A stretch of DNA of 64,000 nt from Methylomonas methanica MC09 (GTDB lineage Bacteria > Pseudomonadota > Gammaproteobacteria > Methylococcales > Methylomonadaceae). Each line of letters starts with the position of its first letter. Within the stretch, counting starts at the first letter, position 1. The position numbers and the translations under genes are program-made. The DNA is taken from assembly GCF_000214665.1 (NCBI RefSeq), contig NC_015572.1, positions 4,987,682 through 5,051,681 on the forward strand, given 5' to 3'. The notes under the pieces are model-generated. The model saw nothing but the letters and a program-made list of their open reading frames with translations. It made no database searches and was not told the DNA's origin. Below, in pieces: positions 1-64,000 of this stretch.

Positions 1-382
1 GAAAGTAGGTATCGCCGGCAAATTCCCGATGAATCAGGGTTAAATAAACAAAATCCGCTTGCGGCAGCAATGCTTCATAAAGCGTGGCACCGCCGATTAC
101 AAAGACTTCCGGACATACCTGAGCATACTCTAACGCGCCATCAATATCGGCGAAAATCCGGCAGCCCGGCTGTCGGTAATCCGGATTACGGCTGATGATG
201 AGATTTTCCCGGCCCGGCAGCGGCCTGCCTATGGCATCAAAAGTTTTACGTCCCATCATAATGGGCGAGCCCAAGGTAATTTGTTTGAAGCGCTTTAAAT
301 CCGCGGACAAATGCCAAGGCATCATTCCGTTCAAACCAATGACCCGGTTACTGGCCATGGCGACGATCAGTGAAATTTTCAT
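1..382 (-). CDS. folA: Dihydrofolate reductase (3' end beyond the window)
   Basis: Reduces dihydrofolate to tetrahydrofolate with NADPH in the cytoplasm. About 127 N-terminal codons are visible; the C-terminus lies beyond position 1. The translation starts MKISLIVAMASNRVIG, followed by the substrate-pocket motif MPWHLSADLKRF, the NADPH-binding stretch MMGRKTFDAIGRPLPGR and the VFVIGGATLYEALLP segment near residue 100, all hallmark DHFR motifs in the right order. The ATG at 382 is 47 bases from the divergent asparaginase start, so the two probably share a promoter region. It is partial only because of the window edge. Confidence 0.93.
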   Translation of the reverse strand, partial: MKISLIVAMASNRVIGLNGMMPWHLSADLKRFKQITLGSPIMMGRKTFDAIGRPLPGRENLIISRNPDYRQPGCRIFADIDGALEYAQVCPEVFVIGGATLYEALLPQADFVYLTLIHREFAGDTYF

Positions 383-429
383 GGTTTGTGATTACTATGC
401 GCAACTTAACTTTCGGCTGCACATTTTAT

Positions 430-1440
430 ATGAAACATATCCTTTTAGTCTTTACGGGCGGCACAATCGGCTCTCAAGTCGAGCATGGCGCTATCGATAC
501 CCATGCCGGCGCCGGCTTTAGATTGCTTAACCTGTTCGAACAGCATTATCGCGATCACGGCCGAATCAAATTCACCCGCCTGCAGCCGGTGCAAATTCTC
601 AGCGAAAATTTACAGCCGGGCGATTGGCGGCAGATCATTCAGGCCGTGGAAAGCCAGGATTTATCCCGGTTCGACGGCATCATCGTCACCCACGGCACAG
701 ATACGCTGGCTTTTAGCGCGGCGACTTTAGGCGTCTATTTCAACAACTTAAAAATTCCATTGCTGCTGGTATCCAGCAATTATCCTTTGGACAATCCGCA
801 AGCAAACGGCTTGAACAATTTTATCTGCGCGGTGGAGTACATCCGCCAAGAAAACCGAGGCGGGGTTTTTGTGCCTTACCAAAACCCTGGACAGCCCATG
901 CATGTGCATATCGGCACACGTTTAAACAGCTGTCTGCCGCTCAGCGGGGATTTTATCAGCGTGCGATCCCAACCCTATATGACTTTTGAAAGTGGCGGCT
1001 TCACACCCTTGCATGACTTGCCGCCCAGACTCAATCCGGTAATCGGCCTGCAAAATCAATTTGCGCGTATTCTGCTGATCAAGCCGTATCCGGGTCTTAA
1101 TTACGATTGTTTCACACTGGAAAATGTCGATGCCGTATTGCACGACTTATATCATTCCGGCACCGCTTGCGCTTCGGAACAATGGGGCCAAACCGGCAGC
1201 CTGCCGGCTTTCTGCGACCGCTGCCAAAAAAACGGTATTCCGATTTATATGGCACCGTCCGTCAAATCCGCCGAAGCTTATAGCTCCACTCAACAAATAC
1301 TGGCCCGTGGCGGTAAGATGATCTGGAATACATCTCTTGAATCGGCCTATGCCAAACTTGGCTTGGCTTATGCCAGTTTTTCCGACATAAAGGTGATCGA
1401 TGATTTTCTTGACAGGAATGCGGCTTGGGAACAGCTTTAG
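430..1440 (+). CDS. L-asparaginase family protein, probably cytoplasmic type I
   Basis: Predicted to hydrolyse asparagine to aspartate and ammonia. From the ATG at 430 the protein is 336 residues, normal for bacterial asparaginases. The first catalytic-threonine motif TGGTIGS sits at residues 9-15 and the second, VTHGTDT, at about 86-92, which together provide the two nucleophile/acid pockets of the family. No signal peptide is seen, which favours a cytoplasmic enzyme. In-frame GTG (370) and ATG (397) starts exist upstream but would add residues before the usual beta-strand start and run into folA, so 430 is preferred. Whether asparagine is the main substrate cannot be told from sequence. Confidence 0.85.
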   Translation: MKHILLVFTGGTIGSQVEHGAIDTHAGAGFRLLNLFEQHYRDHGRIKFTRLQPVQILSENLQPGDWRQIIQAVESQDLSRFDGIIVTHGTDTLAFSAATLGVYFNNLKIPLLLVSSNYPLDNPQANGLNNFICAVEYIRQENRGGVFVPYQNPGQPMHVHIGTRLNSCLPLSGDFISVRSQPYMTFESGGFTPLHDLPPRLNPVIGLQNQFARILLIKPYPGLNYDCFTLENVDAVLHDLYHSGTACASEQWGQTGSLPAFCDRCQKNGIPIYMAPSVKSAEAYSSTQQILARGGKMIWNTSLESAYAKLGLAYASFSDIKVIDDFLDRNAAWEQL

Positions 1441-1469
1441 TTTTATTTTGTAAAACGTCGCCGAATTAT

Positions 1470-1958
1470 TTAGATTGGAAATAACTCGGATACCCGCATT
1501 TTATCTAAGGTGGCTACCGCCTGGGGGTTGCCGATATCCGGCGTAATAGTCAATTCAATAGTGGTTACGCCGGGCATATCGACAACATGCATTTCGGATT
1601 CCATAGTCGCCCCGGTGGGACTGAAATTCCATTGCTGCCGAACCATATCCCTGAATGACGCGCCGTTATCCTGGGACATCCGCAGTACATATTCTTGAGT
1701 TCTGGCGAGAGCGGACTCGGAAAACTCAAGTTGCACGCAACGGATATTTTGCGCCTGAGCAAATAGCAAACGAATGATTTGCTCGCCCGGGCCGCCGGCT
1801 TGCCAACCCTGATTAAAACCCGGCATTAATGCAGCCTCTATAGGGCGATCCGGGTTTTCAGAACTGATTTCAACACTCGCGAGAGCATCCAAATCAAGCC
1901 AAGTTTCTTCTTTACCGGGTATAAGCGTTTCAATATCGCCGATGACACGTTTTTTCAT
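1470..1958 (-). CDS. Hypothetical protein, 162 aa
   Basis: I do not recognise a named family. The 162-residue protein has no signal peptide or membrane segment. Its composition is mixed alpha/beta, with beta-rich segments (IRCVQLEFSES, VTTIELTITPDI) that recall a jelly-roll or discoidin-like ligand-binding fold; that is only an impression. The ORF is convergent with the asparaginase gene, and codon usage looks like the surrounding genes, so it is probably expressed. No operon partner is obvious: the next gene upstream on this strand is the transketolase, about 280 bases away behind a hairpin. Confidence 0.7.
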   Translation of the reverse strand: MKKRVIGDIETLIPGKEETWLDLDALASVEISSENPDRPIEAALMPGFNQGWQAGGPGEQIIRLLFAQAQNIRCVQLEFSESALARTQEYVLRMSQDNGASFRDMVRQQWNFSPTGATMESEMHVVDMPGVTTIELTITPDIGNPQAVATLDKMRVSELFPI

Positions 1959-2203
1959 TAATACCCGCCAAATAATCTTCGGAAATAGTATCTCTATTTA
2001 CCGAGGACTAACATTATTTTAATAAACCCGACAAATGATTGGGGCAATTATGTTTGATAAAAACACCTATCTTATCTCCGAGCACAACATAAATAACATA
2101 AGAAAAATAAAATACAGTTAGGATATAAATAATTGTAGACATAGTTATAATTTCACTGAAAAAATCGATACTAACCTGGATAAAAACCATCCCGTTAAAG
2201 AAT

Positions 2204-2220
2204 GGGCACATCCTGTGCCC
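2204..2220 (-). terminator. Hairpin downstream of the transketolase gene
   Basis: A perfect 7-bp stem (GGGCACA / TGTGCCC) with a 3-base loop lies 17 bases past the transketolase stop. In the gene's direction it is followed by ATTCTTTAA, a weak T-rich tail, so it is a plausible but not strong intrinsic terminator. A 65-codon ORF beginning inside it (2211 to 2014) is therefore unlikely to be a real gene. Confidence 0.55.
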
Positions 2221-2236
2221 TAAATTAAGGAGGGTG

Positions 2237-4129
2237 TTAATCTTTTAAGAAGCTAGCCATGATGCCGGCGGGGTCGATACCTTGATGGGGGAATTGCTCC
2301 CACAATCCGCCGCAGCCTTCTTTATGCGTACCCAGATGCGCGTATTTAGGTGTATAGCCGCGTTCCAGCAACCAAGTCCCCATGCGGCTACCCAAGCCGG
2401 TCTTGCGGTTAAAGGCTTCAACCACCATCACTTTGGGCGATTTGCCGATCTTGGCCAGCATGTCTTCGTCTATGACGTTAAGCGTCGGTTTATTGATCAA
2501 GCCGACATCGACACCTTGTTGTTTCAAGCGCTCCACGGCATCCAGCGAACGGTATAGGGCTTCGCCGAAGCTGACGATATAACCCGCGCTACCTTCGCGA
2601 ATCACTTCGTCCTTGCCGGAAACGAATTTGTAGTCGCCACCGAAGAACTCGTTGCCGTTGCTATCCAAAATAGTTGGCACCTTGGAGCGGGTTGAGAACA
2701 CGAAGCGCAGGCCTGGATTAAAGAAAATGGTTTCCAGACAAGCTTTCATCTGCAGCGGATCGGCCGGGAAGTACAGATTGGTAGCGTAACCGTCGCTCAA
2801 CCCGTTATCGGCGAACATATTGTTCAAACCGAAGTGGCAGGTATTGTCCGCCATATCGTCGATACCGGAATGCGAGAAATGGCTCAACACGTTGGAATTG
2901 TTCAGGCGCGCCATGGTGATCTCGGAAATACACATTTCCAAAAACGCACTGAACGTGCCGAAAATACCTTGTTTGCCCGCTTCCATACCGAAACCGGCGG
3001 CGGCGGCGAAATTACCCCGCTCCATGATACCGGAGGAAATAAACACTTCCGGGAAGGCTTTGTGGATTTTGATCAGGCCGCAAGAACCTTCCAAATCGCT
3101 ATCCACCACCCGCACTTTTTCCACTCTTTCGGCATCGCTCATGCGGCCGAGGATTTCCACGCAGGCATCGCCGAACACGTTACGGTTGGCATCCCATTTG
3201 TCGCTGGAACCCAAAAATACCGCGTCGTTTTTAGGCGCTTGTACGGTTCTCAAGTGGTCGGCCGCTGCTTGCCGGCCATGCGATTCCAGGTATTCCAGTG
3301 CGACTTTCACCGACACCACGTCGTGGCCGTGCGTGGAACCTTCCAGACCGACGATACCGGGACACATCGGTCTATGGTTGATGACCGCCACCGGGCCCGG
3401 CGTACTGATAGCCGTGCAAATGCGTTTATACAAATCGTCCAAGTCTTCGCCATCGCCTTCCAGAACGGTGACGCCCTGACCGGCCAAAGTCTTGGCCGTA
3501 CTACAGCCTTTTAAATAGTCGGACGGATGACCGGCGATGGTGACATTGTTATCGTCGATAATCAGTTTTACATTCAGCCCTTGCGCCACCGCCAGTCGGG
3601 CGGCTTCCGCATCGTTACCTTCCTGCTGGGAACCGTCGGAACCCAGGCAGAACAGAACTTTATCGGGATTGGCAATGGCCACGCCATTCACATACGGCCA
3701 CATGTGGCCTAAACGGCCGGAACTGAATTTTACGCCAGGTGTAAAACCCAATTCAGGATGACCGGGCAAATGAGAATGTGCGGCACGGTATTCCATCAGG
3801 CGTTCGGCCGGCAAATCGCCGTTCAGGGTAGACATCAAATATTGAGTCGCCACCCGGTGGCCGGCTTCGTCGAAAAATATCGGCACGAAGGCATCGGAAC
3901 CGCGAAATAAAGCATCCATGATCATGACTTCGGGTACCGTATCGTAAGGCCCTCCGGTATGTCCGCCCACCCCGCGGGCAGCACCCGTGGCGGTGAAAAA
4001 TACGATAGCGTCGCGACAAAGCTGGATATTGGCTTTGAGGCTGGCTCTTTGCTCGTCTGTTAAGGTTGGGTTGTTTGGGTTTAAAGCGATGCGCTGATAA
4101 GCGCCGAGATCAATTGGAAATTGGGACAT
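2237..4129 (-). CDS. Divergent transketolase-family enzyme
   Basis: A 630-residue thiamine-diphosphate enzyme of the transketolase/DXS superfamily. The ThDP/Mg motif is GSDGSQQEGN (163-172), with the closing Asn pair DDNN at 192-195, and the activating glutamate is probably E370 in GIMERGNFAAAAGFG. In transketolases the following pyrimidine-domain loop carries DGPTHQP; here it reads FSHSGIDDMADNTCHFG (418-434), a clear departure. The C-terminal transketolase domain is present (residues 510-630). The start at ATG 4129 was chosen over a longer in-frame start because it follows an AAGAG-type ribosome site. It is monocistronic, with a hairpin terminator after it. It may act on sugar phosphates in ribulose-monophosphate or pentose-phosphate carbon flow, but substrate and donor are unknown. 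Confidence 0.82.
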   Translation of the reverse strand: MSQFPIDLGAYQRIALNPNNPTLTDEQRASLKANIQLCRDAIVFFTATGAARGVGGHTGGPYDTVPEVMIMDALFRGSDAFVPIFFDEAGHRVATQYLMSTLNGDLPAERLMEYRAAHSHLPGHPELGFTPGVKFSSGRLGHMWPYVNGVAIANPDKVLFCLGSDGSQQEGNDAEAARLAVAQGLNVKLIIDDNNVTIAGHPSDYLKGCSTAKTLAGQGVTVLEGDGEDLDDLYKRICTAISTPGPVAVINHRPMCPGIVGLEGSTHGHDVVSVKVALEYLESHGRQAAADHLRTVQAPKNDAVFLGSSDKWDANRNVFGDACVEILGRMSDAERVEKVRVVDSDLEGSCGLIKIHKAFPEVFISSGIMERGNFAAAAGFGMEAGKQGIFGTFSAFLEMCISEITMARLNNSNVLSHFSHSGIDDMADNTCHFGLNNMFADNGLSDGYATNLYFPADPLQMKACLETIFFNPGLRFVFSTRSKVPTILDSNGNEFFGGDYKFVSGKDEVIREGSAGYIVSFGEALYRSLDAVERLKQQGVDVGLINKPTLNVIDEDMLAKIGKSPKVMVVEAFNRKTGLGSRMGTWLLERGYTPKYAHLGTHKEGCGGLWEQFPHQGIDPAGIMASFLKD

Positions 4130-4165
4130 AGTCAAACTCTTGGTATATATATTATTGTTATAGAC

Positions 4166-4182
4166 GCACAATCGGATTGTGC
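4166..4182. promoter_or_regulatory. Perfect inverted repeat upstream of the transketolase gene
   Basis: GCACAAT-CGG-ATTGTGC is an exact 7-bp inverted repeat with a 3-base spacer, 37 bases before the transketolase ATG and overlapping the likely promoter/leader. On the gene strand it is followed by TATAACAATAATATATATA, which could hold a -10 box. A dyad of this size suits a dimeric repressor or activator site; which protein binds is unknown. Confidence 0.45.
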
Positions 4183-4785
4183 AATCATTTTACCCCTGTA
4201 TAAAACTACAACGGCCATTAAAACCTGGAAAAAATAATTTGCCCTTTAGCAACACTATTGATGTTTTTTTACAAAAGACGTTGTTTATAAGTCGCTAATT
4301 TAAATTAAATTTTCCACGCCGTTGGACTCAACCTTACACCCATTAAATCGCGCTTTGCAAGCTTTTTTAAAGGCCTTTATTTTTGTACCGAAATAAGCAT
4401 TAGCGGAGGAAGTTTAACTACGAAGCACCAAAGCCGGTATTCGAAAAAAGCAATAATTGTTAGCATTGCTGATTTATAATTAAAACTTATCAGGCCGATG
4501 CCAATTTAAACTAAAAACATACCTCAATACAATCAATTAAAACTTATACCTTGATATTAGGCGAACATACTATAACCCGTATTATAAATACAGAGGAATA
4601 AGCGCAACCAATTGAATTTAATAGACTAATCTCTACCAAACCGCATCAAGCCGTCGTTTAAGCGGCTTACCGGAGCAGTAATAGTTCGCACTTTGCGAAT
4701 ATATTGTCATTACCGGATAAAATTAAACTGCACCAGCATAATTCACGCATAAAAATGCTTGCCCATCCCATTCCGGATAACCTGC
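4183..4785. other. Gene-free stretch between the transketolase gene and diaA
   Basis: About 600 bases, AT-rich in the first two thirds, with no convincing ORF, tRNA or repeat on either strand. The part nearest 4200 presumably holds the transketolase promoter. The part nearest 4700-4785 is downstream of diaA. I see nothing else that can be supported. Confidence 0.6.
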
Positions 4786-5745
<960 letters not shown>

Positions 5746-5746
<1 letters not shown>

Positions 5747-7545
5747 TATTCGGCGTATCCGGAAGCCACCGGCACTCCCCCCTTGAATTGGGCGCAAACC
5801 AATTTACGGGTGACGCGATTTTCCCTATCGAGCGACAATTGCCCAGTAGCGCCCACATAGCTGGTCACCGGCAATTGCTCCAAATGTCCCAGCAAATTGT
5901 AAGCATCAACGCCCAATGCCACCAAACGGCTTAAACTGTCCGGCATGCCTTGTAGGCTGTTTTGCAAGGCGGACTGGCTCAACGGCCCGCTAAAATAACC
6001 ATCGAACAGCCAAGGCATATCGCAAAACTCGAACGAACCTAATTCGGCGTCTTGCACCGGGTTGGGCGATCCGGAATAGATAGTCGGCATGGCGTACACC
6101 GCCAAATCGCTGCTTTGATGGTATTTCAATTGCGGCGCCAGTTCGCGTGCCGCATCGGCATTGGCGCTCAGCAGCAGGGCACGAGCCGGCTGCTGGCCGC
6201 TAGGGTAACTTGAAGAACTAATCAATTGATTCAATACAGCCCCGATATCATGCTGCCTCGGGTCGTAAGATTGTATGCCCGCCACCGTACCGCCATGGTT
6301 CTGCCATGCCGACGCCAAGTAATTGCCAATCCGCTCGCCTTGCGCGGTATTGGGCACCAACACCAGCGCACTTTGCCGGCCGTCGTGCAGAGCTTTTAAG
6401 GCTAACGCGTCCGCTTCATCGATCGGACTCAAACCGAACTGGTACAACCGGTCTTGGCTAAGATTATCGACGTGATTCAAAGCCAGCACTGGCACACTGA
6501 GATTGGCATTATACGCCAGCGCTTGAATCTGCTCTTTAACCAGCGGCCCTATCACCTGCTTGGCCCCTTCGGCCACCGCCTGTTGATACAAGCTGTCGAC
6601 ATCGTCCTGAGCACTGTCGTAAAACTTTAACGGCAGCTGCGGCGAGGCACTGGCGGCCAGCCGATAAGCCGCCTGCAAGCCCACTTTAATCGCCTTACCG
6701 GCAGGCGCGTAAGCGCCGGATGTCGGCAACAATACCGCTATCATGCCCGCCTCGGACTGTTCGGCCTGCACTTCTTGCTCTGAAACAGTTTCCTGAGCCG
6801 AAGCAGTAGCAGGCGTGGCCAGATACGCCTGTAAAAATCCGGCGTTGGCGACATGACCCGGATAATCTTGCTGCCACTGCTGAATTTGGCTATTTACGTC
6901 GAAGCCCGGCTGATTGCGCTGTTTAAGGATCTTGGCAAGCGACATCCAACCGCTCAACTCATTGGCCATTTGCGGCCGGGTTTGCAGGGCTTCTTCCGGC
7001 AATACGCTAAGCATGTCGATAATGGCGGAAATATTGGCTTGCTGCTGTTGCGGGTCTCGCAACAAATTGCCCAGCCTGATACGAGCGCTAACCCCTTGCA
7101 GCACATCGCCCATCAATAAATTGGCAAAGGCCAGCGACTGGTAATAATTGATCTTATCCTGGGCCGACAACAATGCGGGCCGGACCATTTTCAGTTTTTG
7201 CATGGCATGTTCCGCATCGCCCATGCTCAAGGCAATTTGCCCATCCAGTAAATTGAATTTGCCGCGTTGTTCCGACGACAGCTCCGCTTCGTTAATCAAA
7301 TCCATCTCTTGGCGGGCCGCCTGCATATCGCCGTCTTGCAGAAAGGTATCGGCACTCAATAAATGCCTGTCGGCCTGACCATCCGCCAAGCCGTAACTTT
7401 TAACCGCGGGTGCAACCGGCCGGCGAGCCTGAGGCCGGGGCTGGGTTCTTACTTCCAAATGGGTCCGGTTTCTCACGGGTTCTGGCGTACAAGCCGTTAA
7501 CATAACGCCGGCAAAAATACAGCAGGCCAAATAGCGACGGGGCAT
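5746..7545 (-). CDS. lpoA: Penicillin-binding protein activator LpoA-like lipoprotein
   Basis: An outer-membrane lipoprotein expected to activate PBP1a for peptidoglycan synthesis from the periplasmic side. The N-terminus is a lipoprotein signal, MPRRYLACCIFAGVMLTAC, with lipobox LTAC. After a Pro/Arg-rich linker comes a TPR-like helical region (about 60-230), then a periplasmic-binding-protein-like domain beginning MIAVLLPTSGAYAPAGKA that runs to the end. The 599-residue length and two-domain order match the YraM/LpoA family. An alternative ATG at 7572 would add nine residues before the signal. Neither start has a good ribosome site. It is divergent from rsmI and the first gene of lpoA-yraN-diaA. 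Confidence 0.87.
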
Positions 7546-7594
7546 AATGAAATAAAATTTTGAATCAGACATAGCAGCGGAGGGCTTAAAACAC

Positions 7595-8446
7595 ATGTCC
7601 GGAAAATTATACGTGGTTGCCACGCCAATAGGTAATCTGGCGGATTTCAGCTTCCGAGCGGTGGAAGTATTGAAGCAGGTGGACTTGATCGCCGCCGAAG
7701 ATACCCGCCACGCCAAAATGCTGCTAAACCACTACGGCATCAGCAAACCTCAAGTGTCGCTGCACCAACACAACGAAGAGCATGCCTCGCAAGGACTGGT
7801 AGACAAACTAAAGGCCGGCTTATCCATTGCGCTGGTTTCCGATGCCGGCACCCCGCTGCTCAGCGACCCAGGCATGCCGCTAGTGAAACTGGCGAAACAG
7901 CAAGGCCTGGATGTCATACCCATTCCCGGTGCCTGCGCGCTGATCGCCGCCTTGTCGGCCTCCGGCCTGCCTATCACCCGCTTTACCTTTGAAGGCTTTT
8001 TGCCGCGCACCGCTTCGGCCCGCAAAAGCTTTTTTCTGGAAAAACTGGCCGACACCACCACCTGGGCTTTTTACGAGTCCAGCCACCGTATCCAGGCCGC
8101 CCTGGAAGACATGGCGGACATTTTCCCCGCCGATCACGAAATCGTCATCGCCCGCGAAATCACCAAATTGCATGAAACCATTTTGAAAGCGCCGCTGGCA
8201 GAGGCTCTGTCAGCGGTGCAAAGCAACGAAAACATGCGCAAGGGCGAATTCGTGGTCATCGTTGCCGGGCGCAAAATCGAAACCGATAACCGGCAACTCA
8301 GCGACGAACACTTGAAAATTCTGCGCCTGTTGTTGAAAGAATGCTCGATCAAAACCGCCGTGGCCCTGGCCACGGAAATTACCGGACAGCGCAAAAAACT
8401 GCTTTATCAAACGGCGCTGGAAATGCAGGAAAGCCGCGAGGATTGA
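7595..8446 (+). CDS. rsmI: 16S rRNA (cytidine1402-2'-O)-methyltransferase
   Basis: Uses S-adenosylmethionine to 2'-O-methylate C1402 of 16S rRNA. The 283-residue protein has the family's tetrapyrrole-methylase-like fold. It starts SGKLYVVATPIGNLADFSFRAVE, followed by LIAAEDTRHAKMLLNHYGI, ALVSDAGTPLLSDPG (cofactor loop) and VIPIPGACALIAALSASGLP. The C-terminal segment KTAVALATEITGQRKKLLYQTALE is the usual RsmI tail. It is divergent from lpoA with overlapping promoter regions, as in many gammaproteobacteria, and ends just before a perfect hairpin. Confidence 0.95.
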   Translation: MSGKLYVVATPIGNLADFSFRAVEVLKQVDLIAAEDTRHAKMLLNHYGISKPQVSLHQHNEEHASQGLVDKLKAGLSIALVSDAGTPLLSDPGMPLVKLAKQQGLDVIPIPGACALIAALSASGLPITRFTFEGFLPRTASARKSFFLEKLADTTTWAFYESSHRIQAALEDMADIFPADHEIVIAREITKLHETILKAPLAEALSAVQSNENMRKGEFVVIVAGRKIETDNRQLSDEHLKILRLLLKECSIKTAVALATEITGQRKKLLYQTALEMQESRED

Positions 8447-8481
8447 CCACTGATGTGACGTATATGTAGACAACCCGCCAG

Positions 8482-8507
8482 CCTCGGTTAAAGAAGCGTA
8501 ACCGAGG
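8482..8507 (+). terminator. Hairpin after rsmI
   Basis: A perfect 9-bp stem, CCTCGGTTA / TAACCGAGG, with an 8-base loop begins 36 bases after the rsmI stop. It has no T-run on the plus strand (AGAAAAGC follows), so it may be a weak terminator or RNA-stabilising hairpin. Confidence 0.45.
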
Positions 8508-8965
8508 AGAAAAGCGCTCATCGCCAAGAAAAACTTAACATACCCATGATCACGCTAACAATAATCGTCGCTACGTAGGCTTGAGGCGGCTCAACATAAT
8601 GCGAGCCGCAATTCAGCCCGCTAACGGTTAAAACGCTTGCACCGATACAATTTAATGGTTGCAAAATGCAGGACATGCCCCTAGCGTATATAGCAGAGTC
8701 TGGCGTTAATGCTAAGATCATCTTTAGCTGGGCAATGGATTTCTCTGATTCGTTCGCTACCTTAACGGCTGAGCTTCTAATTCAAATCATTAGTATTAAA
8801 AACAAACGCAGATAAAAAGCTCGATTTATTATTGATTGCAGAAAAACTTTGGGTTGTTAGTGTTTTAAAGTAGCCCTATCGCCTGAATTGCCGTTTGGAT
8901 TTACCGTGTAAGTCCATCTTATTCGCGCTATAGCAGTGCATATATTAAACAAGTGGAATCGGCAA
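8508..8965. other. Gene-free stretch before the MetOD1/GGDEF pair
   Basis: About 460 bases with no supportable gene. A 67-codon minus-strand ORF (8721 to 8518) has no ribosome site, unusual composition and no recognisable motif, so it is not called. The AT-rich part around 8780-8880 probably contains the promoter for the following regulatory pair. Confidence 0.5.
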
Positions 8966-9478
8966 ATGAGTAATAATATTCAACAAGCTCCCATTTTACT
9001 AAATCGTGATAATTTTTTCCGTCAAATGCTTCGTCATCTTTCAGGAACATTGCAAGACGTTATCGGCTTACACGAAGCAGAAGGTTTTATCGCCCTCGTA
9101 GGTCAGAAAATCGGTGATGAAATCAACCAAGAATATCTGCAAGCATTGCAACTTGATCGTCTGAATAAAACGCAAGTGGCGGAAGTGCTTGTCGATTTAA
9201 AGAAACGTATCCAAGGGGATTTTTACGTCATCGAAGAGACCGATCATAAAATTGTGCTTGGTAATCGCCAGTGTCCGTTCGGAGATAAGGTAATTGGCCG
9301 AGAAGCGCTATGCATGATGACTTCAAATGTCTTTGGAGTTATTGCCGCGGAAAATTTAAGTTACGTTAAAGTTAATATTGATGAGTCCATCGCGCGGGGG
9401 CACTCTGGCTGTAAGGTCACGTTATATTTTGATCCGGACTCTTCGGTTGAAGGAATTGAATACTATGGGCCCGAATAA
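8966..9478 (+). CDS. MetOD1-type regulatory sensor domain protein
   Basis: A 170-residue cytoplasmic protein resembling the methanogen output domain 1 (MetOD1) family, usually found in signalling proteins. Three cysteines sit in the conserved core: GNRQCPFGDKV, GREALCMMTSNVFG and RGHSGCKVTLYF. Such a spaced triad could bind a metal or iron-sulfur cluster or react to redox change (inference). The N-terminal half is helical. The ATG at 8966 is preferred over an in-frame start at 8936 because GTGGAA lies upstream of it. Its last 14 bases overlap the downstream diguanylate cyclase gene, so the pair is translationally coupled and the protein probably controls that enzyme. Confidence 0.7.
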   Translation: MSNNIQQAPILLNRDNFFRQMLRHLSGTLQDVIGLHEAEGFIALVGQKIGDEINQEYLQALQLDRLNKTQVAEVLVDLKKRIQGDFYVIEETDHKIVLGNRQCPFGDKVIGREALCMMTSNVFGVIAAENLSYVKVNIDESIARGHSGCKVTLYFDPDSSVEGIEYYGPE

Positions 9479-10427
9479 TGAGATATCGGATGAAACGGCA
9501 AATTTTTTGGACGCTTATTCATTACCGTCCGGGGTAATGAATGCGGAAGGGTATTGGCTCTTTAAGAATTTAGCCCTCAAGGAATATCTGGCCCCTCTCG
9601 ATGAAGAATGTTTTTTTGCTCTTCTGAAAGATAGGATGCAAGAAAGCGCTGTAAAAAAACTGATCATGCGAAACAAGCGTGTTCAGCTAGTCGAGGCTAA
9701 GTTAGTAGCAAATATCACAAATATGATCGCTTGCTGCACACGTATTGATCTCGCTAATTTTAGTCATCCTATTTACCTCATTGAGCTCCATACACGCGCA
9801 CAGCGTTTACATGCTTTTTCATCGTTAAATCGCTTGCACCTGGAACAAAACAAGCATGAAAAGAAAGTCTTAACGACCAACCTAAAATTGCAGCGTGCTG
9901 TATCGGACTCGCATATCGATCCACTCACTAAAATCGCCAACCGTAGAGTTTTAGAAGAAGAGTTACCACCACTTTGGGAACAAGCGTTTCATTCGCGTTC
10001 GTCATTTTCATTTCTGATATTGGACTTAGATTTTTTTAAGAAAATTAACGATACATATGGGCATTCTCAAGGTGATAAGGCTCTTATTCTGGTGGCGGAA
10101 ACGCTAATGAATAATGTTAAACGAACCGGTGACATTGTGACCAGATTTGGAGGAGAGGAATTTGCCATACTTCTTCCCAATACCGATATCATCGGCGCGA
10201 AGTGGGTATCCGATAAGATACTTGTTGCAGTCAGGCAACTGAATATCCCCAATGAAGGCTCGGATGTTGCTAATTACCTGACTGTTTCAGTTGGGTGCTA
10301 TACAGCGACACCGTCTCACCTGGAAGCTGACATAACCAACATTATCCGCTTAGCCGATCTCTGTTTATATCAAGCTAAAAACAAGGGTAGGAACTGCGCT
10401 GTACATTATGAGGTTTCCCGGGATTAA
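9465..10427 (+). CDS. Diguanylate cyclase (GGDEF)
   Basis: Makes cyclic di-GMP from two GTP. The 321-residue protein has an N-terminal PAS-like/helical sensor half (1-140), a helical linker ending LKLQRAVSDSHIDPLTKIANRR, and a full GGDEF domain with the active-site variant RFGGEEFAILLP. An inhibitory I-site, RTGD, lies exactly five residues before GGEEF, so product inhibition is expected. The start at ATG 9465 overlaps the upstream MetOD1 gene by 14 bases. There is no EAL domain. The likely role is output of the paired cysteine protein's signal into c-di-GMP-controlled behaviour. Confidence 0.9.
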   Translation: MGPNNEISDETANFLDAYSLPSGVMNAEGYWLFKNLALKEYLAPLDEECFFALLKDRMQESAVKKLIMRNKRVQLVEAKLVANITNMIACCTRIDLANFSHPIYLIELHTRAQRLHAFSSLNRLHLEQNKHEKKVLTTNLKLQRAVSDSHIDPLTKIANRRVLEEELPPLWEQAFHSRSSFSFLILDLDFFKKINDTYGHSQGDKALILVAETLMNNVKRTGDIVTRFGGEEFAILLPNTDIIGAKWVSDKILVAVRQLNIPNEGSDVANYLTVSVGCYTATPSHLEADITNIIRLADLCLYQAKNKGRNCAVHYEVSRD

Positions 10428-10438
10428 CAGAACTCATA

Positions 10439-10474
10439 AAATCCAACTAATCACACAGTTAATTGGGTGGATTT
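10439..10474 (+). terminator. Hairpin after the diguanylate cyclase gene
   Basis: Arms AAATCCAACTAAT and ATTGGGTGGATTT pair over 13 positions with two mismatches around a 10-base loop, 11 bases past the stop. The T-run is poor (AGTTTA). It also marks the left border of the cassette array; no good attC could be found here for the last cassette. Confidence 0.4.
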
Positions 10475-10492
10475 AGTTTAAAGCTGCCGGCT

Positions 10493-10801
10493 TTAGCCAC
10501 TCCCGTTTGAATGACGGGTTAGCCATTTGAGCAACCCGAAAGCAACAGCCCACCAAATTAAGAAGAAAACGCCGCCGAGAATAATTAGATGAGAGCGCAA
10601 TGGCGGAATAAAGGCGGCAAGAATTGGGGCGGCGATGAACTCGCCGTGGCCTGAAACTATGATGAAGCCAAGGCCCAGTGCGGAACAAATCGCCCTCAGA
10701 TGCAACCTTATTTGAGCGGACGAGATCACTCCGGTAATACCCCAAGCGCATGCAAACAACAGTGCGCCATAAACAAAAAGATGAATTTGCTCGATGCGCA
10801 T
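10493..10801 (-). CDS. Cassette-encoded small membrane protein, 102 aa
   Basis: No named function. Hydropathy read by eye gives three membrane segments (about residues 8-28, 36-62 and 72-93) with a short basic C-terminal tail KWLTRHSNGSG. It starts MRIEQIHLFVYGALLFACAWG. The gene immediately follows an attC site and is the last in the cassette array, lying against the hairpin of the diguanylate cyclase gene. Single-gene cassettes encoding small unknown membrane proteins are frequent in chromosomal integrons. It probably depends on read-through or a promoter from upstream cassettes. Confidence 0.65.
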   Translation of the reverse strand: MRIEQIHLFVYGALLFACAWGITGVISSAQIRLHLRAICSALGLGFIIVSGHGEFIAAPILAAFIPPLRSHLIILGGVFFLIWWAVAFGLLKWLTRHSNGSG

Positions 10802-10820
10802 ATCAGTTAGTACCGGATAT

Positions 10821-10864
10821 GGCTAACGCAAAGCCAAGCCGACCGCCGAAGCAGCGGGTTAGGC
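10821..10864 (-). repeat. attC site 1 (short, 44 bp)
   Basis: Read on the minus strand it begins GCCTAAC (R'') and ends GTTAGCC (R'), enclosing a GC-rich imperfect stem. It lies exactly between two cassette genes, 4 bases past the stop of the 110-codon gene. It is shorter than most attC sites and could be partly degraded. Confidence 0.65.
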
Positions 10865-10867
10865 GAT

Positions 10868-11200
10868 TTAATCACCATTGCCAATACCTAAATCCCAGAG
10901 TACATCGCATTTGCTACAGTATGCGCTCCAATTGTCTGGAGTTTCCTTTCTTGAGCTCTTGGTTTTTGTTTTGCCATGACAGGTTGGGCATGGAACATGG
11001 TATAGCTTATAAAAGGACATGGCGAAAACTAGGCAGCCATATCCAAGAATGAAAATTACTATGTACCCAATAAGATAGCTATTGCGCGTTAAAAACTCAT
11101 TAGCCATATAGGCACCTGCCTGACTGGCGATTAGTAGCAACCCAAGAAAAATAAAGTGTTTTTTGGGGATGGCAAAATTTTCATGTTTTTTAACACGCAT
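10868..11200 (-). CDS. Cassette-encoded membrane protein with zinc-ribbon-like cysteines
   Basis: A 110-residue protein of unknown function. It has a basic N-terminus (MRVKKHENF), two membrane segments (about 16-36 and 42-64), then a cytoplasmic or external tail with two CxxC pairs, PCPTCHG and YCSKCD, about 25 residues apart, which together could hold one zinc ion. The cassette layout is clear, with attC sites on both sides. There is no recognisable family and no obvious ribosome site. The zinc-ribbon reading is inference from the cysteine spacing only. Confidence 0.65.
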   Translation of the reverse strand: MRVKKHENFAIPKKHFIFLGLLLIASQAGAYMANEFLTRNSYLIGYIVIFILGYGCLVFAMSFYKLYHVPCPTCHGKTKTKSSRKETPDNWSAYCSKCDVLWDLGIGNGD

Positions 11201-11219
11201 AGCGAAAATTTTATGTTCC

Positions 11220-11295
11220 GTCTAACGCTGTAAATAACCTGACGCGAAAAGCGCACAGCAGTTTTTGCGGTCCGAGTTAATTTGCCTTGTTATGA
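11220..11295 (-). repeat. attC site 2
   Basis: 76 bp. On the minus strand it runs from TCATAAC (R'', containing the TAA stop of the acetyltransferase gene) to GTTAGAC (R'), with the common AACAAGGC and GCGTTAG flanks. The inner part is imperfectly palindromic (AAAACTGCTGTGCGC / GCGCACAGCAG). This is a classic cassette junction. Confidence 0.8.
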
Positions 11296-11727
11296 GTTCC
11301 ATTCCAATTTGTAAAACGCCTTATCTTCATCAAACTGTTTAAAACCCAATTTAATGTAAAAGTGCTTGACTGGATTAGCTTTTATAACACTAAGTTTTAA
11401 AGGCAACGACTTCTTTCTGGCTGTATCTTGAAGGTATTCGATTATTCTTCTTCCTATGCCTTGCTGCTGGTACTCTGGTTTGATAATGATAATTTCCAAC
11501 CAAAAGTGGTCGTCATTTTGATTTAAGACGAACCCGCCAAATTCCTTACGCCCTGCACTGATTATTATCCACTTCGTTGGGCTTAAGTTCTCGCAAAACC
11601 CTTTTCTTTGAAATGACTCATCCCAGCCCCAAGTAGCCTCAATACATGGCTTCATTGTTTTACAGTAAAGATCATAAAGCCATTCCTGATCTCTCTGTTC
11701 ACCATTCCTAATCTGGTAACCTTTCAT
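11290..11727 (-). CDS. GNAT-family N-acetyltransferase (cassette cargo)
   Basis: A 145-residue acetyl-CoA-dependent acyltransferase. The GNAT core is visible: FWLEIIIIKPEYQQQGIGRRIIEYLQD (beta4, the Q/RxxGxG/A pantetheine loop QQQGIG, helix alpha3), then LKLSVIKANPVKHFYIKLGFKQ (beta5 and alpha4). The substrate is unknown; cassette GNATs include antibiotic- and toxin-modifying enzymes, but nothing here points to one. ATG 11727 gives the usual family length; ATG 11742, inside the attC box, would add five residues. The stop codon lies within attC 2. Confidence 0.85.
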   Translation of the reverse strand: MKGYQIRNGEQRDQEWLYDLYCKTMKPCIEATWGWDESFQRKGFCENLSPTKWIIISAGRKEFGGFVLNQNDDHFWLEIIIIKPEYQQQGIGRRIIEYLQDTARKKSLPLKLSVIKANPVKHFYIKLGFKQFDEDKAFYKLEWNS

Positions 11728-11739
11728 GGTTTCACGACT

Positions 11740-11855
11740 CATAACGCCCCAATCACCGGACCGGCGAAGTGGAGCAATTTTTGTGGTACAAGAGCGGAGC
11801 GATACCACAAAAATTGTGGAGCGTAGCTGGCTCCGCGTGCATTGGCTTGTTATGC
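11740..11855 (-). repeat. attC site 3 (long)
   Basis: 116 bp. On the minus strand it begins GCATAACAAGCC and ends GGGCGTTATGAG. The interior is a long imperfect hairpin: CCACAATTTTTGTGGTA is followed by TACCACAAAAATTG about 15 bases on. Size and form recall the long attC repeats of chromosomal integrons such as those of Vibrio. Confidence 0.8.
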
Positions 11856-11890
11856 GCATGTTGCACTTGTAAGTTGATTTTAGGCTCTGT

Positions 11891-12226
11891 CTATTCTGAA
11901 AAATATTGATATTTCGATACAATGTTTCCCTCTTTAGAAAACCCGAAACCATATGCATGCAGGAAAAAATTGTATCTTATCCAATCAACACATTCGCCTT
12001 TATTATCACCCAACAAATGTCCATCATCACCCCACCAAAGCCATTTTCCACATTGCTCGCTACCATCAGGTTTACCTAGCACTGCGATAATCGATTTTTT
12101 ACTGTCCCCCATTTTTGCCGATTTGAAAACTCTATCAACTTTGTTCTCACTATAAAAACACAGAGAAGGATAGATGCCTAAAATAGCAAGTGTTAGTAGC
12201 ACAACAATTATTTTATTTTTTTTCAT
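11891..12226 (-). CDS. Cassette-encoded exported or membrane-anchored protein, 111 aa
   Basis: No named function. The N-terminus MKKNKIIVVLLTLAILGIYP is a signal peptide or single membrane anchor. The mature part has SAKMGDSKKSIIAVLGKPDG, resembling the start of the SmpA/OmlA-type BamE fold in which a G-D/M-S...V...LG-P motif is common; this is a weak resemblance only. A Trp-rich stretch KWLWWGDDGH follows. Flanked by attC sites 3 and 4, it is a single-gene cassette. Confidence 0.65.
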   Translation of the reverse strand: MKKNKIIVVLLTLAILGIYPSLCFYSENKVDRVFKSAKMGDSKKSIIAVLGKPDGSEQCGKWLWWGDDGHLLGDNKGECVDWIRYNFFLHAYGFGFSKEGNIVSKYQYFSE

Positions 12227-12264
12227 CCGCTAAATCTTTTGAACACTTCGATTAACGTTCGGCC

Positions 12265-12352
12265 GCATAACGATGAATATAACTGGCGGCTAAAAGTATT
12301 GCGTCGATAGGAGCAATGCTTTTAGCCGTCCGCGTTAATATTTTTGTTAAAT
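12265..12352 (-). repeat. attC site 4
   Basis: 88 bp. On the minus strand it runs from ATTTAAC (R'') to GTTATGC (R'). The interior holds a long inverted repeat: GGCTAAAAGCATTG pairs with CAATACTTTTAGCC with one mismatch. It lies 11 bases from the stop of the next cassette gene. Confidence 0.78.
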
Positions 12353-12363
12353 TGTTTCAAATA

Positions 12364-12675
12364 TTAAAGAAAATTCCTATAAAATTTAATAGCGAATAAA
12401 ATAGCAAAAATACCGCCGACAGCAGAAAAAGATATTTGTACTATTGCATTAAATTCAGTTGATTTTTCAGCTAAGTAATCTCTATAAACTCTTAAACCAA
12501 CAGATAGCATTAAATTTGTGGCGAAAATAACCCATGCTAAAAGTGCAACATTCATTTCTTCAATAGTTAATTTTTCCCCCGTTTCTTTTGTACTTACAAT
12601 AAACATAAGAATTGAAGCTCCTGAAACCCAAAGAATATCAACTGCCCATTGTATTACCCTAAATTTATTTATCAT
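12364..12675 (-). CDS. Cassette-encoded membrane protein, 103 aa
   Basis: Unknown function. Three hydrophobic segments are seen (about 7-27, 41-62 and 78-98), with a short basic C-terminus KFYRNFL. It is strongly AT-rich compared with the chromosomal genes around the array, which fits foreign cassette origin. ATG 12675 is preferred to one six codons upstream because it starts the first amphipathic stretch. Just upstream lie two copies of a palindromic element (12701 and 12772) that could control it. Confidence 0.6.
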   Translation of the reverse strand: MINKFRVIQWAVDILWVSGASILMFIVSTKETGEKLTIEEMNVALLAWVIFATNLMLSVGLRVYRDYLAEKSTEFNAIVQISFSAVGGIFAILFAIKFYRNFL

Positions 12676-12700
12676 ACATGGAAATTTAACCATTGATTAT

Positions 12701-12787
12701 CAGGCAAACATGCCTGCATATTCGGAAAATCGGGTATATTTGCCTTGATAACTTGATATTAGCCGGTAAATCAGGCAAATTTGCCTG
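12701..12787. promoter_or_regulatory. Two palindromic boxes, CAGGCAAAYRTGCCTG type
   Basis: CAGGCAAACATGCCTG (12701-12716) and the perfect palindrome CAGGCAAATTTGCCTG (12772-12787) share the surrounding context AT-box-CRTATT and lie 71 bases apart, about seven DNA turns. A half site, ATTTGCCT, lies between them at about 12738. They sit 26 and 97 bases before the start of the 103-codon membrane protein. The arrangement suits an operator pair for a dimeric regulator; no regulator gene is adjacent. Confidence 0.45.
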
Positions 12788-12901
12788 CGTATTAATGCTT
12801 AGCGACTGACTATAGACGATAATGCGCCTCCGTCAAGCGCATCCAGTCGGCAACAAAAAAATACAGCCGATTTTTTGCAGTTCTTATTCTGACAACCCGG
12901 C

Positions 12902-13007
12902 TCAATCCCTTACGAACTCGGCGATCTTCTGCCGGTAGAACTCGTAGATCCGATTAGCGGTAGCGTAATCGGAGGAATGAAAGTCGTCACATTCGTACGA
13001 TTACGCA
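12902..13007 (-). pseudogene. C-terminal fragment of an unidentified gene
   Basis: An open frame of about 34 codons ends HSSDYATANRIYEFYRQKIAEF plus three residues and a TGA stop. It reads like the natural C-terminus of a protein, but a TAA stop lies in frame immediately upstream and no start is available. I take it as the remnant of a cassette gene cut by recombination. The parent family is not recognised. Confidence 0.35.
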
Positions 13008-13063
13008 AAGCTAAACGTCGCTAGGTAGGCTGTTTACACCGATGCGGACATTGTGGTTAGTGG

Positions 13064-14047
13064 TTAGCGGTTTACGTCCACGACCACGCGTCCTCGAACT
13101 TCACCGTTGAGGAGCCGCGCAGCGAGGGGCATCACTTCGCTCAGGCCGATTTCGTTGCTGATCGCGGCCAGTTTCGAGATATCGAGATCGCTCCCCAATC
13201 GTCGCCATGCTTCCAGTCGCTCACGCCGGGGGCACATCACGCTGTCAATGCCTGCCAGCGTCACGCCACGCAGGATGAACGGCGCGACGGTGGCCGGGAA
13301 ATCCATGCCACCCGCCAGCCCACAAGCTGCGACGACGCCTCGATATTTGGTAGACGCGCAGACATTCGCAAGCGTATGGCTGCCCACGACATCCACCGCG
13401 CCGGCCCATCGCTCCTTGCCAAGGGGTTTGCCAGGTGTTTCGAATAGCGCGCGGTCCAACACCTCCACCGCGCCCAAGCTCGTGAGGTAATCAGCTTCCG
13501 CCGGCCTGCCGCTCACTGCGACGACTCTGAAGCCAAGCCGGGACAGAATCGCCGTGGCCACGCTGCCCACGCCGCCTGCGGCGCCAGTCACGAGAATCTC
13601 TCCATCGGAGGGCGTGACGCCGTGCCGCTCCAGCGTCAGCACGCAAAGCATCGCGGTGTAACCCGCGGTACCGATGGCCATCGCTTGTTGCGGCGTAAAC
13701 TGTTCCGGCAGCGGCACCAACCAGTCGCCGTTTATGCGCGCCTTTTGAGCAAGGCCGCCCCAGTGGGTTTCGCCGACTCCCCAGCCATTCAGGATCACCG
13801 AATCGCCGGTTTTGTAGTCGGGATGCGTCGAGTGCCCTACCGTCCCGGCCAGATCAATGCCGGGCACCATCGGAAACTTGCGCACCACCGGCCCCTTGCC
13901 CGTGATGGCCAGCGCGTCCTTGTAGTTGAGCGTCGAATGGCTCACCCGCACCGTCACATCGCCTTCGGGCAATCCTGCTTCGTCGAGGTCGGTTAGTGAC
14001 GCGCGGTAACCTGCTTCGTCTTTCTCAATCAAAATGCCTTTGAACAT
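13064..14047 (-). CDS. acuI: AcuI/YhdH-type medium-chain quinone/acrylyl-CoA reductase
   Basis: A 327-residue zinc-independent medium-chain dehydrogenase/reductase of the YhdH/AcuI group, which reduces acryloyl-CoA or related enoyl/quinone substrates with NADPH. Visible are the GroES-like N-terminal domain ([33 protein letters not shown]), the Rossmann motif [20 protein letters not shown] (about 152-171) and the C-terminal [11 protein letters not shown] segment typical of the group. It is GC-rich, unlike the AT-rich cassettes beside it, so it probably came from another donor. At almost 1 kb it is large for cassette cargo. An attC-like sequence lies on its 5' side and a degraded one possibly on its 3' side. 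Confidence 0.88.
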
Positions 14048-14105
14048 GGGTTTGTGTTTCTCCGTTTAGCTTAGATCAACCGCGGGTTAGCGATGCCAAC
14101 GTTAG

Positions 14106-14156
14106 CCATAACCGGCGCGTTGACCAAGATCGTCCGTGATGATGGCGTGGTTAGGG
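14106..14156 (-). repeat. Probable attC site 5 (imperfect)
   Basis: On the minus strand it runs from CCCTAAC to GTTATGG, about 51 bp, with an imperfect GC-rich interior. It sits in the expected place, 10 bases past the stop of the 204-codon cassette gene and before acuI. A second GTTAGC/GTTGGC box follows at 14087-14105, so the exact right edge is uncertain. Confidence 0.5.
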
Positions 14157-14165
14157 ATCATTACT

Positions 14166-14780
14166 TTAATCAAAGCGAGCCCACTTGCTATTAGTAATGT
14201 TCTCACCTTCACCCACTGTGAAACTACACTCGTCTGAATTTAACCAGCGGCCAAAGGATTCGAAGTCTTGCACACGATGAAGCTCGGGCAGCGGGCTTCT
14301 TTGTGGTTCTGAGAAGTCGAAGAATACAAGCTCGTATGGGCATGCCCAAAAACATCCTTCGACGGCGAGAGTTCGCCCATCTGGTGACGGGTGGACAGCC
14401 GCCCAGCAAAAACCGTGACCTTTGAATGCTTCCGCGGGAAAGGTAACGATGTTAGTACCAAGCGCCGGCTCGATAACGTTGTAGCCTTGGTAGTCTTCAC
14501 CACAAAGAAGAAACTCCCTTCCAGTCTGTTGTACCACCCAGGTAAACCAGAACATGCCGTAATTTCGTATGATATCGGTGATTACCTGTCCGGTTGCAAC
14601 GTACCGAAGTATACCTCGGCTGTAGTTCCATGAGTCTTTCCAACCGCTATAGGTCGAGATTTCTAGCGAAAAAACACCGGACGGCGAGACATGAACTTCA
14701 GTTGAGGTCTTATCCAGAAACATTTTTGCAAAATGTTCCAAGATTTCTTCTCGCCACTCTGTGTAGCTACTGATGGTCAT
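14166..14780 (-). CDS. Cassette-encoded hypothetical protein, 204 aa
   Basis: No named family. It is a soluble protein with many aromatic residues (SYSGWKDSWNYSRGILRYV, NYGMFWFTWVVQQTGREFLLCGEDYQGYNVIE) and a beta-rich central region with VHPSPDGRTLAVEGCFWACPYELVFFDFS. That segment recalls a propeller-like or immunity-protein-like repeat, but this is only an impression. There is no signal peptide. ATG 14780 is chosen over an upstream TTG that lies inside attC 6. The single-gene cassette layout is clear. Confidence 0.7.
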   Translation of the reverse strand: MTISSYTEWREEILEHFAKMFLDKTSTEVHVSPSGVFSLEISTYSGWKDSWNYSRGILRYVATGQVITDIIRNYGMFWFTWVVQQTGREFLLCGEDYQGYNVIEPALGTNIVTFPAEAFKGHGFCWAAVHPSPDGRTLAVEGCFWACPYELVFFDFSEPQRSPLPELHRVQDFESFGRWLNSDECSFTVGEGENITNSKWARFD

Positions 14781-14789
14781 GTTGATGAG

Positions 14790-14858
14790 CTCTAACGCCA
14801 AACTCAGCGGACTAATTGAGCGCAGCGAAATTTGATCCGCTGCAGTTTCTTGTTATGA
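14790..14858 (-). repeat. attC site 6
   Basis: 69 bp. On the minus strand it runs from TCATAAC (R'', containing the stop codon of the IS-split cassette gene) to GTTAGAG (R'). The interior AACTGCAGCGGATCAAATT and AGTCCGCTGAGTTTGGC form the usual imperfect stem. It is one of the most canonical sites in the array. Confidence 0.82.
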
Positions 14859-15373
14859 GCCGATACCAATTTCAGGCAACTCGGACAATAGCTCACTTAG
14901 CTCCACTTCTGGATTGAGGTTCTTGGCAATTTCTTCGCTAAATTCGCCATCAAAAACTCTCTCAACCAATGAAAGATCAATTTCTCTTTCATAGTATTCT
15001 GTTGCCCAAGCCTGGTAGTCATTGGGCATCCAGTTAGCTACGACCTCAAGACCGGCCAACCCTCTTACAGGGCCGCCATACTTTACCCAATCAGCCCCCT
15101 CCAAATACCAAATGCAGGAGGCTTTATCCATTGAGAAGGCAGGCTCAGTAACAAACTCACTGTAACCGGACGGTGCTCTAGATTTCGCCTCATCAAGATC
15201 GTGCATTTGACCGTCTTCTGGGCTAAAGCACTTATATGCGGCAAATCCTCCCGACATCCAAAGGAACCACTCTCCTCCACAGCCATCACGGAGAGACGCC
15301 ATCTCTTCGTTATCGGACCATTTAGAATTGTACGAGAAATAACGGTATTGCCACTCTTGCTCGATAATAGCAT

Positions 15374-16453
15374 CTAGTGTAACGTCCTCAACATTTCTTT
15401 AGCTTTGGCGACTTTGGTTAAGATGGCATCTGGAGTCGCCGTCCATTGATAAGGTTTTGGGTGAAGATTGCGATGATCAAGGTACTGCATGATAGCCTGC
15501 TTCAGCTCGTCGACGCTACGTAACACCCCACGCCGGATGCGTTCTTCGGTGATGTCCCGAAAGAATCGCTCAACCAAATTCACCCAGGATGCCGACGTCG
15601 GGGTAAAGTGCATCTGGAAGCGCGGATGCTTGTCCAGCCAGGCTTTCACGTTGGGATGCTTGTGAGTGGCGTAGTTGTCGACGATCAGGTGGACGGCTAA
15701 GTTTTTGTCGGTCCGACGGTCGAGTAGTTTCAGGAATTTCAAGAATTCATCGTTACGGTGTTTGGGTAAACATTCGCCGATCACCGTTCCTTCATGGACA
15801 TTAAGGGCGGCAAACAAGGTGGTGGTACCGTGGCGTTTGTAATCATGTGTCATCGTGCCGTTCTTGCCGGGTTTTATGGGTAAACCCGGTTGCGTGCGAT
15901 CCAGTGCCTGGATCTGGCTTTTCTCATCCACGGAAAACACGATGGCTTTCTCCGGCGGGTCCAAATACAGTCCCACCACGTCCCGTAACTTCTCTTCAAA
16001 CTGCGGGTCGTTCGAGACCTTGAAGCCCTTGACCCGATGCGGCTTTAGCTGGTGCTCCCGCCAAATGCGATGAACAGCCATACGTGAAATACCGACCTGC
16101 TCCGCCATTGTCCGGCAACTCCAGTGGGTGGCATGGGTCGGCTTGCCGGTCAGCGTCAACGTCAACACTTCCTGCACCTTCTCCACCGGCAATGGCGGCA
16201 CTCGCGAGGGCCGCGTCTTACCTTTTTTCAACCCATCGATACCGCACTCCACAAAACGCCGGCGCCATAAATTCAGCGTCGGCGCGCTGATCTTCAGGGT
16301 GTCCATGATCTCCTGCGAAGCTATTCGGTCCGCTGTCATCAATACAATCCGCGCCCGCAACGTCTGCTTCTCGTCTATCGCTCGGCTTTTTACCCACCGA
16401 TTCAACGTAGAACGGTCTTGTTCATTCAAATCAAGTTTCATTGGTGTTCTCAT
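15374..16453 (-). CDS. IS630-family transposase
   Basis: A 359-residue DDE transposase. The N-terminal helix-turn-helix (QEIMDTLKISAPTLNLWRRR) and a second winged helix (CRTMAEQVGISRMAVHRIWRE) bind the ends. The catalytic core shows VFSVDEKSQIQALDRTQPG (first Asp), VHLIVDNYATHKHPNVKAW (second Asp) and ASWVNLVERFFRDITEERI (Glu). Length and motifs match intact IS630 members, so it is probably active. The TAG stop is made of the duplicated target TA plus the next host base, so the reading frame ends outside the element. A shorter start at ATG 16441 is possible. Confidence 0.93.
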   Translation of the reverse strand: MRTPMKLDLNEQDRSTLNRWVKSRAIDEKQTLRARIVLMTADRIASQEIMDTLKISAPTLNLWRRRFVECGIDGLKKGKTRPSRVPPLPVEKVQEVLTLTLTGKPTHATHWSCRTMAEQVGISRMAVHRIWREHQLKPHRVKGFKVSNDPQFEEKLRDVVGLYLDPPEKAIVFSVDEKSQIQALDRTQPGLPIKPGKNGTMTHDYKRHGTTTLFAALNVHEGTVIGECLPKHRNDEFLKFLKLLDRRTDKNLAVHLIVDNYATHKHPNVKAWLDKHPRFQMHFTPTSASWVNLVERFFRDITEERIRRGVLRSVDELKQAIMQYLDHRNLHPKPYQWTATPDAILTKVAKAKEMLRTLH

Positions 16454-16499
16454 GGGGACCAATTCTACTATTAATAATGCTTTGTCGGGGACGTTACAC
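15377..16499 (-). mobile_element. IS630-family insertion sequence, 1123 bp
   Basis: The ends are inverted repeats GTGTAACGTCC(T/C)C, with one mismatch over 13 bp, bordered by a TA target duplication (15375-15376 and 16500-16501) inside a CTAG target, as is known for IS630. It contains one intact transposase and no cargo. It was inserted after the cassette had joined the array, since attC sites remain on both sides of the split gene. Confidence 0.92.
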
Positions 16500-16551
16500 T
16501 AGAAGAGCCAGTGATTTTAATTTATTGCGCAATCGTTCGATCATGACTCAC

Positions 16552-16659
16552 TCATAACGCTAAGCTAAATTGCAGTTTTGGGGGAGCCTTTTTGTGATAG
16601 TGTTTTTTACCACAAAAAGAAGCGACGGAAAAACTGTCAATTTGAGCGTATTGTTAGTT
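16552..16659 (-). repeat. attC site 7
   Basis: 108 bp. On the minus strand it runs from AACTAAC (R'', containing the TAA stop of the 255-codon gene) to GTTATGA (R'). The interior is a long imperfect palindrome: GACAGTTTTTCC and TTTTTGTGGTAAAAAACACTATCACAAAAAGG form stems. It is the most upstream attC found. Confidence 0.78.
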
Positions 16660-17421
16660 TCTTTTGTATATAGATGGGTTGCGCCAATTCCAGTGGACTT
16701 GCTTATAAGCTTCGTTTTCACTTGCCACAAAGGAATTTATGTAGTCTTGCTCAATTAAGTTTTTGTTTTTCTCCAACTCCTCAATGTCCATAGGCGTTAA
16801 CGTAAACTCATATTCATTATCAACTAGATTAAAAGACTCTGGAGATTCAAGTTGAAAAGCAACATTATATTTCCCTGATTTCCAAGTAAAAGCATGCTTA
16901 ATGTAGTTGTGAACATCAATAGCTTCTTGACATTTTAAAAATTTCAGAGGGTCGTAACCCTCTTGCTCTCTATCGTAAGAAAGTCGCTTTATTGCCTTGT
17001 CTTCGATGTCTTTCTTTCCCGCAACGAAAGAAATTTCTTGGCATTGAATTATTCGTTCTTCAACTTCTCGCTGGCTCAATTTAATAGCAAGCACAGAGTT
17101 TTCCTTCTCATAGGGTATGGGACCATCGTTGGTATGCATTTTCATTACTTGCTGTCTTAGGCCCTGCCACTCATAGGTTTTTTCTTCCCCACTCTCGTGA
17201 GTAACATTTATTCTAAAATTTGAGATCACTACATCACGGTTTTTTACTGAAAATGCGATACGCATATTGAATATCGGGCCATATGTGGTGAATCCGATTT
17301 CAGCAATTTTTTGTGTGATTATCCTTACTTCGGGCTTGGTAAAGTATGCCTTAATTAAGGAGATCAAATGAGGAGTCCATGCTAAGGCCCCTAATATTGC
17401 TACCCAGTCAATAATCTTCAA
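16654..17421 (-). CDS. Cassette-encoded hypothetical protein, 255 aa
   Basis: Unknown function. The N-terminus MKIIDWVAILGALAWTPHLISL is probably a membrane anchor. The rest is a soluble domain with beta strands early (IAEIGFTTYGPIFNMRIAFSVKNRDVVISNFRINVTHESGEEKTYEW), which resembles an Ig-like or C2-like sandwich, followed by a charged helical part. It is AT-rich. Its stop lies in attC 7. As the most upstream cassette it would be nearest the integrase side in a complete integron, but there is no integrase upstream. An ACCTCCTATG stretch upstream, read on the minus strand as AGGAGGTTGAAT before the ATG, is a strong ribosome site. Confidence 0.72.
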   Translation of the reverse strand: MKIIDWVAILGALAWTPHLISLIKAYFTKPEVRIITQKIAEIGFTTYGPIFNMRIAFSVKNRDVVISNFRINVTHESGEEKTYEWQGLRQQVMKMHTNDGPIPYEKENSVLAIKLSQREVEERIIQCQEISFVAGKKDIEDKAIKRLSYDREQEGYDPLKFLKCQEAIDVHNYIKHAFTWKSGKYNVAFQLESPESFNLVDNEYEFTLTPMDIEELEKNKNLIEQDYINSFVASENEAYKQVHWNWRNPSIYKRN

Positions 17422-17901
17422 TTCAACCTCCTATGCTTGGTACTCTGTGAAACTAACTAGTTATTAGATAGTTTCTGTATATATACAAGAAAAGTTCCTA
17501 TTCAAGGTAATCTATTGATCTGCATATGATTTTCCATTCTGTATATCATTTTATGATCAAAAATAATGGCGGGTGATATTCTTATCGATGCCATTGAATC
17601 ACTTCGACCGATAGACTGCAACGAACCCGTTTCACCCTGCCCGTTCCGAAAGAGTGATTTCGGCCGACTTTCATCCGTCGGACTGATAGGTTTTCAAAGC
17701 CGATTCCGGCAGTTGATCACCCGCAAGGGCTACCATTCAGACATCGGCGTTCCCAACAGCGCTTAATTGTTGTAAACGCGACATACCAGGGCAGTATTTT
17801 TATATAAAAAATCAATTGCTTAAAAATTGGCGCAAATTGTGAATCACCTGAGTATGCGGAAATCAACGCGGTGTTCGCTTGCTTATCATTTTACGGTGCT
17901 T
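17422..17901. other. Non-coding stretch at the upstream edge of the cassette array
   Basis: About 480 bases in which I find no integrase, no attI and no convincing gene. A 66-codon plus-strand ORF (17566-17766) is Cys/Pro/Arg-rich with no ribosome site, and I regard it as chance. The first 140 bases are AT-rich and carry the promoter region of the 255-codon cassette gene. The GC-richer part, 17570-17770, differs in composition and may be a decayed foreign piece. Confidence 0.45.
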
Positions 17902-18219
17902 ATGTCTGAAATCATCCAGTTTCCCGTTTCCAACAAACAACAGAAGTCGGATCTCGATGCGTTTATCGACGACGCACTAAAAACCATACCGCGCCAAGAC
18001 AGAGAAAAACTCAGATTCGAGCTGATCAAAACGATAGACAGCTACGATAGCTTTTTTAGCGAATGGTCCTTGAGTCTGCCCGCGGACAGTAGCGAAACAC
18101 TTAGAAAACAAATCTACGATATCGCCCATCAGAAACACAATCGGAAAATACGTATGCTGAAAGACATTATGCGATTAACCATTAAAGTGCTGGTTGCGGA
18201 ATACCGGTTGCGAAAGTAA
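17902..18219 (+). CDS. Hypothetical protein, 105 aa
   Basis: Not recognised. From ATG 17902 the product is a soluble, largely helical, basic protein starting MSEIIQFPVSN and ending RLTIKVLVAEYRLRK. It lies 96 bases before the NifX-like gene on the same strand and could form a unit with it. An upstream in-frame start at 17827 has no ribosome site and would add a Cys/Arg-rich unlikely tail. Confidence 0.6.
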   Translation: MSEIIQFPVSNKQQKSDLDAFIDDALKTIPRQDREKLRFELIKTIDSYDSFFSEWSLSLPADSSETLRKQIYDIAHQKHNRKIRMLKDIMRLTIKVLVAEYRLRK

Positions 18220-18315
18220 CTCGCGATCCGTGGGGTACAGACTAACAATGCCAACGCGATTGCTGAACTTTGTTTTAGCGGTTGTTTGGCCCGACTATTC
18301 AAAGAGGAGCGTCAT

Positions 18316-18792
18316 ATGAATCAACTTGCGGATGTAAATTGTGTTGAAGAGCTTGAAGTCGATGTAAACAAGCTGATTGTGGCTTTTGCCAGTTCGGATG
18401 GGGAAATTGTCAATCAGCATTTCGGCTCATCCTCGGGATTTCATGTCTACGCCATCGACGGCAGTAGCGCAACGCCATTGGCGGTTAAAACGTTCGGTAA
18501 AGAACGGCGCGACGGCAATGACGACAAGTTAAAACCCAAGCTGGCCTGGTTGACGGGCTGCGATATGGTTTATTGCGGTTCTGTCGGCGGTACTGCCACC
18601 AATGAGTTGCTCAAATTGGGCGCTCATCCGGTCATCGTTAAAGGCGGCCCCGACATTGAAGAAATCGTTACCGAGTTGCAACAGGAAATTACCGGCACTT
18701 TGTCGCCGTTGCTGGAGCGCATTTTTAAACAAAAAGCAGGTAAGGATAGCAGCCGTTTTGCGGAGATGGCCGAAGAAGAATGGGATGAGTGA
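18316..18792 (+). CDS. NifX/NifB-type iron-molybdenum cofactor-binding family protein
   Basis: A 158-residue protein with a dinitrogenase iron-molybdenum-cofactor-binding (NifX/NafY/NifB C-terminal) domain at residues 15-120: KLIVAFASSDGEIVNQHFGSSSGFHVYAI, GCDMVYCGSVGGTATNELLKLGAHPVIVKGG. In nitrogen-fixing bacteria such proteins carry NifB-cofactor or FeMo-co in transit. ATG 18316 follows an excellent ribosome site (AAAGAGGAG). No nif structural genes appear in the window, so it may be part of a dispersed nif set or serve another metal-cluster role. Confidence 0.8.
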   Translation: MNQLADVNCVEELEVDVNKLIVAFASSDGEIVNQHFGSSSGFHVYAIDGSSATPLAVKTFGKERRDGNDDKLKPKLAWLTGCDMVYCGSVGGTATNELLKLGAHPVIVKGGPDIEEIVTELQQEITGTLSPLLERIFKQKAGKDSSRFAEMAEEEWDE

Positions 18793-18865
18793 CAATGCCC
18801 GCCCGGGTTACCTGATGCAATCCTAGCGCCCATGGGACGCTTTTGAGCGCATCAGACCCGAACGC

Positions 18866-19171
18866 TTATTCGATATCGCCCGACAAAGCCGTATCCACGG
18901 CTCGCAGAATATAGTCGTTGTCGCGAATATTCTGCGCGAGATCCAGGATCTCGTCGTACGCATAATTGTGCAAATTGAAACTCATGCTGTCGATTTGTTT
19001 GTCGTCAATAAAAATATCCAGTAGCAACAGTACGGCGCTGTCCTGCTGCTGTGCCTGATCCGGCACCTTAACGCTGGAGACGATTCTCATATGTTTATCG
19101 ATGGCATTGATGTATCGCAACGACGATAAATGCTCGATTTCCGCGGACGTTAAACGGTTTTTTGGGGTCAT
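18866..19171 (-). CDS. Hypothetical protein, 101 aa
   Basis: Not recognised. It is an acidic soluble protein with alternating beta and helix segments: RIVSSVKVPDQ, AVLLLLDIFIDDKQIDSMSFNLHNYAYDEILDLAQNIRDNDYI. It is convergent with the NifX-like gene 70 bases away. Whether it relates to nitrogen fixation cannot be told. Codon use looks normal and no shadow frame competes, so I consider it real. Confidence 0.6.
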   Translation of the reverse strand: MTPKNRLTSAEIEHLSSLRYINAIDKHMRIVSSVKVPDQAQQQDSAVLLLLDIFIDDKQIDSMSFNLHNYAYDEILDLAQNIRDNDYILRAVDTALSGDIE

Positions 19172-19631
19172 CGTGATTCCGAATTAAAGACTCTGGTTAT
19201 GTACTTGAGATGATTCGTTCCCGGTAAGAACAGGTTGCTCAGGCGTTATATGAAACGCGGGACTCCAGATAACCGCTAACCGCTCTTCCGGTGTTTTAGC
19301 TGTAACCCATTTCAAAACACGTTTTATGCCAGATTTAGTTTCAACACCGGGAATACGCTGAAATTTTGCCGTTACGCGGCACCTACCTTCAGAAATGCCC
19401 GCTTAAAGCCAGCTCGCTTGCCATAGCCCGTCCTGCCAATGGCCTGGAGAGAATGGAACCCGGCCCCGGCGGACGGTTTTATTGGTGTGCAATTTGCTTT
19501 ATCAAAAATAATCCATCTTAAACGGGCTATTTTTGTAGTGTTTACCTCAATGCATCCCACAATTGTTGCAAACTCTTGGACGATATCGCACGGGCAGGGT
19601 CGTTGTGGCGGCGATAACCTGGAGGCGACCC
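19172..19631. other. Gene-free stretch before the J-domain gene
   Basis: About 460 bases, mixed composition. Short ORFs in it (for example 19560 to 19372) lack ribosome sites and plausible composition. I find no hairpin terminator or named element. Confidence 0.45.
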
Positions 19632-20162
19632 ATGAATGACCAATCTTTGCATGAAGAAGAATGGGTGATCTGGAACGGCGCGCTGGGCTTGGTCACCACC
19701 GTGACGGTTGCGCGGGTCGAAGTCGATACGCTCGGTAGCAAAGCCTGGCTGGATGAGCCTTTCGACATGGTGGGCCCCTTCAGCCTTGACGAGCTGCAAA
19801 CTCAAGGCCGCATCGCCTTCGCCGCCTGTATCGTTATGTCGCGCCAGCGCTGGCAAGACGACCAAGTGGAATTGCGGCGGGAATCACTGAATATCCGCCG
19901 TGCCGAAGCGCAACGGATAAACGAGCAGTTTGAGCGCCTTCACGGCGGCCGAAATCGGCATCAAGTCAGCCGCAAGCCTGTCGACGAGCGGCAACATCGT
20001 CAGGCGCTCAATCTGCCAATCGAGGGCATGCTTCAGTCATCCGAAATCAAAGCCGCGTTTCGGCGGCTTGCGCAAAAGGCCCATCCGGATGCCGGCGGCA
20101 GCAACGAACAATTCATTCGCATTACGGAAGCACGCAACGCCCTGCTGGCCTGCCTTTCCTGA
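19632..20162 (+). CDS. Protein with C-terminal J-domain, 176 aa
   Basis: The last 45 residues form a truncated or compact J-domain, SSEIKAAFRRLAQKAHPDAGGSNEQFIRITEARNALL, with the HPD tripeptide at 151-153, which would stimulate an Hsp70 ATPase. The first 125 residues are an unrecognised soluble domain starting NDQSLHEEEWVIWNGALG, with an internal Arg/Glu-rich helix (QVELRRESLNIRRAEAQR). J-domain at the C-terminus, rather than the N-terminus, is the pattern of specialised co-chaperones such as DjlA. ATG 19632 has an excellent ribosome site, GGAGG. Confidence 0.8.
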   Translation: MNDQSLHEEEWVIWNGALGLVTTVTVARVEVDTLGSKAWLDEPFDMVGPFSLDELQTQGRIAFAACIVMSRQRWQDDQVELRRESLNIRRAEAQRINEQFERLHGGRNRHQVSRKPVDERQHRQALNLPIEGMLQSSEIKAAFRRLAQKAHPDAGGSNEQFIRITEARNALLACLS

Positions 20163-20388
20163 ACGCCGCGGTAGAACCGGCGTTTTTACGGTTTGGGATT
20201 GTTGAATCGGAAATTTCTGCTGTCAGCGTCTGTTGAACGCTGAGCGACGGCCGTAAAATGCTTAATTAATTTGCAGCTTGCCCTTTAAGTTCAAACCGGA
20301 AGCGTTGTTTTTTGTAACAAAGCCGCCGTCTTTCCCGCTTCATCTTGATAAAATCTCGGTATTAAACACCGACACCGGAAAAAATACC

Positions 20389-20937
20389 ATGATGCGGGAA
20401 CTGACGACACGCGAACTCTACCAAGCCTTGGAATATGCCAAATCCATCGACGAAACCGGCGGCGGAAAAATCCTGGCGCGATTTCAGCTTGATCAACCCG
20501 CTTTGGCGCAAACCATTTTTGGGGTTTTTCCCCAGGTAATTGCCGAACAGAACCAAGACATGGCTCATTTGTTTATGGATCTTTGCTTCGACGTGATTTG
20601 CGTGTTTGAAAAGGCGTTTGGCCCGTTGCCTTCACAAAAAACGCTGGGTTTAGACTGGTTGGAGCAAAGCGCGTCCATGCTGGATGCGGAGGTGCAAGCT
20701 TTAATCGCCGGCAAGCCCCAGGCGCAAAAAATCGGCGAAAAGCAGCAAGACCGTTTTACCGAGCGCGTGTTCGACAGTAACTTGCAAACCGGCTTGGTCA
20801 ATTTCATGCATACCGCTATCGACGAGTATGCGTCGGAGAACCCGGTTCGCGTCAAGGCCGCCCGCGTTACGCAAACCTTGATTTTTACGGTGATTCAGTT
20901 GTTCGGTATTATGTACGACCGGGCAGCAGCACATTAA
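20389..20937 (+). CDS. Hypothetical protein, 182 aa
   Basis: No named family recognised. It is predicted all-helical and soluble (MRELTTRELYQALEYAKSIDET, MAHLFMDLCFDVICVFEKAFG, TGLVNFMHTAIDEYASENPVR). Two adjacent ATG codons occur at 20389; the 37-residue in-frame extension upstream has poor composition and is not accepted. It stands alone, about 310 bases before the RND pump operon. Confidence 0.6.
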   Translation: MMRELTTRELYQALEYAKSIDETGGGKILARFQLDQPALAQTIFGVFPQVIAEQNQDMAHLFMDLCFDVICVFEKAFGPLPSQKTLGLDWLEQSASMLDAEVQALIAGKPQAQKIGEKQQDRFTERVFDSNLQTGLVNFMHTAIDEYASENPVRVKAARVTQTLIFTVIQLFGIMYDRAAAH

Positions 20938-21246
20938 GCCTATCCCTGCTTCGGGCATTTATTCGGTTTAAGACCGGCATTAAATGCCTTTCTTTCAGTC
21001 GAATAGCACCGCAAGTACATCCTGCCCGGCCGGAATATCTCAGCCCAAAGTCTGCGGTCTTTAGCTAAAGGCAAACAGATTTTCATCCGGCGGCAACCGG
21101 TTTCCAAACAGCTTTGAATTGTTTTGCTAGACTTTCAGCCTGTATGGCATTGGGGTAAAACCAAGCTTTTGCGCCCCGGCTGTTTTCCGAAAGCTTAATA
21201 GAGCCCCCCAATTTACTCAGGAACGCTAAACGGTAAAGGAATGTTG
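20938..21246. other. Intergenic stretch before the RND pump operon
   Basis: About 310 bases. It should contain the pump operon promoter. A small minus-strand ORF (21268 to 21083) overlaps the pump gene's ribosome site and start and is rejected. No clear operator or regulator gene (TetR or MarR type) is present nearby. Confidence 0.45.
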
Positions 21247-22320
21247 ATGAATAAGTTGTTACTGGCATTGGCGGTCATGTTTCTGATCGGCTGCGAACAG
21301 GCCCCGCCCGCATCGCCCCAACCTCGACCTGCCCTGGTTGTAACCGTGGGCGACCGTTTTGCCGCATCGCCCACCATTCTGATCGGCGAAATCAAACCCC
21401 GGTACGAAAGCGGGCAGGGTTTTCGCATCAACGGCAAAATTGTGCAACGCTATGTGGAGATCGGCACCAACGTCAGCAAGGGGCAGCTATTAGCCAGACT
21501 GGATAATCGGGATACCGGTTTATCGGCCAAGGCATCCCAGGCACGGGTACAGGCAGCCAAAGCGGATCTGGCATTGGCGCAAGCCGAACTGGATAGGCTG
21601 AACAAGCTTTACCAACGTAAATTCATTTCCCGTCAGGCGGTCGATATCCAAGAAGCGAAATACCAATCCGCGGCCGCCTTAGTGAGACAAACACAGGCGG
21701 AAGCCGCGGTATCTACTAATCAGTCGGCTTATACCGACTTAAAAGCGGAACGGGACGGCGTGGTTACCGACATCCATGCCGAGCCCGGCCAAGTGGTGGC
21801 CGCCGGTGAAATCATCGCCAGGATTGCGGTACCGGAAAGTATGGAAGTCGAAGTTTCGGTCCCCGAGTCGCGCATGGGGCCTATCGAACCCAATTTAGCG
21901 GCGGAAGTAAGGTTATGGGCCGATCCAACCCGGATATATCAAGGCAAAATCAGAGAAATAGCACCCGCGGCGGATAGCGTAACCCGAACGTTTCAAATTC
22001 GCATCGCTTTGTCGACTCCGCCTCCCGATCAAATGCGCCTGGGGATGACGGCGGCTGTCATTTTTAATAATCACGACCGTCGCGATTTTTTGCTGCCTTT
22101 ACCGGCCGTTAGTCAATACGACGGCAACACAGTGGCGTGGGTAGTCGATCCGGACAGCGGCCAAGTGTTCCCAAGGCCTGTACAGACGGGTATCTTCAGA
22201 GAAGACGGGGTTGTGATAACTGCAGGTTTACAGATTGGCGACCAAGTGGTGGTGGCCGGAGTCCATACCTTGTTATCCGGCCAGAAAGTACGTCCGCAAT
22301 TAGTTCAACAAAATCCATGA
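21247..22320 (+). CDS. RND efflux periplasmic adaptor lipoprotein
   Basis: A membrane-fusion protein linking an inner-membrane RND pump to an outer-membrane channel. It starts MNKLLLALAVMFLIGC, a lipoprotein signal with lipobox LIGC. Then come the biotinyl/lipoyl-like half (GFRINGKIVQRYVEIGTNVSKGQLLARLDNRD), a coiled-coil hairpin (ASQARVQAAKADLALAQAELDRLNKLYQRKFISRQAVDIQEAK), the second lipoyl half (ERDGVVTDIHAEPGQVVAAGEIIARI) and the beta-barrel domain. 357 residues is normal. The start at 21247 (six bases after AAAGGA) is preferred to ATG 21241. Its TGA overlaps the ATG of the pump gene. Confidence 0.92.
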   Translation: MNKLLLALAVMFLIGCEQAPPASPQPRPALVVTVGDRFAASPTILIGEIKPRYESGQGFRINGKIVQRYVEIGTNVSKGQLLARLDNRDTGLSAKASQARVQAAKADLALAQAELDRLNKLYQRKFISRQAVDIQEAKYQSAAALVRQTQAEAAVSTNQSAYTDLKAERDGVVTDIHAEPGQVVAAGEIIARIAVPESMEVEVSVPESRMGPIEPNLAAEVRLWADPTRIYQGKIREIAPAADSVTRTFQIRIALSTPPPDQMRLGMTAAVIFNNHDRRDFLLPLPAVSQYDGNTVAWVVDPDSGQVFPRPVQTGIFREDGVVITAGLQIGDQVVVAGVHTLLSGQKVRPQLVQQNP

Positions 22321-25300
22321 AACGGTTCAATCTATCGGAATGGGCGCTGGATCACCCATCGTTGGTGCTGTACATAGTATTGATGCTGACAATGGTGGGC
22401 AGCTTTTCATACTTCCAATTGGGGCAGTCGGAAGATCCACCGTTCTCGTTCAGAATCATGATCGTACGCACCGGATGGCCCGGCGCCAGCGCCCGGAAAG
22501 TGGAAGAGCAGGTTACGGATAAGCTGGAAAAAAAACTACAGGAATTACCTTGGCTGGATAATTTGCGCAGTTATTCCCGGCCCGGCGAATCGCTGATTTT
22601 TATATTGGCCAAAGACTCCACGCCCGCCAAAGAAATTCCGAATGTCTGGTATCAAGCCCGTAAAAAGATCGGCGACATCCAACACACGCTGCCGGACGGT
22701 GTAGAGGGGCCTACATTTAACGACGAATTCGGTGACGTATACGGCAACCTGTACGCTTTGACCGGCGACGGTTACGATCCGGCGGAATTAAAGCGCCGGG
22801 CCGAGGTGGTGCGTGCGGAATTGTTAAAAGTAAAAGATGTGGCCAAGGTCGACTTTTTCGGCGAACAAAAACAGCGCATTTACATCAATTTATCCAACGC
22901 CAAGTTGGCGACCTTGGGTATTGATGTTCCCGAGCTACTAAGCACTCTGCAGCTGCAAAACCTAGTCACCAGCAGCGGCAATTTCGATTCTGTGCAAGAA
23001 CGGATTCGAATCGCCGTTACCGGACGCTACGATCATGTACAGGAAATACGCGATATGCGCTTGCGGGCGCATGACCGGGAGTTTCGCCTGGGCGATATCG
23101 CCACAATCACGCGAGGTTACGAAGATCCGCCAACCGATAAGGTTCGCTTTCAAGGAAAGGCGGCACTGTTGATCGGCGTCTCCATGCAGCAAGGCGGAGA
23201 CATCATCGAGCTGGGCGCCAATCTGGATAACACCGTAAAGCGGGTGCAGTCGCAATTGCCGGTAGGCCTGGATTTAGAGCAGGTGTCGTCTCAGCCCAGA
23301 GCGGTGCAAAATTCGATTAACGAATTTGTCCGGTCTTTGACTGAAGCGGTGATTATCGTACTGGGCGTCAGCTTGTTATCTTTGGGTTTTCGCACCGGCA
23401 TTGTGGTGGCAATCACTATTCCGGTGGTGTTGGCCATTACCTTTTGGCTGATGCATTTGTTAAACGTCGGACTGCACAAAATATCCCTGGGCGCATTGAT
23501 TTTGGCCCTGGGGCTTTTGGTGGACGATGCCATTATTGCCGTTGAGATGATGGCATCCAAAATGGAACAGGGCTTCGAGCGTAAACGCGCCGCCGCGTTT
23601 GCTTACACCTCTACCGCCATGCCGATGTTAAGCGGCACCCTGGTAACGGCGGCGGGCTTTTTACCTATCGCTACCGCGGCATCGTCTACCGGCGAATACA
23701 CGCGCTCGCTGTTTCAAGTCGTGGTGATAGCGTTGCTGGTATCGTGGTTGGCCGCAGTCATATTGGTGCCGTATCTGGGTTACCGTTTGTTGCCGGATTT
23801 TAAAAAACACCAGACAAACCCGCTAAAACAATGGACGCAGAAGTTCACGGGCAACAATAGGGATTCTGTCGCGCACGATAACTATGACAGTTCGTTTTAC
23901 CGGTATTTCCGCCGCATAGTGTTTTTATGCGTCAAATGGCGTTGGTGGGTTGTCGGATTTACCTTGCTGCTGTTTGTATTGGCGATGCTGGGATTTTCCA
24001 AAGTTCAGCAGCAATTTTTTCCGGATTCGACTAGGCCGGAATTGATAGTCGACTTACGCTTGGCGGAAGGCGTTTCGTACTACGCCACCGAAACCGAGGT
24101 GAAAAAGTTGGAGGCGTGGCTGGATAAACAGACCGGCATTGAAAATTACGTGGCCTATGTAGGTAATGGCAGCCCGCGCTTTTATTTGCCTTTGGATCAA
24201 CAACTGCCGCAACGCAACTTTGCCCAGTTGGTGATATTGACCGAAGGCCCCGAGCACCGGGAACGCTTGCGGAAACAACTGATCGAGTTGTTCGAACAGG
24301 ACTTCACCAGCTTGCGGGCCAGTGTATTGCGCCTGGAAAACGGACCGCCGGTCGGTTTTCCGGTGCAGTTCCGGGTTTCCGGGCCCGATATTGCCACCTT
24401 GAAACATCTGAGCCATGACGTTGCGGACGTCATGCGCGCTAACCCGCATCTTTCCAATGTGCAGTTGGACTGGGAAGAATTGGTGAAGGTGGTCAATGTG
24501 CAAGTCGATCAGTCCAAAACACGCCTGCTGGGGATCAGCTCCAATGAGATTGCCAATTTGGTGAATGGCGCGCTACAGGGCTTATATGTCACCGAATATA
24601 GAGAAGGCATCGAGCGTATCGCAGTGATGGTGCGCGGAACTGAAGCCGAGCGCAAGCATTTATCCCGGCTGTCCAATTTAATGATTCCGACCGCCAGCGG
24701 TAAAAGTGTACCGTTGTCGCAACTTGCTTATTTGGATTACAGTTTCGAGGAAGGGCTGATCTGGCGGCGTAACAGGCTACCGACAATCACGGTGCGCGGA
24801 CATTTATACGGCAGTATTCAAGCGCCGACCGTATCGGCTCAGATAGAAGCCAATCTGGCCGATTTTAAGAGCAAACTGCCGATTGGCTATACTCTGGAAA
24901 CGGGCGGAGCCGTGGAAGAATCGGCCAAAGGCAGCGATTCGGTAGCCGCCGGAATTCCGCTTTTTTTCTGCACCGTATTAACGGTGCTGATGATACAACT
25001 GCAAAGCTTTTCGCGGGTGGCTTTGGTCGTCCTCACCGCACCGCTGGGAATGATAGGCGTTACGCTGTTTTTGCTGATGTTTAACCAACCGTTCGGTTTC
25101 GTAGCCATGCTGGGTACCATTGCTTTGTCCGGCATGATCATGCGCAATTCGGTTATCCTGGTCGATCAGATCGACCAGGATAAACACGCCGGACTTTCCG
25201 ATGTCGATGCTATCGTTGAATCGACCGTACGGCGTTTTCGGCCTATCGCTTTGACTGCGGCCGCGTCTATATTGGCCATGATCCCACTCACGCAAAGCGC

Positions 25301-25415
25301 TTTTTTCGGTCCTATGGCTGTGGCGATTATGGGCGGTTTAACAGTCGCAACCTTGTTAACCTTGCTGTTCTTACCGGCATTGTATGCGGCTTGGTTCAGA
25401 GTACATCCCGCTTGA
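22317..25415 (+). CDS. RND multidrug efflux pump, inner-membrane subunit
   Basis: A proton-driven RND transporter of the AcrB superfamily (1032 residues). It starts MKRFNLSEWALDHPSLVLYI (TM1), then the large periplasmic porter domain, TM2-TM6 with the proton-relay pair in LGLLVDDAIIAVEMMASKMEQG (TM4 DD), a second porter domain, and TM8-TM12 ending in GMIMRNSVILVDQI and LFLPALYAAWF. The duplicated domain plan is complete. The 4-base ATGA overlap with the adaptor gene shows co-translation. No outer-membrane factor gene follows, so a TolC-like partner elsewhere is likely. The sequence does not show which compounds it exports. Confidence 0.93.
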   Translation: MKRFNLSEWALDHPSLVLYIVLMLTMVGSFSYFQLGQSEDPPFSFRIMIVRTGWPGASARKVEEQVTDKLEKKLQELPWLDNLRSYSRPGESLIFILAKDSTPAKEIPNVWYQARKKIGDIQHTLPDGVEGPTFNDEFGDVYGNLYALTGDGYDPAELKRRAEVVRAELLKVKDVAKVDFFGEQKQRIYINLSNAKLATLGIDVPELLSTLQLQNLVTSSGNFDSVQERIRIAVTGRYDHVQEIRDMRLRAHDREFRLGDIATITRGYEDPPTDKVRFQGKAALLIGVSMQQGGDIIELGANLDNTVKRVQSQLPVGLDLEQVSSQPRAVQNSINEFVRSLTEAVIIVLGVSLLSLGFRTGIVVAITIPVVLAITFWLMHLLNVGLHKISLGALILALGLLVDDAIIAVEMMASKMEQGFERKRAAAFAYTSTAMPMLSGTLVTAAGFLPIATAASSTGEYTRSLFQVVVIALLVSWLAAVILVPYLGYRLLPDFKKHQTNPLKQWTQKFTGNNRDSVAHDNYDSSFYRYFRRIVFLCVKWRWWVVGFTLLLFVLAMLGFSKVQQQFFPDSTRPELIVDLRLAEGVSYYATETEVKKLEAWLDKQTGIENYVAYVGNGSPRFYLPLDQQLPQRNFAQLVILTEGPEHRERLRKQLIELFEQDFTSLRASVLRLENGPPVGFPVQFRVSGPDIATLKHLSHDVADVMRANPHLSNVQLDWEELVKVVNVQVDQSKTRLLGISSNEIANLVNGALQGLYVTEYREGIERIAVMVRGTEAERKHLSRLSNLMIPTASGKSVPLSQLAYLDYSFEEGLIWRRNRLPTITVRGHLYGSIQAPTVSAQIEANLADFKSKLPIGYTLETGGAVEESAKGSDSVAAGIPLFFCTVLTVLMIQLQSFSRVALVVLTAPLGMIGVTLFLLMFNQPFGFVAMLGTIALSGMIMRNSVILVDQIDQDKHAGLSDVDAIVESTVRRFRPIALTAAASILAMIPLTQSAFFGPMAVAIMGGLTVATLLTLLFLPALYAAWFRVHPA

Positions 25416-25480
25416 GTGACGGAGGTTTAAGGCGACTTATATCTAATAATTGCATGCATATATGTTTTTTTATCATGAAA

Positions 25481-25514
25481 GTTAACAGAGTTTGATTGCT
25501 ATAGTATTGTTAAC
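25481..25514. promoter_or_regulatory. Inverted repeat in the promoter region of the TauE/SafE gene
   Basis: GTTAACA (25481-25487) and TGTTAAC (25508-25514) are exact inverted copies 20 bases apart, centred about 44 bases before the TauE-like start, with TATAGT between them as a possible -10 box. This could be an operator that masks the promoter. No regulator is adjacent. Confidence 0.35.
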
Positions 25515-25540
25515 TTAACGAATTTGAAGGAACGATAGGC

Positions 25541-26350
25541 ATGAATTTACTGTATTCGGCGTCCGGCTTTGCGGTCGGCTTACTGGTAGGTATTACCGGT
25601 GTCGGCGGCGGTTCGTTGATGACGCCCTTGTTGGTGTTTTTATTCGGTTTCAAACCGGCAATAGCCGTGGGCACCGATTTGCTGTATGCCGCCATTACCA
25701 AATCCGCGGGCGTATTCGTACATCACGGTAAACATAAGTCGGTCGATTGGAAGATCGTCTGTTTCTTGTCCATGGGCAGTTTGCCGTTTGCCGGCATGAC
25801 GCTGTATGCCTTGAAACATCTGATGGCGGTGGACAAAGACATTTCCGGCATGATCACCTTTACTTTAGGTATTGCCTTGTTGTTAACCGCGTCGGCGCTA
25901 ATGGTTCGTAGTGTGCTGTTACACAGAGCCGCAAAGCTGCAATTGGACGATACAGTCAGCGACGCCGACAATAGCGGTCGCTTTTCTCCGCGTTGGGAGA
26001 AAATTGCCACAGTGTTGACCGGCGCCGTATTAGGCATATTGGTGACGCTGTCATCCGTCGGAGCCGGCGCGCTGGGAACGGTGGCCTTGCTGGTTTTATA
26101 CCCGCGCATGAGTACCTTGAAAGTGGTCGGCACGGACTTGGCGCATGCGATTCCATTAACCGCGGTAGCGGGCTTGGGACATTTAAGTTTGGGTAACTTC
26201 GATCTGGAATTGCTGGGCAGCTTGCTGTTGGGTTCCGTGCCCGGAATCTGGATAGGCAGTCATTTCAGCGCCAAAATTCCCGAGTATTTTCTGCGCCCGG
26301 CCTTGGCGACTTTACTGCTGGTGATCGGCGTTAAGTTCGTGATGGTTTAA
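25541..26350 (+). CDS. TauE/SafE family sulfite/organosulfonate-type permease
   Basis: A 269-residue inner-membrane protein of the TauE/SafE (DUF81) family, whose members export sulfite, sulfoacetate or other small anions. About eight membrane segments occur in two halves. The family signature is seen in both: LLVGITGVGGGSLMTPLLVFLFGFKPAIAVGTDLLYAAITK near the start and LVTLSSVGAGALGTVALLVLYPRMSTLKVVGTDLAHAI after a central loop. It stands alone, between the RND pump and an SLC13-type transporter on the same strand. The anion moved is unknown. Confidence 0.88.
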   Translation: MNLLYSASGFAVGLLVGITGVGGGSLMTPLLVFLFGFKPAIAVGTDLLYAAITKSAGVFVHHGKHKSVDWKIVCFLSMGSLPFAGMTLYALKHLMAVDKDISGMITFTLGIALLLTASALMVRSVLLHRAAKLQLDDTVSDADNSGRFSPRWEKIATVLTGAVLGILVTLSSVGAGALGTVALLVLYPRMSTLKVVGTDLAHAIPLTAVAGLGHLSLGNFDLELLGSLLLGSVPGIWIGSHFSAKIPEYFLRPALATLLLVIGVKFVMV

Positions 26351-26465
26351 GCTTAAACCCCTAGCTACTGTAGTGTGATCATGCGTGTAAAACGGCCCGG
26401 GGGTTTCGAGTGTCGATAGCCCCATTCCAAACATAGACTGGATTTAAATAACATTGAGGTAATAA

Positions 26466-28238
26466 ATGGATTGGCAGGGTTGGCTTACGATTTTTGTAAT
26501 CGCGGGTGTTCTTTTGACGTTGATTTTCTCCCGCTTTACCCCGGACATGATACTGATGCTTGCACTGACGCTATTGAGTGCGGCGGGGGTACTGGATTCC
26601 AAACAGGCGCTTGCCGGATTCAGCAATGAGGGCTTGGTTACTGTCGCGGCCATGTTTATTATCGCGGCCGGCATCAGCTCTACCGGCGGCGTGGAGTTTG
26701 TCATCAATACCCTGTTGGGCAATCCGAAAAGCGTACGAGGGGCGCTCTTTAGACTTATTTTGCCGCTGATACCGTTAAGCGCATTTCTTAACAATACACC
26801 GGTAGTGGCCACGATGATTCCGGCTGTCACTCGCTGGTCTAAACGTATAGGCATCGCACCTTCCAAACTGATGATTCCGCTGAGTTATGCAGCCATTCTG
26901 GGCGGTACTTTGACCCTGATCGGTACCAGCACTAATCTGGTGATTAACGGCCAATATCAAGCATTGACCCATAACAAAGGCTTTGCGTTATTTGATATCA
27001 CCTGGGTCAGTTTGCCTGTTGTACTCACAGGCATCTTGTTCATGATTATATTTATGCCGTTGATACTACCGAATCGGCAGAGTGCCGCCGAGCAATTTGC
27101 CGATCGTAAGAAATTTACCTTCGAAGTTGCGGTAGCCCAAAACGGCCCCTTGGAGGGGGTGACCATTGTCGCCGCGGGATTAAGAAACTTACAACGCATT
27201 TATCTCGCGGAGATCGAACGTCACGGAAGCATCGTCACGGCCGTATCCTCGGAGGAGAAATTGCAAGGCGGGGACAGACTGGTCTTTGTTGGGGAAACCA
27301 GCGCTATTTTCGATATTTTACGCATCAACGGCTTGGTACCGTCCGAGAACCAGACGCCGGTCATAGAAAAATTTGCCCCTGAACGCTGCTTGGTTGAAGT
27401 GGTTGTTTCGCAAAGCTGCGACAGTCTTGGCAAGGCTATCCGGGACAGCCATTTCCGAGATCGCTACGGCGCGGTGGTGCTGGCGGTTGCCAGAGACGGG
27501 GAAGCCATTCAGGGAAATTTGGGATCGATCGAGTTACAACCGGGAGACGTCTTATTATTGGAGGCCAGACCGGCATTTGTGACGCGCCAAAGAGTCCAAA
27601 AGGATTTTTTGTTGATTAATGATTTGCAAGAAACCCGCCCGAACCATCAACGGGCCAAATTGGCTTGGATTTTATTGCTTGGCGTTATCGTAACCGCCAC
27701 ATCGGGCGTTACCAGCATGCTGAATGCGGCCTTGGTGGGTGCGGGCCTTATGGTGGTAACCGGTTGCTGCAGCGTCGCCGAGGCGAGGCGCAGCCTCGAT
27801 TTAACCGTGTTAATCAGCATTGCGGCCAGTTTCGCTTTGGGTAATGCCTTGCAAAGCAGCGGCGCGGCCGGTTTTATTGCTCAGCAAATTTTGGCGTTAG
27901 CCGACGGCAACCCCTGGGTTTTGCTGGCGTTAAGTTACCTTACCGTTTCACTCTTGACGGAAGTGATTACCAATAACGCGGCCGCCTTGCTAATGCTGCC
28001 TATCGTATTGGCGATTACCGGTAGTGAAAATTTAAATCCCGAGCCGTTTGTGTTTGCAACCATGATAGCGGCGTCGGCCAGCTTTGCCACGCCGTTGGGT
28101 TATCAAACCAATTTGATGGTTTACGGTCCTGGCGGATATCACTTTAAAGACTTTATGCGGGCAGGGGTGCCGATGAATATTCTGGTCGGCATCACCACGA
28201 TTAGCCTGATTCCCTTCATTTGGCCGTTGCAAAATTAG
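26466..28238 (+). CDS. SLC13/DASS family anion transporter with two TrkA-C domains
   Basis: A 590-residue inner-membrane transporter. The first membrane half (about 1-180) has SFLNNTPVVATMIPAVTRW-like text and the loop GGTLTLIGTSTNLVINGQ. Then come two soluble RCK/TrkA-C regulatory domains (about 205-380), and a second membrane half with SLLTEVITNNAAALLMLPIVLAI and ASFATPLGYQTNLMVYGPG. The SNT/NNT-type helix hairpins and TrkA-C insertion are typical of sulfate or dicarboxylate DASS carriers in bacteria. The neighbouring TauE/SafE gene suggests a sulfur-oxyanion role, but this is inference. Confidence 0.88.
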   Translation: MDWQGWLTIFVIAGVLLTLIFSRFTPDMILMLALTLLSAAGVLDSKQALAGFSNEGLVTVAAMFIIAAGISSTGGVEFVINTLLGNPKSVRGALFRLILPLIPLSAFLNNTPVVATMIPAVTRWSKRIGIAPSKLMIPLSYAAILGGTLTLIGTSTNLVINGQYQALTHNKGFALFDITWVSLPVVLTGILFMIIFMPLILPNRQSAAEQFADRKKFTFEVAVAQNGPLEGVTIVAAGLRNLQRIYLAEIERHGSIVTAVSSEEKLQGGDRLVFVGETSAIFDILRINGLVPSENQTPVIEKFAPERCLVEVVVSQSCDSLGKAIRDSHFRDRYGAVVLAVARDGEAIQGNLGSIELQPGDVLLLEARPAFVTRQRVQKDFLLINDLQETRPNHQRAKLAWILLLGVIVTATSGVTSMLNAALVGAGLMVVTGCCSVAEARRSLDLTVLISIAASFALGNALQSSGAAGFIAQQILALADGNPWVLLALSYLTVSLLTEVITNNAAALLMLPIVLAITGSENLNPEPFVFATMIAASASFATPLGYQTNLMVYGPGGYHFKDFMRAGVPMNILVGITTISLIPFIWPLQN

Positions 28239-28246
28239 CAGAGCGT

Positions 28247-28282
28247 AAAAAAACCGTAGTCTCATTGCTGCGACTACGGTTT
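28247..28282 (-). terminator. Intrinsic terminator of typA
   Basis: An 11-bp perfect stem, AAACCGTAGTC / GACTACGGTTT, with a 10-base loop is followed on the minus strand by a run of seven T. It lies 50 bases past the typA stop and just after the convergent SLC13-type gene, so it may stop both transcripts, though the plus-strand T-run is weak. Confidence 0.85.
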
Positions 28283-28331
28283 ACTTGGCTTTATAAGGAA
28301 AACACTTGAACGAATTGCGAATATATTCGAA

Positions 28332-30140
28332 CTATCTGGAAGCGCGTTTTCTTTCGTTTTCAGTCAATAAAATCTTACGCAGACGAATCGATTTGGGTGT
28401 GACTTCGACTAATTCGTCGTCACTAATAAACTCTAAAGCTTGCTCTAACGTCATTTTTTGAATTTTGGCGCAGGTCAAGCTATCGTCGGTACCGGAAGCG
28501 CGCACGTTGGTTAATGGTTTGGGTTTGGTTGGGTTGACCACCAAATCATTATTACGCGAATGAATTCCGACTAATTGACCTTCATAGATTTCATCGCCAT
28601 TTACCACTAATAACTCGCCTCGGGCTTGTAGTGGATATAAAGAGTAATCTACCGCTTTACCTTTGGACATGGAGATCAAAACCCCACGCACTCGGTTACC
28701 CACAGCCCCTTCTTTTACCGGGCCGTAATGATCGAATACGTGATAGAACAAACCCGACCCGGAAGTGGCTGTCAGGAATTCTGTCTGAAAACCCAATAAG
28801 CCGCGGGAAGGCACAATATATTCCAAACGGATGCGTCCTTTACCATCCGGCACCATATCTTTTAAATCACCTTTACGGTCACCCAGTTTTTCCATGATGG
28901 TGCCTTGATGCTGTTCCTCAACTTCGATCGTGACATTTTCGTAAGGCTCTGATTTAACGCCATCGATTTCCTTGATGATAACTTGCGGGCGTGACACACC
29001 CAGTTCGAAACCCTCGCGGCGCATATTTTCGATCAAAACCGATAAATGTAATTCGCCACGCCCCGAAACTTTAAATTTATCCGGGTCATCGGTGGTTTCA
29101 ACACGCAGGGCGACATTGTGTTGCAATTCTTTTTGTAAGCGATCGTAAATTTGACGGGTGGTAATGAATTTACCTTCTCTGCCTGCAAACGGTGAATTAT
29201 TGACTTGGAACGTCATGCTTACCGTCGGCTCGTCGACCGATAGCGGGGGTAAGGCGACTACATTGTTAGGGTCGCACAAGGTTTCCGAAATTTTTAAATT
29301 TTCGACACCGCAGAACGCGATAATATCGCCCGCCTGCGCGGTTTCCACTTCAATACGCTCCAAACCGTGGAAACCGTATAATTTCAACATCCGACCGTTA
29401 CGGGTTTTGCCTTCATTATCCACGATGGTGAGCGGCATATTGCGCGTTACCTTGCCATGCTGAATACGGCCGATGCCGATAACCCCTACGTAAGAGTTGT
29501 AATCCAGACTGATAACCTGCATTTGAAAAGGCGCGTCAATCTCGACGGGTGGCGGGGCCACTTTATCGACAATCGTTTGAAACAGCGGTGTCATGTCGCC
29601 GCCGGATACATCGGCTTCCAATCCGGCAAAGCCGTTTAAGGCCGAGGCATAGACAATCGGAAAATCCAGTTGCTCGTCGGTTGCGCCCAGGTTATCGAAT
29701 AAGTCGAAGGTTTGATCGACAACCCAATCAGGGCGGGCACCGGGACGGTCCACTTTATTGATAACCACAATGGGTTTCAAACCCAAGGCAAACGCCTTTT
29801 TGGTAACGAACCGGGTTTGCGGCATCGGGCCGTCAACGGCATCAACCAACAATAAAACCGAATCCACCATGGACAACACCCGTTCAACCTCGCCGCCGAA
29901 GTCGGCGTGGCCCGGTGTGTCAACGATATTGATATGATAGCCGTTCCAGTCTATCGCGGTATTTTTGGCCAGAATGGTAATGCCCCGTTCTTTTTCCAGG
30001 GCATTTGAGTCCATGACGCGTTCGTCGACTTTGGTGTGGGCGTCGAAGGTGCCTGATTGTTGCAGGAGTTGGTCGACTAACGTGGTTTTGCCGTGGTCAA
30101 CGTGTGCGATGATCGCGATATTTCTAAGTTTTTCTATCAC
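28332..30140 (-). CDS. typA: Ribosome-associated translational GTPase TypA/BipA
   Basis: A translation-factor-like GTPase that acts in ribosome assembly and stress adaptation. The 602-residue protein starts [20 protein letters not shown] (G1), followed by [13 protein letters not shown] (G2), [16 protein letters not shown] (G3) and [15 protein letters not shown] (G4). Domain II and the C-terminal domains, with the conserved [18 protein letters not shown], follow. The start is taken as GTG 30140, since it gives the family's exact N-terminus. The longer in-frame ORF crosses a hairpin and is rejected. Confidence 0.95.
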
Positions 30141-30176
30141 AGGATTTACTTGGGATTTTTTAAGGAAAAGGGGTGG

Positions 30177-30204
30177 GCCGGGTATCGGTATTAAACCACC
30201 CGGC
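30177..30204 (-). terminator. Hairpin between the rhodanese gene and typA
   Basis: A 7-bp stem, GCCGGGT / ACCCGGC, with a further GGT/ACC pairing in the loop lies 17 bases past the rhodanese stop. The tail CCACCCCTTTTCC is a poor T-run, so it may only attenuate transcription into typA. Confidence 0.4.
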
Positions 30205-30220
30205 AAAAATTAAACTATGA

Positions 30221-30613
30221 TCAGCTTTGTTGCCAAGGCAGGCCGTGGTAGCGCCAACCGCCGACAGTGCCTCGGTGTTTGTTCTCATCCAGCGGGCCTT
30301 CAAAACCCTCCAGTATATTAATCAGATGCTGGTAACCGTCTGCTTCCAGGGCTTTGGCGGCATCCACCGAACGCACGCCGCTGCGGCACAGCAATAAAAC
30401 CGGAGCGGCTTTATCGGGTGCGTGTTGCCGCACCTGTTCGACGAAACCGGTGTTTAACTGCATACCGGGAAATTCTTTCCAGGCTACATGAATCGCGTGC
30501 GGCGGATGGCCGACAAAACCATGTTCAATAGCGGTCCTTACATCTATCAGCACGGCGGCGGGGTTTTCCCGCAGCACTGCCCAGGCTTGTTTGGGGTCGA
30601 GATTTTCTATCAT
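30221..30613 (-). CDS. Rhodanese-like sulfurtransferase, single domain
   Basis: A 130-residue cytoplasmic rhodanese. The active-site loop LLCRSGVRSVDAAKAL carries the persulfide cysteine, and VLIDVRTAIEHGFVGHPPHAIHV is the CH2A-like start of the domain. The C-terminus ends GWRYHGLPWQQS. The ATG at 30613 overlaps the methyltransferase stop by four bases, so the chain LysR-methyltransferase-rhodanese is co-transcribed. The sulfur acceptor is unknown. Confidence 0.9.
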   Translation of the reverse strand: MIENLDPKQAWAVLRENPAAVLIDVRTAIEHGFVGHPPHAIHVAWKEFPGMQLNTGFVEQVRQHAPDKAAPVLLLCRSGVRSVDAAKALEADGYQHLINILEGFEGPLDENKHRGTVGGWRYHGLPWQQS

Positions 30614-31197
30614 ATGGGTACCGGTTTGAGTTTTTGTCCGATGAAGCAAGCTTCGTTTCTATTGCCGCGCCGCAAGTCGCCGATACGGGCATATTCTTGA
30701 TAAAAAACCAGGTTTAAAGGAGAGAACAAGTGGAGCAGTTCGTTGCAATCCAGCAAATAAGCCGGGTTGCCGGGACCTTGTCGATCAAGTTTGTTGCGGG
30801 TAAATGTTTGATAAAACAGCAAGCCTTCGGTTTTTAAAGCCGCCATTATCGCATTACACAGGGAACGGTCAAGAAAACGACTGATGACAATTACATCATA
30901 ATAGTTCCGCGGCAGCTTACCTGGGTTAACAAATACTTGGCGGAGTGCTATCTGTAACTGTCTTTGTTCGGCTTGTATTTGCAAACGGGACAGTGCAACC
31001 GCCGAAATATCCCATGCGTCTACCGATAGTCCGTGCTCGGCCAGCAGTAGGGCATTGCCACCTAAACCGCAGGCTAAATCCAGTGCCTTGCCTTGCTCGG
31101 GTAACAGGTGGTTATGGGTTGACAGCACTTCCGAAACATTGGGCGTTTGGTTACAGTCCGCATAAATGCTGTCCCACTTGTCTTGCGGATCGATCAC
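30610..31197 (-). CDS. Class I SAM-dependent methyltransferase
   Basis: A 195-residue Rossmann-fold methyltransferase of the TehB/UbiE-like type. The cofactor motif is ALDLACGLGGNALLLAEHG (39-57), the acidic residue that binds the ribose is in DAWDISAVAL, and motif II is YDVIVISRFLDRS. The substrate is not known. It overlaps both the LysR gene (4 bases) and the rhodanese gene (4 bases), so all three are translationally coupled, and a thiol or metalloid detoxification link is possible but not shown. Confidence 0.88.
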   Translation of the reverse strand: MIDPQDKWDSIYADCNQTPNVSEVLSTHNHLLPEQGKALDLACGLGGNALLLAEHGLSVDAWDISAVALSRLQIQAEQRQLQIALRQVFVNPGKLPRNYYDVIVISRFLDRSLCNAIMAALKTEGLLFYQTFTRNKLDRQGPGNPAYLLDCNELLHLFSPLNLVFYQEYARIGDLRRGNRNEACFIGQKLKPVPI

Positions 31198-32099
31198 GGC
31201 GGGTCCATGCCGATTCGATGCGGCAGCCAGCCCTGGATGAAATCCAGAAACGAGCGTACTTTGGCGGACAAGTATTTACGGTGCGGATACACTGCGTAAA
31301 TTGCCAGCGGACTGATGGCATATTGCTCCATCACCACCTGCAAACGGCCTAATTCGATATCGCGGCCGACTATATAGCGCGGCAACATAATCAGCCCCAA
31401 ACCGTTAACCGCCGCATTACGAATAGGGTCGGCCATATTGGCCTGCATGCGGCCGGTCACCGTCACGGTTCTATCTCCCAAAATACCTTTGAATCGCCAT
31501 TTATTGCGAGGCGGAATCGCCCAATTGATCAAACAGCTATGATCTTCCAGATCTTCAGGATCTTGCGGGGCGCCATGTGCCTTAAGGTAATCCGGCGACG
31601 CGCATACAACCAGCGATGAACTGGCCAGTTTGCGCGCCACTAAACTGGTGTCGTTAAGTTGGCCCAGGTAGATGGCGATGTCGACCCCTTCGTCGATCAA
31701 ATCCACTTGACCGCCTTTCAAAACCATTTCCACCGATAAATCGGGGAAACTTTTTAAATATTCGGTAAGTCCGGGAGCAATGTGCGTAGCGCCAATGACC
31801 GGAGGGGCGCAGATTTTCAGCACCCCGCGCGGTTCTGTTTGCAGCTTGGTTACTGCAGACTCCATTTCCTCCACGTCCAACAATACTTGCTGACAGCGTT
31901 CCAGATACTCTTCGCCCGCTTCAGTCAAGCTTAAGCTGCGGGTCGTACGATTGAACAATCGCGTGTTAAGTTCGCTTTCCAGCTGCATGATGTGTTTTGT
32001 AGCCATGGCTCTGGAGATATCCAGGTCTTTAGCGGCGCCAGCAAAACTGCCTGCTTTGGCGACCCGGACGAACACATTCATACTTGTTAATTTATCCAT
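31194..32099 (-). CDS. LysR-family transcriptional regulator
   Basis: A 301-residue regulator with an N-terminal winged helix (MDKLTSMNVFVRVAKAGSFAGAAKDLDISRAMATKHIMQLE; TRLFNRTTRSLSLTEAGEEYLER) and a periplasmic-binding-like effector domain from about residue 90. It resembles the CrgA/DsdC-like single-gene group that often controls a neighbouring divergent operon. Unusually, it is the first gene of an operon with a methyltransferase and rhodanese downstream. The divergent partner is the small 50-codon membrane gene. Confidence 0.92.
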   Translation of the reverse strand: MDKLTSMNVFVRVAKAGSFAGAAKDLDISRAMATKHIMQLESELNTRLFNRTTRSLSLTEAGEEYLERCQQVLLDVEEMESAVTKLQTEPRGVLKICAPPVIGATHIAPGLTEYLKSFPDLSVEMVLKGGQVDLIDEGVDIAIYLGQLNDTSLVARKLASSSLVVCASPDYLKAHGAPQDPEDLEDHSCLINWAIPPRNKWRFKGILGDRTVTVTGRMQANMADPIRNAAVNGLGLIMLPRYIVGRDIELGRLQVVMEQYAISPLAIYAVYPHRKYLSAKVRSFLDFIQGWLPHRIGMDPP

Positions 32100-32188
32100 A
32101 AGCGGCTCATTGTCTGTGGAATTGGCAAAAAATGTTTGACATTCTTATTGTTTCTTATATGTATACAATTTATTTTATAAACACCCAA

Positions 32189-32216
32189 TTGTAAACATTT
32201 TTTTATACTGTATAGT
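32189..32216 (+). promoter_or_regulatory. Predicted sigma-70 promoter for the 50-codon membrane gene
   Basis: TTGTAA (32189-32194) and TATAGT (32211-32216) are 16 bases apart, giving a start near 32223 and a leader of about 68 bases. The AT-rich stretch upstream, shared with the divergent LysR gene, could carry LysR sites (TGTATACA at 32159-32166 is a short palindrome). Confidence 0.5.
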
Positions 32217-32290
32217 AGCCAGCAACTGAAGAGCAAAGCAAGCCGGCTTTGTCAAGATGCACTTAATTTTATAAGAGGAATTAACACCAA

Positions 32291-32443
32291 ATGAATAACT
32301 TAAGCAAAGACCTACTGATCGGTTCTCTGTTTATTTCGGGTCTTTTGAGCTTTTTCTCCGGTTTATTTGTTATATCGACCGTATTTTTCGCAGCCAGCGC
32401 TATATTTAGCACGATGGCCAATAAAGCACATATTAACGGTTAA
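32291..32443 (+). CDS. Small membrane protein, 50 aa
   Basis: ATG 32291 to TAA 32443 encodes MNNLSKDLLIGSLFISGLLS followed by FFSGLFVISTVFFAASAIFSTMANKAHING. It has two hydrophobic segments (about 8-24 and 27-43) joined by a short turn, so it would form a membrane hairpin with both ends on the same side. AGAGGAATTAACACCAA before the ATG is a reasonable ribosome site. A promoter upstream and a strong terminator downstream make a complete single-gene transcript, which argues for a real gene. Function unknown. Confidence 0.65.
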   Translation: MNNLSKDLLIGSLFISGLLSFFSGLFVISTVFFAASAIFSTMANKAHING

Positions 32444-32520
32444 TCTCTACAGAATTTGTAACTACCTCCTGGTGTTGTAATTCAAGCGGAACCTCCTCAT
32501 AGCACTCTGCTTGGTTTTTT

Positions 32521-32556
32521 ACCTCTCTTTGCGCAAGCAATGAGAGGTTTTTTTTT
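32521..32556 (+). terminator. Intrinsic terminator after the 50-codon gene
   Basis: Stem ACCTCTC / GAGAGGT with a 14-base loop, followed by a run of nine T. It lies about 78 bases past the stop codon and before hisE. Confidence 0.88.
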
Positions 32557-32624
32557 GCCTGTCATTCAGGGTTGCAACGCAACGTGCTATGATTTTTAAA
32601 CTATAAATTTAATCGTGACAATTT

Positions 32625-32942
32625 ATGAATGATGTTTTACAGCAGTTGGCCGAAGTGTTGGAACAACGTAAGCAACAGTCAGCGGATCAGTCCTATGTGG
32701 CCAGTTTGTACGCCAAGGGCTTGGACCATATCCTGAAAAAAATCGGCGAAGAAGCCACGGAGACAGTGATTGCGGCAAAAGACGGCGATAAGGACAAAAT
32801 AATTTATGAAACCGCCGACTTATGGTTTCACTGTATGGTCATGCTGGCGGACCAAGGTTTGGGACCCGAACAGGTCATCAATGAATTGCAGCGGCGTTTT
32901 GGCTTATCCGGCTTAGAGGAAAAAGCGCAACGTGGTTCCTGA
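32625..32942 (+). CDS. hisE: Phosphoribosyl-ATP pyrophosphatase
   Basis: The second step of histidine synthesis, cleaving phosphoribosyl-ATP to phosphoribosyl-AMP. The 105-residue MazG-like helical protein carries [33 protein letters not shown] (metal-binding EExxE/D pattern) and [19 protein letters not shown]. It is a stand-alone form, not fused to HisI. The hisE-tatABC order is common in proteobacteria. ATG 32625 follows a rather AT-rich leader. Confidence 0.93.
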
Positions 32943-32981
32943 TAATTTAACAATAACTATTTAAAGCTAGGGGGGTAGGAT

Positions 32982-33203
32982 ATGGGTATTAGCATGACTC
33001 AATTGTTAATCATACTGGTCATCGTCATATTAGTATTTGGAACCAAGCGCCTGAAAAACGTTGGCGGCGATTTGGGGGATGCCATTAAGGGTTTCCGTAG
33101 TGCCATGAAAGACGGCGGAGAAAACAAGACTTTGGCGGAAAAAGATGACGAACCGCTGGAAGGCGAAGTCACCGAAAAAAAATCCGAAAAAGATCAGGTA
33201 TAA
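32982..33203 (+). CDS. tatA: Sec-independent translocase subunit TatA
   Basis: The pore-forming small subunit of the twin-arginine export system, 73 residues. One N-terminal membrane helix ([22 protein letters not shown]) is followed by the amphipathic helix [18 protein letters not shown], then an acidic/basic tail. [14 protein letters not shown] is the hallmark hinge. It is preceded by a GGGGGTAGGATATG-type ribosome site and followed 6 bases later by tatB. Confidence 0.95.
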
Positions 33204-33209
33204 ACCGTC

Positions 33210-33527
33210 ATGTTTGATGTCGGTTTTTCGGAATTAGTCATGGTCGGCTTGATCGCCCTGTTGGTGATTGGCCCGGAGCGCTTACCAAAAGCGGCGCGCA
33301 TCGCGGGTTACTGGCTGGGCAAGACTCGCAGCGCTATCGCCAATGTCAAAGCGGAAATTAAACAGGAACTGCATGCCGAGGAAATGCGCCAGCTCCTGAA
33401 CCAGCAGGAATCCATTGCCAGTGAATTACAGCAAATCGCCAGCGAGACGGAAACAGTAGTGGACGATATCAATAACAGTATAAAAATCGGCGACAAAACC
33501 AGTCAAAACCATGACCCATCAGCCTGA
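33210..33527 (+). CDS. tatB: Sec-independent translocase subunit TatB
   Basis: Receptor-complex subunit, 105 residues. It starts [35 protein letters not shown], with the Glu in the first helix and GPERLP hinge that distinguish TatB from TatA. A long coiled amphipathic tail follows ([29 protein letters not shown]). It overlaps tatC by 17 bases. Confidence 0.95.
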
Positions 33528-34254
33528 CCATCTGGGCGAGCAGCCTTTCATCAGCCATTTGATCGAACTGCGCGACCGGTTGTTGCGCGTAGTGTTATGT
33601 GTGTTATTGGTCTTTGTCGGCACGGCTTTGTATGCCAATGAGATTTACCAATATCTGGCGGAGCCTTTGCTGCAGCATATGCCGAAAAATAGCACCATGA
33701 TAGCGATTGATGTGGCCTCGCCGTTTTTCACGCCGATCAAACTGGCTTTCGTGGTCGCGGTGTTTGCCAGCGTGCCGTATATTTTGTTTCAATTCTGGGG
33801 CTTTATCGCGCCGGGTTTATATCGCCACGAACGATTAATGGTGTTGCCGTTATTGTTGGCCAGTACGCTGCTGTTTTATGCGGGTGCCGCCTTCGCCTAT
33901 TTTGTGGTGTTCCCGCTGGTGTTTGGCTATTTAACCTCCGCAGCTCCGGCCGGGGTGGCGGTGATGACGGATATCGCTACCTATCTGGATTTTATTTTGG
34001 CGTTATTTTTCGCCTTCGGCGTGTCATTTGAAATACCGATTTTCACGATTGTGTTGGTTTGGGCCGGCATCACCACACCGGAAAGCTTGGCGGAAAAACG
34101 TCCCTATGTAATCGTGGGCGTGTTTGTGGTCGCCATGTTTTTAACCCCCCCGGATGCGTTGTCGCAAACACTGCTGGCTGTGCCGATGTGGTTGCTGTTT
34201 GAATCCGGCTTGCTGTTTTCCCGTTTTTTTGTCGGCAAACGGCGGGAACGGTAA
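33511..34254 (+). CDS. tatC: Sec-independent translocase subunit TatC
   Basis: The polytopic receptor subunit that recognises twin-arginine signal peptides (247 residues). Six membrane helices are visible. The N-terminal signature [21 protein letters not shown], the loop [24 protein letters not shown] and the motif [19 protein letters not shown] are typical. It overlaps the tatB end by 17 bases, so tatABC is one transcript with hisE. Confidence 0.96.
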
Positions 34255-34257
34255 TTC

Positions 34258-34941
34258 ATGCAAAACTTCGCGGAGCGTTTTCAGCAGGTATGCAGCCAGA
34301 TTCGGCACGCTACCGGCATAGCCGGGCGCCCGCGCGGCTGCGTGCAATTGCTGGCGGTAAGCAAAACCAAGCCCGCCTCGGATATTGCAATCTTATACCG
34401 GTTGGGGCAACGGCATTTTGCGGAAAACTATCTACAGGAAGCCTTGCAGAAGCAGTTGCAATTGGCGGCCTTTAATATCACCTGGCATTTCATCGGGCCC
34501 ATTCAATCCAACAAAACCAAATCGATAGCCTGCCATTTTGATTGGGTACACAGCGTGGATAGGTTAAAAGTTGCCCAGCGCCTTAGCGAGCAAAGGCCCG
34601 AACATCTGCCGCCGTTGAATATTTGTCTGCAAGTCAATATCAGCGAAGAAACCAGCAAATCGGGCGTTAGTCTTACCGAGCTTCCGCAATTGGTCGAAGC
34701 TGTGAATGGTTTGCCGCGTATCCGCTTGCGTGGCGTGATGGCGATACCGGAACCTGAAACCAGTTACCCCAAGCAGCGTCAGCCTTACCGGCGACTGTAT
34801 CAAGCCGTGCAACAGCTTAACAGACCGGAACTGGATAGCTTTTCCTTTGGTATGAGCGGCGATTTAAAAGCCGCCATCATGGAAGGAGCCACCATGGTCA
34901 GGGTAGGTACGGCCTTGTTCGGAGAAAGGCATTACATATAG
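34258..34941 (+). CDS. YggS-family pyridoxal-phosphate homeostasis protein
   Basis: A 227-residue PLP-binding single-domain alanine-racemase-like barrel (YggS/PROSC). The PLP lysine is in LAVSKTKPASDIAILYRLGQRHFAENYLQEA, and FSFGMSGDLKAAIMEGATMVRVGTALFG is the phosphate-binding signature (SxGxSxD region). It is thought to buffer free PLP. It begins 3 bases past tatC and may be transcribed with it. In many gammaproteobacteria it neighbours proC, which is absent here. Confidence 0.9.
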   Translation: MQNFAERFQQVCSQIRHATGIAGRPRGCVQLLAVSKTKPASDIAILYRLGQRHFAENYLQEALQKQLQLAAFNITWHFIGPIQSNKTKSIACHFDWVHSVDRLKVAQRLSEQRPEHLPPLNICLQVNISEETSKSGVSLTELPQLVEAVNGLPRIRLRGVMAIPEPETSYPKQRQPYRRLYQAVQQLNRPELDSFSFGMSGDLKAAIMEGATMVRVGTALFGERHYI

Positions 34942-35032
34942 GCTCGGCTTGACCCCCGCCGGGTCTGGTAGCTATTAAGGGGCTTTTGATAGATAATAAA
35001 GAGCATTTTTTATCCACTTTTTTATCCCGATA

Positions 35033-36793
35033 ATGAAACATAAGCTCGAATACCTCTTGCAACAAGCTGTGTCAGCCCTAAAAACGCAAGGTGTTCTTGA
35101 TCCGGAACTGGTCGCGCAGATCAATTTGGAACGCGCCCGCGATAGTCAGCACGGCGACTTTGCCACCAATCTGGCCATGCTGCTGGCCAAGCCGGCTAAA
35201 ACCAATCCTCGCCAATTGGCGGAAAAAATCGTCGCTGAAATTCCCGGGGATGCGCTGATCAGCAAAATCGAAATTGCCGGCCCCGGTTTCATCAACTTTT
35301 TTATCAATCCCGATAGCCAGTTTCAAATTGTCCAACAAATTCACGATGCCGGACCGGAATTCGGTTTGAGCACTGTCGGCGCCGGTAAAAAGGTGCAAGT
35401 GGAGTTTGTCTCCGCCAACCCGACCGGACCGCTACATGTCGGACATGGCCGCGGCGCGGCCTACGGATCGGCCGTGGCCGACCTGCTGCAAGCAGCGGGT
35501 TTCGAGGTGGAACGCGAGTATTATGTCAACGACGCCGGCCGGCAGATGGATATCCTGGCCACCAGTGTCTGGCTGCGTTATCTGGAAGAATGCGGCGAAG
35601 TCCTGCCTTTTCCCAGCAATGGCTATCGCGGTGAATATGTGCGGGAAATTGCCTTTAACCTGCATAAAAAATCCGGAAACGATTTCCGCCGGCCGGCCGA
35701 ACTGCTGCTGGAAGATATACCCGCCGATGAACACCAAGGCGGCGATAAGGAAAAACATATCGATGCCTTGATCGAACGAGCCAAAACCTTGTTGGGCCCG
35801 GCGCAGTATCAAGAAGTATTTCAGGCCGGCCTGGACGATATTCTGGCCGACATCAAGGACGACTTGCAGGAATTCGGCGTAAGTTATCAACGGTGGTTCT
35901 CCGAACGTTTGTTAATGGACGACGGCTCCATACAACAAGCATTGCACCGTCTGGACGCGGCGGGATATTTATATAAGCAGGACGGCGCCACTTGGTTCGC
36001 CTCAAGCCGACTGGGCGACGAAAAAGATAGGGTAGTGATTCGGGATAACGGTCAAAGCACTTATTTTGCCTCCGATATCGCTTACCACATGAATAAACTG
36101 GACCGCGGTTTCGATCAAATCGTCAATATCTGGGGCGCGGATCATCACGGCTATATTCCGCGCGTTAAAGCGGCCATGCAGGCTCTGGGTGCCGACGAAT
36201 CCAAATTGAAAGTGCTATTGGTGCAATTCGCCGTGTTGTATCGCGGCACCGAAAAAGTACAAATGTCCACCCGCTCAGGCGAATTCGTCACCTTGCGCCA
36301 ATTGCGCGGCGAAGTCGGCCGGGACGCCTGCCGGTTTTTTTATGTGATGCGTAAATCCGAGCAGCACATGGATTTCGATTTGAAACTGGCCACTTCCAGG
36401 AGCAATGAAAATCCGGTTTATTATGTGCAATATGCGCACGCCAGAGTGTGTAGCGTGTTACGGCAACTGGACGAAAAAGGCCGCGAACGGAATCTGCATT
36501 TGGGTATGGAACATTTGCATCTGTTAACTGAAGATCAGGAAACGGCTTTGCTGACCACTTTATCCAAATACCCCGAAGTGTTGGAAAAAGCCGCCCTGCA
36601 ATACGAGCCGCACCAACTGATCCACTACCTGCGGGAGTTGGCCAACCAATTTCACTCTTATTACAACGCCCACCAATTTCTGGTGGATGACGACAAGCTT
36701 TGTAACGCGCGCCTGAATTTGATTTGTGCTATCAAACAAGTACTGGCCAACGCTCTGAACCTACTGAAAATCCATACTCCAGAATCGATGTAA
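35033..36793 (+). CDS. argS: Arginyl-tRNA synthetase
   Basis: Charges tRNA-Arg, 586 residues. The N-terminal arginyl-tRNA domain covers about 1-110, the HIGH box is HVGH at 135-138 ([23 protein letters not shown]), the catalytic core contains [19 protein letters not shown] and the KMSK-like loop is [19 protein letters not shown]. The C-terminal DALR anticodon domain follows. The stop codon overlaps the ATG of the SPOR protein by one base. Confidence 0.96.
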
Positions 36794-37434
36794 TGGCCAG
36801 AGACTATAAACACCGCGTCCAGAATCCTAGTTACGGCTCCAATCGTACACGGCATAAAAAGCCGCCATCCATGTGGTGGCGCTGGTTATTGGTGGCTGTG
36901 CTGATTGTGACGTTTGTGGTGTTTTTGAATATGGTGCGCAGTATGGTGGCGGAGCTGATGGCCGGCAAGCCGGATGCGGAATTCAGCGAACCCAAAGTGC
37001 CGGTCGTTAAGCAGGAAATTCCGCTGGATCAAAAAAAGCCCGCAGTCGGCGAGCCGGAAAAACCAGTCGAGCCCGAGCCTATGCAACCGGAAGAGCCGCG
37101 CTATGATTTTTATACCATTTTGCCCCAGGCTGAAACGGTGGTGCCGGATTACGAAATTCAAACCCGGGTACGCGAACAGCTGGTGGGTAAAACCAAACTG
37201 GCGAAGTACGTCATGCAGGCGGGATCGTTTCGTCAGGCCGAGGATGCCGAGCGTCATAAAGCCAAATTGGCTTTACTGGGCATCGAATCATGGGTGGAAA
37301 AAGCCAAGGTCGGCAATGTTATTTGGCACCGGGTCAAAATCGGGCCTTACGATAATCCTTCCAGCGTATCCACCATCAAAGCCTTGTTACAAAAAAACGG
37401 CATTGGGGTGATCGTCACCGAGCAAGGCAAATAG
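36793..37434 (+). CDS. SPOR-domain cell-division protein, FtsN/DedD-like
   Basis: A 213-residue bitopic inner-membrane protein: a cytoplasmic basic N-terminus ([19 protein letters not shown]), one membrane helix (MWWRWLLVAVLIVTFVVFLN), a periplasmic Pro/Glu-rich linker (EKPVEPEPMQPEEPR) and a C-terminal SPOR domain (KYVMQAGSFRQAEDAERHKAKL to GVIVTEQ) that binds denuded glycan at septa. The ATG overlaps the argS stop, as is often seen for argS-SPOR pairs. Confidence 0.9.
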   Translation: MARDYKHRVQNPSYGSNRTRHKKPPSMWWRWLLVAVLIVTFVVFLNMVRSMVAELMAGKPDAEFSEPKVPVVKQEIPLDQKKPAVGEPEKPVEPEPMQPEEPRYDFYTILPQAETVVPDYEIQTRVREQLVGKTKLAKYVMQAGSFRQAEDAERHKAKLALLGIESWVEKAKVGNVIWHRVKIGPYDNPSSVSTIKALLQKNGIGVIVTEQGK

Positions 37435-37460
37435 CCTGAGGCATATTTGTTGTAAAGCGC

Positions 37461-39359
37461 TTACAAGGTACGGTTGGGTTTAATCCATTTAGACAATACC
37501 TGATACAGCGTTTGCGGTAGGATTGGTTTGCTGATGAAATCCACCATACCGGCCTCTAGGCATTTTTCGCGGTCTTCCTGCATGGCATTGGCGGTCATCG
37601 CTATTACCGGCAGGCTTTTTAGGGCGGCACTTTCCTTCAAGCGTCTGGTTGCTTGATAGCCATCCATGACCGGCATCTGTACGTCCATCAAAATGCCGTC
37701 GTAGTTGCTTAAAGCCAGTTTACCCAGGGCCTCTCCACCGTGTTCCGCCAAATCAACGCTGATCCCCAATTTTTCCAGTAAATCCTTGGCCACTATTCGG
37801 TTGATCTCATTGTCTTCAACCAATAGGATCCGCGCACCGCTTAGTTTTTGAAATGCGTTATCGTCCATTGAATCGGCCTGATTGTGCGTGGGAATAGGCA
37901 AATCCGTTACGCCCAATATTACGGTAAAAATAAAGTTCGAGCCTTCCCCCTGCTGACTTTTAAGCCGGATGGTGCCGCCCATTTGCTCGACCAGTTGTTT
38001 GGAAATCACCAATCCCAAACCCGTGCCGCCATAGCTGCGCGTAACGCTGTCATCGGCTTGCGAAAAAGCTTGAAACAAGTGCCGTTGCTGGGCCGGGCTG
38101 ATACCGATACCGGTATCGCTAACAGAAAACTCCATACAAATTTGCTCGTCATCGCGGCTTAATTCGGTCACCGTGATATTGATTTCACCCTGCTCGGTAA
38201 ATTTAATCGCATTACCGATCAGGTTGATTAAAATCTGCCGTAAACGCTGCGGGTCGCCTATCACGGCATGATAGCGGCCGGCATGGGAATACCTGAGGAT
38301 CAAACCTTTGCGGGTGGCCAGTTGAGTCATGGTGGCGAACACCTGATCGAGCATTTCCTCCAGTAAAAAAGGTATGTGCTCCAAATGCATTTTACCGGCC
38401 TCCATTTTCGAAAAATCCAGAATATCGTCAATGATACTCATCAGGGATCGGGAAGCGGTTTCGACCCGTTGCAAGTATTCGCGTTGCTTGGCCGTCAATT
38501 GGCTATTCAGACATAATTCAACCAAACCGACGATAGCATTCATCGGCGTACGAATTTCGTGGCTCATATTGGCTAAAAAGGTGCTTTTGGCTTGGTTGGC
38601 GGATTCCGCTTCCAATTTTGCCATTTCAAGTTCCTGGGTACGGTTTAGTACCTCTTGCTCCAGATCGGCTTCATTTTGCTGGATTCGTGTCAACATGCTG
38701 TTAAAAGCATCCGACAGATCGCTGATTTCATCGTTTCCTCTGTAATTCGAACGCAAACTGTAATCGTTGTAGTCGGCAATCAAGTGGGCTGTATTGGCTA
38801 AAACCAGGATGGGCCGCAACAAAAAGCGCTGCAGCCGAAATACAAATAATCCCGAAACGCCTACGGCGATAAAGACGATACTGGCATTGACGGCCGTATT
38901 CCTCAACAAGGCCAGATAATGACGATGCAAGTCTGCCGTCAGGGTAATTTGACCCACCATATTTTCGTTATTGTGGAAAATCAGCCGGTTGATTTTCCGG
39001 GTTTTAGGGATGAAATCGGGCCAGAAACCCGTCCAGTCGGACGCGGGTTTTGAATAGCCGACAAAAACCGCATTGGTGCGGGTTTGAATCACTGCGTCAA
39101 TGATGTCCGGATCGTGGGCCAGGGCACCGAGGATTTCCTTGGCGGTCTTTTCATCATCGAATAATAACGCCACGCTACAATTTTGCCCCAGTATGTCGGC
39201 GGTTAGGGTCAGTTTTTTGCCTATGCTGTCCTGTAGGGCTTTGTATTCCCGGATGGATAACGTCGACGTCGCCACCAGGAGCGTCAAGGCGGCCATGATC
39301 AACAGAATCTTGGCCAGCTTTCGCGTAATGGATACGCGGTTTGGATTACGGGTATTCAT
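37461..39359 (-). CDS. Hybrid sensor histidine kinase with receiver domain
   Basis: A 632-residue inner-membrane kinase. Two membrane helices (about 16-34 and 157-176) flank a periplasmic sensor of the CHASE8 type ([25 protein letters not shown] is the start of HAMP). Then HisKA with H267 in [15 protein letters not shown], HATPase ([30 protein letters not shown]) and a C-terminal receiver with D559 in [13 protein letters not shown]. The phosphorelay acceptor is not in the window. The ATG overlaps the stop of the YfiR-like gene upstream, so signal input probably comes through that periplasmic protein. Confidence 0.92.
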
Positions 39360-39874
39360 TCTAGTATTTCCGCCATGCGCAACAATTTAGAACTGAGTTT
39401 TAGGCCAGCCGATTTCACGGAATTTAAATTCACCACCAGTTTTAACTTGTTGTCGCGTAAGGTAAATTGAATCATGCCGCCTTTTTGGGCAAAGTCATCC
39501 GCGTCGCTGACCAATAACACATGATATTTTTGGGCTTGCGCCAGCACTGTTGCGGAAAGCGCGTTCAAATCGCTGAAAAACAGAATCTGGCATTCCTCTA
39601 CGGCAATAGGAACGCCTAGTTTGACCCGTACCGCTTTGTTATCGATATGTTGACCATTCAGGACCGGCAAATAAGTCCGAATGGGGTTATTACCTTGCAG
39701 ACAGATGGTGACGGCAGTCGCCTCGGGCCATTCCGCGAGTTCGGCAAAATGAAAAAGATAAGCTGTTTTTAATTGGTATTCCCGGCTAATGGGCTGCCCG
39801 TCTTCGGCATGCCCGCATAAGCTCAGGCAAACACCCATACAAAACAACCCGTACTTGAGAAAAATTTTAAGCAC
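39356..39874 (-). CDS. YfiR-like periplasmic protein
   Basis: A 172-residue exported protein of the YfiR/DUF4154 family. The signal peptide ends near GHAEDG (about residue 25). The domain starts [21 protein letters not shown] and continues [42 protein letters not shown]. In the Pseudomonas YfiBNR system, YfiR in the periplasm represses a membrane diguanylate cyclase; here it is coupled to a hybrid kinase (overlap 4 bases) and preceded by a TonB receptor, so it may relay receptor occupancy to the kinase. Confidence 0.85.
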
Positions 39875-39883
39875 CCGCTTGTC

Positions 39884-41917
39884 TCAAAACCGCCAGGATA
39901 CTTGCGCCAGATAACCCCGTTGAATTTGACTGGCGACCGGAATGTACAAAATATCGCTAAATTCGGGGTGCTGGTTATCGAGCAAATTTTGAGCACTGAA
40001 GGAAAACTCCAAATCCTTATGCGGGTGCCAACCCAAACGGACATCCATGGTGAAATAAGCGGGAATATTACTGACTGTATCCACCGTGATTTTGTCCACA
40101 TAGCGGCCCCAAAGGTCCACCTCAATTTCATTGGTTAGATTGAAGAGTGACCGCAACGACAACGTTTGTTGCGGATTGGAATGAGGTTCGGTCTGCGGAT
40201 CGCGGAACCAGGCAATATTCGGATCGTAATCGACATGGAAGCGGTTGGCGCTATAGGATGCCTGCAAGCGCCAGTCGTGGCTTATCCGGTAATTCAAGGC
40301 GGTTTCCAGTCCGTAGCTTTTGACTTGCCGATAGTTACCTACCGTGGCTTCGCGTATCGTGCCGAAAGTCGGGTCGTTGCGCACGTTGCCGTCAAATTTT
40401 GTCCCTTGCATGCGGTCGTAAATGTTGTAAAACAGCGCGGTATCGATATCCAGATTGTTGGCAATCTGCCAGCGCCAACCCAATTCGTAAGCCAACAGAT
40501 TTTCGGTCAGCATCTGCGGATTAGCCGCTGCTTCAAAGAAAGCATTACTGCCGGGTAGTACCGGTTTGAAGATGCGAATACTGTGTTGAGCCCGGTTGGG
40601 CAGTACCACGGCGCGGGACACTGCGGCCCAGAGGCTGTGCTGCTTATTCGGTGTCCACATTAAACGAATATTGGGCTCGGTTTCCCAGCCGGTGTAGGTA
40701 AAGTGCTCGATACGGTTTCCCAGCGTCAGAATCAGATCATCGGTTAAATCGATTTGATCCTGCAAAAACAGGCCGATATTGTGTTGCGTAAACTGGTCGG
40801 GTACAAATCCCAAGGTCAACGTATTGTCAAAGTTATCCCTGATCATTTGATAATTAAGTCCCCACATCAGATGGTGACCCTCGTATTCCGGCAGGCTGTG
40901 GTGGAAATCCAAGACGAAATGAGAGCGGCTCATTTCATTCATGGCCAGTTTCCAGTCGGTCTGGGTAAACGACAGGTTTAAGTCGGAATGATGACCGCTA
41001 TCGGTGTTGTGTTTCCAGCTGCCTTGCAGGCTGCCGGTGACACCCTCTCTACCGAAATCGTCCTGCCGCCATAATGGCGGCGTGGGTGACGAAATACCGA
41101 TAAAATAGCCTTGTAGCCGGTAACGGGACACATTTCCTTCCACCATTAACTTATCGTGTTCGGTCAATTGGCTATCCAAACGAAAATTGCCGTTTTGGGC
41201 GTTACCGTAATCATGAGTGCCCTGGTTACCCGACAGGTCTATGCTGGCATCGCGCTGTATACCGTTTATGGTGCCGCGCAGGAAAGTCGAATCAGAAAGC
41301 TTCCCGCCGTAGCGGATGCCGCCAAAACCCTGTTCTTCCGTGCCGCCGCCGCCATACAGCAAACCACCTTGGGTATCCCTGGCCGAGCGGGTGATGATAT
41401 TGATAGTGCCGTTCACCGCGTTGGCGCCCCATAAGCTACCGCTGGGGCCGCGCAAAACCTCGATACGTTCGATATCCTGCAAGGCCGGATTTTGCTGCCC
41501 CCAATACACGCCGCTCACTAACGGATCGTAAATGCTGCGGCCGTCTATCATCACCTGCAACTTATTGGCGTACAAATCGTTGAAACCGCGGGCGCTGACG
41601 GCCCAATTCCAGGCGTTGATTTTTGCCACATTCATACCCGGCACCATGCGTAAAACTTCCGGCAGACTGGTGACTCCGGCGCGGCGAATATCTTCCGAAG
41701 TAATCACAAAGGCGGCCGCCGGGCTGTTTTTCACCGATTGGGTTTGCCTTGACAGGCTGGAAACGTCCAGTTCCGTCAGCTCCTCCCAGCTTAAAGGCAA
41801 CAGTTCGCTAGTCGACTCGATGTCGTTGGGCGAACTGTCGGCACGTACTACCGGCAAGGCAAAAGCCTGCAGAAAAAGCATTAAAGTAGCTGTATAACGT
41901 TTGGGTAATAACAACAT
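39884..41917 (-). CDS. TonB-dependent outer-membrane receptor
   Basis: A 677-residue outer-membrane barrel. The signal peptide (MLLLPKRYTATLMLFLQAFALPVVRADS) is followed by a plug: SVKNSPAAAFVITSEDIRRAGVTSLPEVLRMVPGMNVA and VEVLRGPSGSLWGANAVNGTINI, a typical TonB-box/plug. A 22-strand barrel ends in the C-terminal signature GYLAQVSWRF (terminal Phe). The substrate is unknown. It is the first gene of the receptor-YfiR-kinase operon; tonB-exbBD lies about 8 kb away on the other strand. Confidence 0.93.
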   Translation of the reverse strand: MLLLPKRYTATLMLFLQAFALPVVRADSSPNDIESTSELLPLSWEELTELDVSSLSRQTQSVKNSPAAAFVITSEDIRRAGVTSLPEVLRMVPGMNVAKINAWNWAVSARGFNDLYANKLQVMIDGRSIYDPLVSGVYWGQQNPALQDIERIEVLRGPSGSLWGANAVNGTINIITRSARDTQGGLLYGGGGTEEQGFGGIRYGGKLSDSTFLRGTINGIQRDASIDLSGNQGTHDYGNAQNGNFRLDSQLTEHDKLMVEGNVSRYRLQGYFIGISSPTPPLWRQDDFGREGVTGSLQGSWKHNTDSGHHSDLNLSFTQTDWKLAMNEMSRSHFVLDFHHSLPEYEGHHLMWGLNYQMIRDNFDNTLTLGFVPDQFTQHNIGLFLQDQIDLTDDLILTLGNRIEHFTYTGWETEPNIRLMWTPNKQHSLWAAVSRAVVLPNRAQHSIRIFKPVLPGSNAFFEAAANPQMLTENLLAYELGWRWQIANNLDIDTALFYNIYDRMQGTKFDGNVRNDPTFGTIREATVGNYRQVKSYGLETALNYRISHDWRLQASYSANRFHVDYDPNIAWFRDPQTEPHSNPQQTLSLRSLFNLTNEIEVDLWGRYVDKITVDTVSNIPAYFTMDVRLGWHPHKDLEFSFSAQNLLDNQHPEFSDILYIPVASQIQRGYLAQVSWRF

Positions 41918-42042
41918 AGCTAACCGCCGGAACAGGCGAACTTATGGAACGATACCGGCAAGGGTAGCAGAAGCCGATTTTTAAAGCACGTTCGCGGTCA
42001 TTTCAAGTACCGATACTCCATGTACAGGTATGTGTATTGTGA

Positions 42043-43278
42043 TTAATTTTGCCGTATCCAACGCAAAGCGCCCAGCCCGGCTGTTCGACCGGTTGCCAGG
42101 CAGGCGGTCAGCAAATAACCGCCCGTGGGCGCTTCCCAATCCAGCATTTCGCCGGCACAGAAAGTACCGGGCAGTTGGTGCAGCATTAAATGCGCATCCA
42201 ATGCCCTAAAACTGACACCGCCCGCACTGCTGATGGCTTCCGCCAGAGGCCGAGTCGCTAACAGCGTCACCGGCAATGCCTTTAAGGTGCCGGCCAGAAT
42301 TTCCGGGTTCTGCATAGCCGAGGTCGTTAGCACTTCGCGCAGCAATGCCGATTTGGCCCCTTCCAGATTCAAGCGCTTGCGCAGATGATTGGCCAGAGAA
42401 GCCTTGCCGCGCGGTAGTGCCAAGCGGGCTTTGATGTTGGAAATATCTCTATCGGGGCACAAGTCCAGAAAAATACGCGCCGAACCGGCCGCGGCAATTT
42501 CATCCCGCAACAGCGCCGAGCAGGCGTAAATCAGTCCGCCTTCCAGACCGTAGTCGGTCAGCATCAGTTCGCCGGTCTGATTGAATGTTTCACCATGAGC
42601 ATTGGTGAAATTTAAACGCACCGCTTTTAACGGCTGGCCGGCAAAGCGTTCCCGGAGATGTTCGCTCCAAGCCACCTCGAAACCGCAATTAGCCGGTCTT
42701 AAAGGCAAAACTTCAACGCCTTGTTGCGCTAACAGTGGCGGCCAACTTCCCGTAGAACCCAATTGCGGCCAACTGCCGCCACCCAAGGCCAGAATGGTGG
42801 CATCCGCTTCGATCAGCAATTCGCCCGAGCTGTTAACAAAGCTCAATTCGCCGCCGCCGGACCACCCCTGCCAGCGATGGCGCATATGAAAATGCACCCC
42901 CGCCTCTCGTAGTCTGTGCAGCCAAGCGCGCAACAAGGGTGCCGCTTTCATCTCGGTAGGAAATACCCGCCCGGAACTGCCTACAAAGGTATCTATGCCT
43001 AAACCTTTTACCCAAGCGCACAGAGACTCCGGGCAGAAATCGCGCAAACTCGCTTCCAGATCGCGGCGATGATCGGCGTAACGGGTTAAAAATTGTTCGA
43101 AGGCTTCGGCGTGGGTAATATTCATACCGCCCTTACCGGCCATTAGGAATTTGCGTCCCGCGGACGGCATGGCGTCGTAGACATCTACTTTGATACCTGC
43201 CGTAATTAAAACTTCGGCCGCCATCAGCCCGGCCGGGCCCGCACCTACGATGGCCACCGATTTATCTGAAATACGCAT
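42043..43278 (-). CDS. NAD(P)/FAD-dependent oxidoreductase, BaiN/HI0933 family
   Basis: A 411-residue flavoprotein: the FAD dinucleotide fold is VAIVGAGPAGLMAAEVLITAGIKVDVYD (9-36), GRKFLMAGKGGMNITHAEAFEQF follows, and the C-terminal return is GTFCAGEMLDWEAPTGGYLLTACLATGRTAGLGAL. These match the HI0933/YhiN group, whose reaction is not well defined. It is a stand-alone gene about 90 bases past the cytosine deaminase gene. Confidence 0.88.
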   Translation of the reverse strand: MRISDKSVAIVGAGPAGLMAAEVLITAGIKVDVYDAMPSAGRKFLMAGKGGMNITHAEAFEQFLTRYADHRRDLEASLRDFCPESLCAWVKGLGIDTFVGSSGRVFPTEMKAAPLLRAWLHRLREAGVHFHMRHRWQGWSGGGELSFVNSSGELLIEADATILALGGGSWPQLGSTGSWPPLLAQQGVEVLPLRPANCGFEVAWSEHLRERFAGQPLKAVRLNFTNAHGETFNQTGELMLTDYGLEGGLIYACSALLRDEIAAAGSARIFLDLCPDRDISNIKARLALPRGKASLANHLRKRLNLEGAKSALLREVLTTSAMQNPEILAGTLKALPVTLLATRPLAEAISSAGGVSFRALDAHLMLHQLPGTFCAGEMLDWEAPTGGYLLTACLATGRTAGLGALRWIRQN

Positions 43279-43367
43279 AGTGCCGGTAATTATATGGGAT
43301 CAGAACGCAACGAAGTAATCCCAATTGGGTGTTTTACCTTGCGAGTTTGGTCTAGAGTGAGTAATGA

Positions 43368-43817
43368 TCAATGATGGCATTCGCCGATGTCTTCGAACCA
43401 GATTTCTGGCGATTGCTCGATAAAGCGCCGCATCAGTGCCGTGCATTTTTCATCGTGTAATTCGATAATTTCGACACCGGCTTCGCGCAGCCAATCCAAA
43501 TGACCTTCGAAGTTTGCCGATTCCCCCACCACCACGGTACCGATATTGAACTGGCGAATCAGGCCCGAGCAATACCAGCAAGGCGCCAAGGTCGTCACCA
43601 GAATTTTGTCGCGGTAGTCGGTCTGGCGGCCGGCTTTGCGAAAGGCATCGGTCTCGCCATGCACAGAAGGATCGTCGTCCTGAACCCGCCGGTTACGCCC
43701 GCGGCCCAATAGTGTGCCATCCGCCTCGAACAAAGCCGCCCCAACCGGTACTCCGCCTTCAGCGAAACCGGTTTGCGCTTCGGCATAGGCTACGTCAAGC
43801 ATCTCTTCATAGTTCAT
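43368..43817 (-). CDS. Cytosine deaminase, yeast Fcy1-like
   Basis: A 149-residue zinc hydrolase of the CDA fold. The zinc-binding His-Glu is in DPSVHGETDAFRKAG and the Cys pair in TLAPCWYCSGLI; the C-terminal EKCTALMRRFIEQSPEIWFEDIGE closely resembles the yeast cytosine deaminase end (RPQDWFEDIGE). It probably deaminates cytosine to uracil for pyrimidine salvage. It could be a related nucleobase deaminase. It is in line after trpG with 45 bases between. Confidence 0.85.
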   Translation of the reverse strand: MNYEEMLDVAYAEAQTGFAEGGVPVGAALFEADGTLLGRGRNRRVQDDDPSVHGETDAFRKAGRQTDYRDKILVTTLAPCWYCSGLIRQFNIGTVVVGESANFEGHLDWLREAGVEIIELHDEKCTALMRRFIEQSPEIWFEDIGECHH

Positions 43818-43862
43818 TGGATTCTCCGAAGAAAGCGATTACGGCTAGGAATTTGCTGTTGT

Positions 43863-44453
43863 TTACCGCTGCAAAAAATTCCGCAACATATCATGCCCAT
43901 GTTCGGTCAGGATCGACTCGGGGTGGAATTGCACGCCTTCGATATCCAGAGTTTTATGCCGTACGCCCATGATTTCGTCTATGCCGCCATTTTCATCTTG
44001 GGTCCAGGCGGTAACCTCCAGGCAATCCGGCAAAGTCGCTTGTTCGATGACCAGCGAATGGTAGCGGGTGGCGGTGAACGGGTTGTTCAGGCCTTTGAAG
44101 ACGCCGACATCGTTGTGGTAAACCTGCGAGACCTTGCCGTGCATGATCTGTTTGGCGTGGATGATGTTGCCGCCGAAGGCGTAACCGATACTTTGGTGGC
44201 CTAAACAAACACCCAAAAGCGGAATTTTGCCGGCGTAAGCACGGATGGTTTCGACCGAGATGCCGGCTTCCTTGGGTGTACAGGGACCGGGAGAGATCAC
44301 GATTTTGTCCGGCTTCAGCGCGGCTATGTCGGCCACGCTGACTTCGTCGTTGCGGACTACCGTGACCTCGGCACCGAGCTCGCCGAAATATTGCACCAGA
44401 TTGTAGGTAAACGAGTCGTAATTATCGACCATCACCACTTTGACGGCGCTCAT
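43863..44453 (-). CDS. trpG: Anthranilate synthase component II (glutamine amidotransferase)
   Basis: Supplies ammonia from glutamine to TrpE for anthranilate synthesis, and may serve aminodeoxychorismate synthase too. The 196-residue class I amidotransferase has the nucleophile in [17 protein letters not shown] and the His-Glu in [15 protein letters not shown]. It starts [24 protein letters not shown]. It overlaps the end of trpE by four bases, so the two subunits are co-translated. trpD and trpC are not in the window. Confidence 0.95.
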
Positions 44454-45934
44454 GCTTTTCCTCCCAGACCGGCTTCGGCCATGCTGACGGCGCGAAACAC
44501 CGCCCTACCTTTATTCATTGTTTCATCCCATTCGTTGCGCGGCACGGAATCGTAAACGATGCCTGCGCCGGCCTGGATATGCAGGGTTTGATCTTTAATC
44601 ACTGCAGTGCGTATCGCAATCGCGGTATCCAAGTTGCCTGACCAGGAAATGTAACCGACTGCGCCGGAATAAATACCGCGCTTGACCGGTTCCAGCTCAT
44701 CGATAATTTCCATGGCCCGGATTTTCGGTGCGCCGCTGACGGTGCCGGCAGGGAAGGTCGCCGCCAGCACATCGAAGGCATTCTTGCCGTCCTGCAACTG
44801 GCCGGTGACGTTGGAGACGATGTGCATCACATGCGAATAGCGCTCGATGATCATTTTGTCGGTCAGTTTGACGCTGCCTATTTTAGCCACCCGGCCGGCA
44901 TCGTTGCGGCCCAAGTCTATCAACATCAAGTGTTCGGCGATTTCCTTGGGATCCGCCAGCAGCTCCTGTTCCAGTGCTTGGTCCTGTTCGTGTGTGGCGC
45001 CGCGCGGGCGAGTGCCGGCGATGGGCCGAACCGTCACTTCATCGTCTTCCAGCCGCACCAAAATTTCCGGCGAGGAGCCGACGATGTGGAAACCGTCCAG
45101 ATTCAGGTAATACATATACGGCGAGGGATTCAGGCAGCGCAGCGACCGGTAAAGATCCAACGGCGAGGCGCTGAACGGTATCGACATACGTTGCGACAAC
45201 ACCACCTGCATGACATCGCCGTCGGTAATATATTGCTTGGCCTTGCGCACCGCGTCTTCAAAGCCTTGTTGAGTAAAGCCGGAGACGAAATCGTTTTCAT
45301 GCACCTGTTTGACGGCCGGGTGCGGCTGCGGATGCGCCTTAAGCTGGTGCAGTTTATCCACCAGCTCGGCCAGCCGCGCTTGCGCCAGTTCGTAGGCGCC
45401 TTCCTGAGCCGGGTCGGCATGCGTCAACAGCAACATTTTGCCGGACAGGTTATCGAACACCAGCAAGTCTTGAGACACCATCAACAAAATGTCCGGTGTG
45501 CCGATCGGGTCGGGCTTGCCGGCCGACTTTAAACGCGGCTCTATATAACCGATGGTTTCGTAGCCGAAATAACCGACCAGCCCGCCATTAAAACGCGGCA
45601 AGCCTTCGATATCGGGTACTTGGTATTGTTGGCGAAATTCTTCTATCCATTCCAGCGGCTGGGCGTGCTCGAAGGTCTGGGTATCCGCGCCGTCCTGTTC
45701 CAGCGAAATGGTATTGCCGCTGATTTTAACCCGGGTTTTACACGGTAAACCGATGATGGAATAACGCCCCCATTGCTCGCCGCCATGCACCGATTCAAAT
45801 AAATAAGAATAGGCTCCGTCCGCCAATTTCAGATAGGCGCTGAGCGGTGTGTCCAGGTCGGCCAGCACTTCGCGGCAGACGGGGATGCGGTTGTAGCCCT
45901 GCTGGGCGTAGTCGGTAAATTGCGCGGGTGTCAT
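44450..45934 (-). CDS. trpE: Anthranilate synthase component I
   Basis: Converts chorismate to anthranilate, the first step of tryptophan synthesis. 494 residues from ATG 45934 ([20 protein letters not shown]); an upstream TTG is less likely. The chorismate-binding core is present: [67 protein letters not shown]. The N-terminal tryptophan-feedback region ([27 protein letters not shown]) includes the ESV-type site, so allosteric inhibition is expected. There is no trp leader peptide or attenuator in the 150 bases upstream. Confidence 0.95.
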
Positions 45935-46085
45935 GCTGTTATGTTGGAGTAGCTGTCTAGGGAGCAGGCAAATCGCCAATTTGCTTTGTAAGCATCGGCT
46001 ATAAACGTGTTTGGATTATATCTTTTTTCGTGCTTTTCGGCTTCGTTATAAAATCCCTCCTTTTTACTATAAACAGGCCCGCATA

Positions 46086-46961
46086 ATGAAACTGGTTACT
46101 TTGATGCATAACGGACACAGGCAAATCGGCGCAGTAGTCGACGACAGTGTGGTAATTGCCACCGGCAATATCAGGCATGCCGAAGATATGCTTACGTTTT
46201 TGGCTTCCGGGCAAGAAGGTATGGCTGCCATGCGGAATTTGATTGCCGCGGGCCAACATCGCCATAATTTGTCGGACGTACAACTTTTGGCGCCGGTTCC
46301 CAGGCCGGGTAAATTTCTGGGAATCGGTTTGAATTACGCAGACCATATCAGCGAAACCGGACGGGAAAAGCCCGAATATCCGACGTTTTTTACCAAACAA
46401 AGTACTTGTGTAATCGGGAATGGCGCTGCCATACACTGCCCCGAGGTATCGGAAAAAGTCGATTACGAGGGCGAACTGGGGTTTGTAATCGGTAAACGTT
46501 GCCGGCATGTGCCGGTCGAAAAAGCCCCTGAAGTGATTGCCGGTTTTACCGTTTGCAATGACGTCACCGTGCGGGATTGGCAGCATCGCACGCCTACCTG
46601 GACCTTGGGCAAGTCTTTCGACACGCATGGGCCGATGGGGCCGTGGCTGGTAACGGCCGACGAAATTGCCGATCCGCATAATTTAATTTTAAAAACCTGG
46701 GTGAATGACGAATTACGGCAAAACGCCAATACCGGCGAGATGCTGTTCAACTGCTATGAAATGATTGCCTATTTAACCCAAGCCATGACCTTGGAGCCGG
46801 GCGATGTGATCAGCACCGGTACGCCGGCCGGGGTAGGGGTAAAAATGAAGCCGCGCGGTTATTTGAAACCCGGCCAGAGCGTGCGAATTGAAATTGAAGG
46901 TATAGGCTGTTTGACTAATCCGGTGATTGCCGAACCTGAACATTTTTACGTTGAGTCATAG
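46086..46961 (+). CDS. Fumarylacetoacetate hydrolase-family protein
   Basis: A 291-residue metal-dependent FAH-fold enzyme. The metal ligands are in EKVDYEGELGFVIGKRC (two Glu) and VCNDVTVRDWQHRTPTWTLGKSFDTHGPMGPW (Asp, substrate loop); GDVISTGTPAGVGVKMKP is the C-terminal signature. It could be a 2-keto-3-deoxy acid or acylpyruvate hydrolase; the reaction cannot be fixed by sequence. It is divergent from trpE and stands alone. Confidence 0.9.
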   Translation: MKLVTLMHNGHRQIGAVVDDSVVIATGNIRHAEDMLTFLASGQEGMAAMRNLIAAGQHRHNLSDVQLLAPVPRPGKFLGIGLNYADHISETGREKPEYPTFFTKQSTCVIGNGAAIHCPEVSEKVDYEGELGFVIGKRCRHVPVEKAPEVIAGFTVCNDVTVRDWQHRTPTWTLGKSFDTHGPMGPWLVTADEIADPHNLILKTWVNDELRQNANTGEMLFNCYEMIAYLTQAMTLEPGDVISTGTPAGVGVKMKPRGYLKPGQSVRIEIEGIGCLTNPVIAEPEHFYVES

Positions 46962-47041
46962 CGTTAAGTCTAAATTAAGCAATGTTCGGCAAGCTATAGT
47001 CAACCTAATATGAAAGGCAGTCTGTCTGCCAAGAGGTCATC

Positions 47042-47533
47042 ATGAAAAGCTTATCCATCATTGCACTATTAAGCGTGTTGGTTCTGACCGGCTGCTATCC
47101 AGCCTATCAGCGAGGCTATACCGGATACAGCAGCAGCTATGGCGGCGTTTACGGCGTGCGGAGTTATTCCGGTTATCCGGCGTCGACGTATTACCGGCGA
47201 AGCACTATTCCGAGTTATTCTTACCGATATAACACGCCGCATCACAACTACGGCCATGGCGGACAACGCTATGATCGGGATTGGGGACAGAACCGGCACG
47301 GCCAGAGTAGACACCGTCGCTGGGACAATTCGTCCAACTCGCATCACAAACACGCTCCCCAAGTGCACAACAGGCGGAATTACAGCGATCACAATGCCGC
47401 ATGGCAAGGTGTTCCGCATGCCAATCATTATGGACAAAGAAGCAACGGTGGCGGCACAAGATGGCGTGACCATGACCGTAATCGCCGAGAGGGCAATTCC
47501 GGCCGGCATCACGGTCATGACGGCGGGCGGTGA
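47042..47533 (+). CDS. Basic His/Tyr/Arg-rich lipoprotein, 163 aa
   Basis: MKSLSIIALLSVLVLTGC is a lipoprotein signal (lipobox LTGC), so the mature part is anchored to a membrane. It is low-complexity: first Tyr/Ser/Gly repeats (RGYTGYSSSYGGVYGVRSYSG), then His/Arg/Asn stretches (HGGQRYDRDWGQNRHGQSRHR, RNRREGNSGRHHGHDGGR). Dozens of His residues could bind metal ions or acidic polymers; that is inference. A GAGGTCATC ribosome site precedes it. Function unknown. It is convergent with kup. Confidence 0.72.
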   Translation: MKSLSIIALLSVLVLTGCYPAYQRGYTGYSSSYGGVYGVRSYSGYPASTYYRRSTIPSYSYRYNTPHHNYGHGGQRYDRDWGQNRHGQSRHRRWDNSSNSHHKHAPQVHNRRNYSDHNAAWQGVPHANHYGQRSNGGGTRWRDHDRNRREGNSGRHHGHDGGR

Positions 47534-47539
47534 TCCGAC

Positions 47540-49426
47540 TTATAGTTCGACGCGGATACCGAGTTCAATCACCCGGTCGACGGGTATTTTGAAAAAGGCA
47601 ATGGGGCTGGCGCTGTTGTGGGTTAAAAAGCGGAATAACGAGCGTTGCCAGGTCGGCATGGGGTTTTTACGCCGGAACACCAAACGTTCGCTACCGATGA
47701 AAAACGAGACTGTTTTCTGATCGACGTCCAGGCCTTCGTGACAGCATAATTGCAACGCCCGCCTAACATCCTGTTCTTCCTGAAAGCCAAAATACAATTT
47801 TACCCGGAAGAAGTTGCCGGTATCGCCAAATGAACGAATTTTTACCCTATGAGCCTCATCGACATAAGGCTCTTCCTTGGTGACGATGGTCAATACCACG
47901 ATTTTCGAATGCATGACATGGTTATGCTCCAAGTTGTGTAATAGGACTTGCGGCACGCCATGCAGGCTTCGAGCCATGTAAATTGCTGTGCCGGGTACCG
48001 TCACCAAAGGGCGGGATTTGATTTGCTCCTGCAATTCCTCGAACAAAACCCGCCGCTCTTCCAGGTATTTTGCCAGCATTTCCTTACCCCTGATCCAGGT
48101 AGTCATGATGACGAAAAGTAAGCTGGCTACGGCCAGCGGCAACCAACCGCCCGTCTGAATTTTTAGGCTGTTTGAGGCCAGGAACATAAGGTCGATCAAT
48201 AAAAACAAAGATAAAAAACTAATATTGGTTATCTTGCCCCAATGCGATAAAGTTTGTATCACGATAAAAGCCAGAATGGTGTCGACTATCATGGTACCGG
48301 TTACCGCAATCCCATAAGCCGATGCCAGCGCGGATGAGCTTTTAAAGCTGATTACCAGTAATAACACGGACGCCATCAACAGCCAGTTCACTGTTGGCAT
48401 ATAAAGCTGTCCCAGCCCCTTGTGCGTGACATGCTGAATATCCATGCGCGGACAATAGCCCAATTTGATAGCTTGACGAGTCACTGAAAACGCACCGGAA
48501 ATAACTGCTTGCGAGGTAATACAGGTGGCCAATATCGCCAGAATCATCATCGGATATAGCAACCAGCCGGGCGCCATCATATAAAACGGATTAATCAAGG
48601 CCTCAGGGTTATTAATCAGCAATGCGCCTTGGCCGAAATAATTCAATAACAAAGCCGGAAATACATAACCAAACCAAGCCAACCGGATCGGCTTCAAGCC
48701 GAAGTTACCCATGTCTGCGTACAGCGTTTCCGCACCGGTGATGACCAGCACCACCCCGCCCATGATGACAAACGCTTGCCAGCCTAATTCGAGCATTAGT
48801 TTGAATGCATACACCGGGTTTATGGCCATCAATACCTCGGGATATTCAACAATATTCACTAATCCCAAGATTGCCAGCACGGCAAACCAAATCGCCATGA
48901 TGGGCGAAAAAAAATGGCTGAGTTGGCGACTGCCCTTGGTTTGTAGAATAAATAACGCGCTCAACACGATCAAGGTCAGCGGAATCACCAGATTCTCGAA
49001 ACGCGGTGAGATGACCTTAATGCCTTCGATGGCGCTCAGCACTGAAATGGCCGGGGTAATGATACTGTCCCCATAAAATAAGGAAGCTCCAAGTAGCCCT
49101 AGAAATAGGACAAGCCGTTTACGTTTCGGGTGGTATTTGCAGCTTTGCAGGGCCAGAGCCATCAAAGCGATGATGCCGCCTTCGCCTTGATTATCCGCCC
49201 GCATGATGAATGTAGTGTATTTGGTAGCCACTACCAAAGTTAAAGCCCAGAAAATCAGGGATAAAACGCCCAGAATATGTCCGGTATCGGCAGGCAATCC
49301 GCCATGAAAAATTTCTTTTAAAGCATATAGAGGGCTGGTGCCTATGTCGGCAAAAACCACGCCGATTGCGCAATATGCCAGGTACGTGAAACGTTCTTTG
49401 GGTGAAGCCGGAGGTTTTGCGGACAT
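47540..49426 (-). CDS. kup: Potassium uptake protein Kup
   Basis: A low-affinity proton-coupled potassium importer of 628 residues. It starts MSAKPPASPKERFTYLAYCAIGVVFADIGTSPLYALKEIFHGG, the family's first helix. About twelve membrane segments follow, including DNQGEGGIIALMALALQ and ALLLNYFGQGALLINNPEA, then a C-terminal cytoplasmic tail (EEPYVDEAHRVKIRSFGDTGNFFRVKLYFGFQEEQDV). The upstream in-frame extension of 45 codons lacks family similarity. Confidence 0.95.
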   Translation of the reverse strand: MSAKPPASPKERFTYLAYCAIGVVFADIGTSPLYALKEIFHGGLPADTGHILGVLSLIFWALTLVVATKYTTFIMRADNQGEGGIIALMALALQSCKYHPKRKRLVLFLGLLGASLFYGDSIITPAISVLSAIEGIKVISPRFENLVIPLTLIVLSALFILQTKGSRQLSHFFSPIMAIWFAVLAILGLVNIVEYPEVLMAINPVYAFKLMLELGWQAFVIMGGVVLVITGAETLYADMGNFGLKPIRLAWFGYVFPALLLNYFGQGALLINNPEALINPFYMMAPGWLLYPMMILAILATCITSQAVISGAFSVTRQAIKLGYCPRMDIQHVTHKGLGQLYMPTVNWLLMASVLLLVISFKSSSALASAYGIAVTGTMIVDTILAFIVIQTLSHWGKITNISFLSLFLLIDLMFLASNSLKIQTGGWLPLAVASLLFVIMTTWIRGKEMLAKYLEERRVLFEELQEQIKSRPLVTVPGTAIYMARSLHGVPQVLLHNLEHNHVMHSKIVVLTIVTKEEPYVDEAHRVKIRSFGDTGNFFRVKLYFGFQEEQDVRRALQLCCHEGLDVDQKTVSFFIGSERLVFRRKNPMPTWQRSLFRFLTHNSASPIAFFKIPVDRVIELGIRVEL

Positions 49427-49649
49427 AGGGTATCTGCGAAAAACGGGATATGTGTGGAAATTATGCCACAGTTTGTGATTTCCAACGCGAATTGTATTTT
49501 TTGTATGCCGATAGTCTGTGCCTGCCGCGATAAACAATCCGTTAATTGCGGCTGACGGCAAAGCCCGTTATCCCTTACAATGGCAGGAATTTTTGATCAG
49601 TCTTTTAAGAACTGTTTTATATTTTCATTTTTAAAGCAACGAGGGCGCT

Positions 49650-50438
49650 TTGCAGAACCACGATACAGCTTCGTTTGGTGATACAACCGCAGTTAAGGAA
49701 ACAACCTCTTTAGGACGCCGCATTTGGTTGGCTTTAATGGGAGAAGAACGGCCTTGCGATATGTTGGTGCTATTGCTGACGCTGGTGCTGCTCTTGCATG
49801 TATGGCTGCTAACCGTCCTGATGAAACCCAAAGAAAAAATTACCGAGGCCATACCTTTGGTGATGGAAGTGAGCATGATTGCAATATCAGCTCCCAAACC
49901 CGCGGTGGAGCCACCAAAACCGGCTCCGGCTCCGCCACCTCCGCCCCCGCCGCCAAAAAAACAACCACCGCCGAAAAAACCGAAGACAAAACCGGTCGTT
50001 AAAAAACCCACGCCGGTAGTGCAGCAGGAGGTACCCGATTTCGCGCCGTTTGAGCCAACGACACCTCCCCCGCAGAATACGCAATCGACATCGAATTCCG
50101 CGACGGCTTCCTCAAGCAACAGTCAGGCGAAGGAAACCAATAACGCCCCTGTGTTTACTGAAGCGAATTTCCGGGCTAATTATGCGCACAACCCGAAACC
50201 GCATTATCCGGCTATCGCCCGCAGCCGCGGCTGGCAGGGAAAAGTTTTGCTGCGAGTCAAAGTATCCGCACAGGGATTGAGTGATCACGTAGCAGTGGAG
50301 CAATCCAGCGGCCACGAAATACTGGATGAATCGGCCATAGAGGCTGTGCAAAAGTGGCGTTTCATTCCGGCAAAACGTGGCGATACGCCGGTTGCCAGTT
50401 CGGTGATCGTGCCTATTGATTTTAAATTGCGTAATTAG
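49650..50438 (+). CDS. tonB: TonB energy-transducing protein
   Basis: Links the ExbB-ExbD motor to outer-membrane receptors. 262 residues: an N-terminal membrane anchor (MLVLLLTLVLLLHVWLLTVLM), a long Pro/Lys-rich periplasmic spacer (APAPPPPPPPPKKQPPPKKPK), then the TonB C-terminal fold with YPAIARSRGWQGKVLLRVKVSAQGL and AVQKWRFIPAKRG. The start is a TTG at 49650, five bases after GAGGG; no ATG is suitably placed upstream. It heads tonB-exbB-exbD. Confidence 0.92.
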   Translation: MQNHDTASFGDTTAVKETTSLGRRIWLALMGEERPCDMLVLLLTLVLLLHVWLLTVLMKPKEKITEAIPLVMEVSMIAISAPKPAVEPPKPAPAPPPPPPPPKKQPPPKKPKTKPVVKKPTPVVQQEVPDFAPFEPTTPPPQNTQSTSNSATASSSNSQAKETNNAPVFTEANFRANYAHNPKPHYPAIARSRGWQGKVLLRVKVSAQGLSDHVAVEQSSGHEILDESAIEAVQKWRFIPAKRGDTPVASSVIVPIDFKLRN

Positions 50439-50460
50439 AACTATAATTCAGGAGACTTTA

Positions 50461-51126
50461 ATGCCTTTTCATGTTGAAACTGCCTTCATCATCGATGGCA
50501 CACTGTACACGCTGCTGGTGTTTTCACTGGTAACGTGGACTTTGATATTTTTCAAGGTTTGGCAATTCGCTAAAAATAATTATTACAACAAACGCTACAG
50601 CATCGCTTTTTGGGATGCCAAGGATTTGCAATCGGCGGAACAATTACCAAGTGAGCAATGTAGAGGCCCGAAGGCACGCATTGCCAAGTGCGGTTTTTCC
50701 TGGTTAACAGAGTTAAAGGATCCGGTGGCGGCAGCCAGCCTGAAATTTCGCGGCGCGCCGCAGGATCTCTTAGAACAAGCGTTACGTAAACAGACCCAGG
50801 AAGAGCAGCGGCGCATGGAGAGTGGTCTGACCATGCTTGCCAGCATCGGTAGTACCGCGCCGTTTGTGGGGCTGTTCGGTACGGTAATGGGCATCATGAA
50901 CGCCATGCACGACATCAGTGCCAGCGGATCCGCCAGTTTGGATGTCGTGGCGGGCCCGATAGGCGATGCGTTAATTGCTACAGCTATCGGTATTGCGGTT
51001 GCAGTACCGGCAGTATTGGCCTATAACTTTTTCATACGCCGCGCCAAACACCATCGAGCTTCCCTCGAGCATTTTGTCGACGGTTTTTTACATATCGCCT
51101 TTGGCGAAAAAACAACGAAGGAGTAG
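50461..51126 (+). CDS. exbB: ExbB/MotA-TolQ-family proton channel subunit
   Basis: A 221-residue inner-membrane stator subunit. Helix 1 is IDGTLYTLLVFSLVTWTLIFFKVW; after a cytoplasmic loop the MotA/TolQ signature LTMLASIGSTAPFVGLFGTVMGIMNAM and AGPIGDALIATAIGIAVAVPAVLAYNFF follow. CAGGAGACTTTAATG is a good ribosome site. It works with ExbD and TonB to use proton motive force for receptor-driven import. Confidence 0.93.
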   Translation: MPFHVETAFIIDGTLYTLLVFSLVTWTLIFFKVWQFAKNNYYNKRYSIAFWDAKDLQSAEQLPSEQCRGPKARIAKCGFSWLTELKDPVAAASLKFRGAPQDLLEQALRKQTQEEQRRMESGLTMLASIGSTAPFVGLFGTVMGIMNAMHDISASGSASLDVVAGPIGDALIATAIGIAVAVPAVLAYNFFIRRAKHHRASLEHFVDGFLHIAFGEKTTKE

Positions 51127-51137
51127 GAGTAACTTAG

Positions 51138-51548
51138 ATGGGATTTAAAACGCAATCAGACGACGACGAAGCGGTTAGCGAGATTAACGTCACGCCGCTG
51201 GTGGATGTCATGTTGGTGCTGGTGATTATTTTGTTGGTCACCGCACCCTTGTTGACTCAATCAGTGAACGTGGCGCTTCCTAAAACCGCTTCCACCACCC
51301 CCGATACCGAAAAGCAACCCATGCAACTCGGTATCGACGCCCAAGGCGGCGTCACCCTCAACAAAGCTCCCATCGCCGACTTGGCGGCCTTGGAAACAAC
51401 CTTGCAAAACGACTTAGCGTCAAACCCGGAATTGACTGTACACGTATACGCCGACGAGGCGGTAAACTACGGTAAAGTCGCGGAAGTTATGGCAACCGTA
51501 CAACATGCCGGTATTGCCAAACTGGCGTTTGTGACAGTAGAAAAATAA
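51138..51548 (+). CDS. exbD: ExbD/TolR-family stator subunit
   Basis: A 136-residue partner of ExbB. The single membrane helix carries the essential aspartate in SEINVTPLVDVMLVLVIILLVTAPLL; the periplasmic domain ends with KVAEVMATVQHAGIAKLAFVTVEK. It starts 11 bases after exbB and ends just before rimK, which is convergent. Confidence 0.94.
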   Translation: MGFKTQSDDDEAVSEINVTPLVDVMLVLVIILLVTAPLLTQSVNVALPKTASTTPDTEKQPMQLGIDAQGGVTLNKAPIADLAALETTLQNDLASNPELTVHVYADEAVNYGKVAEVMATVQHAGIAKLAFVTVEK

Positions 51549-51599
51549 TAATTTGGTGGTGGTCGGCATATCTGAGTTGCGAAGCTTCAGATTGCCGGC

Positions 51600-52484
51600 T
51601 CATTTTCTTACAGGCAAGTTTTTTTCGATATATTCAATCATTAGGCCGGCTATATCTTTACCCGAGGCTTTTTCGATCCCTTCCAGGCCGGGCGAGGAGT
51701 TGACTTCCATCACCAACGGCCCGCGATTCGAGCGTAATAAATCCACCCCGCAAACATTCAAGCCCATAATTTTCGCGGCCCGTACTGCAGTAGCCCGTTC
51801 CAGCGGCGTCAGCCGTATCAATGCGGCGCTACCGCCGCGATGCAGGTTGGAACGAAATTCGCCGTCCTGACCCTGGCGTTTAATGGCCGCCACCACTTTG
51901 TCGCCTATTACGAAGCAGCGAATATCGCTGCCTTTGGATTCCTGGATGAACTCCTGCACCATGATATTGGCGTTCAGCCCCATAAAGGCTTGAATCACGC
52001 TACGCGCGGCATTGTCGGTTTCCGCCAACACCACGCCTATACCTTGCGAACCTTCCACCAGTTTGATAACTAAAGGTGCGCCGCCCACTTCGGCAATTAG
52101 ATCCTCGATATTGTCTGGATTATGCGCAAAAGCGGTGATTGGCAGATCGATACCCTTGCGGGCCAATAACTGGCTGGAGGCCATTTTGTCGCGGGAACGG
52201 CTGATGGAGGCCGAGTTATTCAGACAGAAGGTGTTCATCACCTCGAATTGCCGTAATACAGCCGTGCCGTAAAAGGTAATCGAAGCCCCTATCCGGGGAA
52301 TCACTGCGTCGTAGCCCAACAGGTTTTCGCCCTGATAATGTATCGAGGGCTTCATCGAGGTAATGTTCATGTAGCAGTGGGTGGGGTCCAGCACACGGGC
52401 TTGATGGCCGCGGGCCGCGGCGGCTTCCATCAGGCGCACGCTGGAATACAGCGTGGGGTCGCGGGATAAAATAGCGATCTTCAT
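51600..52484 (-). CDS. rimK: RimK-family ATP-grasp ligase (ribosomal protein S6 glutamate ligase)
   Basis: A 294-residue ATP-grasp enzyme that in E. coli adds glutamates to ribosomal protein S6. It starts [27 protein letters not shown]. The ATP-grasp domain has [27 protein letters not shown] (ATP loop), [29 protein letters not shown] and [29 protein letters not shown]. An ATG was chosen over an in-frame GTG two codons upstream. Confidence 0.92.
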
Positions 52485-52499
52485 GGCCACGCTTATTGC

Positions 52500-53174
52500 T
52501 TATAGTTGAATAGCCGCAAAATCGTTAACCTGGCGATGAGCGGCGCGGCTGTCGATAGCCCGATCTCGTACTAACCAACAGGTATCGAATCCGGCTGCGC
52601 GCGCGGCGTTGAGTTCGGCTTCTATGTCGGATAAAAATAAAATATCGCCGGCGGGCAGCTGTAATTGTCGGGCAATGGCCTGATAAGACGCCACCTCTTG
52701 TTTGCCGCCGATATGGGTGTCGAAGTAGCCGGAAAATAGCGGTGTCAAATCGCCGTATTCGGTATGTCCGAACAATAATTTTTGCGCATACACCGAACCG
52801 GACGAGTACACGTAAAGCACATAACCCTGAGCATGCCAGTCTTTTAAACGCTGGGCTGCATCCGGGTATACGTGGCCCTTGAATGCACCTTGCCGGTAGC
52901 CGTCTTGCCAGATTAAGCCCTGTAGCGACTTCAATGGGGTGATTTTTTGGTCGCGGTCGATCCAATCGATGAATTGGCTGATTAACCGTTCGTTTTCCAA
53001 ATCGGCCCCGGCGATTTGCCGCGCATCGTCCAGCAATGCTTTAACTTCCGGCTTCAGGCTATGTTGCCGGACAAAATCCGGCAAATGAGCGCGGGCATAG
53101 GGAAACAACACATCCTTAACGAAAGATAAGGACGACGTGGTACCTTCGATATCGGTGACGATAGCCTTGGTCAT
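52500..53174 (-). CDS. mtnC: Enolase-phosphatase E1 (methionine salvage)
   Basis: A 224-residue HAD phosphatase that enolises and dephosphorylates 2,3-diketo-5-methylthiopentyl-1-phosphate to the acireductone. It starts TKAIVTDIEGTTSSLSFVKDVLFPYA with the nucleophilic aspartate in DIEGTT, and continues with YVYSSGSVYAQKLLFGHTEYGDLTPLF and ILFLSDIEAELNAARAAGFDTCWLVR. It overlaps mtnD by four bases. Its product is the substrate of MtnD. Confidence 0.94.
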   Translation of the reverse strand: MTKAIVTDIEGTTSSLSFVKDVLFPYARAHLPDFVRQHSLKPEVKALLDDARQIAGADLENERLISQFIDWIDRDQKITPLKSLQGLIWQDGYRQGAFKGHVYPDAAQRLKDWHAQGYVLYVYSSGSVYAQKLLFGHTEYGDLTPLFSGYFDTHIGGKQEVASYQAIARQLQLPAGDILFLSDIEAELNAARAAGFDTCWLVRDRAIDSRAAHRQVNDFAAIQL

Positions 53175-53728
53175 ATGCTCGCCAAATACTGTTCAAAAGT
53201 GGGGAAGCTGTCTGCAATCGGGTCACCGGTAAAGCTGGCAATCCAGCCATCTTCCGTAGTGAACAGGCGGATGCATTTAAAATCCGGCATTTCGCCCATG
53301 TCGAACCAGTGTTTGAGATGGGCCGGTACGCTGATCAAATCGCCTTGTTCGCAGAGAATGGCAAACACTTTGTCGTCGACATGTAAATAAAACAAACCCC
53401 GGCCCTCCACAAAAAACCGCACTTCAAAGTCGTCGTGGGTATGCTCGGACAGAAATTTTTGCCGCATGGCTTGTTTTTCCGGATGATCGGGTTTGAGGCT
53501 GACAACGTCCACCGACTTAAAACCAAACTGTTCGGTGAGCCTGTCTATGTGCTGTTGATAGGCATCCATGACGGTGAGAACTTCGACTTCCGAGATAAAT
53601 TCGCTGCCGGGTTCCCAGCGCTCGAATTGCACACCGATAGTCTTGAGTTGTTCTGAAATGGTGTCGAAATCACGGCAGGTATTACCCTGTTGCGGTTGAT
53701 TGGCCGGGTAGATAGTTAATGCGCTCAT
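53171..53728 (-). CDS. mtnD: Acireductone dioxygenase (methionine salvage)
   Basis: A 185-residue cupin metalloenzyme that with iron yields the methionine keto-acid and formate, or with nickel an off-pathway product. The metal-binding motif is FLSEHTHDDFEVRFFVEGRGLFYLHV (H-x-H...E), and a late His lies in HLKHWFDMG. It overlaps mtnC by four bases and mtnB by four bases. The three genes give a compact mtnBDC operon. Confidence 0.95.
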   Translation of the reverse strand: MSALTIYPANQPQQGNTCRDFDTISEQLKTIGVQFERWEPGSEFISEVEVLTVMDAYQQHIDRLTEQFGFKSVDVVSLKPDHPEKQAMRQKFLSEHTHDDFEVRFFVEGRGLFYLHVDDKVFAILCEQGDLISVPAHLKHWFDMGEMPDFKCIRLFTTEDGWIASFTGDPIADSFPTFEQYLASI

Positions 53729-54348
53729 GGTTGTTTCACTCCGTGTAGACGTATTTCACAATCGAATAAAAATTCCAGCGCCTCGAGATGGCGCAGGGTC
53801 TCTGCCACCGAGCCGCCCCAGGTGTAAAAACCGTGGCCGGCAATGATATAGGCATGTGTTTCGCCATACTGATCCAAAAACTCGTCCACTTGCGCCGCCA
53901 AGCGCGGGATATTCTGGTCGTTGGCGAAAATCGGAATGCTAATGCGGGTTTCGTGAGTATCGATGCCGGCAAGCGCCTTCAATAATTCATAATCTTCCAG
54001 AATGATTTCGGTTTTGAACAACCGGGCCGCCAGGGTGGCATTGATCGAATGCGGGTGCAGGATGGCTTGAACGTCGGGATAGCGTTGGTAAAGCGAGGTA
54101 TGCAGCAAGGTTTCCGCGGAGGGTTTTTGTCCGTCAAGTGACTGGCCGTGCGGGTCTATTAACATAATATCGTCCCGCTGCAATTGGCCTTTATGCCGGC
54201 CGGAAACCGTAATGGCGATGTTGCCGTCGGCAAGGCGCGCGGAAAAGTTACCGCTGGTAGCGGGTACCCAGCCCTTGCTGTCGATGAAGCGCCCGGCGGC
54301 GATCAATTCGTCGGCCTTGCTAAAAAATTCGTCGGTTTTTAAATTCAT
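53725..54348 (-). CDS. mtnB: Methylthioribulose-1-phosphate dehydratase
   Basis: A 207-residue class II aldolase-like zinc enzyme. It starts MNLKTDEFFSKADELIAAGRFIDSKGWVPATSGNFSARLADGNIAIT, with the substrate loop SGRHKGQLQRDDIMLID, the zinc ligands in AILHPHSINATLAARLF and HAYIIAGHGFYTWGGSVAETLRHLEALEFLF. A longer in-frame ORF would run into rnpB, so ATG 54348 is right. mtnA and mtnK are not in the window. Confidence 0.95.
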   Translation of the reverse strand: MNLKTDEFFSKADELIAAGRFIDSKGWVPATSGNFSARLADGNIAITVSGRHKGQLQRDDIMLIDPHGQSLDGQKPSAETLLHTSLYQRYPDVQAILHPHSINATLAARLFKTEIILEDYELLKALAGIDTHETRISIPIFANDQNIPRLAAQVDEFLDQYGETHAYIIAGHGFYTWGGSVAETLRHLEALEFLFDCEIRLHGVKQP

Positions 54349-54384
54349 GGGAAGGCTTTGCGAATTGCAAAAGAGAATAGAGAA

Positions 54385-54731
54385 AGAGTTGGCCTGTAAG
54401 CCGGGTTCTGTCGAGAACAGCCATTCATCTAGGCGGCAAGTCACCCTGCCGCTCAAGCAATCTACCCAGGCGCCGCGCGGGCCACGCGTATGCGCCTCTA
54501 TTTGATCTTGCTCCGGGTGGGGTTTTCCCTGCCACAGCTGTTACCAGCTGCGCGGTGCGCTCTTACCGCACCATTTCACCCTTACCGGGTTCTAAAAGAA
54601 CCAGGCGGTATATTTTCTGCGGCACTTTCCGTAGGCTCGCGCCTCCCAGGCATTACCTGGCACCCTGCCCTATGGAGCCCGGACTTTCCTCCCTTTCATT
54701 TGCATGAAACGGCGGCTGCTCGGCCAACTCT
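54385..54731 (-). ncRNA. rnpB: RNase P RNA
   Basis: The ribozyme subunit that removes 5' leaders from pre-tRNAs, a class A bacterial RNA. The 5' and 3' ends pair as the P1 stem: AGAGTTGGCC (54731-54722) with GGCCAACTCT (54394-54385). The conserved core GAGGAAAGTCCGGGCTCCAT, the loop GCCTGGGAGGCG, AGGGTGAAATGGTGCGGTAAGAGC and the downstream AGATGAATGGCTGTT and ACAGAACCCGGCTTACAG are all present. The size, about 347 bases, fits. A TATAAT box lies 8 bases upstream of the 5' end. Confidence 0.95.
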
Positions 54732-54738
54732 GCGGAGG

Positions 54739-54744
54739 ATTATA
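54739..54744 (-). promoter_or_regulatory. -10 box of rnpB
   Basis: A perfect TATAAT on the minus strand, 8 bases before the deduced 5' end of RNase P RNA. The -35 region (ATACTT, 17 bases further) is weak. Confidence 0.75.
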
Positions 54745-54792
54745 CAGAACTTCCAAAATGAAAGTATGCCGCAAAAAAAACTGGGTTTAGTT

Positions 54793-55260
54793 TTAGCTTT
54801 GGGCTTGGCCTTCGGCAATGCGTTTTTCCCGTTCCTCACGGGCGTGTTCCAGTTTGGAAAAAACCCGCAGGATATCGGTGGCGGACAAAATCCCGATCAG
54901 TTTGTTGCCTTCCACTACCGGCAAAGCGCCGATACGGTGATCGGCCATCATGGCAGCCGCTTCGGAAACCAAGGTTTCCGCCGTAACGGTATAAACGCCG
55001 CGGTGCATGATATGCACCACTTTTTGCGATACCACATGCAATTGGGTGTTGTCTTTATTAGGCTCTACCGCATTGGAGTTGCTTTTGGGTCCCAGCGCTT
55101 TATACAAATCGCGGTCGGAGACGATGCCGACCAACTTGCCTTTCTCCACTACTGGCAGATGACGAATTTTTTCGTAATGAATTAAAAAGAACACCCTATC
55201 GATCAGATCGTGGGGTTCAACGGTAAAAACTTTGCTGGTCATTAATTCAGCGACGCGCAT
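54793..55260 (-). CDS. Two-CBS-domain protein, 155 aa
   Basis: A soluble Bateman module of two CBS domains that usually senses adenosyl ligands. CBS1: MRVAELMTSKVFTVEPHDLIDRVFFLIHYEKIRHLPVVEKGKLVGIVSDRDLYKAL; CBS2: VVHIMHRGVYTVTAETLVSEAAAMMADHRIGALPVVEGNKLIGILSATDILR. The C-terminal tail is charged. There is no fused output domain, so it would act on another protein. ATG 55260 follows GGAGATCACC, an excellent ribosome site; an upstream ATG at 55329 is not used. Confidence 0.88.
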   Translation of the reverse strand: MRVAELMTSKVFTVEPHDLIDRVFFLIHYEKIRHLPVVEKGKLVGIVSDRDLYKALGPKSNSNAVEPNKDNTQLHVVSQKVVHIMHRGVYTVTAETLVSEAAAMMADHRIGALPVVEGNKLIGILSATDILRVFSKLEHAREEREKRIAEGQAQS

Positions 55261-55433
55261 GGTGATCTCCATATAAAGAATAGCGCTACAGAATAAGGAA
55301 ATAGCGGTGGCTTGACAAGGTAAAGACAAATTATCCGCTGTTCGAAGTTAGCGGGAACAAGACATAACCGGTTTCCGCCATTCCGGGTAATAAATCTACC
55401 TTACACAGATAAAACCCTTTTGAACGGGCAGTT

Positions 55434-55455
55434 ACGACAAGGCCATAATTGTCGT
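55434..55455 (-). terminator. Hairpin after proA
   Basis: Stem ACGACAA / TTGTCGT with an 8-base loop, within 25 bases of the proA stop. On the minus strand the following AACTGCCC has no T-run, so termination is uncertain. Confidence 0.35.
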
Positions 55456-55458
55456 TTT

Positions 55459-56712
55459 CTAAGCCCGTAAATGACCTTCGCCATAAGCCACCCATTTGTA
55501 GGTTGTCAGCTCGTCAGGTCCCACCGGGCCGCGAACATGCAGTTTATCCGTGCTGATGCCGACCACAGCGCCCAAACCGTAATCGCCTCCACCCGACAAG
55601 CGTGTGGAGGCATTGATCATTACCGATGCCGAATCCACCTGCTCTTCAAATTGCCGGGCCATAGCCAAACTTTGTGTGACTATGCCGTCGGTATGTCCCG
55701 ATCCATAGTGGTTGATGTGGGCTATCGCGGCTTGAATACCGTCCACGATTTTGACCGACAATATCGGTGCCAGATATTCGGTATGCCAGTCGTCTTCCGT
55801 GGCCGGCGCGATACCCGGCAACAACTTTTGGGTTTCGTCGCAGCCGCGCAGCTCGATCCGGTTTGAGTCGAATGCTGTCCACAGCAGCGGTAACAATTGT
55901 TCGGCGCATTGTTTATCGACCAGCAAGGTTTCCAGCGCGTTACAAACCTGCACACTTTGACACTTGGAGTTTACAGCGATGGCGACGGCTTGCTCGGGAT
56001 TCGCGTCGGCGGCGATATATTGGTGACAAATACCGTCGTAATGTTTGATGACCGGGATGCGGGTACCTTCGGCAATGCGTTTGATCAGGCCTTTGCCGCC
56101 GCGCGGAATCAATACATCGATATACTCATCCATTTTCAGCAGCTCGCCCACCGCTTCGTGGCCCGGCGTGCGGATAATTTGTATCGCATGTTCCGGCAAG
56201 CCTGCGGCAACGGCACCCTCTATCATCGTATCGGCGAGCAATGTATTGGTCAGTAGGGCTTCCGACCCGCCCCGCAAAATCACGGCATTACCGCTCTTGA
56301 TGCAGACGCCGGCGGCATCGGTGGTGACGTTGGGACGCGACTCATAAATAATGCCGATGACACCCAGCGGTACCGACTTTTTTAGAACCTTAAGCCCGGC
56401 CGAATTGGTGTGACCCGCCAGTATCCGGTTCAGCGGGTCCGGCAACTGCGCCACTTTTTGTAAACGCGACAACATGTACTGAAAGGTTTTGTCGTCTACG
56501 GTCAGACGCTTGATCATTGCCTCCGACTGTCCTTCGTCGCGAGCTTTTGTGATTTCCTGGCTATTAACCTCCAACACTTCTGTCTTAATCGACTCAAGCG
56601 CTTCGGCCATTTTAGCCAAGGCAAGATTTCGTTGGGATTCAGGTGCCGAGGCTAACCGGCGTGACGCCAGACGGCTTTGTTTGGCAATAGTTTGAACGGG
56701 ATAGGTACTCAT
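55459..56712 (-). CDS. proA: Gamma-glutamyl phosphate reductase
   Basis: The second step of proline synthesis: reduces gamma-glutamyl phosphate to glutamate-5-semialdehyde with NADPH. The 417-residue aldehyde-dehydrogenase-like protein shows VPLGVIGIIYESRPNVTTDAAGVCIKSGNAVILRGGSEA, the nucleophilic Cys in AVNSKCQSVQVCNALETLLVD, and VMINASTRLSGGGDYGLGAVVGISTDKLHVRGPVG. proB is not adjacent. Monocistronic as far as seen. Confidence 0.95.
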   Translation of the reverse strand: MSTYPVQTIAKQSRLASRRLASAPESQRNLALAKMAEALESIKTEVLEVNSQEITKARDEGQSEAMIKRLTVDDKTFQYMLSRLQKVAQLPDPLNRILAGHTNSAGLKVLKKSVPLGVIGIIYESRPNVTTDAAGVCIKSGNAVILRGGSEALLTNTLLADTMIEGAVAAGLPEHAIQIIRTPGHEAVGELLKMDEYIDVLIPRGGKGLIKRIAEGTRIPVIKHYDGICHQYIAADANPEQAVAIAVNSKCQSVQVCNALETLLVDKQCAEQLLPLLWTAFDSNRIELRGCDETQKLLPGIAPATEDDWHTEYLAPILSVKIVDGIQAAIAHINHYGSGHTDGIVTQSLAMARQFEEQVDSASVMINASTRLSGGGDYGLGAVVGISTDKLHVRGPVGPDELTTYKWVAYGEGHLRA

Positions 56713-56759
56713 GTTATTTCAAGGTAATCGCTTTTTGAGATGATTAAGCTTAACAGCAT

Positions 56760-58322
56760 TCAAGGAGGTGGTGTGCTACCTGGGCCGGATCCATTTTGTC
56801 GGGATTTCCGCAACAGCCAGCGGCTGGATTGACTGACTTGTCGCCACAGCAGAGTCCACTTTTCACGCGCTTTGGCGTCTTTCAGGCATCGCAGTAAGCG
56901 AGACCCATTCGCTTCATCCATTTGCCGGCCCATCACCAACCACAAGGAATCCACGTTGTAAGTGCCTAAGCCGTCGTTATCGGCCAAGCTAACCGGTACG
57001 ATGGCAATGTTTTCCGGCAAGGCCAAATCCTGCTGGATAGCATCCATGGCGGCACGGATATTGACGGCCTTTACGCAATTGGGCTCGGAAACATCATAGG
57101 GCGGCTGCCATTCCCGCACTGGCCGCAGTTCGTCGATATGACTTACCACCACAACAATGGGCGGAATTTTCCGATTGGGTTGGGCTAGGTAATGCTGATG
57201 GAATTCTTGCAGAAAATGCCGGTCAGCCGCGCGCGCCGCATTATTGGCATGGCAGACCAGCATGACTAAATCGGTTTTATCGAGCTCTTGCCGATTATCA
57301 TCTATCCAGCGGGTGTTTTCGCCATAACCCGGCGTGTCGAAAATCAGCCCGGAAAATTTGCCGTCGCGCTCCAGTGTATAAGGCACGATGGCATCCGTGC
57401 AGGAAATCACGTCGGCTGCAGCGCGCGGCGAATCGAATAAAGTATTAATCAAAGTTGACTTGCCGGCATTGGTTTGTCCCGCAACCAAAATACGTATCGG
57501 CTCCTGATTCTGCGTATGCTGCCGTTCCCGCGCCTGTAACTCATCGACCTTTGACTTGGCTGACAGCAAATCCAGTTTTTGCGGCTCAACCGCCATACGC
57601 CCGCTATACAGCATGATGGCGTAATGCCCCACTTTCTGGATGTAAGTTTCCAATAGCCAGTCTTGCAGACGCGGAACGGTTAAGGCCACGGCCTTATCCT
57701 GGGCATAGTTTTTTAGTTCCTGTAATACGCCGCTCATGGGGTTCAGTACCACGCGGCCCAGGCGCAACGCGGTATTGGCGTCACTTAAATGATCCAACCA
57801 GCGCTGCAGATTCAAACCGTCGGCTAAGGTAATCACGTGACTAAAGGGTATATGACCGTGTATTTGCCGGTGCAAATCATGGCAAACCTGTTCGGCCAGC
57901 CGCAGCAATTCCGTAACGGGAATATCCATTTCGGGTTGCTTTGTCTTGGGGCGATAGTGCTCAGCGACCGTCAGCAATACCTGTTGGCCTAGTTTTAGCC
58001 AGGTATCGATTTGATCCAGTCGACTTCGAGTGTCTTGATTAATAGCGGGTAACAGCGCCTGTACCGCATCCCAGGCGGCTTGATCGCGCTGCGAAAACGG
58101 TGTGTCCGGTTGGACGGCGCGTTCGCTCAGCGCCTTCTTTTTAGCACGGCTCAGCCATCGGGACACAATCCAAATAAGGCCGGTACAAGCCACGGATGCA
58201 TTTAGCCATATCCAGAACCATTGCTGCTGCCATAACCACCAGACACCGCAAGCCATTAATACCAAAAACGGCAGGCTGCCGATAAACAGCATCAACAGCC
58301 AGGGCCAAGCACGTTTCGTCAT
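56760..58322 (-). CDS. Membrane-anchored GTPase, 520 aa
   Basis: Two N-terminal membrane helices (WPWLLMLFIGSLPFLVLMACG and WFWIWLNASVACTGLIWIVS), a long helical region, then a Ras-like G domain from about residue 280: ILVAGQTNAGKSTLINTLF (G1), DTPGYGENTRW (G3) and VVSHIDELRP (G4, an SHID variant of NKxD). The downstream C-terminal part is basic. It resembles dynamin-like/YcjX-adjacent bacterial GTPases. It overlaps the other GTPase by four bases, so the two likely act together at the inner membrane. The substrate process is unknown. Confidence 0.85.
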   Translation of the reverse strand: MTKRAWPWLLMLFIGSLPFLVLMACGVWWLWQQQWFWIWLNASVACTGLIWIVSRWLSRAKKKALSERAVQPDTPFSQRDQAAWDAVQALLPAINQDTRSRLDQIDTWLKLGQQVLLTVAEHYRPKTKQPEMDIPVTELLRLAEQVCHDLHRQIHGHIPFSHVITLADGLNLQRWLDHLSDANTALRLGRVVLNPMSGVLQELKNYAQDKAVALTVPRLQDWLLETYIQKVGHYAIMLYSGRMAVEPQKLDLLSAKSKVDELQARERQHTQNQEPIRILVAGQTNAGKSTLINTLFDSPRAAADVISCTDAIVPYTLERDGKFSGLIFDTPGYGENTRWIDDNRQELDKTDLVMLVCHANNAARAADRHFLQEFHQHYLAQPNRKIPPIVVVVSHIDELRPVREWQPPYDVSEPNCVKAVNIRAAMDAIQQDLALPENIAIVPVSLADNDGLGTYNVDSLWLVMGRQMDEANGSRLLRCLKDAKAREKWTLLWRQVSQSSRWLLRKSRQNGSGPGSTPPP

Positions 58323-59524
58323 GATTGAACATCCTTGCTGAACCGTTCTTTCAGTAATTCCCGGCCGCGTTGTAACTGTTCGTCATAGACCGCCTTCAGC
58401 ATTTCCGGGGAGAAGGCATGACCTTGCTGGGTTTGCGCGTAGTAATAACAAAGCGTCATGCCCAAGGCATAAGTGATTGCGGCTGTGGATAGGCCGGCAA
58501 TCAATGAACCCCAGCCGGGTACAAATTTAGCCAGTTCACGTACGCCTATCCCAAAACTCAGGCCGCCGATGCCGACCGCGCTGGCCACTTCGTAAACACT
58601 GCGCCGTGTCAGCGTTAAACCGTAAATTGACGCGATGCTTTGGAACAACTTGCCTTGCGCGGCAATTACCAACGGCACACTGGCGGCGGGCACGGGCGTC
58701 ATAGCCAACAGTCCGCAGGAGATGGCGTATCCGAGCACATGCGGATAGGCATGTTGCGCATAAACATCGTTGAGCTGATCGCTTTGCGCCTGGTTTTGCA
58801 ACAATATCTGCCGCAATCCGGTCGGCAAGGCTGATTCTATGGCCGACCACAACGCATCGAGACCGTAATGGATTGGAATATAACCGTCTTCTGCCTGCGT
58901 CAAATCCACCGCCACAAACCGGGCTTTCAAATCTTTAAAATGTTGTCGTTGTACATTTAATGAGCGGGTCAAATCAGGCGGGCAATTGCCGGCAAATCGA
59001 TCGTCGGCATAGGGATACGGCAGCACATGATCCGTGGTTTTATGCGGATAGCCTTCATGCAAGCAGGTCTGTATCACCAGCAAGGGCCAATCGGGGTGCG
59101 TAAGCCGAATCGCGCGAACCGCCGATAATACACCGTCCAATTCGTGGTCCATGGCTTTAACCACCACCATCAGTAAATGCGCTTGGCTTTGACACCAGGA
59201 CATGTCTTCGGCGGGATCGTAGCCGGCTTCACCCAGTCCACGGGTATCCAAAAAACGTACGAAGGCTGTTTCCGCGTCGGGAAAATCGAAAACAAAAGAC
59301 TGCCGAGTGCACGGGCGGAATCCTTGCCCAATTTCGATGCGACTGGAACCGGTTAAGGCTTGAACGACAGAGGACTTACCGCTTTGGGTTTTACCCAATA
59401 GCCAAAATACCGGGACGGGCATATGCAGACGCGCTTCCACCAGTTTTTCATGCAACTGGCTGTCGGATACTTTGGGCGTCAGAATGCGATTAATCCAGTC
59501 ACTCTGCGGAAATTTAGAACTCAT
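58319..59524 (-). CDS. GTPase with C-terminal DUF697-type membrane region, 401 aa
   Basis: A G domain near the N-terminus: VPVFWLLGKTQSGKSSVVQALTGS (G1), FVRFLDTRGLGEAGYD (G3). After a helical region, the C-terminal part has hydrophobic segments (VLGYAISCGLLAMTPVPAASVPLVIAAQGKL, GIGGLSFGIGVRELAKFVPGWGSLIAGLSTAAITYALG) resembling the DUF697 domain of YcjF. It is the first gene of the two-GTPase operon. In E. coli, YcjX-YcjF is a related pairing (stress-linked), but here both members keep a GTPase domain. Confidence 0.85.
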   Translation of the reverse strand: MSSKFPQSDWINRILTPKVSDSQLHEKLVEARLHMPVPVFWLLGKTQSGKSSVVQALTGSSRIEIGQGFRPCTRQSFVFDFPDAETAFVRFLDTRGLGEAGYDPAEDMSWCQSQAHLLMVVVKAMDHELDGVLSAVRAIRLTHPDWPLLVIQTCLHEGYPHKTTDHVLPYPYADDRFAGNCPPDLTRSLNVQRQHFKDLKARFVAVDLTQAEDGYIPIHYGLDALWSAIESALPTGLRQILLQNQAQSDQLNDVYAQHAYPHVLGYAISCGLLAMTPVPAASVPLVIAAQGKLFQSIASIYGLTLTRRSVYEVASAVGIGGLSFGIGVRELAKFVPGWGSLIAGLSTAAITYALGMTLCYYYAQTQQGHAFSPEMLKAVYDEQLQRGRELLKERFSKDVQS

Positions 59525-59830
59525 AGGCTTCCTGGATTAACCAAGTTGAAATATTCACACGCTCTGGAAAACAAGCTTGAACCCTTAATAGAATCATTCG
59601 TCATTAAAAAGAGGATTAGCAATCAATAGATTGAGTTTGGTCCGATAACGCGTCGCACAGACAATCGCTGGCATTCTGAACTTCATAAACATCCACCTTC
59701 AAATTATCCCAGCTATACCGGGTTGGCAGTCGAGCGCTGGTAATTGCCTAAGTTCAAATTGTACTGAAATACCGCCGCCTCTCTCTGTCTTGTATGAAAT
59801 ATCGGGTAAAAATGCAGCGTACTTAGCCAC
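59525..59830. other. Gene-free stretch left of the DnaA-box locus
   Basis: About 300 bases between the GTPase pair and the nested inverted repeats, without a supportable gene. It holds the GTPase operon promoter, presumably near 59540-59600. Confidence 0.5.
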
Positions 59831-59839
59831 AGTTGTTAG

Positions 59840-59950
59840 AAACCTGTGTGCTTTAGGCCGCTATTGTTGTGGATAACTAACAAGTAAATTCGTACTTTTC
59901 GGTTATCCACAATCGCATAACAGGCCTAACGGTTGATAAAACACAGGTTT
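59840..59950. repeat. Nested inverted repeats carrying two perfect DnaA boxes
   Basis: Three matched arm pairs share one centre: AAACCTGTGT (59840-59849) with ACACAGGTTT (59941-59950); TTAGGCC (59853-59859) with GGCCTAA (59923-59929); and TTGTGGATAAC (59867-59877) with GTTATCCACAA (59902-59912). The inner arms each hold the exact DnaA consensus TTATCCACA, facing opposite ways 26 bases apart. Such an arrangement is not expected by chance. It could be a DnaA-binding titration or regulation site, a decayed or alternative replication origin, or part of a mobile element's end; sequence alone does not decide. Confidence 0.7.
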
Positions 59951-59982
59951 ATTTTCATATCAACACCCTGATACTTAAGTTA

Positions 59983-60060
59983 AAAAAATGCTTTTCAACA
60001 ACAAATCCAATCCTTAGTAGTAATAATAAAATAAAGATATCTATATATTATTATTACTAG
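59983..60060. other. AT-rich tract with triplet repeats and a hairpin
   Basis: About 80 bases of very AT-rich DNA. It includes TAGTAGTAATAATAA, a run of TAG/TAA triplets that recalls the DnaA-trio element beside origins, and an exact 11-bp inverted repeat, TAGTAATAATA (60018-60028) / TATTATTACTA (60049-60059). The palindrome could also be the transcription end of rmuC (stop at 60107, minus strand). Confidence 0.5.
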
Positions 60061-60106
60061 CGTAAGCGTACACTTCAAAAAGCAATCTTTTTCGAACAGG
60101 CCATTC

Positions 60107-61456
60107 TCAATCGCTTTGATCGTCGATCTGCATTTGTTCTGTAAAACTCTTGGGTAATTTTTTTTTGATTTTTACCCCTAACTCTTCAAAGGCACTGGCT
60201 TGGCGTAATAAATTACCGCTGCCGGAGCTCAGTTTGTTGACGATACTGTCGTAAGTTTTATGCACGGTGTTCAGTTGATTACCCAGCTTTTCGATGTCCT
60301 CAACAAAGCCGCGAATCTTGTCGTACAAGGTACCGGCTTTATCGGCAAGCAACCGGGCATTCTCGTTTTGCTGTTCATAACGCCAGATGTTTTGAACGGT
60401 ACGCAAAGTGGCTAACAATGTGGTTGGAGTGACCACCACAATCTTATGTTCGAAAGCATCGTTAAACAGTTTTTCATCGGCTTGAAAGGCCGCCATAAAT
60501 GCCGCTTCGATGGGCATAAATAACAGTACGAAATCCAATGATCGCAAACCTTTCAGACTGGTGTAATCTTTTTGGCTGAGCTCTTTGATGTGATTTCGAA
60601 CGGCGTCGGTATGTTGTTTTAACGCCTCGACGCGTTGCTGATCATTTTCCGCCGAGCAATAGCGTTCGTAAGCCAGTAAAGATACTTTGGAATCGATAAT
60701 CACATCTTTATTGTCCGGCAAACGGATAATCACATCGGGTTTGAACAAACGGTTGTCCGCATCGCGGAAGGCGCCTTGGGTTTCATACTCCATGCCTTTG
60801 CGCAAGCCCGATTGTTCCAAGACTTTTTCCAGGATCATCTCCCCCCAATTGCCCTGGGTTTTGTGATCGCCTTTTAATGCCCGGGTTAGGTTTAGGGCTT
60901 CCTGATTCATTTTTTGGGTGTCGCGGCGCAAAGAGACAATTTCTTCGCGCAAGGAAATGCGGTCTTTGGTTTCGTTGTCGTAAACGCTTTCGACGCGATT
61001 TTTAAATTCACCCAGCTGTTGCCTGAGCGGTGCGACCAAACTTTCGATGTTGGTTTTGTTATGTTCGACAAACTGTTTGCCGCGTTCTTCGAAAATGCGG
61101 TGAGCCAGGTTTTCGAACTGGGTTTTGAGTTGATTTTCCGTATCTTGAAGAAGACGGATTTTTTCGGCGTTGCTTTTATGCTGTTCCTGTTGACGAGCAT
61201 TTAGATCCGCGTTTTGGGTTTTAAGCTCAAGCAACAGCTGTTGCAGGTTTTGAATTTCAGCTTCTTTTTCACTTAACAAAGCCAACCTTTCCTCGGCTAT
61301 CGCTAAATGAATGCTCTGCTGTTGCAATTGATCGCTTTGCGACGCAATGAGTTGTTCCAGTACGTTGCGTCGTTTGTTGAACAGCCAGGCACTGATCACG
61401 AAACCTGACAAGGCCGCCAGCACAATCGCCAACGGCCATAACGATTGATCTATCAC
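60107..61456 (-). CDS. rmuC: DNA recombination protein RmuC
   Basis: A 449-residue protein with one N-terminal membrane helix ([20 protein letters not shown]), a long coiled coil (about 30-200; [27 protein letters not shown]) and the RmuC nuclease-like domain: [44 protein letters not shown]. It limits inversions at short repeats in E. coli. It overlaps hemL by four bases on the same strand, so it is read behind hemL. Confidence 0.93.
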
Positions 61457-62733
61457 AACGTTTTGAAAACCGCGTCGGCGGCCTCAACAGTGGCTTGAAT
61501 ATCGGCATCGGTATGCGCCGCGGAAACAAAACCAGCCTCAAATGCCGATGGCGCCAGATAAACGCCTTGCTCCAGCATGCCGTGAAAAAACCGTTTAAAC
61601 CGGTCTTGATTACATTGCATGACTTGGGCGAAGCGGCTCACGGTTTTTTCTTCGCTGAAAAACAGTCCGAACATGCCGCCAACCTGATTGCTGGTGAAGG
61701 CAATACCTGCCTTGTCGGCGCTGTGTTGCAAACCGGCCAATAGCTGAGCTGTTTGACTAGTCAGCTTATCGTAAAAACCGGGGGCACTGATTAATTCCAG
61801 CGTTTTCAAACCCGCCGCCATCGCCACAGGGTTACCCGACAAAGTACCCGCCTGATAAACAGGACCTAATGGCGCTAAATGTTCCATGATTTTGCGGCTG
61901 CCGCCAAAAGCACCCACCGGCATACCGCCGCCGATGATTTTGCCGAGGGTGGTCAAATCGGGTTCGACTTTATATAAACCTTGGGCGCTATGCAAGCCGA
62001 CCCGAAAGCCGGTCATCACTTCGTCAAAAATCAGCACGGAACCGTATTGGTCGCATACGTCCCGCAATGTTTCCAAAAAACCGGGTTCGGGCGGAATACA
62101 GTTCATGTTGCCTGCCACGGGCTCCACGATAATACAGGCGATTTGTTTGCCTGCTTCGGTAAACAAAGCTCTGATTGCATCGCTGTCGTTGTAAGTCAAT
62201 GTAATCGTGTCGGCGGCAACGGTTGCCGGTACGCCGGGAGAACTCGGCACGCCCAAGGTCAAGGCACCGGATCCGGCTTTTACCAGTAAGGAGTCGGAAT
62301 GGCCGTGGTAACAACCTTCGAATTTGACGATTTTGTCCCGACCGGTAAAGCCGCGTGCCAAGCGGATTGCGCTCATGGTAGCTTCGGTACCGGAACTCAC
62401 CATGCGTACCATTTCCACAGACGGCACTAATTCGCAGACTTTTTCCGCCATACGGGTTTCGATTTCGGTGGGTGCACCAAAACTCAAACCCTTTTCGGCG
62501 CTTTGTTTGACGGCTTCGATAACCAGTGGATGGGCGTGACCTAAAATCATCGGTCCCCAGGAACCGACGTAATCGATGTAGCGTTTGTTTTCGCTGTCGT
62601 ACACATAGGCGCCTTGCGCATGGTCGAAATACACCGGCGTGCCGCCGACGCCGCTGAAAGAGCGCACCGGCGAGTTGACGCCACCGGGAATACATTTTTT
62701 GGCTTCTAAGAATAAATCGCTTGCTTGAGTCAT
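61453..62733 (-). CDS. hemL: Glutamate-1-semialdehyde 2,1-aminomutase
   Basis: Makes 5-aminolevulinate for haem. 426 residues, PLP-dependent class III aminotransferase fold. Starts [36 protein letters not shown]; the catalytic lysine is in [18 protein letters not shown], with [18 protein letters not shown] and [13 protein letters not shown] conserved. It follows a terminator, so it heads hemL-rmuC. Confidence 0.96.
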
Positions 62734-62762
62734 GTTTTTAAAATTTGAGATCGGAAAAAATA

Positions 62763-62793
62763 AAGGGCACGGAGAGTGTCTCTGCGTGCCCTT
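62763..62793 (-). terminator. Intrinsic terminator between the lipoprotein gene and hemL
   Basis: Stem AAGGGCACG / CGTGCCCTT with a 13-base loop; on the minus strand it is followed by TATTTTTT. It ends the gmk-lipoprotein transcript 19 bases past the lipoprotein stop. Confidence 0.88.
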
Positions 62794-62811
62794 GTTTAAA
62801 ATGCTTGAGAA

Positions 62812-63279
62812 TTAATGTTGTTTGCCGAAAAGATGCGGGCCTTTCGGCTGCTGTTTGTTTTGTACGCAAAAGTAAGCCGCCGCATCGAATTTGATTTGCA
62901 ATGAATGCGGATTCTCATGCTGTTTCAGGAAATGCTTCGCTTCTTCGGATGACAAGTCTTTCATCATGTATTTGGCGATGCACATGCAATCTTTATCCAA
63001 GCGAGGCTTATCAACATCCGGATTAGCCGAACCTTTAAGTTCCCGGGCCACACATTGATCGGCGAATTCATGCTCGAACTGATGTTTAACCACATCCGTA
63101 ACAGCCTCGTCATGAGAATGGTCGAAAGGATTGTGGGCCGGTTTTTTTACTGCAGTGCTGGGTTTATCGGCAGTTGCCGCCGTTTTCCCTTCAAGTGATT
63201 GATCATCGGAACAGGCGGTTATTAATACGGCCAAGCTCAGGCTGACCAATAAAGTGAGTAGGGCGGATTTGATTTTCAT
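62812..63279 (-). CDS. Lipoprotein of unknown function, 155 aa
   Basis: MKIKSALLTLLVSLSLAVLITAC is a lipoprotein signal (lipobox ITAC). The mature part has an Ala/Thr/Lys linker, then a small domain with four cysteines in its body (EFADQCVARELKGS, DKDCMCIAKYMMKDL, DAAAYFCVQNKQQ), which could form two disulfides in the periplasm. Function not recognised. It starts 15 bases after gmk and is probably co-transcribed with it. Confidence 0.75.
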   Translation of the reverse strand: MKIKSALLTLLVSLSLAVLITACSDDQSLEGKTAATADKPSTAVKKPAHNPFDHSHDEAVTDVVKHQFEHEFADQCVARELKGSANPDVDKPRLDKDCMCIAKYMMKDLSSEEAKHFLKQHENPHSLQIKFDAAAYFCVQNKQQPKGPHLFGKQH

Positions 63280-63294
63280 AATCTTATAATTGTT

Positions 63295-63984
<690 letters not shown>

Positions 63985-64000
63985 TTAAGAGTCAAGCCAA

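Follow-up and report, generated by a model that had tools for sequence, protein, structure and literature searches.

How does a gene-cassette array come to lie in DNA that carries no integrase gene, and at what point does such an array begin? In the usual picture, an integron consists of one integrase gene, one attI, one promoter and a cassette array (available text of PMC12444791 and PMC11023631). A CALIN, as described in the accessible parts of PMC12444791 and PMC9668308, has several attC sites on one strand and no nearby intI, and is usable in trans. We followed these questions in a 64,000-nt stretch of the Methylomonas methanica MC09 genome (the window, meaning the whole stretch), where a first-pass annotation had placed an integrase-less array with seven attC sites.

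The cassette array and its attC sites

We searched both strands of the window with an attC model, R3, trained on 43 attC sites, none taken from the window. With default filters and up to E = 10, it returned seven matches over the 64 kb; all lie in the array and on its minus strand, at 15.5–40.2 bits and E values from 2.8e-6 to 0.33 (E < 0.05 at three of the seven). The genome holds 13 TIGR02249 matches at E ≤ 0.001 and none of them falls in the window, which therefore has no complete integron of intI, attI and array and, as had been stated, no integrase. With at least two consecutive attC sites and no integron integrase nearby, the array at 10.8–16.7 kb is confirmed as a real gene-cassette array of the CALIN kind, as the annotation had proposed. 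The features, in window coordinates, are listed below.

17558..17639, minus strand: half 1 of the dispersed element, a conserved block preceding the putative attI (nhmmer profile, pattern, conservation)
17454..17557, minus strand: half 2, predicted attI, 104 nt, with the GTTA core at its end (alignment; intI-adjacent homologues)
17451..17457, minus strand: junction GTTAGTT, putative attI core and first-cassette start; R'' of the same cassette, AACTAAC, is its reverse complement (7/7)
16654..17421, minus strand: cassette gene 1, 255 aa, no Pfam, NCBIfam or PADLOC match
16552..16659, minus strand: attC 1 (R3 26.6 bits, E 0.0017; fold z −4.2)
15377..16499, minus strand: IS630-family insertion sequence (transposase 15374-16462; NF033545, 261.8 bits)
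14853..15302, minus strand: 3' part of cassette gene 2, cut by the IS, no family match
14790..14858, minus strand: attC 2 (R3 40.2 bits, E 2.8e-6; R1 34.8 bits)
14166..14801, minus strand: cassette gene 3, 211 aa, no significant family match
14094..14156, minus strand: attC 3 (R3 18.0 bits, E 0.096)
13064..14047, minus strand: cassette gene 4, acrylyl-CoA reductase AcuI (NF051456, 577 bits), own attC gone
12364..12693, minus strand: cassette gene 5, 109 aa, without a family match, the cassette having lost its 5' boundary
12265..12352, minus strand: attC 4 (R3 21.9 bits, E 0.015; fold z −4.6)
11891..12226, minus strand: cassette gene 6, 111 aa, no family match
11739..11855, minus strand: attC 5 (R3 15.5 bits, E 0.33; unfiltered 9.0 bits; fold z −4.2)
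11290..11730, minus strand: cassette gene 7, GNAT acetyltransferase (PF13508, 45 bits)
11220..11295, minus strand: attC 6 (R3 16.5 bits, E 0.2; fold no better than shuffles)
10868..11200, minus strand: cassette gene 8, 110 aa, weakly CxxC zinc-ribbon-like (PF14205, 19.8 bits, below cut-off)
10821..10864, minus strand: attC 7, shortened, 44 nt (R3 19.0 bits, E 0.061; fold no better than shuffles)
10493..10801, minus strand: cassette gene 9, 102 aa, no family match, extending into the truncated last attC
10486..10527, minus strand: truncated last attC, candidate eighth; only the left arm and R'' (GGCTAAC, 10518-10524) remain (8.6 bits and E 1 in the unfiltered R3 run)

When R3 was run without filters on 10001-18000, six of the seven sites headed the list and weaker chance matches also surfaced; the site at 11739-11855 dropped below two mirror matches. 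The model R1, which was trained on the intI-adjacent attCs of the own genome and is too narrow, recovered three of the seven sites with default filters, together with one weak match outside them, and a strict R-box scan of the window recovered none of the seven. A relaxed folding scan gave 27 matches on both strands of the window (10, 7, 12, 12 and 12 in five shuffles); as this total was little above the shuffles and many matches lay off the array, we did not count it as evidence. Rfam at curated thresholds reported only RNase P in the window. Folding on the bottom strand, which the annotation had expected, was the more stable at all seven sites, by small margins, but three of them folded no more stably than shuffled sequence.

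The cassette register, read by eye on the seven cassettes with both ends present, was consistent with these sites: the first seven bases of the cassette are the reverse complement of its own R'' at 7/7 positions in five cassettes and at 6/7 in two. Since GTT is fixed in the 7-mer, only four positions are informative. The three stop codons that had been noticed inside R'' boxes are indeed there (genes at 16654, 14853 and 11290). The statement that an attC follows each same-strand gene held for the seven sites but not for the AcuI cassette, and one of the supposed cassette genes turned out to be the IS630 transposase. This element has inverted ends GTGTAACGTCC with TA at either side and interrupts cassette gene 2. 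PADLOC found no match among the nine cassette proteins.

At the left end, the remains of R'' and one arm suggest an eighth, truncated attC; this segment shows 22–39 bp of similarity to integron loci L073, L042 and L024. The flank at 9000-10430 gave only short matches and no genus-wide conservation, and therefore no empty site is demonstrable there.

The conserved element at the start of the array

We observed that a conserved element of ~190 bp (17451-17639) carries the GTT core at which the first cassette begins. Because the crossover point is where this cassette meets the putative attI, the right limit of the array lies at 17639 and not at 17421, where the first-pass annotation had ended it, overlooking the attI. 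The core thus serves as the cassette start, as in an attI. In the window copy, the R2 match in half 2 scores 77 bits (genome 5005135-5005231). Across the 104 nt of half 2, an alignment of 33 copies has 12 columns without variation and many with almost none, and its consensus carries a repeat, GATATACAGAA / GATATACGGAA, whose units are candidate IntI binding sites. In attI1, the IntI binding sites are an inverted core pair and direct repeats.

The standard position beside intI is occupied by homologous copies and not by the window copy. Comparing the coordinates of the R2 and IntI matches by hand, we found an R2 match in attI orientation, separated by 30–32 bp from where an N-terminally extended IntI, or its N-terminal piece, begins, at no fewer than seven loci in six genomes (G016, G172, G098, G067 twice, G040 and G185, among the matches listed). 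As half 2 adjoins the extended intI at this distance in relatives, it is, by its position and sequence, the predicted attI of the extended IntI.

Cassettes reportedly insert at attG sites (Loot et al. 2024). Such insertion, which is known for cassettes and likewise leaves them away from the integron locus, would have put the array at an ordinary non-classical genomic site and made the shared sequence a coincidental repeat. A 104-nt sequence with this many invariant columns is no degenerate site, and its linkage to the extended intI contradicts the account. In the available text of PMC12901181 attG sites diverge from classical sites, whereas the junction here is a conserved putative attI. We regard attG insertion as extremely improbable.

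Half 1 contains a promoter-like TTGCNG-N17-TTCAAT. A consensus promoter scanner found no promoter in the window copy of half 1, so that a sigma-70 promoter is without scanner support there. Across copies of at least 40 bits that carry GATTCAATG, to which the fold and conservation analyses of half 1 apply, no conserved fold was seen, which rules out a hidden attC hairpin. An independent abundant repeat was also ruled out in the own genome, where all six pattern matches lie beside an R2 match. Some half-1 matches in G001, G004 and G016 have no R2 partner among the matches listed. The leader ORF has a weak coding signal (entropy by codon position 0.64, 0.75 and 0.80) and in the window copy it stops after seven codons. 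We infer that half 1 may drive expression, perhaps as a promoter.

The genome search for IntI that had been proposed along with the annotation did find integrases: one, at 1.708 Mb, is intact, and another, at 2.725 Mb, is broken and differs in type. The broken one is the extended IntI of this genome; the intact one shares 46% identity with the extended type. The suggestion that the cassettes are moved by a distant integrase is thus plausible, with an intact IntI elsewhere in the genome, but it had not reckoned with an array starting at its own putative attI. Many donors may have contributed the cassettes, as the annotation had read from their mixed base composition.

It is likely, judging from these comparisons of sequence, that the array consists of cassettes loaded by integron-integrase recombination onto a dispersed attI pad, with the extended IntI as cognate enzyme. 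Recombination at the GTT core would load cassettes onto an attI that has no adjoining integrase gene. The attI, mostly preceded by half 1, would act as a dispersed landing pad, with about ten copies in the own genome and others in many relatives, often retained at the same chromosomal place. The enzyme would be the one whose gene adjoins this attI in some of the relatives and is broken in the own genome. We infer that a single integrase, whether the genome's own, a past one or one coming in, could do this loading in trans.

Dispersal of the proposed pads and probable cassette turnover

Half 2 was present in 62 of 201 genomes of the family, with up to at least 17 copies per genome; the counts per genome are taken among the best 19 or best 13 scored candidates and are at-least figures. 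The genus sample gave an R2 match in 32 of 37 genomes, and the own genome gave ten (seven strong, three weak). Outside the family, the order sample gave weak R2 matches only, at least four.

If cassettes are loaded at the pads, attC sites would be expected on one side of them. R3 gave 132 matches in 124 retrieved loci (E ≤ 0.5 for part of the loci and E ≤ 0.1 for others; part sorted by hand), 123 of them on the cassette side and strand, seven as mirror images and two elsewhere, one of these downstream of a neighbouring pad. Two loci had been retrieved twice, and the distinct cassette-side sites therefore number 121, including 19 R3 training sites first found by R1. At least one such site was seen in 71 of 122 loci; the other 51 had no attC in the flank retrieved, which was often only 1.5 kb long. 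With R1 alone, on 20 loci with equal flanks, all 16 matches were on the cassette side. An exact R'' with an attC-like fold occurred within ~1.5 kb for 14 of 42 junction 7-mers, once duplicates and two copies lacking GTT at the junction had been set aside; in 30 permutations the mean was 2.0 and the largest count 7.

We compared the first cassette between species at pads with a common upstream flank. It differed in 37 of 37 pairs, which form 16 groups and are not independent of each other, with flanks up to 96% identical. Identity was ∼0.79 over the last 20 nt ahead of the junction and 0.20–0.27 from 10 nt past it; farther upstream inside the attI the ungapped identity was only 0.49–0.74. The set comprises pairs from different genomes sharing at least 250 nt of flank, from copies with at least 700 nt upstream, at least 300 nt downstream and a complete 3' end. 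Without its weak pairs (window/G001, 77%; L205/L216, 329 nt; L301/L303, 257 nt), 34 pairs remain, at ≥443 nt and ≥83%. In one group a single genome contributes several pads (L299, L300 and L301), which makes it doubtful whether the locus is the same.

This turnover bears on the possibility that the arrays are decayed integrons, with an intI once beside every attI, lost independently from locus to locus, and with cassettes of long residence. An intI 5' end or fragment is kept at L202, L211, L298, L304, L309 and L327 (tblastn), remnants were seen by eye at L203, L204, L207 and L216, and the extended intI of the own genome is itself decaying. However, first cassettes that differ in all flank-sharing pairs compared do not accord with long residence. 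By tblastn, intI lies within 1.4 kb of the pad in seven of 116 copies, some more being found by eye, and is absent from that distance in the other 109, at least four of which keep a short stub by eye. Half 1 is common to many copies and absent at the intI-adjacent copy L190. Decay as the general explanation is therefore unlikely. Telling against our own reading, five genomes with at least 6–11 pads each (G007, G008, G004, G011 and G018) gave no IntI match at the thresholds applied; G004 and G011 still hold intI fragments (tblastn).

Four pairs from different species have the same first cassette (79–99% identity) and no shared flank. In L153/L154, from two species, half 1, attI and cassette form a common block of 771 bp (99.1%) between unrelated flanks, and on two Methylomonas plasmids half 1 occurs but the attI end is lacking. 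Both findings could speak for a transposon or MITE-like unit that ends in the element and takes cassettes with it, integrase recombination being secondary. Yet on its right the L153/L154 block ends with an attC R' box, a boundary of the integrase kind, and flank-sharing pairs diverge at the GTT core. Nor are the arrays closed by an inverted half 1: where the element is mapped, its orientation is shared by 91 half-1 matches, and a single one, far off, is inverted (40 more lie outside that table). We consider this origin very unlikely, and loading onto a dispersed attI pad remains our preferred reading.

Relation to known integron systems

The pads could form a polycentric integron of the family, probably Methylomonadaceae, in which one extended IntI acting in trans swaps cassettes at all of them; we regard this wider proposal as evenly balanced. 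Each pad would comprise a promoter block, a short leader ORF and an attI, in up to at least 17 copies over the chromosome, and the IntI would be resident or brought in by foreign DNA. With many pads served by one IntI, many first-position cassettes would be expressible at once, as against the gradient of one array.

The window array resembles CALINs in having several one-strand attC sites without a nearby intI; unlike a CALIN as defined in the parts of the sources available, it begins at a conserved putative attI that recurs across genome and family. One precedent is the intI-less CALIN of Shewanella prophage M16-3 with its own attI, of the type found in the complete integron of the same prophage (available text of PMC9892861). 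It likewise starts at attI, but that text describes one case with two arrays in one prophage and no multicopy, family-wide set with cassette turnover. Xanthomonas CALINs are also intI-less and occupy the same chromosomal loci across species; no shared attI-like edge sequence is reported for them in the accessible part of PMC12444791, unlike the pads here. Delta-attI-type gene cassettes also carry attI sequence apart from intI, but as a piece replacing attC at the cassette 3' end (PMC12901181, in the text available), whereas here a full putative attI forms the 5' edge of the array.

Genome-wide attI pads, if real, would account for the origin of some CALINs and show that cassettes can still be exchanged at places lacking the integrase gene; they could strongly express many cassettes in parallel. 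Being short and conserved, the pads are searchable in any genome, and species comparisons at them give a ready list of swapped cassettes for study. The hosts of the pads are probably methane-eating bacteria.

Cassette register and attC sites of the array

In the ORF listing of the window (coordinates 4987682-5051681 of a one-contig 5.05 Mb genome), 10493-17421 is filled by minus-strand ORFs, one of which is an IS transposase. We searched the 64 kb on both strands (default filters, up to E=10) with R3, an attC covariance model built from 43 training sites, none from the window, that came from the own genome's two intI-adjacent arrays, dispersed loci and named integron loci. Seven matches were obtained, all on the minus strand and all inside the array. 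The first-pass annotation had claimed an array of at least seven attC sites without an integrase, and both parts hold, as none of the 13 TIGR02249 matches of the genome falls inside the window.

Features of the array (window coordinates)
14790-14858, minus strand: attC, R3 40.2 bits, E 2.8e-6
16552-16659, minus strand: attC, R3 26.6 bits, E 0.0017
12265-12352, minus strand: attC, R3 21.9 bits, E 0.015
10821-10864, minus strand: attC, R3 19.0 bits, E 0.061
14094-14156, minus strand: attC, R3 18.0 bits, E 0.096
11220-11295, minus strand: attC, R3 16.5 bits, E 0.2
11739-11855, minus strand: attC, R3 15.5 bits, E 0.33
~10486-10527: truncated attC at the array's left end
15377-16499: IS630-type element, TA flanking both ends, interrupting the gene of the second cassette

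With filters off over 8 kb, the R3 score of the attC at 11739-11855 was down to 9.0 bits, and similarly scoring chance matches showed up. Scans of less suitable design failed. The strand predicted to be the recombining bottom strand had the higher stability at all seven sites, by small margins. Four sites were clearly better than shuffles, and three had no clear gain over them.

The R'' box of a cassette in a linear array derives from the same circle as the start of that cassette (TTRRRY past the cleaved G). By eye, the first seven bases of the cassette and the reverse complement of its R'' are identical in cassettes 16654, 14853, 11891, 11290 and 10493 (named by the lower coordinate of the gene), and six of the seven bases agree in 14166 and in 10868. 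No matching R'' goes with the AcuI cassette, and no matching start with cassette 12364 (by eye); therefore, sequence has been lost between these two. The palindrome CAGGCAAATTTGCCTG was seen by eye in several copies and variants at 12690-12800, a damaged stretch between two cassettes. The cargo gene acuI (acrylyl-CoA reductase, 13064-14047) is ~74% identical in DNA to Azonexus and Burkholderia genes.

A dispersed element in front of the first cassette

The stretch preceding the first cassette was found again ahead of other genes in relatives, and a profile of 34 copies delimited an element (pad) of ~190 bp. Its half 1 has the consensus cgACCCGTTGCGGTCTATCG..TGATTCAATGG.. and its half 2 terminates in ..GATATACGGAAACTATCTAATTACTAGTTA; directly past GTTA the copies diverge, and by eye there is often an ATG a few tens of bases on at most. 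The window copy spans 17451-17639, and its junction GTTAGTT is exactly complementary to the R'' of the first cassette.

Half 1 contains a conserved TTGCNG-N17-TTCAAT; when 49 copies were anchored at TTCAAT, 46 of them showed the TTG. We infer that expression would be driven from half 1; in the window copy, a consensus scanner called no promoter there. In half 2, a short ORF follows a ribosome-binding-like AGAAGG. Of 33 copies, 28 keep it open for 17 codons (13 and 2 for the other frames), and it resembles the ORF-11 leader of attI1. The window copy hits a stop at codon 8. As to that leader, PMC2791841 names constructs without ORF-11.

The own genome encodes an intact IntI at 1707876-1708820 (496 bits, TIGR02249). 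A second match at 2725192-2726118 carries an in-frame TAG, its ORFs being split over two reading frames. In the first integron, the intact intI is separated from its cassettes by an IS3-type element (locus L009, 8680-10841; ORFs named by eye). A relative's genome, G016, encodes a 462-aa integrase in which the usual domains come after ~145 N-terminal residues that match nothing in Pfam; with it as query, the broken second intI was 66% identical and the intact first one, more distant, 46%. Extended integrases were seen in loci L190 (3549-4937, G016), L221 and L222, with relatives in other genera at 55-57%.

We set the listed coordinates of R2, a model of half 2 (104 positions, 33 copies), against the matches of the G016-integrase search. 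Among the matches listed, the element lay 30-32 bp from the integrase start and pointed to the cassettes in three relatives with intact genes (G016, G172, G098) and at four loci where the gene is broken or partial (two in G067, one each in G040 and G185); it lay near integrase fragments in G193, G064 and G012. By the profile, half 1 is absent from the intI-adjacent copy in G016. On sequence grounds, this linkage to intI shows half 2 to be an attI.

R2 matches were found in 62 of 201 family genomes and 17 of 29 genera, with counted copies up to 17 per genome. Among the matches listed for an order sample, 32 of 37 genus genomes had one, and just four, all weak, came from outside the family. The own genome has ten, seven of them strong. 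An intI or a piece of it lay within 1.4 kb of 7 of 116 distinct copies from 29 genomes (tblastn), and a short intI stub was seen by eye in at least four more (L203, L204, L207, L216). No IntI match was obtained at the thresholds used in G004, G007, G008, G011 and G018 (6-11 copies each), of which G004 and G011 retain fragments.

Two Methylomonas plasmids bear half 1 without the attI end, one also having the beginning of half 2. On the Methylomonas sp. AM2-LC plasmid (L351, 3984-4099), half 1 and the ribosome-binding part of half 2 abut another reading frame, and the attI core is absent.

Cassettes at the pads and their turnover

In 124 pad loci, R3 gave 132 matches, of which 123 had the side and strand of the cassettes and 7 mirrored such a site. 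The other 2 lay elsewhere, one of them downstream of an adjacent pad (25 rows were classed by hand, 24 and 1). After merging two loci taken twice, 121 distinct attC sites remained, 19 of them R3 training sites, with at least one in 71 of 122 loci and none in 51. R1, trained on the own genome's intI-adjacent attCs and on no dispersed pad, was run on L200-L219, a set of 20 loci whose flanks were all 5 kb long; its matches, in 11 of the loci, were all (16/16) on the cassette side and strand. The junction-to-R'' register was 7/7 in 14 of 42 copies (30 permutations: mean 2.0, maximum 7).

We paired copies across species by common upstream flank, excluding the 200 nt before the junction. This gave 37 pairs in 16 groups, the flanks being 74-96% identical over 257-1212 nt; the locus of one group is uncertain, because it holds several pads of one genome. 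None of the 37 flank-sharing pairs had the same first cassette; without three short- or weak-flank pairs, 34 remain, with flanks of 443 nt or longer and an identity of 83% or higher. Mean ungapped identity was ~0.79 over the last 20 nt before the junction and 0.49-0.74 further upstream; past the junction it was 0.39 and 0.32 in successive 5-nt blocks, then 0.20-0.27. This fall places the break at the integrase core. As far as sequence comparison across species can tell, these pairs show that pads exchange their cassettes. G001, another relative, holds a probable same-place counterpart of the window's pad (77%, spacing differs).

The final ~25 bp of the attI are of two types, AGAACCATCTAATTACTA and TTAACAGCTTAATAACTTG, that vary between species at one locus (L173, L209, L215, L317; common flank), as though the exchange also reached into the attI.

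An extended IntI, encoded elsewhere or brought by foreign DNA, would most likely recombine circular cassettes with the dispersed attIs as with its own attI; IntI would then act in trans on the pads. In the titles and abstracts listed by full-text searches of the open-access PMC literature, neither a dispersed attI family was described nor did any relevant paper deal with integrons of Methylomonas. The closest precedent is a Shewanella prophage CALIN possessing its own attI (PMC9892861).

The same first cassette occurred in four pairs of loci from different species without a common flank. One of these pairs, L153 and L154, has a block of 771 bp in common at 99.1%, which begins at the left edge of half 1, takes in the attI and the first cassette, and stops at the attC's R' box. 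As this block lies between unrelated flanks in two species, whole pads can move too.

Elsewhere in the window, a class A RNase P RNA lies at 54381-54731 (359.5 bits).
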